Source of the DNA: Cellulomonas sp.
Lineage (GTDB): Bacteria; Actinomycetota; Actinomycetes; Actinomycetales; Cellulomonadaceae
DNA length: 37,931 nt
Direction of reading: 5' to 3'
Assembly: GCA_031178625.1 (NCBI GenBank)
Contig: JAPSIR010000007.1
Span: forward strand, 1 to 37,931
The notes under the pieces were generated by a model that ran no database searches, had not been told where the DNA came from, and saw only the letters and a program-made list of their open reading frames with translations. Below are positions 1-37,931 of the stretch, one piece after another; the first letter of the stretch is position 1; each line of letters opens with the position of its first letter. The position numbers and the translations under genes are program-made.

Positions 1-2
1 AG

Positions 3-368
3 GGCGAGGTCCTGACGGTCGGCCTGGGAGACCAGCACGCCGGCGCGTGGGTGGCGGCGTGGCTGTTCTCGACGCCGACGCTCCTGGGCGGTGACTGGCT
101 GCAGGCCACCGCCGCGGGCCAGGTCGCAGTGCGGGTGCCCGCGGACGCCACGCCGGGCGCGCACCGCCTCGCGGTGTTCGCGGCCGACGGCAGCGTCATC
201 GGCTGGGCCGCGGTGACCGTGGCCGCCGCGGACGGCAGCACGCCCAGCACGACGCTCGCGGCGACGGGCGGCGTGCCGGCGGTGACGTGGGCGCTGCTCG
301 CGATGGTGCTGGTCGGCGCCGGCGGGGTGCTGGTGCACCGTCGCCGCGCCGGGCTGCGCACGGTCTGA
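3..368 (+). CDS. C-terminal part of a sortase-anchored surface protein (5' truncated by window edge)
   Basis: Frame is open from base 3; ends in LAATG motif + hydrophobic segment + RRRAG positive tail, typical LAxTG (class E type) sorting signal. Confidence 0.75.
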   Translation, partial: GEVLTVGLGDQHAGAWVAAWLFSTPTLLGGDWLQATAAGQVAVRVPADATPGAHRLAVFAADGSVIGWAAVTVAAADGSTPSTTLAATGGVPAVTWALLAMVLVGAGGVLVHRRRAGLRTV

Positions 369-376
369 CGCAGACG

Positions 377-417
377 ACGACGGAGCCGGTCGGGGTCTCC
401 CCGGCCGGCTCCGTCGT
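377..417. terminator. Bidirectional stem-loop terminator
   Basis: Perfect 13-bp inverted repeat ACGACGGAGCCGG / CCGGCTCCGTCGT between convergent genes, with an inner CGGGG/CCCCG stem. Confidence 0.7.
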
Positions 418-427
418 GCGGCGGTGC

Positions 428-724
428 TCAGTGCTCGTCGTAGTGGTCCTCGTGGGCCGCGTGCTTGTGGCCGTCGTGGACGTAGTCGACGTGGTCGTCG
501 TGCGTGACGGCCTCGTGGCCGCAGTCCTCGCCGTGGGCGTGCTGCTCGCCGGTGTGCTCGGCGACGGACTCGTGCTCGTCGTAGTGGTCGCCGTGCTCGG
601 CGTGGCGGTGGGCGCCGTGCACGTAGTCGACGTGGTCGCCGTGCGGGACGGCCTCGTGGCCGCAGCTCTGGCCGTGGCGGTGCTCGTCGGCGGTGTGCTC
701 GGCGTGGACGTCGGTGACGGTCAT
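428..724 (-). CDS. His-rich (putative metal-binding) protein with two ~31-aa repeats
   Basis: 98 aa; repeats CGHEAVPHGDHVDYVHGAHRHAEHGDHYDEH and CGHEAVTHDDHVDYVHDGHKHAAHEDHYDEH; immediately follows ArsR-type gene. Confidence 0.8.
   Translation of the reverse strand: MTVTDVHAEHTADEHRHGQSCGHEAVPHGDHVDYVHGAHRHAEHGDHYDEHESVAEHTGEQHAHGEDCGHEAVTHDDHVDYVHDGHKHAAHEDHYDEH
430..665 (-). repeat. Intragenic tandem duplication, period 141 bp
   Basis: DNA blocks starting gctcgtcgtagtggtc and ending gacggcctcgtggccgcag recur with a 141-nt offset. Confidence 0.75.
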
Positions 725-1062
725 GCGGGTTCCTCCTCGGGGGCGGGGAGCGGGTCCCGTGCGGGGACCGGCTCCCGGACGTGGGCGAGCGCGTCGGCGA
801 CCACGTGGGCCACGTGCTCGTCGGTGACGCGGTACGTGACCTCGCGGCCGGTGCGGGTCGCGGTGACGAGACCGCTCTGCCGCAGGGTGCGCAGGTGCTG
901 GGAGACCAGCGGCTGGGACGTTCCCGTCGCGTCGACGAGCGCCCCCACCGTGCGCGGCTCCTCGGCCAGCAGCCGCAGCAGCCAGAGCCTCGACTCGTGG
1001 CCGAGCACCTTGAAGAGCTCCGCCGCGGCAGCGAGTCCCGGTTCACCGTGCACGAGTGCCAT
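721..1062 (-). CDS. ArsR/SmtB-family metalloregulator
   Basis: MALVHGEPGLAAAAELFKVLGHESRLWLLRLLAEEPRTVGALVDATGTSQPLVSQHLRTLRQSGLV..., winged HTH; overlaps start of the His-rich gene. Confidence 0.85.
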   Translation of the reverse strand: MALVHGEPGLAAAAELFKVLGHESRLWLLRLLAEEPRTVGALVDATGTSQPLVSQHLRTLRQSGLVTATRTGREVTYRVTDEHVAHVVADALAHVREPVPARDPLPAPEEEPA

Positions 1063-1082
1063 CCGACCAGACACGTAGACAT

Positions 1083-1110
1083 ATTGCAATGTCGCTATGT
1101 GTATGCGACA
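1083..1110. promoter_or_regulatory. AT-rich promoter/operator upstream of arsR-type gene
   Basis: Palindrome ATTGCAAT (1083-1090) and perfect inverted repeat TGTCGC-N9-GCGACA (1090-1110) in an otherwise very GC-rich region. Confidence 0.5.
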
Positions 1111-1216
1111 GCGACGCGTTCGCAGCAGGCGGGACGGGCGCCGCCGGTCGCGAGGTGTGCCGTCGGTACCGCAGGAGCTGCGGGATCGATCGGCGCCGCG
1201 CCGCCCGCCCGGCCGG

Positions 1217-1573
1217 TCAGCGGGACTCGCGGGTTCCCCGGCTGATCTCCTGCAGTGCTCCCTCGACCGCAGCGCTGACGGCGGCGAACTCGCGGCGCAC
1301 GGTCGACTCGCCGAGGGGGCCGAGGTTGAGCGCGATCCCGAGCGTCCCGCGGGCCGGCGCGTGAGCTCGACACCGCTGTCGTCCACCCGCACCCCGAGCA
1401 GGAGCCGCATCGAGGACGCGTCAGGGACCGTCGTGCCGTCCTCGTGCGCGAGCGCGCGGCCTGAGCCCGTCGGTTCCCATAGGTAACCGCGCCCGGTGGT
1501 CGTCGCGCGGACCGCCTCGAGGCCCTCCGGGGCGGAGACGCCGGCGGGGAAGGGGGGTCGTCCTCACGTCCAT
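1217..1573 (-). pseudogene. Small protein gene with two apparent compensating frameshifts (unknown family)
   Basis: ATG at 1573 with upstream GAGGAG; coding-like text continues MDVRTT / PFPAGVSAPEGLEAVRATTTGRGYLWEPTGSGRALAHEDGTTVPDASSMRLLLGVRVDDSGVELT / RGTLGIALNLGPLGESTVRREFAAVSAAVEGALQEISRGTRESR* across frames; total length divisible by 3. Confidence 0.4.
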
Positions 1574-1596
1574 CGCGCTGCTCCTCGTGCGTTGAG

Positions 1597-1613
1597 GGTT
1601 TGCAGTGCAAACC
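1597..1613. promoter_or_regulatory. Perfect palindromic operator-like site GGTTTGCA-G-TGCAAACC
   Basis: 8-1-8 perfect inverted repeat, 24 nt upstream of the ATG at 1573. Confidence 0.5.
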
Positions 1614-1717
1614 ACTTCGCTACGGGAAGCGCAGCGCGTCGAGCAGTCGGCCCGGCGCCCTCGTCCGGCCGGCGAGCCCGCGCCCGTGGACGAGGCGCGC
1701 CGCCAGGAGCAGCCGGC

Positions 1718-1742
1718 CCGCACCGCTCGGGCAGCGGTGCGG
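1718..1742. terminator. Stem-loop, terminator-like
   Basis: CCGCACCGCT-cgggc-AGCGGTGCGG, perfect 10-bp stem downstream of the 1813..2325 gene. Confidence 0.45.
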
Positions 1743-1812
1743 ACCTCCCTGCGGGGCGTTCCTGTCGCGGCCCTGCTGAGGCGCACGCCGCCGTGGGCGG
1801 TGACGGTCCCCG

Positions 1813-2325
1813 TCAGCCGCCGATCGCCAGCACGCCGGTCACGACGAGGCTGACCGCGACGGTCCACAGCACGATCGCGACCGCCTGCCACGCCAGGATG
1901 CGCACCCGGTGGACGCCGGAGGCGGCGAGCGCCGCCGCCGTGAAGTGGGTCGGGACGAGCAGGGGCCCGAGCAGGCAGACGCCGGCGACGCCGTAGCGCG
2001 CGAACGCGCGGTCGAACTTCTGCCGGCGGGGGCTGGGCGACTCGTCCAGCGCGACGCCCCGGCCTCCGGCGCGCGTCACGACCGCCTCCCGCGTGCGGAC
2101 CGAGACCAGCACGACCACGAGCACGGCGAGGAAGTTGCCCACGACGGCCGCGACGGCGGCCACGACCGGGTTCAGCCCGCCGACGATGCCGATCGCCGCA
2201 GCTCCCTCGCCCTCGACGAACGGCACCGCACCGGCGAGCGCGACGCCCGCCGGCTGGAGCCACTCGGGCAGCTGGGCGACCAGCTCCTGGAACCGCAGGA
2301 CGACGTCGGACGGTGCGCTTGCCAT
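1813..2325 (-). CDS. Small multidrug-export family membrane protein
   Basis: 170 aa with several TM segments; PFVEGEGAAAIGIVGGLNPVVAAVAAVVGNF and GVCLLGPLLVPTHFTAAALAASG resemble Sm_multidrug_ex family. Confidence 0.7.
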   Translation of the reverse strand: MASAPSDVVLRFQELVAQLPEWLQPAGVALAGAVPFVEGEGAAAIGIVGGLNPVVAAVAAVVGNFLAVLVVVLVSVRTREAVVTRAGGRGVALDESPSPRRQKFDRAFARYGVAGVCLLGPLLVPTHFTAAALAASGVHRVRILAWQAVAIVLWTVAVSLVVTGVLAIGG

Positions 2326-2433
2326 GGGAACCTCGCAGGTGTCGGGGGAGCAGTGGCTCCATGCAACGGCCGGGCCGGAGCCCCGCGGCAGTACCGACGT
2401 GTCACCGGTGCGCGTGCGGAGTCGCGCGCGGGA

Positions 2434-2451
2434 CCATGACGGATGTCATGG
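2434..2451. promoter_or_regulatory. Inverted repeat CCATGAC-GGAT-GTCATGG upstream of two-component operon
   Basis: Perfect 7-4-7 inverted repeat just upstream of the kinase start. Confidence 0.45.
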
Positions 2452-2467
2452 CCGTACCGTCGGTCGC

Positions 2468-3772
2468 ATGGCTGGTCCGGGGCGCACGTCGCCAGGTGGG
2501 AGCACGCGGGTCCGCGGGGACGCGCCGAGCCCGTACGCGGGCGGGGTCCGTGCGACCTGGTGGTACACCGTCGCGGGACTCGTCGTCCTCCACCTCGTCG
2601 TGCTGCTCAACTGGGCGGTGTGGCTGGGGGACCTGCCCGTCTCCGCGGTGCTGCCCGCGGCACCGGCGCTCGCCGCTGCGGGCGCGGTGCTCCAGCTCGT
2701 CGCCGGCACGCTCCTGGTGCGCGACTACCCGGCACGCGCGCTGCGGGACGAGGACGACGACGGCCGCAGCCGCGGCCGACGCCGGCGGTCCGTGGTCGCC
2801 CTGGCGACCGGTGGCGTGGGCGCGGCGCTGCTCGGCGTGGCGACCGGGTCGTGGATGCTGCCCGTCGGCTGCGTGGCCTTCCTGCTGAGCCTGCTGCCGT
2901 GGCCCCGCGGCGTGCGGTTCCGGCTCATCGTCCTGCTGACCGCGGTGCTGGCGGCGCTGTGGGCCGTCGACGCCGCACGGCTGGCGACCGGCGACGACGA
3001 CCCGGGGCGCATCCCGGCGTCGGTCCTGCTGATGCTGCCGACGCTGACGGCGCTGTCGCTGTGGTGGTGGGACCTCGTGCGCGAGCTGGACCGGGCGCGG
3101 GAGACCGCGGGCGCGGTCTCCGCGATGCGGGAGCGGCTCCGGCTGGCGGCCGAGGTCCACGACCTGCAGGGCCACCACCTGCAGGTGGTGGCCCTCCAGC
3201 TGGAGCTGGCCGAACGGCTGATCGAGCGCGACCCCCGCGCCGCGGCCGAGCGGATCCGCACCGCGCGGGCGTCCGTCGACGAGGCCCGCGCGGGCACCCA
3301 CGACCTGGCCACCCGGTTCCGCGGCGTGCCGCTGCCGGACGAGCTGGCCAACGCGGCGGACCTGCTGCGCGCGGCCGGCCACGACGTCCGCGTGAGTCTC
3401 GGGCCCGACGCCGCGGACGCGCCGGCGGACGTGCTGGGCCCGCTGGTGCGGGAGAGCGTCACCAACGTCCTCAAGCACGGCGGGGGCGGCCGTGCCCGCA
3501 TCAGCCTGCGCCGTGACGCCGACCGCTGGCTCTACGTCATCGTGAACGACCGCGTCGTCACGCCGGACCCCGGCGTCGTCGATGACCGCGTGGCCGCCGG
3601 TCCCGGGCCCTCGGGCGCGGTGGGCGGGCAGCCCCGCGGGACCGGCCTCGCGGCGATCCGCGACCGCATCGCCGCGCTCGGGGGCACCGTCGAGGTCCGC
3701 AGCGACGACGAGTTCTCGCTGACCGTCGCCGTCCCCGTCCCCGTGCTCGCGGCGACCGGGGTGCGGTCGTGA
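2468..3772 (+). CDS. DesK/NarX-type sensor histidine kinase
   Basis: N-terminal TM segments, HisKA_3-like EVHDLQGHHLQVVALQLELAERL, HATPase RESVTNVLKH...GTGLAAIRDRIAALGG. Confidence 0.85.
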   Translation: MAGPGRTSPGGSTRVRGDAPSPYAGGVRATWWYTVAGLVVLHLVVLLNWAVWLGDLPVSAVLPAAPALAAAGAVLQLVAGTLLVRDYPARALRDEDDDGRSRGRRRRSVVALATGGVGAALLGVATGSWMLPVGCVAFLLSLLPWPRGVRFRLIVLLTAVLAALWAVDAARLATGDDDPGRIPASVLLMLPTLTALSLWWWDLVRELDRARETAGAVSAMRERLRLAAEVHDLQGHHLQVVALQLELAERLIERDPRAAAERIRTARASVDEARAGTHDLATRFRGVPLPDELANAADLLRAAGHDVRVSLGPDAADAPADVLGPLVRESVTNVLKHGGGGRARISLRRDADRWLYVIVNDRVVTPDPGVVDDRVAAGPGPSGAVGGQPRGTGLAAIRDRIAALGGTVEVRSDDEFSLTVAVPVPVLAATGVRS

Positions 3773-4371
3773 TCCGCGTGCTCGTCGCGGACGACGAGGA
3801 GATGATCCGCACGGCGCTGGCGATGCTGCTGCGGCTCGAGCCCGACCTCGACGTCGTCGCCGAGTGCGCGTCCGGGGCCGAGGCGCTGGCCGAGGGGGAG
3901 CGCACCCGGCCGGACGTGTGCCTGCTCGACCTCGAGATGCCCGGCATCGACGGCATCGAGACCGCGGCCCGCCTCCTCCGCGCGATCCCGACCCGCTGCC
4001 TCGTCGTCACCCGGCACGCGCGGCCCGGCGTGCTGCGGCGGGCGCTGCAGGCGGGCGTCGACGGCTTCCTGCCGAAGTCGCGGCACGCCCAGGACGTGGC
4101 CGCCGTCATCCGGCTGGTGGCGGCCGGACGCCGCTACGTGGACCCCGAGGTGGCGGCGGACGCGCTCGCGGACGAGCGCAGCCCGCTGACCGACCGTGAG
4201 CTCGACGTCCTGCGTGCCGGGCGCCGCGGGGAGACGATCGCCGAGATCGCGGCGGTCGTGCACCTGTCGCCCGGGACCGTGCGCAACCACGTCTCGTCGG
4301 TGCTCGGCAAGCTCGGGGTGGCGTCGCGGCAGCAGGCGGTCCTGCTCGCGGAGGAACGCGGCTGGGTCTAG
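3769..4371 (+). CDS. NarL/LuxR-family response regulator
   Basis: MIRVLVADDEEMIRTALAMLLRLEPDLDVVAE... plus LuxR HTH LTDRELDVLRAGRRGETIAEIAAVVHLSPGTVRNHVSSVLGKLG; 4-nt overlap with kinase. Confidence 0.9.
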   Translation: MIRVLVADDEEMIRTALAMLLRLEPDLDVVAECASGAEALAEGERTRPDVCLLDLEMPGIDGIETAARLLRAIPTRCLVVTRHARPGVLRRALQAGVDGFLPKSRHAQDVAAVIRLVAAGRRYVDPEVAADALADERSPLTDRELDVLRAGRRGETIAEIAAVVHLSPGTVRNHVSSVLGKLGVASRQQAVLLAEERGWV

Positions 4372-4527
4372 CGGGCGGCACGCCATCGCCCCGGTCGGCG
4401 ACCGCGGCCCCGCGTGGCGCACCGCCGCCCGTCCGCACGGGGGACTGGGCGTCGAGCACCCGTCCGTGCCATGGTGCTACGTCCGGTTTGTCCGACAGCA
4501 TCCAGCCCCACGGAGTGCGCCTTGCCG

Positions 4528-5946
4528 ATGATGCCCATGACACCCCGTCCGCGACGCGCCCGTCGCGTCCCCGTCGTCCTCGCCGCCGCCGCGGCGCTCG
4601 TCGTGCCGCTCGCCGCGCCGGCGGCCGCAGGCCCGGCTGCCCCCGCGTCGGTCCCGACGGCCGCCTCCGCGAGCTGCGGCCAGCTCTTCGACGACTTCGC
4701 GTACACGTCGTCGAGCGACCCGTCCCTGCGCGCCCGCGGCTGGTCCGTCCGCACCGGCGGCGGCGGGCCCGGCGTCAGCGGCAACACGTGGTCGGCCGCC
4801 AACGTCGACTTCCCCGGCACGGGTGCCGCCAAGACGATGCGCCTGCGCGCCTCGACCGACGGCACGCCCGCGGGCACCGTCAACGCCGAGGTCAGCCAGG
4901 GGCGCCGCTTCTTCGAGGGCACCTACGCCGCGCGCGTGCGGTTCACCGACGCCCCGATCACGGGCGACGACGGCGACCGCGTGAACCAGACGTTCTTCAC
5001 GATCACGCCGCTCGCCCGGCCCAACGACCCCGACTACGGGGAGATGGACTTCGAGTACCTGCCCAACGGCGGGTGGGGCCAGTCCGGGCCGACGCTGTTC
5101 CTGACGACCTACGAGACCTACCAGCCGGACCCGTGGGTGGCCGACAACCTCAGCACCCCGGTGCGCGGCAGCCTCGCCGGGTGGCGCGACCTCGTCATGC
5201 AGGTGTCGGACGGCACGGTGCGCTACTACGTCGACGGGCGCAAGGTCGCCGAGCACGGCGGGCACGTGTACCCCGAGACGCCGATGCTGCTCGACTTCAA
5301 CATCTGGTTCCTCGACCTCGACGCGCACACCGGCGGCGTGAGCCGCTACGAGCAGGAGGTCGACTACGTCTACTACACCGACCGCGAGGTGCTCACCCCC
5401 ACGGCCGTGACGTCCCGCGTCGCGGCGTACCGGTCGTCGGGTGTCACGCACCGCGACGACGTCCGGACCGGCCCGTGCACGCCGTCCCCGGTGCCCGACC
5501 CCGGCACGAACCCGACGCCGGCCCCGACCACCCCGCCGACCGCCGGTGCCACGGGCGCGGTCCGCTCCGGAATCGCCGGCAAGTGCCTCGACGTCTCGGG
5601 CGGCAACACCGCCAACGGCACCCGCGTGCAGCTGTGGGACTGCAACGGCACCGCCGCCCAGCGCTGGACCGCGTGGTCCGACGGCACGCTGCGGGCGTTC
5701 GGCAAGTGCCTCGACGCGCGCGACTACGGCACCGCCGACGGCACGAAGCTGCACCTGTGGGACTGCGGCGCGAGCCAGGTCAACCAGCGGTTCGTCGAGC
5801 ACGACGGCGGGTACCGCAACCCGGTCTCGGGCCGGTGCGTCGACGACCCGGGGGCGTCCACGGCCAACGGCACGCAGCTGCAGCTGTGGACGTGCAACGG
5901 CACGGCGGCGCAGAAGTGGTCGCGCCCGGGAGCCGTGCTGCGCTGA
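4528..5946 (+). CDS. Secreted GH16-like glycosidase/lectin with C-terminal ricin-type beta-trefoil (CBM13-like) domain
   Basis: Signal peptide; YGEMDFEYLP fits ExDxE-type GH16 motif; Pro/Thr linker; three repeats QLWDCNGTAAQRW, HLWDCGASQVNQRF, QLWTCNGTAAQKW. Confidence 0.8.
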   Translation: MMPMTPRPRRARRVPVVLAAAAALVVPLAAPAAAGPAAPASVPTAASASCGQLFDDFAYTSSSDPSLRARGWSVRTGGGGPGVSGNTWSAANVDFPGTGAAKTMRLRASTDGTPAGTVNAEVSQGRRFFEGTYAARVRFTDAPITGDDGDRVNQTFFTITPLARPNDPDYGEMDFEYLPNGGWGQSGPTLFLTTYETYQPDPWVADNLSTPVRGSLAGWRDLVMQVSDGTVRYYVDGRKVAEHGGHVYPETPMLLDFNIWFLDLDAHTGGVSRYEQEVDYVYYTDREVLTPTAVTSRVAAYRSSGVTHRDDVRTGPCTPSPVPDPGTNPTPAPTTPPTAGATGAVRSGIAGKCLDVSGGNTANGTRVQLWDCNGTAAQRWTAWSDGTLRAFGKCLDARDYGTADGTKLHLWDCGASQVNQRFVEHDGGYRNPVSGRCVDDPGASTANGTQLQLWTCNGTAAQKWSRPGAVLR

Positions 5947-5969
5947 TCCGAGGCCGGCCCGGAGGGGGC

Positions 5970-5999
5970 GGGGGCCGGGCCGTCGTCGGCCCGGCCCCC
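5970..5999. terminator. Stem-loop terminator
   Basis: GGGGGCCGGGCC-gtcgtc-GGCCCGGCCCCC, perfect 12-bp stem right after the stop at 5946. Confidence 0.75.
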
Positions 6000-6039
6000 C
6001 GGGGGGACACCGGCCGCGCGCGTCGGTAGCGTCGGGGGC

Positions 6040-6222
6040 ATGGTGCACGAGGACGCAGGACGCGGGCCCTTCGGCTGGGTGGCGGTGCTGTTCTCGCTGC
6101 TGGTCCTCGCCGCGGGCCTGGCCGTCGGCGTCGTCACCGGCCAGTGGTGGGCGCTGCTGTGCGCCTCGGGTCTCGTGGTCCTCCCGGTGGCGGCCCGGCC
6201 GTCGCGCAGGGCGGCGCGGTGA
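6040..6222 (+). CDS. Small membrane protein (60 aa)
   Basis: Two hydrophobic segments; stop overlaps start of next gene (GTGA). Confidence 0.6.
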   Translation: MVHEDAGRGPFGWVAVLFSLLVLAAGLAVGVVTGQWWALLCASGLVVLPVAARPSRRAAR

Positions 6223-6698
6223 GCGCCGACGACCACGACGGCGGCCTCCCCGCCAGCCGTCCACCCGGTCACCTGCCGGCCGTCAGCGACTGGACGCTGG
6301 ACTCCGCCGCCGAGCTGTCCGGCCTGCGCGCAGGCATCCGACGCGCGATCAACGGCGCCGTGGGACGTGCCGAGGAGGTGCCGCTCGACGACGTCCCGGA
6401 GCACATGTGCCTCGTCGCCACCGAGCTCGCCACCAACGGCCTCGAGCACGGCGCGCCGCCGGTGCAGGTGCGCCTGCACGCCGACGGGTTCACGTTCGTC
6501 CTCGACGTCGCCGACCGGGACCTGCGGGACGAGCCGCGGGTCGCCGGCGACCGTCCCCCGGGGCGCGGGGGCTTCGGACTGGCCATCGCGCGGCGGCTCG
6601 CCGTCGACGTCGGCTGGTACCGCAGCACCGAGGCGAAGCACGTGTGGGCGCAGTTCACGCTCCCGGAGGAGGCGCGCGCCGTCGAGCCACGTGCGTGA
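6219..6698 (+). CDS. RsbW-like ATP-binding protein (anti-sigma factor type HATPase)
   Basis: HATPase_c_2-like: LVATELATNGLEHGAPPVQVRL...FVLDVADRD...GRGGFGLAIARRLAVDVGW. Confidence 0.8.
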   Translation: MSADDHDGGLPASRPPGHLPAVSDWTLDSAAELSGLRAGIRRAINGAVGRAEEVPLDDVPEHMCLVATELATNGLEHGAPPVQVRLHADGFTFVLDVADRDLRDEPRVAGDRPPGRGGFGLAIARRLAVDVGWYRSTEAKHVWAQFTLPEEARAVEPRA

Positions 6699-6703
6699 GG
6701 GCG

Positions 6704-6862
6704 TCAGCCCCCGTCCGGCGTCGCGACGTCCGCGACCTCCTGCGCGCTCCGGCGCCGACGCTTGTGCGGGGGCCGCGGCACCCGGTCGGAGGTCCGGCAC
6801 GTCTCGCCGGGCCGGGCGCCGCAGCGCGGGCAGGTGACGGTCTCGTACGTCTCGTCGTCCAC
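6704..6862 (-). CDS. Small zinc-ribbon-like protein (52 aa)
   Basis: MDDETYETVTCPRCGARPGETCRTSDRVPRPPHKRRRR: CxxC...C...H pattern; GTG start inferred. Confidence 0.5.
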   Translation of the reverse strand: MDDETYETVTCPRCGARPGETCRTSDRVPRPPHKRRRRSAQEVADVATPDGG

Positions 6863-6977
6863 GGTCCGAGCGTGCCGGTCGTGCGTCCGACTCGCGACCG
6901 GCCGAGGCGCCCGCCGCGTGAACAACGGACGAACGCATGGTGCGCCGGCGCGTCGTGGCGGCCCCGGACCCGTGGCG

Positions 6978-7886
6978 TCACTCGTCGGCAGGCTCGTTCT
7001 TGCTGCGGATCACGAGGCGCGGGTCGGGCGTCCCGACGACCTCGGCGTCCTTGCCCTCGTAGTCGAACTGCCCGAGGAAGAACCGCATCGCGTTGATGCG
7101 GGCCCGCTTCTTGTCGTTGGAGCGGATGACCGTCCAGCGTGCGTACCGCTTGTCCGTCCGGCGGAACATCTCCTCCTTGGCCGCGGTGTAGTCCTCCCAG
7201 CGGTCCAGCGAGGCGAGGTCCATCGGCGACAGCTTCCACCGGCGCACCGGGTCGAGCTGGCGGATCGCGAACCGGGTGCGCTGCTCCGTGCGCGACACCG
7301 AGAACCACAGCTTCGTCAGGTGGACCCCGGACTCGACGAGCATCCGCTCGAACGCGGGCGCCTGCGCCATGAAGGTCGCGTACTCCTCGTCCGTGCAGAA
7401 CCCCATCACCCGCTCGACGCCGGCGCGGTTGTACCAGGACCGGTCGAACATGACGATCTCGCCGGCGGTGGGCAGGTGCTGGACGTACCGCTGGAAGTAC
7501 CACTGGCCGCGCTCGCGGTCGCTCGGCTTGGACAGCGCCACCACGCGGGCCGTGCGGGGGTTGAGGTGCTCGGTGAACCGCTTGATGGTGCCGCCCTTGC
7601 CGGCCGCGTCCCGCCCCTCGAAGAGGATCACCGCCCGCCGGTCGTTGTCCTCGAGCCAGTACTGGAACTTCAGCAGCTCGACCTGGAGCCGGTACTTCTC
7701 CACCTCGTACGCGTCCCGGTCCATGAGCTCGGCGTACGGGTAGCCCTCCTGCCACGTGTGGACGGGGTCGCCCTGCGGGTCGACCAGGTCCGGGTCGGGC
7801 GTGTGGCCGTCACGGACGGTGTAGCCGGTGTCGCGCAGGTACTCGATGTACTCGCGCAGGTCGCGCGGCGGGTCGGTGACGCCCAT
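6978..7886 (-). CDS. ppk2: Polyphosphate kinase 2
   Basis: VILFEGRDAAGKGGTIKRFTEHLNPR (Walker A), MFDRSWYNRAGVERVMGF (Walker B), PPK2 lid motifs. Confidence 0.95.
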   Translation of the reverse strand: MGVTDPPRDLREYIEYLRDTGYTVRDGHTPDPDLVDPQGDPVHTWQEGYPYAELMDRDAYEVEKYRLQVELLKFQYWLEDNDRRAVILFEGRDAAGKGGTIKRFTEHLNPRTARVVALSKPSDRERGQWYFQRYVQHLPTAGEIVMFDRSWYNRAGVERVMGFCTDEEYATFMAQAPAFERMLVESGVHLTKLWFSVSRTEQRTRFAIRQLDPVRRWKLSPMDLASLDRWEDYTAAKEEMFRRTDKRYARWTVIRSNDKKRARINAMRFFLGQFDYEGKDAEVVGTPDPRLVIRSKNEPADE

Positions 7887-7983
7887 GCGTCCTCCTCCGT
7901 GCTCGGCGGGCGGGCGCCGCCGTACGGTCGGACGCCTCTCGACGGGCCACGCCGCGCGGCGCGCCCTCCCCGAGTCTGCGCAG

Positions 7984-8017
7984 CGCCGCGCACGTCGGCG
8001 ACCCGACGTGCGCGGCG
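7984..8017. terminator. Stem-loop terminator downstream of ribosomal protein operon
   Basis: CGCCGCGCACGTCGG-CGAC-CCGACGTGCGCGGCG, perfect 15-bp stem with 4-nt loop. Confidence 0.75.
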
Positions 8018-8048
8018 GCGCGCACGACCGCCCATGCCGTCCGCGCCG

Positions 8049-8237
8049 TCAGCGCGGGTGGTCGGGCAGGGTCGCGGCGTCGACCAGGCCCCGGCGGACC
8101 GCACCGACGAGGCGGCGGGGCACGGCGACGGTGCGGCCGTCGACGGTGAGCGGCACGAGGTCGACCGGGGTCGCGACCCACTGGGCCCGCCGCGACCGCG
8201 TGCGGGAGCGGGAGGTCTTCCGCTTGGGGACGGCCAT
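8049..8237 (-). CDS. rpmF: Ribosomal protein L32 (cysteine-free)
   Basis: [20 protein letters not shown]..., 62 aa, no Cys; ATGA overlap with upstream gene. Confidence 0.9.
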
Positions 8238-8359
8238 CAGCCCTGCCTCGCCTTCCACCGCGGGTTGCGCTTGTTGATGACGTACGTCCTGCCGCGGCGG
8301 CGCACGACGATCGACCCGTCCTTCTTCTTCAGCGACGCGAGCGACGCGCGGACCTTCAC
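8237..8359 (-). CDS. rpmJ: Ribosomal protein L36 (cysteine-free)
   Basis: Manual translation: [43 protein letters not shown] start overlapping rpmE2 stop; absent from ORF list because it is short. Confidence 0.9.
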
Positions 8360-8616
8360 GACGTGGCCTCCGTCCCGCGCCCGTAGCGGCGGTTGAACTT
8401 CTCGACGCGGCCCGCGGTGTCCATGACGCGCGCGCTGCCGGTCCAGAACGGGTGGCTCGCGCTGGAGATCTCGACGTCGATGACGGGGTAGGTGTTCCCG
8501 TCCTCCCAGTCGACGGTCGCCGACGAGGTGGCGGTCGACCGCGTGAGGAACGCGAAGTCGGCGGACCTGTCGCGGAACACGACGGGCCGGTAGTCGGGGT
8601 GGATGCCCTTCTTCAC
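8356..8616 (-). CDS. rpmE2: Ribosomal protein L31 type B
   Basis: [28 protein letters not shown]...[18 protein letters not shown]...[14 protein letters not shown] start; no Cys. Confidence 0.93.
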
Positions 8617-8653
8617 GGGCTGCTCCTCGGGGTCGGGGCGACGGCGGGCGCCG

Positions 8654-8959
8654 TCACCAGCTGGACTTCGTGACGCCGGGCAGCTCCCCGCGCAGCGCCA
8701 TCTGGCGGAACCGCACACGGGACAGGCCGAACGTGCGCAGGTGGCCGCGCGGGCGGCCGTCGGCGAGGTCGCGGTTGCGCAGCCGTACAGGGCTGGCGTC
8801 GCGGGGCTGGCGGTGCAGCTCGGCACGCGCGGCGCGCCGCTCGTCCTCCGTGAGGTGCGGGTTCACGGAGGCGGCCCGCAGCTCGGCGCGGCGCGCGGCG
8901 TACCGGGCGACGACCTCGCGGCGCTGGGCGTCGCGCGCGATCTTGCTCTTCTTGGCCAT
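8654..8959 (-). CDS. rpsN: Ribosomal protein S14 (cysteine-free)
   Basis: [27 protein letters not shown]...[33 protein letters not shown]. Confidence 0.95.
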
Positions 8960-8961
8960 GC

Positions 8962-9135
8962 TCAGCGCTCCTCGCGGAAGTCGACGTGCCGCCGCACGAC
9001 CGGGTCGTACTTGCTGAGGACGAGACGGTCGGGCGTGTTCCGGCGGTTCTTGCGCGTCACGTACGTGAAGCCGGTGCCGGCGGTCGACCGGAGCTTGATC
9101 ACGGGGCGCAGGTCGGCCCGCTTGCCGCCGGCCAT
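8962..9135 (-). CDS. rpmG: Ribosomal protein L33 (cysteine-free)
   Basis: [61 protein letters not shown] overlap with rpmB stop. Confidence 0.95.
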
Positions 9136-9371
9136 CAGACCTTCTCCCCGCGACGCAGGATCTCGGCGACGACCGCGTCGATGCCGCGCCGGTCGATCAC
9201 CTTGATGCCGTCGGTCGAGACCCGCAGGCGCACGTGCCGCCCGAGGGAGGGCACCCAGTAGCGCTTGCGCTGGATATTCGGGTCGAAGCGGCGGGGCGTG
9301 CGGCGGTGCGAGTGCGAGACGGCGTTCCCGAAGGACGGCACCTTCCCGAGCACCTGGCAGTGACGGCTCAT
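9135..9371 (-). CDS. rpmB: Ribosomal protein L28
   Basis: [63 protein letters not shown]. Confidence 0.95.
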
Positions 9372-9388
9372 GGCGCTGCACGCTAGTT

Positions 9389-9401
9389 AATGATTATCGT
9401 T
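9389..9401. promoter_or_regulatory. Zur-box-like palindrome in divergent promoter
   Basis: AATGATTATCGTT (AAnGATnATCnTT, near-perfect dyad) between rpmB(-) and the COG0523-like gene (+). Confidence 0.75.
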
Positions 9402-9442
9402 CGCGTCAACGCCACCGACCCGTCACCACGAAGGAGGCCCCC

Positions 9443-10549
9443 GTGGGTCCTGCTCGCACGCCCGTCGTCGTCCTGTCCTCGATCGACCCGGTGGAGCGCG
9501 ACGCCGTCGTCGCCGGGCTCCTCGTCGACGCACCCCGCGTCGTCGCCGTCCGCCACGACATCCACGACGACGAGGACGGCGGCACGATCCGCCGGGTGGT
9601 CGCCGACGCGTCCGGCGTGGTCGAGGACGCGACCGTCCCGCTCGAGCACGCGTGCCTGTCCTGCGCCGTCCGGGAGGACGCCGTCCCGACGCTCGCGCGG
9701 CTCGCGGCCGACGGCCGGTGGGACGCCGTCGTCCTCGCGCTGCCCGTCAGCGCGGAGTCGCTCCCGGTGGTGCGCGCCCTGGGCTGGGCCATGCGCGCGG
9801 GGGAGCCGCTCGCCCGCCTGCGGGTGGCCGACGTCGTCGCGACCGTCGACCTCGCGACGTTCGAGCACGACCTGCTCGGCGACGACCTGCTCGACGAGCG
9901 CGGCCTCGGCCTCACGGACGACGACCGCCGCTCGGTCGGCGAGGCGCTCGCCGCCCAGGTCGCGCACGCCGACCTGGTCCTGGTCACCGGCGACGCGACC
10001 GACCACCCCGTCGCGTCCGACCTGCTCGACCACGTGCGTGCCGCCGACGGACGCCGGACCGACGGCCGCTACGGCGCGGGCGTGGCCGACCTCGTCGCGC
10101 GCGAGCACCGTCCGGCGACGGCCGAGCGCCGCCTGGACCCGGCGCACGTGGCGCCCGTCCCCGGGGCGCCGACCGCCCACGGCGTGTGGTCGCTCGACCT
10201 GCGCACGCGGCGCCCGTTCCACCCCGAGCGGCTGCTGCACGGCGTGCACCGGCTCGGCGAGGGCCCGCTGCGCAGCCGGGGCCGCTTCTGGGTGCCGAGC
10301 CGGCCGGACACGCTGTGCGTCTGGGACGGCGCCGGCGGCCAGCTGAGCATCGGCGCGGCCGGTCCGTGGCCGACGGAGCGGGCCGACACGCGGATCGTCG
10401 TCGTGGGCACGGGTGCCGAGGCGCCGGCGTTGCGCGAGGCGTTCGAGGACGTGCTGCTGACGCCGGCCGAGGTGCGCGCCGGCCTCACGGCGTGGCTCGG
10501 GCAGCCCGACGTGCTCGCGCCCTGGCTGGGGGAGCGCGCCGCTCGCTGA
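9443..10549 (+). CDS. COG0523/CobW-like protein lacking a recognisable P-loop (possible Mrf-like zinc-stress factor)
   Basis: CobW-type layout with CLSC motif (EHACLSCAVRED) and CobW_C-like C-terminus (RPFHPERLLHGVHRLGEGPLRSRGRFWVPSRPD...); N-terminus VVVLSSIDPVERDAVVAGLL has no GxxGxGK[ST]; RBS AAGGAG before GTG. Confidence 0.8.
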   Translation: MGPARTPVVVLSSIDPVERDAVVAGLLVDAPRVVAVRHDIHDDEDGGTIRRVVADASGVVEDATVPLEHACLSCAVREDAVPTLARLAADGRWDAVVLALPVSAESLPVVRALGWAMRAGEPLARLRVADVVATVDLATFEHDLLGDDLLDERGLGLTDDDRRSVGEALAAQVAHADLVLVTGDATDHPVASDLLDHVRAADGRRTDGRYGAGVADLVAREHRPATAERRLDPAHVAPVPGAPTAHGVWSLDLRTRRPFHPERLLHGVHRLGEGPLRSRGRFWVPSRPDTLCVWDGAGGQLSIGAAGPWPTERADTRIVVVGTGAEAPALREAFEDVLLTPAEVRAGLTAWLGQPDVLAPWLGERAAR

Positions 10550-10678
10550 CCCGGCCGCGCATCCCCCGTGCGAGGGACGGCGGGAGCCCGCTGCGCGGGG
10601 ACGTGCCCGGGGTGCCCCGCTCCGTAGCGTCCGGAGCGTGCCGCAGCACCTTGCTCGGCACCGGAGGAGGGACTCGTC

Positions 10679-11509
10679 ATGCGTCTGGTCAAGCAGCTCG
10701 GAGCCGTCGGAGCCGTCATGGTCGCGGGCGGCCTCGCCGTCGGTGCCGCCGAGAGGAGCTGGGCGCTGACCCTCGTCCTCGGGGTGGCGACCGCGGTGCT
10801 GGCGCTGCTCGCGTACGGCTGGGTGGTGCGCCGGACGGAGCGCCGCGAGCCCGTCGAGGTCGCCCTGCGCGGGGCCGGTGCGGCGGCCGCACGCGGCGTG
10901 GTGCTCGGGACCGCGATGTTCGTCGTCGTCGTCGCGGTGATCGCGGTGCTCGGTGGCTACCGCGTCGAGGGGTGGGGCTCGGTGACCGCCGCGGCCGGTC
11001 TGCTGGGGCTCGCGGTCGTCGCCTCTGTCACCGAGGAGGTCGTGTTCCGCGGCGTCCTGTTCCGGGTCGTCGAGGAGCGCGCGGGCACCTGGGCTGCGCT
11101 CGTGCTGACCTCCGTGCTGTTCGGGGCCATGCACCTGCTCAACCCGCACGCCACGGTGTGGGGCGCGGTCGCCATCGCCGTCGAGGCCGGCGGGATGCTG
11201 GGGGCGGCGTACGCGGCGACGCGCACGCTGTGGCTGCCCATCGGCCTGCACGCCGCCTGGAACTTCACGGCGAGCGGGATCTTCGGCACGGAGGTGTCCG
11301 GCGCGGGCGTCGCGTCGGGGCTGCTGGACGGCGTGACCTCCGGCCCGGTGCTCCTGTCGGGCGGCGCGTTCGGCCCGGAGGCGAGCCTGCCGGCCGTGCT
11401 GACCGGCATCGCCCTGACGGTGGTGTTCCTGCGGGTGGCGCACCGGCGCGGTCACCTCGTGGCACGCCGGCGGCGGACCGAGCCGACCGCGACGACCGCT
11501 ACGGTCTGA
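10679..11509 (+). CDS. CPBP family intramembrane metalloprotease
   Basis: Multiple TM segments; VTEEVVFRGVLFRVVEER and LFGAMHLLNPH motifs. Confidence 0.85.
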   Translation: MRLVKQLGAVGAVMVAGGLAVGAAERSWALTLVLGVATAVLALLAYGWVVRRTERREPVEVALRGAGAAAARGVVLGTAMFVVVVAVIAVLGGYRVEGWGSVTAAAGLLGLAVVASVTEEVVFRGVLFRVVEERAGTWAALVLTSVLFGAMHLLNPHATVWGAVAIAVEAGGMLGAAYAATRTLWLPIGLHAAWNFTASGIFGTEVSGAGVASGLLDGVTSGPVLLSGGAFGPEASLPAVLTGIALTVVFLRVAHRRGHLVARRRRTEPTATTATV

Positions 11510-11511
11510 CC

Positions 11512-12666
11512 GTGGTCGACCTGCGGCGTGCGCGCGCGGCCTGGGAGCGTGCCGACGTCACCGCGCGGGACCTCCCGCTCGCGGTGGCGGTCGCGGTCGC
11601 ACCGCTCGTCCCGTCCCTGCGGAACCAGGGCACGGAGCTGGGCGACCTGGCCGACCGCCCTCACGACGTGCTCACCGTCGTGGCGGTCCTGCTCCAGGCC
11701 CTGCCGCTGGCCGTCCGTCGGCGGTGGCCCGCCGGCTGCCTCGCACTGGTCTCGCTCGGCTTCGCCGTCGACCAGCTGGGCGGCTACCACTCCGCCGCCG
11801 GCATCGCGCTGCCGGTCGCGCTGTTCAGCGCGGGGGCCCACCTGTCCCGCCGCAGGGCCGCGGTCGTGATCGCGGCGTCGGTCGCGTACGTGGCGCTGGC
11901 TGCGGCTCTCGCCCGGCTCGGGTCGCGGGAGGGGCTCTCGGAGTACGTGACGTTCTACCTGGTGATGGGCGTCGCCTGGGGCGTCGGGGCCTGGCTGCGG
12001 CAGACGCGCGCGGCTGAGGCCGAGCACCGCCGGCACGTCGAGGAGGCCGCGCGGACGACCGAGCGGGCGCGGATCGCGCGGGAGCTCCACGACGTCGTGA
12101 CGCACCACGTGACGGCGATGGTGGTGCAGGCCGAGGCCGCGCGGTACGTGACCGCGGACCCGGGACGCGTGGCGGCGTCCCTCACCGCGGTGACGAGCAC
12201 GGGGCGCCGGGCGATCGACGACCTGCGCAACCTCCTCGACGTGCTCGACCCCGGGCACGGGCCCGGTCCCCGGGTGCCCGCGGTCGGCGACCTCGAGGCC
12301 CTGGTGGCGCACACCCGGCTCGGCGGCCAGCCCGTCGAGTACCTCGAGGAGGGCACCGCCGCGACGCCGCCCGGGAGCGCCGAGGTGACCGCGTACCGGG
12401 TGGTCCAGGAGGCGCTCACCAACGCGCTCAAGCACGCGCGCGGCCGCCGCACGGTCGTCCGTGTCCGGCACGAGGAGGGTGCGATCGACGTGGAGGTCGC
12501 GACGGACGGTGGCGGGCGGACCGCCGGACCCGGCGAGGGCGGCGGGCGGGGCCTGGCCGGTCTGCGGGACCGGGTCGCCCTGCTGGGGGGCGACGTCAGC
12601 GCGGGCCGCGAGGCGGGCGGCATCTTCGTGGTCCGCGCCCGGATCCCCACCGGACGCCGGCCGTGA
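11512..12666 (+). CDS. DesK-type sensor histidine kinase
   Basis: TM domain followed by RARIARELHDVVTHHVTAMVVQAEAARYV and HATPase VVQEALTNALKHARG...GRGLAGLRDRVALLGG. Confidence 0.9.
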   Translation: MVDLRRARAAWERADVTARDLPLAVAVAVAPLVPSLRNQGTELGDLADRPHDVLTVVAVLLQALPLAVRRRWPAGCLALVSLGFAVDQLGGYHSAAGIALPVALFSAGAHLSRRRAAVVIAASVAYVALAAALARLGSREGLSEYVTFYLVMGVAWGVGAWLRQTRAAEAEHRRHVEEAARTTERARIARELHDVVTHHVTAMVVQAEAARYVTADPGRVAASLTAVTSTGRRAIDDLRNLLDVLDPGHGPGPRVPAVGDLEALVAHTRLGGQPVEYLEEGTAATPPGSAEVTAYRVVQEALTNALKHARGRRTVVRVRHEEGAIDVEVATDGGGRTAGPGEGGGRGLAGLRDRVALLGGDVSAGREAGGIFVVRARIPTGRRP

Positions 12667-13322
12667 CCGCGCCGCTGCGGGTGCTGGTCTGCGACGACCA
12701 GGACCTCATCCGCACGGGCTTCGCGACGATCGTCGACGCGCAGCCCGACATGGCGGTCGTCGGCACGTGCGCCGACGGGCGTGCGGCGGTCGACCTCGCG
12801 CGTCGCGTGCACCCCGACGTCGTCGTGATGGACGTGCGCATGCCTGTGCTCGACGGCATCGCGGCGACCCGGCTCCTGGCCGGTCCGGACGTGCCCGACC
12901 CGGTGAAGGTCCTCGTCGTGACGACGTTCAACCTGGACGAGTACGTGTACGAGGCGCTGCGGGCGGGCGCCAGCGGGTTCCTGCTCAAGGACGCCCCCGG
13001 TGACCAGCTGCTCGAGGGCATCCGCACCGTCGCGTCGGGTGCGGCGCTGCTGGCGCCCGAGGTGACGCGCCGGCTCGTCGGTCGGTACGCGAGCCGCATC
13101 AGCCCGCCGGCGGGCACCGGCGACGGCGGCGTGCTGACGCCCCGCGAGGTCGAGGTGCTGCGCCTGGTCGCCCGCGGCCTGTCCAACGCCGAGATCGCGC
13201 GCGAGCTGTTCATCAGCCACGAGACCGTCAAGACGCACGTCTCGCGCGTGCTCACCAAGCTCGACCTGCGCGACCGCGTGCAGGCCGTCGTGCACGCGTA
13301 CCGCACGGGGCTGGTCACCTGA
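12663..13322 (+). CDS. NarL/LuxR-family response regulator
   Basis: LRVLVCDDQDLIRTGFATIVDAQPDMAVVG..., LTPREVEVLRLVARGLSNAEIARELFISHETVKTHVSRVLTKLDLRDR. Confidence 0.95.
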   Translation: MTAPLRVLVCDDQDLIRTGFATIVDAQPDMAVVGTCADGRAAVDLARRVHPDVVVMDVRMPVLDGIAATRLLAGPDVPDPVKVLVVTTFNLDEYVYEALRAGASGFLLKDAPGDQLLEGIRTVASGAALLAPEVTRRLVGRYASRISPPAGTGDGGVLTPREVEVLRLVARGLSNAEIARELFISHETVKTHVSRVLTKLDLRDRVQAVVHAYRTGLVT

Positions 13323-13445
13323 CGCCGTGCACTACCGGCTCGTCGAGACCCGGGCGGGCGCCGCGACGACGACGTCCGCAGGCAGGGTGCCCGCCCCGGT
13401 CGCGACGTCCCGAGGCGTCGCCGTGACGGGCGCCCTCGCCGCGCG

Positions 13446-15095
13446 TCACCTGCCGCCCGCGCCCGGGGCCGGGTCGGGGATCTCGTCCGGGCGGTAGCGC
13501 GGGAGCCGGCCCGCCGGGAGGATCGCGGTCGCGCTGACCCCGGCCAGCACGAGCAGGCCGAGCCGCAGGGCGGTGAGGCGGGCCTCCTCGTTGACCTCGA
13601 CGGCGGCCTCGACCTGGGACTCGGTGGCGTCGGTCGCCTCGAGGACGGTGCGAAGGTCGTCGTTGCTGACGAAGTTGACGTCGTCGAGGTCGACCTGGGC
13701 GACGAGCGAGGGCGGCAGCTCGACGTGCTCGACGACCGCGCGCCCGACGTTGAAGGACAGGATCGTGACGAGGAGGGCGCCGGCGAGCGCGGTCCCGACC
13801 GCGGACGCGAGATTCTGCGCGGTGCCGCGGATGGACCCGACGTCGCCGGCGCGGGACGCGGGGGCCGCGGTGACGAGCACGTTGAACACGAGCGTGACCA
13901 GCGCACCCTGCCCGACGCCGAACACGAACAGCCCCAGGATGGTCGGCAGGGTCTCCCAGTTGTTCGTGACGACGAACGAGAGCCACACCAGGGCGACGGT
14001 CGTCAGCGCGAAGCCCGCGACGCCGATGGTCCTCGGCGGGTAGCGCCCGTACAGGCGCACGACGAGGGTCGCCGTGACGAAGACGGTGAGGTTGAACGGC
14101 ATCATCGCGAGGGCCGTGTCGAAGGGGGTGCGTCCCTGCACGATCTGGATGTACAGCGGCACGGTGAAGTTCAGCGCCGCCTCGAGGGCGACGATGATGA
14201 ACATCGCGTACACCGCTGCCCGCTCGCTCGGTCGCGCCAGGACGCCGAGGTCCACCAGGGGAACCTTGCCGGTGGCCGTGCGCCGCCGCGTCCACGCGAA
14301 GAACGCCTGACCCAGCACCAGGCCGGCCAGGACGAGCAACGGCGCCGGCGAGAGCCCGCCCACGTCGAACGGTGCGGCGGGCGACGCGTAGAAGACGCCC
14401 CAGGCGTTGAGGTTGTTGAACCCGAGGGTCAGCAGCACCACCGCGGCGCCGATCACGGCGGCCGCGACGACGTCGATGCGCACGCCCGGGTCGCCGCGGT
14501 CGGAGCGCAGCGTGACGCTGAACGCGAGCACCGCGAGCGCGAGCACGAGCACGATGCCGAAGACGGGTCGCCAGCCCACGAGCGTGCCGAGCGTGCCGCC
14601 GAGGAAGAACGCGCTGACGCCGGAGACCGCGCGGGCCGACCCGAGCGACCCCACCGCCGTCGCCTGCTGCGTGCCCCGGTAGTTCTCCGCGATGAGCGCG
14701 ACGAGCGACGGGACGATGACGGCGGCCGACGCGCCGGCCACCGCCTGACCGGCGATCGCCCAGCCGACGCTCGGCGAGAAGATCATGAGCAGCGCCGAGC
14801 CGGCGAACGTCGTCACCACGACGCGGAAGACGGTGACCCAGCCGACCCGCTGCCCGACCTTCGCACCCGTCATGACGAGCGCAGCGACCACGAGCCCGTA
14901 CACGACGATCGTCGAGCTCACGACGGTGGGCGGCACCCCGAAGTCCTGCACCATGCCACCCAGCGACACCGGCAGCGCGGCGACGTTGAACGACATCAGC
15001 ACCTGGGCCAGGAACAGGCTCACCAGAGGGAGCCACGACCGGCGCCGCTCCGTCGCTTCCTCGGCGGGCGGACGCGTGTCCCCGCGCGTGGTCAT
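13446..15095 (-). CDS. MFS transporter (multidrug-efflux-like)
   Basis: Start at ATG 15095: MTTRGDTRPPAEEATERRRSWLPLVSLFLAQVLMSFNVAALPVSLGGMVQDFGVPPTVVSSTIVVYGL..., many TM helices. Confidence 0.88.
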   Translation of the reverse strand: MTTRGDTRPPAEEATERRRSWLPLVSLFLAQVLMSFNVAALPVSLGGMVQDFGVPPTVVSSTIVVYGLVVAALVMTGAKVGQRVGWVTVFRVVVTTFAGSALLMIFSPSVGWAIAGQAVAGASAAVIVPSLVALIAENYRGTQQATAVGSLGSARAVSGVSAFFLGGTLGTLVGWRPVFGIVLVLALAVLAFSVTLRSDRGDPGVRIDVVAAAVIGAAVVLLTLGFNNLNAWGVFYASPAAPFDVGGLSPAPLLVLAGLVLGQAFFAWTRRRTATGKVPLVDLGVLARPSERAAVYAMFIIVALEAALNFTVPLYIQIVQGRTPFDTALAMMPFNLTVFVTATLVVRLYGRYPPRTIGVAGFALTTVALVWLSFVVTNNWETLPTILGLFVFGVGQGALVTLVFNVLVTAAPASRAGDVGSIRGTAQNLASAVGTALAGALLVTILSFNVGRAVVEHVELPPSLVAQVDLDDVNFVSNDDLRTVLEATDATESQVEAAVEVNEEARLTALRLGLLVLAGVSATAILPAGRLPRYRPDEIPDPAPGAGGR

Positions 15096-16135
15096 GCGCC
15101 GCGGCCCGCCTCGTCGGCCCCGCGCTGCGCGGACGGCTGGGCGGACGAGGCGAAGACGTTGAGGCCGAGCGCCCGCGACAGGTACGCCGTTGCCAGCCGG
15201 CCCCGGACGCTGTTGCCCGCCGGGTCCAAGGGAGGCGAGAACGTGCCGATCGCGCCCTTGCCCGGCGCCACCGCCACGATCCCGCCGGACACGCCCGACT
15301 TGGCCGGCAGCCCGATCTCGAACAGCCACTCCCCGGAGCGTTCGTACATCCCGGTCGCGGCGAGCACCGCGAGCGTGTCCCGGCAGACCTGCCCCGACAC
15401 GACGCGTTCGCCGGTCACCGGGTTGACGCCGCCGTCGGCGAGCGTCGCGCCCATCACGGCGAGGTCGCGTGCGCTGACCCGCAGCGCGCACTGGCGCGTG
15501 TACACGTCGACGACCTCCAGCGGGTCCAGTTCGATGCGCCCGTAGCTCTGCAGCAGTCGGGCGATCGCCTTGTTGCGGGTGTTGGTGGCGGACTCCGACC
15601 GGTACACCACGCCGTCGAGCTCCAGCTGGCGACCGGCGAACCGGGACAGCCCGGTGCGGACGTGCTCCCACTTCTCGGCGAACGACGCCCCCGGCACGAG
15701 CGCCGTCGTGGCCAGGGCGCCCGCGTTGACCATGGGGTTCATCGGGTGCCCGTCGTTGAGCTCGACCGCGATCACCGAGTTGAAGGACAGGCCGGTGTTG
15801 TTGACCCCGACCCGGTCGCGCACCACCTCGTGGCCGTGCTCCTCGCACACCAGGGCGTACACGAACGCCTTCGAGATCGACTGCACCGAGAACTCGACCG
15901 CGGCATCCCCGACGGCGTGTACCGGACCGCTCGCCTCCGCGACGCACACGCCGAACAGGGAGGGGTCCGCCTGGGCGAGCACCGGGATGTAGTCCGCGAC
16001 GACGCCCTCGTCGTGCAGGTGCGAGCGTGCGTGCGCCTCCTGCGCGAGCCGTTCGACCTGGTCCCAGACCGGCAGGGACCCGGTCGAGACCTCCTGCTCC
16101 ACCTCGTCGGTCACCGTCGCCACGTCGACCCCCAT
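15092..16135 (-). CDS. glsA: Glutaminase
   Basis: VQSISKAFVYALVCEEHG, LNDGHPMNPMVNAGALATTALV, RLLQSYGRIE, ATGMYERSGEWLFEIGLPAKSGVSGGIVAVAPGKGAIGTFSPPLDPAGNSVRG. Confidence 0.95.
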   Translation of the reverse strand: MGVDVATVTDEVEQEVSTGSLPVWDQVERLAQEAHARSHLHDEGVVADYIPVLAQADPSLFGVCVAEASGPVHAVGDAAVEFSVQSISKAFVYALVCEEHGHEVVRDRVGVNNTGLSFNSVIAVELNDGHPMNPMVNAGALATTALVPGASFAEKWEHVRTGLSRFAGRQLELDGVVYRSESATNTRNKAIARLLQSYGRIELDPLEVVDVYTRQCALRVSARDLAVMGATLADGGVNPVTGERVVSGQVCRDTLAVLAATGMYERSGEWLFEIGLPAKSGVSGGIVAVAPGKGAIGTFSPPLDPAGNSVRGRLATAYLSRALGLNVFASSAQPSAQRGADEAGRGA

Positions 16136-16215
16136 GCGCAGGGAAGAGACCCGATGCCTGCGATGCTGCCACGGTCCCGGCGTGACGCACAGAGGGGCTG
16201 TCGCCGGGGGACGGC

Positions 16216-17295
16216 TCAGATCCGTCCGCGCACCGGCGTCCGCGCGGCCGGGTCGGGGTCGTCCGGCATCTGCATCTCCGCCCGCACGCCGAGGAGCCGG
16301 ACCTCGCGGTCCTCCACGCGGTCCGCGAGCCCCGTCATCGCGTCCACGAGGGCGGCCCGGTCGCGCGTCGGGGCGGGCAGCCTGCGGCTCCACCCGGTCG
16401 TCACGAACGGCGCGTAGCGGACCTTGAGCCCGACACGGACCGCCGGGCGGCCGTCGTCCTCGACGTCACGGACGACCTGGTCCGCGAGCTCGCGCACCGC
16501 CGCGCGCACCTGGTCGGGCGTCGTGAGGTTCTGCTGGAACGTCGTCTCGCGCCCGTGCCCGCGCGGCACCCACGGCCGGTCGTCCACGGTCGTGGGACCG
16601 AGGCCGTGACCGAGCTCGTGGTACCAGACGCCCATGCGCGGCCCGAACTCCGCGACCAGCGCCTCGACGGGCGCCGCGGCCAGCTCGGCGACGGTGGTGA
16701 CGCCGAGCGCCGCGAGCCGGCGCGAGACCTTCGTGCCGACGCCCCACAGGTCGATCGTGGGGCGCTCGCCCATGACGGCGAACCAGGTGTCCTCGGTGAG
16801 CCGGAAGACGCCGGCGGGCTTGCCGTGCTCGGTCGCGATCTTCGCGCGGACCTTGGTGTCCCCGATGCCGACCGAGCAGTGCAGCGCGGTCGCGCGCAGC
16901 ACCGCGTCCTGCGCGGCGCGCGCCAGCCGCTCGGGGTCGTCGGTCCGGGCGCCGAGGAACGCCTCGTCCCACCCCAGCACCTCGACCACGGCGTCGAGCG
17001 AGCGGAGCGCCGCCATGACGCGGTCCGACACCGCCTCGTACTCGGCGGCGTCCACGGGCAGGAAGACGGCGTCGTGGGGCAGCCTGCGCGCGGCGACGCG
17101 CAGCGGCATCCCGGACCGCACGCCGAACGCCCGCGCCTCGTACGACGCCGTCGACACGACCCCGCGCTCCGTCGGGTCGCCGCGGCCGCCGACGACCACG
17201 GGACGTCCCGCGAGCTCCGGACGGCGCAGCACCTCGACGGCCGCGACGAACTGGTCGAGGTCGACGTGCAGCACCCACGCCCTGCGTGCGTCCAT
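16216..17295 (-). CDS. dinB: Y-family DNA polymerase IV-like
   Basis: VLHVDLDQFVAAVEVLRRPELAGRPVVVGG, GVVSTASYEARAFGVRSGMPL, VLGWDEAFLG, CSVGIGDTKVRAKIATEHGKPAG, LWGVGTKVSRRLAALGV. Confidence 0.92.
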   Translation of the reverse strand: MDARRAWVLHVDLDQFVAAVEVLRRPELAGRPVVVGGRGDPTERGVVSTASYEARAFGVRSGMPLRVAARRLPHDAVFLPVDAAEYEAVSDRVMAALRSLDAVVEVLGWDEAFLGARTDDPERLARAAQDAVLRATALHCSVGIGDTKVRAKIATEHGKPAGVFRLTEDTWFAVMGERPTIDLWGVGTKVSRRLAALGVTTVAELAAAPVEALVAEFGPRMGVWYHELGHGLGPTTVDDRPWVPRGHGRETTFQQNLTTPDQVRAAVRELADQVVRDVEDDGRPAVRVGLKVRYAPFVTTGWSRRLPAPTRDRAALVDAMTGLADRVEDREVRLLGVRAEMQMPDDPDPAARTPVRGRI

Positions 17296-17386
17296 GCGAC
17301 GAGTGTGGCGGTCGGCGCGGTCCCGGTCACCTGCGGGGCCGGCGACGCAGGCGAGCGATGTCGTGGGTGCGGGCTACCGTGCTGCG

Positions 17387-19102
17387 ATGACCGACGCGCA
17401 GCCCACGTCCTCGTCCGCACCCACCGCGCGGCAGGTCGCGGACGGGTGGGTGGAGACCCTCGCCGACCTCGACCCCACCATCGGCACCGCGCTGGGCACG
17501 CGCCCGGACGACCGGCGGATGCCCGACCTGTCGCCGGCCGGGGCGGAGGCGGAGGCCGACGCGGCCCGCCGGGTCCTCGCCGAGCTGGGCGGCGCGCGGG
17601 TCCTCGACGACGACGACCGGCGCTGCGCGACCCTCCTGCGGGAGCGGCTGACCGCCCAGCTCGCGGTGCACGACGCCGGCGAGCACCTCGCGGCGCTGCG
17701 GCCGATCGCGTCGCCGGTGCAGAGGATGCAGCAGCTGTTCCTCCTGATGCCGACCGCCACCGAGCACGACTGGGACGTCGTCGCGGACCGCATGGCGCAG
17801 GTGCCCGCTGCGGCCGAGGGGTTCCGCGCATCGCTCGAGGAAGGGCTGCGCCGGGGCGTGCGCAGCGCGCCGCGGCAGGCGCAGGCCGTGGTCGGGCAGC
17901 TCGACGACTGGCTCGCCGCCGCGGACGGGCGCGGCTGGTACGCAGGCTTCGTCACCGGCGCCCAGGCGGCAGCCGGCGTCACCGACGCGCTGCGCGACCG
18001 GCTCGACGCGTCGGCCGAGGCGGCGGCGGGCGGGGTGGCGCGGCTGCGCACGTGGCTCGCCGAGCAGTACCTGCCCGCGGTCGCCGACGTGCCCGACGCC
18101 GTCGGCCGCGACCGCTACCGGCTGGCTGCCCGGCTGCACACCGGTGCGGACCTGGACGTCGACGAGGCGTACGCGTGGGGGTGGCAGGAGCTGGCCCGCA
18201 TCGAGGCCGACATGGCGGCCGAGGCCGACCGGGTCCTGCCCGGCGCCTCCGCGCAGCAGGCGCTCGCGCACCTCGACGAGCACGGCGAGGCGGTCGAGGG
18301 CGTCGACGAGGTCCGCGCGTGGCTGCAGCAGATGATGGACACGGCCATCGCCGAGCTGGACGGCACGGTCGTCGACGTGGCGGACCCCGTCAAGCGGGTG
18401 GAGGCGATGATCGCGCCGGCCGGGGCGGCCGCTGCGCCGTACTACACGCGGCCGTCGCTCGACTTCTCGCGTCCCGGCCGCACGTGGCTGCCGACGCTCG
18501 GCCGCGACCGGTTCCCGACGTGGGACCTCATCAGCACCTGGTACCACGAGGGCGTGCCGGGCCACCACCTGCAGCTGGGCCAGTGGGCGGTGCGTGCGGG
18601 CGAGCTGTCGGTGTTCCAGACGTCCGTGGGGTCGATCCCGGCGACCACGGAGGGCTGGGCGCTGTACGCCGAGCGGCTCATGGACGAGCTCGGCCACCTG
18701 CGGACGCCCGGCGCCCGGCTCGGCTACCTCGACGGGCAGCGGATGCGTGCGGTGCGCGTCGTCATCGACATCGGCATGCACCTCCGGCTCCGGGTGCCGG
18801 ACGTCCACCCGTTCCACCCGGGCGAGCGCTGGACCGCCGAGCTCGGCGAGGAGTTCTTCGCGCAGCGCAGCGGCTCGCCGGCCGCGTTCGTGCACAGCGA
18901 GATCGAGCGCTACCTGGGCTGGCCGGGGCAGGCGATCAGCTACAAGCTCGGCGAGCGGGCGTGGCTCGCCGGTCGCGAGCGGGCGCGGGCACGCCGCACG
19001 GCGTCGGGCGAGACGTTCGACCTGCGTGCCTGGCACACCGCCGCGCTCGGGCTCGGTTCCCTCGGGCTCGACGACCTGGAGCGTGAGCTCGGGGCGCTGT
19101 GA
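17387..19102 (+). CDS. DUF885 family protein
   Basis: Metallopeptidase-like STWYHEGVPGHHLQLGQ; LGYLDGQRMRAVRVVIDIGMHL; FVHSEIERYLGWPGQAISYKLGER. Confidence 0.88.
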   Translation: MTDAQPTSSSAPTARQVADGWVETLADLDPTIGTALGTRPDDRRMPDLSPAGAEAEADAARRVLAELGGARVLDDDDRRCATLLRERLTAQLAVHDAGEHLAALRPIASPVQRMQQLFLLMPTATEHDWDVVADRMAQVPAAAEGFRASLEEGLRRGVRSAPRQAQAVVGQLDDWLAAADGRGWYAGFVTGAQAAAGVTDALRDRLDASAEAAAGGVARLRTWLAEQYLPAVADVPDAVGRDRYRLAARLHTGADLDVDEAYAWGWQELARIEADMAAEADRVLPGASAQQALAHLDEHGEAVEGVDEVRAWLQQMMDTAIAELDGTVVDVADPVKRVEAMIAPAGAAAAPYYTRPSLDFSRPGRTWLPTLGRDRFPTWDLISTWYHEGVPGHHLQLGQWAVRAGELSVFQTSVGSIPATTEGWALYAERLMDELGHLRTPGARLGYLDGQRMRAVRVVIDIGMHLRLRVPDVHPFHPGERWTAELGEEFFAQRSGSPAAFVHSEIERYLGWPGQAISYKLGERAWLAGRERARARRTASGETFDLRAWHTAALGLGSLGLDDLERELGAL

Positions 19103-19110
19103 CGCGTGCG

Positions 19111-19162
19111 GCCCCGCGGCCCGGCCCGGGCCGGGACCCGTCGCGCCCGCGGGCCGCGGGGC
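19111..19162. terminator. Stem-loop terminator
   Basis: GCCCCGCGGCCCG ... CGGGCCGCGGGGC, perfect 13-bp stem just after the stop at 19102. Confidence 0.6.
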
Positions 19163-19276
19163 GTCGCACGCGCGCCGGCCGCCCGGGGGCTCTCCGGTAG
19201 ATTTCGTGCGCCCGCCACGACGCCCGCCCCCCGAGGTGCGCCGCGTGGCCGGGGCACCGGTGCGAGGGGAGCGGTC

Positions 19277-20326
19277 GTGGCCACGATGGCGGACGTCGCG
19301 CGACGCGCGGGCGTCTCGGTGAAGACGGTCTCCAACGTGCTCAGCGGGTACCCGTACATCCGCCCGACGACGCGCGAGCGCGTGCTCGCCGCGGTCGACG
19401 AGCTCGGGTACGAGATCAACGTGACGGCGCGGATCTTCCGGTCGGGCCGCAGCGGCGTCATCGGGCTGGCGGTGCCGGAGCTCGGGCAGCCGTACTTCGG
19501 CGAGCTCGCCGACGAGATCCTCGCGGCCGCCCGGCGCCACGGCCTGCACGTGCTCATCGAGCCCACGGGTTTCACGCGCGAGGGAGAGCTGTCGGCGCTC
19601 CGCGAGCCGCGACGCGGGCTCATGGACGGCCTCATCTTCAGCCCGGCGGCGCTCGACCAGGGCGACGCGCACCTGCTCGACGACCTCGACTACCCGCTCG
19701 TGCTGCTCGGCGAGCAGATCTTCTCGTCGAGCGTCGACCACGTCACCATGCGCAACGTCGACGGCGCGCGCGCGGCGACCGACCTCCTGCTGGACGCCGG
19801 CCGGCGCCGGATCGCGGTCATCGGCATGCTGCACGCGGAGACGGCGGGGTCCGCGGCGCTGCGGTTCACGGGCTACCGGGAGGCGCTCGGCGCGCGGGGG
19901 ATCGAGGTCGACACGCGCCTGCTCGGCTGGGCCGACGACGGGTGGCACCGCGCGAACGGCGCCCGCGCCATGGCGGCGGTGCTCGACTCCGGGGTCGACG
20001 TGGACGGGGTCGTCGCGTTCAACGACGCCCTCGCGATCGGCGCGATGTTCGAGCTGCAGCTCCGGGGGCACTCGATCCCGGGCGACGTCGCGGTGGTCGG
20101 CTTCGACGACATCGAGGACGCCCGCTACTCGGTGCCGACCCTCACCACGGTGGACCCCGGGCGGCGCGAGATCGCGGAGGTCGCGGTGGAGATCATCCGC
20201 CGCCGCGTCGGCGACGGGCGGGGCGCAGCGGACGACGACGCGCAGAGCGACGCACCGGTCCTGTACCTGGCCGGCATGCAGGTGGTCGAGCGGGAGAGCA
20301 CACCGCCGCGCCCGAGGCGCGCCTGA
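19277..20326 (+). CDS. LacI family transcriptional regulator
   Basis: ATMADVARRAGVSVKTVSNVLSGYPYIRPTTRERVLAAVDELGYEINVTARIFRSGRSGVIGL; GTG start preceded by GAGGGGAG. Confidence 0.93.
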   Translation: MATMADVARRAGVSVKTVSNVLSGYPYIRPTTRERVLAAVDELGYEINVTARIFRSGRSGVIGLAVPELGQPYFGELADEILAAARRHGLHVLIEPTGFTREGELSALREPRRGLMDGLIFSPAALDQGDAHLLDDLDYPLVLLGEQIFSSSVDHVTMRNVDGARAATDLLLDAGRRRIAVIGMLHAETAGSAALRFTGYREALGARGIEVDTRLLGWADDGWHRANGARAMAAVLDSGVDVDGVVAFNDALAIGAMFELQLRGHSIPGDVAVVGFDDIEDARYSVPTLTTVDPGRREIAEVAVEIIRRRVGDGRGAADDDAQSDAPVLYLAGMQVVERESTPPRPRRA

Positions 20327-20347
20327 CCCGCTCGGGGCCGACGACGT

Positions 20348-20377
20348 CGCGGGCTTCCGCGCCGCGGGCTTCCGCGC
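20348..20377. repeat. Tandem 15-bp duplication cgcgggcttccgcgc x2
   Basis: Two identical adjacent copies at 20348-20362 and 20363-20377. Confidence 0.8.
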
Positions 20378-20481
20378 CGAGGCAGCGGAGCGGCCGGCGG
20401 GCGCCGCGGGCGCTCGTGCACCTGCCGCGGGACACGTACGAGCGCGTCCCCCTGCCGGTCGGCGCGCCCGTCGACGCCCCG

Positions 20482-20826
20482 ATGGCCCACCGCCCGCGCC
20501 CGGCACCGAGGTGCCGGGCGTGTTGGTCGACCTGCACGGCGACGTACTCCGAGGGTCAGAAGTGGGCCGACCGGTTCAACGGCACGGTCACGATCCGGGC
20601 CATCGGGAACATCAGCGGGTGGACGTCGACGGTCACGGTGCGCTCGCCGCAGCGGATCATCGCGACGTGGAGCGGCTCCCCGACGTGGGACGCGTCGGGC
20701 GACGCGATGACCATGCGTCCGAGCGGCGGCGGCGCGCTGGCGGCGGGCCAGACGGCGACGTTCGGCTTCACCGTCATGCACGGCGGCACCTGGACGTGGC
20801 CGACCGTCTCCTGCTCGGCCTCCTGA
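20482..20826 (+). pseudogene. Orphan CBM2-like (cellulose-binding) domain, likely a gene remnant
   Basis: CTATYSEGQKWADRFNGTVTIRAIGNISGWTSTVTVRSPQRIIATWSGSPTWDASGDAMTMRPSGGGALAAGQTATFGFTVMHGGTWTWPTVSCSAS* resembles a complete CBM2 but has no signal peptide or catalytic domain. Confidence 0.55.
20497..20520. other. Strong hairpin inside the start of the CBM2 remnant
   Basis: CGCCCGGCACC-GA-GGTGCCGGGCG, 11-bp perfect arms. Confidence 0.6.
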
Positions 20827-20985
20827 CGGGCCGACGCGGCGCACGACGGGCGCGGCACCTGCGGGCGCGGCGCCCGTCGTCGTGCCGCCGCGTGCGACGC
20901 ACCGTGCGGCGCCGCGTGCGACGCCGGGGTGCTCGCTTGTCACAATGGCGCTGCGACGGGCGACGACCCGTCACGGCGGAATGCC

Positions 20986-20999
20986 TGTTAGCGTTCACA
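20986..20999. promoter_or_regulatory. LacI-type operator upstream of second lacI gene
   Basis: TGTTAGCGTTCACA; its reverse complement TGTGAACGCTAACA differs by 2 of 14 from the site at 22198. Confidence 0.65.
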
Positions 21000-21051
21000 G
21001 CACGGTGGACGCGCCGCCCGCGCCGATCCGTCCGGACGGGAAGGGTCGAAG

Positions 21052-22146
21052 GTGACAGCGAGGTCCACCAGCGAGCCGGCCGCGCCGCGCCCGGGCGACC
21101 TCGCGCGCGCCGCCGCCAACGCCCGTGGGCCGCGCCCGCCGGCCATGGGTGACGTGGCGCAGGTAGCCGGCGTGTCCCACCAGACCGTCTCGCGCGTGCT
21201 CAACGACCACCCGAACGTCCGTCCGGAGACGAGGGCGCGCGTCCTGGCCGCGATCGAGCAGCTCGGGTACCGCCGCAACACCGCGGCGCGGGCGCTCGTG
21301 ACGCGGCGGACGGGTGCCATCGGCGTCGTCACCGAGGACTCGCCGCTCTTCGGCCCGACCATGACCCTGATCGCCCTGGAGAACGCCGCCCGCGGCCAGG
21401 GGATGTACGTGTCGGTCGCCACGGTCACCCGGTGGGACGTCGCCACGGTGCAGGCGTCGCTCGAGCACTACCTGGACCAGGGGGTCGACGGCGTCGTCGT
21501 CATCGCGTCCCACGACGAGGCCGTCCGAGCGGTGCGCTCGTACCCCACGCGCGTGCCCGTCGTGATGGTGGGGCCGGTCGACCTCGACGGCGACGTGCAC
21601 ACCGCGGCGGTCGACCAGTACGCGGGAGCGCGGCTGGCGACGCGTCACCTGCTGGACCTCGGGCACACCGACGTGCTGCACGTGGCGGGGCCGGAGGTCT
21701 GGCTCGACGCCCGTGCGCGCGCGCGGGGCTGGCACGACGCCATGCGGCAGCGGGGCCTGCGCCCGCGCGATCCCGAGGCGGGGGACTGGACGGCGTCGAC
21801 GGGCTTCCGCATCGGCAGCCGGCTCGTCGCGGCCGACCGGGCGGGGGAGGACCGCCTGCCGACGGCGGTGTTCGCGGCGAACGACCAGCTCGCCCTCGGC
21901 CTGCTGCACGCGTTCGCCGAGGCCGGCGTGCGCGTGCCGCACGACGTCTCGGTCGTCGGCTACGACGACGTCGAGGGTGCCGCCCACTTCTTCCCGCCGC
22001 TGACCACGGTGACGCCGGACTTCGGCGCCCTCGGGCGGCGCTGCCTGGACCAGCTCGTGCGCGCCATGGCGGGCGAGCCGCCCGAGCCGGCGCTCGTCGG
22101 CGCGTCCCTGACGGTGCGCGCGTCGAGCGCCGCACCGCGCGCCTGA
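21052..22146 (+). CDS. LacI family transcriptional regulator
   Basis: MGDVAQVAGVSHQTVSRVLNDHPNVRPETRARVLAAIEQLGYRRNTAARALVTRRTGAIGVV; periplasmic-binding-like sensor domain. Confidence 0.93.
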   Translation: MTARSTSEPAAPRPGDLARAAANARGPRPPAMGDVAQVAGVSHQTVSRVLNDHPNVRPETRARVLAAIEQLGYRRNTAARALVTRRTGAIGVVTEDSPLFGPTMTLIALENAARGQGMYVSVATVTRWDVATVQASLEHYLDQGVDGVVVIASHDEAVRAVRSYPTRVPVVMVGPVDLDGDVHTAAVDQYAGARLATRHLLDLGHTDVLHVAGPEVWLDARARARGWHDAMRQRGLRPRDPEAGDWTASTGFRIGSRLVAADRAGEDRLPTAVFAANDQLALGLLHAFAEAGVRVPHDVSVVGYDDVEGAAHFFPPLTTVTPDFGALGRRCLDQLVRAMAGEPPEPALVGASLTVRASSAAPRA

Positions 22147-22197
22147 CGCCGTGACACGTGACCTCTTCGTGACCCGCGCGGCTCTTGACCGGGGTGT

Positions 22198-22211
22198 TGT
22201 GAGCGTTAACA
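22198..22211. promoter_or_regulatory. LacI-type operator overlapping promoter of sugar ABC operon
   Basis: TGTGAGCGTTAACA, with TTGACC (-35-like) at 22185-22190 just upstream. Confidence 0.65.
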
Positions 22212-22258
22212 CTTCACGTGTCCGACATCGAGGTCGGAACCCGCTCAAGGAGGAGTCC

Positions 22259-23245
22259 ATGTCTCGTCCCGCATCTCTGCGCACCCGCCTCGCCGCGCTC
22301 GTCGGCATCGGCGCGGCACTCGCCCTCGGCGCCTGCAGCAGCGGCGGCGGCGCCGACGCCGGATCCGACGGCGGCTCCGGCGGCGGCGACCTCATCCGCG
22401 TGGGCTTCTCGCAGCTCGGCGCGGAGAGCGGCTGGCGCACCGCCAACACGGAGTCCGTCAAGGCCAGCCTGACCGAGGAGAACGGCTTCGACCTCACGTT
22501 CGTCGACGCCCAGCAGAAGCAGGAGAACCAGATCAAGGCCCTGCGCGACTTCGTCGCCCAGGACGTCGACGTCATCGCGTTCTCCCCGGTCATCGAGACC
22601 GGGTGGGACGAGGTGCTGCAGGAGATCAAGGACTCCGGCATCCCCGTCGTCCTCGTCGACCGCACCGTCGACACGAGCGTCGAGGACCCGTTCGTCACCT
22701 GGATCGGCGCCGACTTCGAGCAGGAGGGCCGCACGGCGGGGGAGTGGGTCGCCGAGAACGCGCCCGACGCGAAGGTGTTCGAGCTGCAGGGCACGCTCGG
22801 GTCCGGCGCGCAGGTCGACCGCGAGAAGGGCTTCAACGAGGTCGTCGGGGAGCAGGTCATCGGCAAGGCGTCGGGCAACTTCACGCGCGCCGAGGGCCGC
22901 ACGGCGGTCGAGGCGGCGCTGCAGGCGTACCCCGAGATGAACCTCATCTTCACGCACAACGACGACATGGGGCTGGGGGCGATCGAGGCCATCGAGGCGG
23001 CCGGCAAGGTCCCCGGCAAGGACATCCAGATCGTGTCCGTCGACGGGGTCCGCGACGGCCTGCAGGCGCTCGTCGACAAGAAGTTCAACTTCGTCGTCGA
23101 GTGCAACCCGGTGTTCGGCGACCAGCTCGCCGAGCTCATCACGCAGGTGGCGGACGGCGAGGACGTGCCGGAGACGACCGTCGTCGAGGACAAGTCCTTC
23201 GACCAGACGATCACGCAGGCCGACGTCGACGCGCGGGCCTACTGA
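22259..23245 (+). CDS. ytfQ: Sugar ABC transporter substrate-binding lipoprotein (YtfQ-like)
   Basis: Lipobox LALGACSSG; RVGFSQLGAESGWRTANTESVKASL, HNDDMGLGAIEAIEAAGK. Confidence 0.88.
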   Translation: MSRPASLRTRLAALVGIGAALALGACSSGGGADAGSDGGSGGGDLIRVGFSQLGAESGWRTANTESVKASLTEENGFDLTFVDAQQKQENQIKALRDFVAQDVDVIAFSPVIETGWDEVLQEIKDSGIPVVLVDRTVDTSVEDPFVTWIGADFEQEGRTAGEWVAENAPDAKVFELQGTLGSGAQVDREKGFNEVVGEQVIGKASGNFTRAEGRTAVEAALQAYPEMNLIFTHNDDMGLGAIEAIEAAGKVPGKDIQIVSVDGVRDGLQALVDKKFNFVVECNPVFGDQLAELITQVADGEDVPETTVVEDKSFDQTITQADVDARAY

Positions 23246-23259
23246 GGCACGGCCGCGCA

Positions 23260-23291
23260 CGAGCGGGCGGGCCGACCGGTCCGCCCGCTCG
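23260..23291. terminator. Intra-operon stem-loop between binding protein and ATPase genes
   Basis: CGAGCGGGCGG-gccgaccggt-CCGCCCGCTCG, perfect 11-bp arms. Confidence 0.6.
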
Positions 23292-23315
23292 TCACCAGGG
23301 CGAGGAAGGACACCG

Positions 23316-24866
23316 ATGTCCGACAGGAACGCGCAGGCGGACGACGCCGCCGTGCGGATGACCGGGATCACCATCACGTTCCCGGGGGTCAAGGCGCTCG
23401 ACGGCGTGGACCTCGTGCTGCGCCGCGGCGAGGTGCACGCGCTCATGGGGGAGAACGGCGCCGGCAAGTCGACGCTCATCAAGGCGCTCACCGGCGTCTA
23501 CCGCGTGGACTCCGGCGGCATCGCCGTCGACGGGCGCGAGCTGCGGTTCGACGACCCCAGCCAGGCGCAGGCGGCCGGCATCAGCACGGTCTACCAGGAG
23601 GTCAACCTGTGCACGAACCTCACGGTGGCGGAGAACGTCATGCTCGGCCACGAGGTGCGGCGCGGCCCGTTCGTCGACTGGCGCGCCACCCGGCAGGAGG
23701 CGCGGCGGTACCTGCAGCGGCTCAACCTCGACATCGACCCGCGTTCGCCGCTCGCGTCGCACAGCATCGCCGTGCAGCAGCTGTGCGCGATCGCCCGCGC
23801 TCTCGTCGTGGACGCGAAGGTCCTCGTCCTCGACGAGCCGACGTCCAGCCTCGACAAGGCGGAGGTCGCCGAGCTGTTCCGGGTCGTGCGGACGCTGCGG
23901 GACGCCGGCGTCGCGATCCTCTTCGTCTCGCACTTCCTCGAGCAGGTGTACGCCCTGTCCGACCGCATGACGGTGCTGCGCAACGGGCGTTTCGTCGGCG
24001 AGTTCCGCACCGCGGAGCTGTCGCGGCGCGACCTCATCTCGCACATGGTCGGCCGCTCGGGCGAGGCGCTCGCCGGGATCGAGGAGCAGGCGCGCACCGC
24101 GGTGACCACGCACTCGTCGCGCGAGACGCCGCTGCTGACCGCCGTCGGCCTCGGCAAGGACGGGTCCGTCGAGGCGTTCGACCTCGACCTGTACCCGGGG
24201 GAGATCGTCGGGTTCGCCGGCCTGCTCGGCTCCGGCCGGACAGAGGCGGCCCGGCTGCTCACCGGCGCCGACCGTCCCGATCACGGCGGGCTGCGCCTGC
24301 AGGGCTCACCCGTCCGGCTGCCCACGCCGCTCGCGGCGCTGCGCCGCGGCATCGCGCTGTCCACCGAGGACCGCAAGAAGGAGGGCGTCATCGGCGACCT
24401 CACGGTGCGCGAGAACATCGCGCTCGCGCTGCAGGCCAGCCGGGGCACGTGGCGGCGCATCCCGCGGCGCGAGCTCGACGAGATCGTCCAGCGGTACATG
24501 GTGGCGCTCAACATCAACCCGCCGAACCCGAACGCGCTCATCCGCAACCTCTCCGGCGGCAACCAGCAGAAGGTGCTCCTCGCCCGGTGGCTCGCGACCG
24601 CGCCCCGGCTGCTCGTCCTCGACGAGCCGACGCGCGGCATCGACATCGGCGCGAAGACGGAGATCCAGCGGCTCGTCACCGAGCTCGCGGCCGACGGCCT
24701 GTCCGTCGTCTTCATCTCCTCCGAGCTGGAGGAGGTGCTGCGCCTCAGCCAGCGCGTCGTCGTCATGCGCGACCGGCAGAAGATCGCCGAGGTCACCAAC
24801 GGCGACGACGTCACGACCGAGACCGTCCTCGAGACCATCGCGAGCAGCGGGGTGCACGCCTCATGA
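23316..24866 (+). CDS. ytfR: Sugar ABC transporter ATP-binding protein, two ATPase domains (YtfR-like)
   Basis: LMGENGAGKSTLIKALTGVY, SLDKAEVAELFRVV, second half LLGSGRTEAARLLTG, NLSGGNQQKVLLARWLATAPRLLVLDEPTRGIDIGAKTEIQ. Confidence 0.93.
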   Translation: MSDRNAQADDAAVRMTGITITFPGVKALDGVDLVLRRGEVHALMGENGAGKSTLIKALTGVYRVDSGGIAVDGRELRFDDPSQAQAAGISTVYQEVNLCTNLTVAENVMLGHEVRRGPFVDWRATRQEARRYLQRLNLDIDPRSPLASHSIAVQQLCAIARALVVDAKVLVLDEPTSSLDKAEVAELFRVVRTLRDAGVAILFVSHFLEQVYALSDRMTVLRNGRFVGEFRTAELSRRDLISHMVGRSGEALAGIEEQARTAVTTHSSRETPLLTAVGLGKDGSVEAFDLDLYPGEIVGFAGLLGSGRTEAARLLTGADRPDHGGLRLQGSPVRLPTPLAALRRGIALSTEDRKKEGVIGDLTVRENIALALQASRGTWRRIPRRELDEIVQRYMVALNINPPNPNALIRNLSGGNQQKVLLARWLATAPRLLVLDEPTRGIDIGAKTEIQRLVTELAADGLSVVFISSELEEVLRLSQRVVVMRDRQKIAEVTNGDDVTTETVLETIASSGVHAS

Positions 24867-25941
24867 CCACGTCCACGACCCACGGCCCCGGCGGGCGCGC
24901 CGGCACGATCTGGCGCGAGGTGACCCAGCACGGCCTGCTGTGGCCGTCCGTCGCGCTCGTCGCGCTGCTGCTCGCCTGCGGGGCGAAGAGCCCCGGCTTC
25001 CTCGACGTCACCCTGCGCGACGACCACCTGTACGGCCAGCTCGTCGACCTGCTGCGCAACAGCGCGACACCACTGCTGCTCGCGCTCGGGATGTGCCTGG
25101 TCATCGCCACCGGCGGCATCGACCTGTCCGTCGGTGCCGTCATGGCGATGTCCCTCGCGGTCTCGCTCACCTACCTCGACGGCGCCGCCGACCCGAGCAG
25201 TCCCGTGACGGTCGCGACGGCGCTCGCGCTCGGTCTCGGACTGGGTGCGGTGGCCGGCGCGTTCAACGGGTTCATGGTCGCGGCGCTGGGCATCCAGCCC
25301 TTCATCGCGACGATGATCCTCATGGTCGCCGGGCGCGGCGTCGCCATGCTCATCACCGAGGGGCAGATCACCACGGTGACCAGCCCGCCGTTCAAGTCGC
25401 TCGGCTCCGGGTTCGTGCTCGGCGTCCCGACGCCGGTCGTCATCGCCGTCGCCGTGTTCGTCCTCGTGACGCTCGCCGTGCGCCGCACCGCGCTCGGCAT
25501 GTTCCTCGAGTCGATCGGCATCAACCGCGAGGCCAGCCGGCTCGCCGGCGTCAAGGCGCGGTCGACCACCTGGACCGTCTACGTGATCGCGGGCCTGCTG
25601 GCCGGGCTCGCGGGCATCGTCTACGGCGCGCCCACCATGGCGGCCGACGCCAACAACATCGGCCTGCTGCGCGAGCTCGACGCGATCATGGTCGTCGTCC
25701 TCGGCGGCACGCGCCTCGACGGCGGCCGGTTCCACCTCGGCGGGCTCGTGGTCGGCGCCCTGCTGCTGTCCGCGCTCGAGCGCGCGGTGATCATCTTCGA
25801 GCTGCCGAGCCAGACGACGCCGCTGTTCAAGGCGGTCGTGCTCATCGCGGTCTGCGTGGCGGCGTCCCCCTATCTGCGCGGCCGGCTGAGGACACCCCGT
25901 CCGGGTGCCCGCGGCGCGCAGCGTCCCGTGGAGGTGGCGGC

Positions 25942-25945
<4 letters not shown>
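24863..25945 (+). CDS. ytfT: Sugar ABC transporter permease (YtfT-like)
   Basis: ALGMCLVIATGGIDLSVGAVMAMS, INREASRLAGVKARSTTWTVYVIAGLLAGLAGIVYGAPT. Confidence 0.9.
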
Positions 25946-28465
<2,520 letters not shown>

Positions 28466-28476
28466 CGGCCGACGCC

Positions 28477-28511
28477 GCACCGGGCGGCGCGCTCACCGCG
28501 CCGCCCGGTGC
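28477..28511. terminator. Stem-loop terminator after gdhA
   Basis: GCACCGGGCGGCGCG-ctcac-CGCGCCGCCCGGTGC, perfect 15-bp stem. Confidence 0.8.
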
Positions 28512-28517
28512 CGCCGG

Positions 28518-28583
28518 TCAGACACTCTCGCGCACCACCAGGTCGATCGTCGCCCGGTCGTCGGGCTCGGGCGGGCTTGAGCC
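28518..28583 (-). pseudogene. Short coding remnant resembling the C-terminus of a regulator
   Basis: GSSPPEPDDRATIDLVVRESV*: DLVVRES-type ending seen in LacI-family C-termini; no intact upstream ORF. Confidence 0.25.
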
Positions 28584-28691
28584 GCCGCAGGCACGAGCCG
28601 TCCCAGCGCCGACAGCGCACCCGTGATCGCGAGGGCCGAGGGGCTCACGGTCCGGGTTGCGGAACGTGGGGGGCACGCTTCACTGAGGCGT

Positions 28692-29192
28692 GTGAGAGCG
28701 ACGACGGTGCTGGTGAGCGGCGTGCTGGTGCTCGCGGTCGCCGGCTGCGGCGTGACGGTGCCCTCCGACCCGGACGGGACCCTCGACCGGGTGCGCGACG
28801 GGCAGCTGCGCGTCGGCGTGACGCCGAACCCGCCGTGGACCGAGCTGCCCGCCGGTGACGACGGACCGCCCGCGGGTCTCGAGGTCGACCTCGTCACGGG
28901 CTTCGCCGGGCACCTGGGCGCGGACGTCGACTGGGAGGTCGGCAGCGAGGAGCAACTCGTCGCCGACCTGGAGGACGGGGACGTCGACGTCGTGATCGGG
29001 GGGCTGACCGCGCGCTCGCCGTGGGCGTCGCGGGCCGCCCTGACGCGGCCGTACGTCACGGTCCCGGGGGAACGTGGCGAGGAGGAGAACCACGTGATGG
29101 CGACGCGTGCGGGTGAGAACGCCTTCCTGGTGGAGCTCGAGCGCTACCTGATCGCGCAGGACGTGCAGGCGGACGTCGGCGGGCTTCGGTGA
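28692..29192 (+). CDS. Truncated family-3 substrate-binding-like lipoprotein
   Basis: Lipobox VLAVAGCGV; GQLRVGVTPNPPWTELPAGDDGPPAGLEVDLVTGFAGHLGADVDWEVGSEEQLVADLEDGDVDVVIGGLT; only 166 aa. Confidence 0.75.
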   Translation: MRATTVLVSGVLVLAVAGCGVTVPSDPDGTLDRVRDGQLRVGVTPNPPWTELPAGDDGPPAGLEVDLVTGFAGHLGADVDWEVGSEEQLVADLEDGDVDVVIGGLTARSPWASRAALTRPYVTVPGERGEEENHVMATRAGENAFLVELERYLIAQDVQADVGGLR

Positions 29193-30223
29193 GCGCCGCG
29201 TTCGGTGCGACCCAGCTGCCCGAGGAGCAGGAGCGGGCGCTGCGACGGGCCGTCCGGCTGGCGTGGGTGACGCTGGGCTTCCTCGCGACCGCGCTCGTGC
29301 TCATGTACGTCGTCATGGGCAGCTCGCAGGCGATGCGCACGGCGTGGGCCGAGGACCTGCTCTCGCTCATCCCGCCCGTCGCGTTCCTCGTCGCCGTGCG
29401 GGTCACACGCCGCCGCCCGTCGCCCGGGCACCCGTACGGCTACCACCGCTCGGTGGGCGTGGGCCACCTCGTCGCCGGCACCGCCCTGCTGACGATGGGG
29501 CTGCTGCTGGTCTGGGAGTCTGCGTCCGCCCTGCTCGCCCGGGAGCACCCACCCGTCGGGGTGATGGTCGTACTGGGCCATCCCGTCTGGTCCGGCTGGC
29601 TGATGATCGCGGCGCTGGCCTACACGGCCGTCCCGCCCGTGCTGCTGGGCCGCGCGAAGCTGCCGTTGGCGCGGACGCTGCACGACCGGGTGCTGCACGC
29701 CGACGCGGACATGAACCGCGCCGACTGGATGACCGCGGTCGCCGGCATCGTCGGCGTGCTCGGCATCGGCGTGGGGCTCTGGTGGGCCGACTCCGCTGCC
29801 GCGCTGGTCATCTCGCTGTCGATCCTCAAGGACGGGGTGACGAACGTCCGCACCGCGGTGCGCGCCCTCATGGACGCGCGCGCGAGCACCGTGGACGGCA
29901 GCGAGGTGCACCCGCTCGTCGCTCGTGTGGAGGAGCACCTCGCCGCGGTCCCGTGGGTGCGCGAGGGCGGTGTGCGCCTGCGGGACGAGGGCCACGTCTT
30001 CCACGCCGAGTGCTTCGTGGTGCCGCGCGACGGCGTGACGCCGTCGCTGCAGGCGCTCGCCGACCTGGGCGGGTCCGTGTCGGCCCTCGACTGGAAGCTG
30101 CGCGACGTCGTCGTCGTCCCGGTGCCGGAGCTGCCCGGCGAGCTGCTGCCCCACGTCGCTGGCGACAACGCCGGGGAGCGCGGCCGGACCGAGCAGGGCA
30201 CAGCCGGCCACGACGCCGGGTGA
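29189..30223 (+). CDS. Cation diffusion facilitator family transporter (atypical metal-site residues)
   Basis: Six-TM-like pattern; PYGYHRSVGVGHLVAG, LHADADMNRADWMTAVAGIVGVLGIGVGLWWADSAAALVISLSILKDG; overlaps upstream gene (GTGA). Confidence 0.82.
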   Translation: MSAAFGATQLPEEQERALRRAVRLAWVTLGFLATALVLMYVVMGSSQAMRTAWAEDLLSLIPPVAFLVAVRVTRRRPSPGHPYGYHRSVGVGHLVAGTALLTMGLLLVWESASALLAREHPPVGVMVVLGHPVWSGWLMIAALAYTAVPPVLLGRAKLPLARTLHDRVLHADADMNRADWMTAVAGIVGVLGIGVGLWWADSAAALVISLSILKDGVTNVRTAVRALMDARASTVDGSEVHPLVARVEEHLAAVPWVREGGVRLRDEGHVFHAECFVVPRDGVTPSLQALADLGGSVSALDWKLRDVVVVPVPELPGELLPHVAGDNAGERGRTEQGTAGHDAG

Positions 30224-30244
30224 CGCGCCGCGGCCGGCGAGGGC

Positions 30245-31357
30245 TCAGCGGGCGACGCGCAGCTCGGCGACCAGCGGGCACTGGAAGGGGTCGCGCGCCT
30301 TGAGGCCGACCTCGTTGAGGTAGCGCACCACGATGCCGTACGAGCGCGCGAGCGTCGTCTCGGTGTACGCGATGCCGCGCTCGGCGCAGAACTGCTTGAC
30401 GATCGGCCGCACCTGGCGCAGCGCCGGGCTGGGCATGCTGGGGAAGAGGTGGTGCTCGATCTGGTGGTTGAGCCCGCCCATGAACACGTCGACCCAGCGA
30501 CCGCCCGTGATGTTCCGGCTGAGCAGCACCTGGCGCCGCAGGAAGTCGATCTTCATGGACTCGGGGACCATCGGCATGCCCTTGTGGTTGGGGGCGAACG
30601 ACGCCCCCATGTAGACGCCGAAGATGCCGAGCTGCACGCCGAGGAACGCGAACGCCATGCCGACCGGCAGCAGCCAGAACACGAGGGCCAGGTAGCCGCC
30701 GAGGCGCAGGGTCACGAACGCGATCTCGACCGGGCGGCGCTTGACCGGGCCGCGGCCGAAGATCGTCTTGACGCCCGAGACGTGCAGATTCAGGCCCTCG
30801 AGGAGCAGGAGCGGGAAGAAGAACCAGCCCTGGCGCTTGGCGAACCAGGCAGCCGCGCCCGTGCGGGTCTTCGTCAGGTTCTCCGTCGTGAACACCAGGA
30901 CGCCCGGCTCGATGTCCGTGTCGACGCCCAGCGTGTTCGGCTTCGCGTGGTGGCGGCTGTGCTTGTGGTTCCACCAGCCGTAGCTCATGCCGGCGTACAG
31001 GTTCGCGATGACCAGGCTCGCCCAGTCGTTCCACTTCCCGGACTTGAAGATCTGCCGGTGCGCGGCGTCGTGCCCGAGGAACATCACCTGGGCCAGCACG
31101 ACCGCGAGGGCGGCCGCGACCAGGAGCTGCCACCACGTCGGCCCCAGCAGCACGAACGCCGTGACGAGGCCCGCCAGCAGCAGCGTCAGCACGACGAACC
31201 GCGTCCAGTAGTAGGCGTACCGGCGCCGCATCAGCCCGGCCTCCTGGACCATCCGCGTCAGCTCCGTGAAGTCGCTGACGTGGCGGTCCCGGCGCGGCCG
31301 CGGACGCTCTGCGCCGTCACCGGCGCGCTCGGGCGTGACGTCGTGGGTCGTGGTCAT
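30245..31357 (-). CDS. Membrane fatty acid (acyl-CoA/acyl-lipid) desaturase
   Basis: His boxes GHDAAH, HKHSRHH, NHQIEHH. Confidence 0.93.
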   Translation of the reverse strand: MTTTHDVTPERAGDGAERPRPRRDRHVSDFTELTRMVQEAGLMRRRYAYYWTRFVVLTLLLAGLVTAFVLLGPTWWQLLVAAALAVVLAQVMFLGHDAAHRQIFKSGKWNDWASLVIANLYAGMSYGWWNHKHSRHHAKPNTLGVDTDIEPGVLVFTTENLTKTRTGAAAWFAKRQGWFFFPLLLLEGLNLHVSGVKTIFGRGPVKRRPVEIAFVTLRLGGYLALVFWLLPVGMAFAFLGVQLGIFGVYMGASFAPNHKGMPMVPESMKIDFLRRQVLLSRNITGGRWVDVFMGGLNHQIEHHLFPSMPSPALRQVRPIVKQFCAERGIAYTETTLARSYGIVVRYLNEVGLKARDPFQCPLVAELRVAR

Positions 31358-31558
31358 CTGTCGTCAACCTCGGCGGTCGGGGCGTGGCGCGCCGGTGCGC
31401 GCGTGCCGATCTTCGCAGACGCGGGCTGTCCGTGCGCACCGCTCCGGTACGGGCCCCGGCCGCGCGGGACGGCCGGGCCGGTGTGACCCTGGGTTCCTGA
31501 GCAGGCGGTCGTCCGGCATGTGGCGGCCGCCCTCGACGCGACACCGGGAGACCGTCTC

Positions 31559-32785
31559 ATGTCCCTCGCCCCCGCACCGTTGCGCGTGTCGCCGGCCGAC
31601 CCGCACGCGACCGACCCGCACGCGTCGGCCCCTCCCGTCCCCGCGCAGCCCCGGCCTGCCCCGCCCGCGCTGCGGACCGTGGGCGTCGAGGAGGAGCTGC
31701 TGCTCGTCGACCCCCGCAGCGGACGGGCCGTCGCGGGGGGCCCGTCACTGACGGTGGGTGCCGGTGCGGGGAGGGCTGGCGCGTCACCCGTGCCGCTCCC
31801 CGGCGTCGTCGTCCCGCTGGAGACCGAGCTGCAGCAGCAGCAGGTCGAGACGGCCACCCCGCCCCGGACGCGGATGGCCGACGTCGAGGCGGACCTGCGT
31901 CGGCTGCGGCGGGTCGCCGACGACGCGGCCGCCGCCGTCGGTGCGCGGGTCGCGGCGCTCGCGACGTTCCCGCTGCCGGTGACCCCGCTGCTGACGCCGA
32001 ACCCCCGGTACGAGGCCATCCGCGAGCGGATGGGGCTCACGTGCATCGAGCAGCTGACCGGCGGCTGCCACGTGCACGTCGCCGTCTCGTCGGACGAGGA
32101 GGGCGTCGCGGTGCTCGACCGCCTGCGTCCCTGGCTCCCCGTGCTGACGGCCATCGCGACGAACTCGCCGTTCTGGCGCGGCGCCGACACGGGGTACGCC
32201 GGCTACCGGACGCAGGCGTGGAACCGCTGGCCCGGGACCGGTCCGTGCGACCCGTTCGGCTCCGCCGCCGGCTACCGCGCGGTCGTCGACGAGCTGCTCG
32301 CGACGGGCACGCTCCTCGACGAGGGGATGGTGTACTTCGACGCGCGCCTGTCCGCGCACTACCCGACGGTCGAGGTGCGGGTCGCCGACGTCTGCCTCGA
32401 CGTGGCGGACACCGTGCTGGTCGCAGCGCTCACGCGCGCACTGGTCGACACGGCCGCCGGGCAGTGGCGGGCCGGGGAGCCGGTCCCCACCGACCCCACG
32501 TCGGTGCTGCGGATGGCGGCGTGGCGCGCGAGCCGCTCCGGGCTGGAGGACGAGCTCGTGCACCCGCGGTCGCACCGGCCGCGCCCAGCGGCGGAGGTGC
32601 TGGCACACCTGCTCGAGCACGTCGGGCCCGCCCTGGCGGCGAACGGCGACCTGGACGTCGTCGAGCACGGCCTCGACCGCGTCCTCACGCACGGGACGGG
32701 CGCGCGCCGCCAGCGTGCGGTGGCGCGCTCGTCCGGCCGGCTCGAGGACGTCGTCGCCGACGCCGTCGCCCGGACCGTGTCGTGA
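31559..32785 (+). CDS. YbdK-type carboxylate-amine ligase (glutamate-cysteine ligase GCS2 family)
   Basis: RTVGVEEELLLVDPRSG, GGCHVHVAVSSDEEGVAVLDRLRPWLPVLTAIATNSPFWRGADTGYAGYR. Confidence 0.88.
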   Translation: MSLAPAPLRVSPADPHATDPHASAPPVPAQPRPAPPALRTVGVEEELLLVDPRSGRAVAGGPSLTVGAGAGRAGASPVPLPGVVVPLETELQQQQVETATPPRTRMADVEADLRRLRRVADDAAAAVGARVAALATFPLPVTPLLTPNPRYEAIRERMGLTCIEQLTGGCHVHVAVSSDEEGVAVLDRLRPWLPVLTAIATNSPFWRGADTGYAGYRTQAWNRWPGTGPCDPFGSAAGYRAVVDELLATGTLLDEGMVYFDARLSAHYPTVEVRVADVCLDVADTVLVAALTRALVDTAAGQWRAGEPVPTDPTSVLRMAAWRASRSGLEDELVHPRSHRPRPAAEVLAHLLEHVGPALAANGDLDVVEHGLDRVLTHGTGARRQRAVARSSGRLEDVVADAVARTVS

Positions 32786-34227
32786 GCACCGCCCCGGACG
32801 CGGCCCCGCGGACCGACCCGGCCGCGGAGGCGGTGCACGCGCACGTCGCGGCGCACCTCGACGATATGGTCGGCCACCTCGTCGGGTGGGTGCGGCTGCG
32901 GTCCGTCGCCGGCATGGCCGAGCACCAGCCCGACCTGCAGCGGTCGGCCAACTGGCTCGCGGGCGTGCTGCGGGAGACCGGCTTCCCCCGCACGGAGGTG
33001 TGGGAGGTCGAGGGCGGTGCACCGGCCGTGTACGCCGAGTGGTGCGAGGCGCCGGGCGCGCCGACGGTCCTCGTGTACAGCCACCACGACGTGCGCGCGG
33101 CGAAGGACGACTCCTGGGGCCAGACCCCGCCGTTCGAGCCGGCGCTGCGGGACGGGCGGCTGTGGGGCCGCGGCACGTCGGACGCCAAGGGACAGGTGCT
33201 GTGCCACGTGTGGGGTGTGCGGGCGCACCTCGCCGCGACCGGGCGCACCGCGCCGGCGGTCAACCTCAAGCTGCTCGTCGAGGGGGAGGAGGAGGCGGGG
33301 TCGACCCACCTGGCCGACCTGCTCGCGGCGCACCCGGAGGCGACGCGCGCCGACCTGGTCATGCTGTCCGACACGACGCTGTGGCGCGCCGACGCGCCGG
33401 CCGTGTGCATGGGGCTGCGTGGCGTGCTCAACGCGGAGCTGACGGTGCTGGGACCTGAGCGCGACGTGCACAGCGGTGCGGTGTCGGGGCCGGCCCCCAA
33501 CCCGGTGCACGCGCTCGCGCGGCTCGTCGGCGACCTGCACGACGCGCACGGCCGTGTGACGCTGCCCGGCTTCTACGACGACGTCGCGGCCGTCGACGAC
33601 GCGGAGCGCGCCGCCGTCGCCGCCCTCCCGTACAGCGACGCGGACTGGCTCGCCCGTTCGGAGACCCGCAGCGTCGGTGGCGAGGACGGCTGGACGCCGC
33701 TCGAGCGCCTGTGGCTGCGTCCCGCCGTCGAGGTGCTCACGATCGTCGCCGGCGACGTCGAGGGGCCGGCGCGGGGAGCCATCCCGTCGGTCGCGACCGC
33801 GTCGTTCAGCATCCGCACCGTGCCGGGGCAGCGCGTCGCGGTGGTGGCCGACCAGCTGCGGGCCTGGGTGGCGCAGCGGGTGGGTGACGAGGTGGCGTAC
33901 GACCTGAGCGTCCAGCTCGAGAGCGGGCAGGAGGCGTACCGCACCCCCGAGGTGCCGGCGGTCGCCGCGCTCGAGGCCGCGATGGCGGACGGCTTCCGGG
34001 TCGCCGAGTTGGGGCGGATGCGCAACGCGGGCGGGTCGCCGGCGGCACTGCTGGCCGACGTCACGGCGGCGCCCGTGCTGTTCTTCGGCACCGGCCTCCC
34101 GGAGGACCACTGGCACGACAGCGACGAGAGCGTGCGCCTCGACCTGCTGCACGCCGGGGCCGTGACGCTCGCCTGCTTCTGGGAGCGGCTCGCCGACCTC
34201 GAGGACGTCGGCGGACCGGCCGCCTGA
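32782..34227 (+). CDS. M20 family peptidase (dipeptidase-like)
   Basis: TVLVYSHHDVRAAKDDSWGQTPPFEPALRDGRLWGRGTSDAKGQ, LLVEGEEEAGS, DVHSGAVSG; GTGA overlap with ligase. Confidence 0.92.
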   Translation: MSTAPDAAPRTDPAAEAVHAHVAAHLDDMVGHLVGWVRLRSVAGMAEHQPDLQRSANWLAGVLRETGFPRTEVWEVEGGAPAVYAEWCEAPGAPTVLVYSHHDVRAAKDDSWGQTPPFEPALRDGRLWGRGTSDAKGQVLCHVWGVRAHLAATGRTAPAVNLKLLVEGEEEAGSTHLADLLAAHPEATRADLVMLSDTTLWRADAPAVCMGLRGVLNAELTVLGPERDVHSGAVSGPAPNPVHALARLVGDLHDAHGRVTLPGFYDDVAAVDDAERAAVAALPYSDADWLARSETRSVGGEDGWTPLERLWLRPAVEVLTIVAGDVEGPARGAIPSVATASFSIRTVPGQRVAVVADQLRAWVAQRVGDEVAYDLSVQLESGQEAYRTPEVPAVAALEAAMADGFRVAELGRMRNAGGSPAALLADVTAAPVLFFGTGLPEDHWHDSDESVRLDLLHAGAVTLACFWERLADLEDVGGPAA

Positions 34228-34292
34228 CGACGGTGGGGCCCCGTCCCGGAGGTCCGTCCGGGAGCCGTGCCTCCTCGCGCGTGCCCGCCCCG

Positions 34293-34742
34293 TCAGCGCG
34301 GCGTGACGAGCGCCCACACGTGCTTGGTCCTCCCGCTGACGTACCACCCCACGTCGTCCGCCAGCCGGCGCGCGATCATCAGGCCGAAGCCGCCGTCGCC
34401 GGGAGCGCGCGCGCCGGACAGCACCGGCCGCGACGCCACGTCGTGGTCGGCGACGTCGAGCACGAACGACGCGCCGTCCGTGCGCAGGTCGACGACCGCG
34501 GGGGCGCCACCGTGCCGCAGCGCGTTCGTGGCGAGCTCCGACACGAGCAGCGCGACCTCGTCCGCGCGACGCCGGGCCACGCCCGGTCCGGTCCGCTGCG
34601 CCACGACGGTGTCGCGCACGCCGTGGCGCAGGGGCGTCAGGCCCGCGAGGTCCTCCACGCGCCACCGGCCGATCCGGCGCATGCCCCGCGGGGGCCGGCT
34701 GCCGGGCAGGTCGTGGTCGTCGGTCGCGCGTCGGTCGGCCAT
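34293..34742 (-). CDS. RsbW-like ATP-binding protein (anti-sigma factor type HATPase)
   Basis: LLVSELATNALRHGGAPAVVDLRTDGASFVLDVADHD...GDGGFGLMIARRLADDVGWYVSGRTKHVWA; similar to 6219..6698 product. Confidence 0.85.
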   Translation of the reverse strand: MADRRATDDHDLPGSRPPRGMRRIGRWRVEDLAGLTPLRHGVRDTVVAQRTGPGVARRRADEVALLVSELATNALRHGGAPAVVDLRTDGASFVLDVADHDVASRPVLSGARAPGDGGFGLMIARRLADDVGWYVSGRTKHVWALVTPR

Positions 34743-34746
34743 CGGC

Positions 34747-37437
34747 TCACCCGTCCGCCGGCGGGCGCGCGCCGGTCGCGGCGTCCGGGGACGACCATGC
34801 CTCGTGGAGGCCGAACGGGGACGCGTCGGCCGCCAGGTCGGCGGGCGTGCGGCGAGGACCCGCCTCGGCGGGGCGCGGTTCGTCCTCGGGGTGCGCCCGG
34901 ACGGCGAGCAGGGCGACGTCGTCGTCGCTGCCGGCCGCGAGGTCGGCGATCAGGCGGTCGCACAGCGCCTCGAGCGGCAGGTGGGCGAGTCGCTCGGTGG
35001 TGACGCGCAGGCGCTCCAGGCCGTCGCTCAGACGCTCGCCGCGCCGCTCGACGAGCCCGTCGGTGTAGAGCAGCACCGTCGAGCCCGGCCGGATCACCTC
35101 GGTGTGGTCGTGCCGCTGGTTGTGCGCGCGCAGGCCCAGCAGCAGGTCGGCCGGCCGCGTGAGCAGCTCGGCGCGCCCGTCGGGGTGCAGCAGCAGGGGC
35201 GGCAGGTGCCCCGCGTTGGACCAGCGCAGCAGCCGCAGTCCCTGCTCGGCGAGCTCGGCGGGCTGCTCGACCTTCGCCAGGACGCCCGTGCTGATCGCCC
35301 CCACCGCGAGGTCGTGGATCGCCCAGTCCAGCGACGCGAGGATCTGCGCCGGCGGCTGCACGACCGCGTGCGCGCCCCCACGCAGCACGTTGCGCACCTG
35401 GGCCATCGAGACGGCGGCGCGCAGGTCGTGGCCCGTGACGTCGCCGATGACGAGGCAGGTGGTGCCGTCACGGACCACGAACGCGTCGTACCAGTCGCCG
35501 CCGATCTGCGCGCCGGTCGCAGCCGGCACGTACCGGGCCACGAGGTGCAGGTGGTCCGGCTCGGGCAGCTCGGTGAGCAGGCTGCGCTGCAGCTCCTCGG
35601 CCAGGTCGCGGCGTGCGGCGTGCAAATGCGCGTTGTCGAGCGCGAGGCCGATCTGCGCCATGATCTCGCGGAGCGCGGTCACGTCCGCGTCCGTGAACGC
35701 GCCGCGCCCGCCGGAGCGGCCCAGCGTGAGGAGCCCGCGGGTGTGGCCCCGGCCGCGCAGCGGCAGCACCGCGACGGCGTCCGGTGCCAGCCGTGCCAGC
35801 AGGTCGTGCGCCGGGCCTTCCCGGACGAGGTCGCCCGGACCCGGCAGGCCCGTGCGCAGCGCGTGCGCGCCGCCCGCCATGACCTGCGCGATCAGCGACG
35901 AGCGCGTCAGCGCCGGCACCCGCACCGCGCGGTAGGCGTCGAGGACCGGCTGCGCCGCCGGGTCGGCGTGCAGGCCGGCGACGTCCCGCAGTCGCTGCTG
36001 CCAGCCGCCGTGGCCCTCGTCGAGGACGCTCGCGATGGCGAAGTCGGCCACCGAGGGCACCAGGTGGGGCAGCACCGCCTCGAGCGCGCGCACGGGGTCG
36101 AGGATCTCGACGAGCTCCGCCGCCACGGCCGCGAGCAGCTCCGAGCGGGCGCGGGCCTGCTGCGCCAGGTCGAGCACCCGCCGCCGGTCCGTGATGTCGG
36201 TGAAGTACGCCGCGACACCACCGCGCTCGGGCACCGCGCGCACCTCGTACCACGCGTCGAGCGGCGCCGGGTAGTAGGCGTCGAACACCACCGTCTCGCC
36301 CGTCGCGGCGACGCGGCGGTAGCTCTCCTCGAAGTCCGTGCCCACGGCGGCCGGGAACAGCTCCCACACGTCCCCGCCGAGGAGCTGCTCGCGCGGGCTG
36401 CCGAGGATCCGCTCCGCCTCGGCGTTGACGTAGCCGAACCGCCACCGCGGGTCGAGCCAGAAGTACCCGACCGTCATGTCCTCGAGGATCTGCTGCACGC
36501 GCTCCTCACCGGCCCGCAGCGCCGTGGTGTCCGTCGTGACGCCGATGACCTGCTCCGCCGCGCCGGAGGGGCCGGCGAGCGCGCGACCGCGCGCGGTCAG
36601 CCAGCGCACCGTGCCGTCGGGCCGCACAACCCGGAACTCCGCCTCGTAGACCCCGCACGCCGCGATCGCCTCCCGCAGCGCCACGGTGACCGGCTGCACG
36701 TCGTCGGGGTGGAGCCGGGCGTTGAAGGCGTCGATGCTGCCGCCGAAGCTCTCCGCGTCGTACGCGAAGACCTCCAGGAGCGAGGCGTCCCAGTGCAGGG
36801 CGCCCGTCGCGAGGTCCCACTGGAACGTGCCGAGGCCCGCCGCCTGCGCGGCCGCGTCGAGCAGCGCGATCCGGTCGACCCGCGCGTACTCGCGGTCGAG
36901 GGCGTCGACCTCGAGCTGCGTCGCGGCCGCGGCGGCGAGGTGCTCCAGCGTCGCGACGTCCTGCGCGGTCCAGCGGCGCGGCTGCGGCTGGTACACGCAC
37001 ATGGCCCCGACGACGCGGCGGTCGTCGCCCCGCAGCGGCACGCCGAGGTACGCGCCGACGCGCCCGTCGGCCGCGACCGCCGTCCCGGTCAGCCGCGGGT
37101 CCGTGGCGACGTCGGTGACGACGAGGCGTTCACCGGCGGCACCGACGCGCGCGCACAGCGACTCCGTGAGCGACGTGCGGGTCCCGACCGGGCCGGGCAG
37201 CGCGTCCACGGCTCCCACCACGACGCGCTCGTCGGTGAGCAGCGACACCTCCGCCGACGGTGTCCCCAGCAGCTGTGCCGCCAACGCGGCCAGCGCCTGC
37301 ACGGCACCCGCGTCCGCGGTCTCGGCCCGCAGCAGCCGGCGTGCCGCCGCGGTGCGGGCGACGTCCGCCGTGAGCGCGTGTGCCGCAGCGGCGTCGGCCG
37401 ACGCCGCCTCCGGCGTGCTGGGGACCGGCTCCTGCAT
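34747..37437 (-). CDS. GAF/PAS sensor with SpoIIE-type PP2C phosphatase domain
   Basis: GAF-like N-terminus (VVTDVATDPRLTG...VGAYLGVPLRG), two PAS-like segments, second GAF-like, then QRSLLTELPEPDHLHLVARYVPAATGAQIGGDWYDAFVVRDGTTCLVIGDVTGHDLRAA...LLYTDGLVERRGE. Confidence 0.92.
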   Translation of the reverse strand: MQEPVPSTPEAASADAAAAHALTADVARTAAARRLLRAETADAGAVQALAALAAQLLGTPSAEVSLLTDERVVVGAVDALPGPVGTRTSLTESLCARVGAAGERLVVTDVATDPRLTGTAVAADGRVGAYLGVPLRGDDRRVVGAMCVYQPQPRRWTAQDVATLEHLAAAAATQLEVDALDREYARVDRIALLDAAAQAAGLGTFQWDLATGALHWDASLLEVFAYDAESFGGSIDAFNARLHPDDVQPVTVALREAIAACGVYEAEFRVVRPDGTVRWLTARGRALAGPSGAAEQVIGVTTDTTALRAGEERVQQILEDMTVGYFWLDPRWRFGYVNAEAERILGSPREQLLGGDVWELFPAAVGTDFEESYRRVAATGETVVFDAYYPAPLDAWYEVRAVPERGGVAAYFTDITDRRRVLDLAQQARARSELLAAVAAELVEILDPVRALEAVLPHLVPSVADFAIASVLDEGHGGWQQRLRDVAGLHADPAAQPVLDAYRAVRVPALTRSSLIAQVMAGGAHALRTGLPGPGDLVREGPAHDLLARLAPDAVAVLPLRGRGHTRGLLTLGRSGGRGAFTDADVTALREIMAQIGLALDNAHLHAARRDLAEELQRSLLTELPEPDHLHLVARYVPAATGAQIGGDWYDAFVVRDGTTCLVIGDVTGHDLRAAVSMAQVRNVLRGGAHAVVQPPAQILASLDWAIHDLAVGAISTGVLAKVEQPAELAEQGLRLLRWSNAGHLPPLLLHPDGRAELLTRPADLLLGLRAHNQRHDHTEVIRPGSTVLLYTDGLVERRGERLSDGLERLRVTTERLAHLPLEALCDRLIADLAAGSDDDVALLAVRAHPEDEPRPAEAGPRRTPADLAADASPFGLHEAWSSPDAATGARPPADG

Positions 37438-37619
37438 CGTGCCTCCTGCTCGCGACGTCGTGGGCGCCCACCCGCACCGGTGCCGGGGAGAGTCGGGCCG
37501 CCGCACATCATCCCCCGTGGGCCGACCGCGCGCGCACGCGGGCGTGCCGCGCGCCCCGGCGAGAGACGCCCGAGCGCCGCCGGTCGCACCCGACGCCGGA
37601 CCGGACGAGGATGCGAGGC

Positions 37620-37931
37620 ATGCGCATCGCCGTCACCGGGGGATCCGGCAAGCTGGGCAGGACCGTCGTCGCCACGCTGCGCGAGGCCGGCCACGCCGTC
37701 ACCAACCTCGACGTCGTGGGGGAGCGCGGCCCGGGGTTCGTGCGGGTCGACCTCACCGACCACGGGCAGGCGCTCGACGCGCTGGCCGGCGTCGACGACC
37801 AGCACGACGGCCTCGACGCGGTCGTGCACCTCGCGGCGATCCCGGCACCCGGGATGCTGCCCGACGCGGAGACGTTCCGCGTGAACGTGCTGTCGACCTA
37901 CCACGTGCTGCAGGCGGCGCGCCGCCTGGGC
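37620..37931 (+). CDS. NAD(P)-dependent epimerase/dehydratase, N-terminal part (runs off window)
   Basis: MRIAVTGGSGKLGRTVVATLREAGHAVTNLDVVGERG...AVVHLAAIPAPGMLPDAETFRVNVLSTYHVLQAARRLG; Rossmann TGGxGxxG. Confidence 0.85.
   Translation, partial: MRIAVTGGSGKLGRTVVATLREAGHAVTNLDVVGERGPGFVRVDLTDHGQALDALAGVDDQHDGLDAVVHLAAIPAPGMLPDAETFRVNVLSTYHVLQAARRLG

Follow-up and report, generated by a model that had tools for sequence, protein, structure and literature searches.

A Mrf-like pseudo-GTPase gene divergent from a C-minus ribosomal protein operon in Cellulomonas sp.

Mrf and the COG0523 family

The closest described counterpart of the protein considered here is mycobacterial Mrf (MSMEG_6069/Rv0106; NF047431), a zinc-regulated protein whose zinc-bound form is degraded by the Clp system (2026 review, PMC13418864). 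According to the same review, Mrf promotes the binding of Mpy to C-minus ribosomes, Mpy being recruited to the C-minus 70S particle. Rv0106 of M. tuberculosis was described by Haas et al. in 2009 as lacking Walker A, with CXSC replacing CXCC (PMC2770081). In M. smegmatis, MSMEG_6066-6070 display the order rpsN-rpmG-rpmB/mrf/rpmE2, and MSMEG_6065-6070 show a more than 1000-fold increase in a zur mutant (PMC7174638).

Canonical COG0523 GTPases, including YjiA, YciC and the paralogues carrying GFLGAGKT and CICC, have the fold and the CobW_C domain in common with the Cellulomonas protein. They keep the P-loop (GxxGxGK[ST]), ExxG and CxCC, whereas the aligned Cellulomonas protein carries none of the three. 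The zinc metallochaperone ZigA (NF038288) resembles it in sequence and through a link to zinc starvation, but the protein scores 112.7 bits with the ZigA model, for a cut-off of 600.

The gene and its surroundings

The window, i.e. the whole stretch of Cellulomonas sp. DNA analysed (37,931 nucleotides), includes on its forward strand an ORF at positions 9443-10549 that encodes a Mrf-like P-loop-less COG0523 protein of 368 aa, assigned from profile matches, alignment, tree and structure model. The ORF starts with GTG, preceded by a GGAGG ribosome-binding site. A CobW_C domain (PF07683) is located at residues 249-338 (E-value 1.5e-18; 66.9 bits for a Pfam gathering score of 22), and the match to the Pfam cobW N-domain (1.2e-5) starts at profile position 45, i.e. 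past the P-loop. A CLSC motif, which alignment identifies as a derived form of the COG0523 CxCC, stands at residues 71-74 (9653-9664, forward strand). Thus, the CxxC (ACLSC) and the CobW_C-like tail claimed in the preliminary description are both present. Since C71 and C74 are invariant across 57 aligned homologues and the AlphaFold2 model has a pLDDT of 95.8 (pTM 0.93), the protein is not the product of a chance ORF.

On the opposite strand, six ribosomal protein genes are tightly ordered as rpmB-rpmG-rpsN-rpmE2-rpmJ2-rpmF. The first, rpmB (9135-9371), codes for a 78-aa L28 without CxxC (ORF list, profile match), and is followed by rpmG (8962-9135) for an L33 without cysteine (profile match, translation) and by rpsN (8654-8959) for the 101-aa C-minus form of S14 (ORF list, profile matches). 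Then come rpmE2 (8356-8616) for a type B L31 (profile matches), rpmJ2 (8237-8359), which starts with GTG, encodes a 40-aa type B L36 without cysteine and, being too short for the ORF list, was read from the translation, and rpmF (8049-8237) for an L32 without cysteine (ORF list, profile matches). No CxxC was found in the translated products of these six genes. The proposed divergence from a zinc-sparing ribosome operon is therefore borne out, with C-minus L28, L33, S14, L31B, L36B and L32. The C-minus operon is adjoined by a PPK2 polyphosphate kinase gene (6978-7886, reverse strand; TIGR03707, 376 bits), and a gene for a CPBP-type, Rce1-like intramembrane protease (10679-11509, forward strand) lies immediately downstream of the Mrf-like gene.

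The divergent promoter region contains a predicted Zur box, TAATGATTATCGTTCGCGTCA, at 9388-9408. Scanned with a matrix built from sites published for C. glutamicum (PMC2823685) together with the S. coelicolor consensus, the 37.9 kb window gives this site as its best match (12.6 bits), the next non-overlapping site reaching 1.5 bits. Among 140 upstream regions, the Zur-box match exceeds all shuffles in 127.

Absence of the P-loop and Walker B motifs

The P-loop GFLGAGKT of E. coli YjiA aligns to SSIDPVERD (SIDPVERD-like) in the Cellulomonas protein, and the YjiA Walker B VIECTG (ExxG) is replaced by VLALPV. The missing GxxGxGK[ST] noticed at first reading is thus genuine, and Walker B is gone too. 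Structure prediction, one of the checks proposed then, agrees: in the AlphaFold2 model strand 1 passes into helix 1 after only about two residues, at the usual place of the P-loop. YjiA is the sole confident Foldseek match (E-value 1.6e-14), with low TM-scores of 0.34-0.41 that probably stem from domain arrangement; a PDB sequence search gave no strong match, and fold search alone pointed to YjiA.

In the YjiA-based alignment, the P-loop and ExxG are missing from every clade member covering the region, the outer two cysteines of CxCC are kept, and the middle position is mostly S or T. Conservation of the loss, also proposed as a check, therefore extends to all examined homologues of the clade, and a pseudo-GTPase, as initially suggested, fits the evidence. 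Members of one family (f26; loci L187, L188, L190 and L191) are P-loop-less yet retain the full CxCC, so the losses of the P-loop and of the cysteine are separate steps.

Relationship to the Mrf family

NF047431 (MRF, the Mpy recruitment factor) is the best NCBIfam match of the protein (E-value 7e-43), in line with the comparison to Mrf suggested beforehand, but as its 147 bits stand beneath the curated cut-off of 375 bits, the protein is not strictly an Mrf equivalog. In two trees of 101 and 105 proteins, all P-loop-less rows fall on one side of a branch with an SH-aLRT of 100, and the split is recovered with the same support in a third tree of 100 rows omitting the P-loop/CxxC/Walker B region; these are quick, bootstrap-free trees in which the long YjiA branch makes the position of YjiA unsure. 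The P-loop-less side holds both the Cellulomonas protein and Mrf proteins scoring above the NF047431 cut-off. A private degeneration of the Cellulomonas gene is ruled out by all three trees as the origin of the P-loop loss.

The protein thus belongs to the Mrf-type P-loop-less COG0523 clade by tree grouping, by the absence of Walker A and ExxG, and by a two-cysteine CxxC; gene order adds the ribosomal protein context, and the Zur operator is predicted. It resembles Mrf in lacking the P-loop, in its CxSC, in its CobW-like C-terminal domain and in its divergence from rpmB-rpmG-rpsN with a Zur box (here predicted). It differs from Mrf in length (368 versus about 400 aa), in its score below the NF047431 cut-off and in sharing 24-33% identity with Mycobacteriales-type Mrf; judging from this score and identity, its function may differ from that of mycobacterial Mrf. 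The role analogous to Mrf put forward in the preliminary description fits the evidence as a Mrf-like role, given clade, gene order and predicted Zur control, but "analogous" was the wrong word since the proteins are homologous. Nor is this under-described biology, as was claimed: the P-loop loss is real but common to the whole Mrf family, Mrf itself included, and has been known since 2009 (PMC2770081). The name "GTPase MRF" of NF047431 is misleading, no member examined here having a P-loop.

Co-occurrence with the C-minus ribosome

The divergent rpmB/mrf layout recurs across the P-loop-less clade, and the rpsN-rpmG-rpmB/mrf/rpmE2 order known from M. smegmatis is repeated on Rhodococcus and Tsukamurella plasmids. 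The members on large plasmids of these genera (L219, L220) carry the annotation "GTP-binding protein". Among P-loop-less loci, 165 of 177 lie close to a matching ribosomal protein gene, against 8 of the 19 loci with a P-loop; these counts include many near-copies and unequal flanks. At loci L181, L183, L187 and L199, a P-loop CICC COG0523 paralogue is found within a few kb of the P-loop-less one.

Across 150 genomes of the bacterial family, both mrf and C-minus S14 occur in 82, neither in 61, S14 alone in 6, and mrf without C-minus S14 in 1, as a weak partial match (Fisher p 8e-34, uncorrected for kinship). Two of the six S14-alone genomes bear decayed mrf pieces (L221 in G039 and L222 in G137), in which the C-terminal part is left, the N-terminal part is gone or out of frame, and C-minus S14 is intact. 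The mrf product apparently depends on the C-minus ribosome, whereas C-minus genes can persist without mrf.

This co-occurrence and the predicted common operator, with mrf lacking C-minus S14 only as that weak match, would also suit a factor for C-minus ribosome assembly or exchange, loading zinc-free ribosomal proteins rather than acting in hibernation. Such a role is unlikely, as Mrf, the characterised relative, brings Mpy to C-minus 70S ribosomes (PMC13418864) and the six genomes with C-minus S14 and no intact mrf indicate that C-minus proteins are not strictly mrf-dependent. A GTP-independent zinc metallochaperone, to which COG0523 ancestry, the invariant CxxC, predicted Zur control and the ZigA model match (1.9e-32) could point, is a slightly poorer candidate still: the middle cysteine of CxCC and the nucleotide motifs are gone, a separate P-loop CICC paralogue in several relatives would do that job, and the distribution tracks C-minus ribosomal proteins, favouring a ribosome role over a metallochaperone role. 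An active GTPase with an atypical nucleotide site is highly improbable despite the retained COG0523 fold, the YjiA match at the top of the Foldseek results (1.6e-14) and the GTPase name in databases, because every examined clade member lacks P-loop and Walker B and just two residues run from strand 1 to helix 1 in the AlphaFold2 model.

A putative adaptor for ribosome hibernation

With its observed fold family, nucleotide-motif loss, clade, gene order and operator match, the product is, with reasonable likelihood, an actinobacterial Mrf-like pseudo-GTPase whose zinc-free form serves as hibernation-factor adaptor on C-minus ribosomes. As zinc falls, Zur would leave the shared operator, as predicted from the Zur box and the M. 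smegmatis regulon, and its release would allow zinc-free ribosomal proteins to be made on one side and the Mrf-like protein on the other. The latter, keeping the COG0523 fold without the usual GTP binding, would sense or bind zinc through its CxxC. We infer that it binds zinc and ribosomes and recruits HPF; its zinc-free form would most likely be an adaptor on C-minus ribosomes, helping HPF, the counterpart of Mpy, to bind and stabilise them. All 37 good genomes examined in the genus contain HPF, and one family search of the 79%-complete assembly carrying the window found none.

More tentatively, and with the balance slightly against it, a pseudo-GTPase that brings a hibernation factor to C-minus ribosomes in a zinc-gated manner could be widespread in Actinomycetes (Cellulomonas, Promicromonospora, Nocardioides and further families) rather than mycobacterium-specific, with a general HPF replacing Mpy. 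The gene itself is an ordinary further member, coding for a Mrf-like pseudo-GTPase that belongs to the zinc-sparing ribosome regulon. Its comparison with relatives suggests that the GTP site was lost as a single, old trait of the Mrf family and that this family extends far beyond mycobacteria, so harmless soil actinobacteria could be models for zinc-controlled ribosome hibernation.
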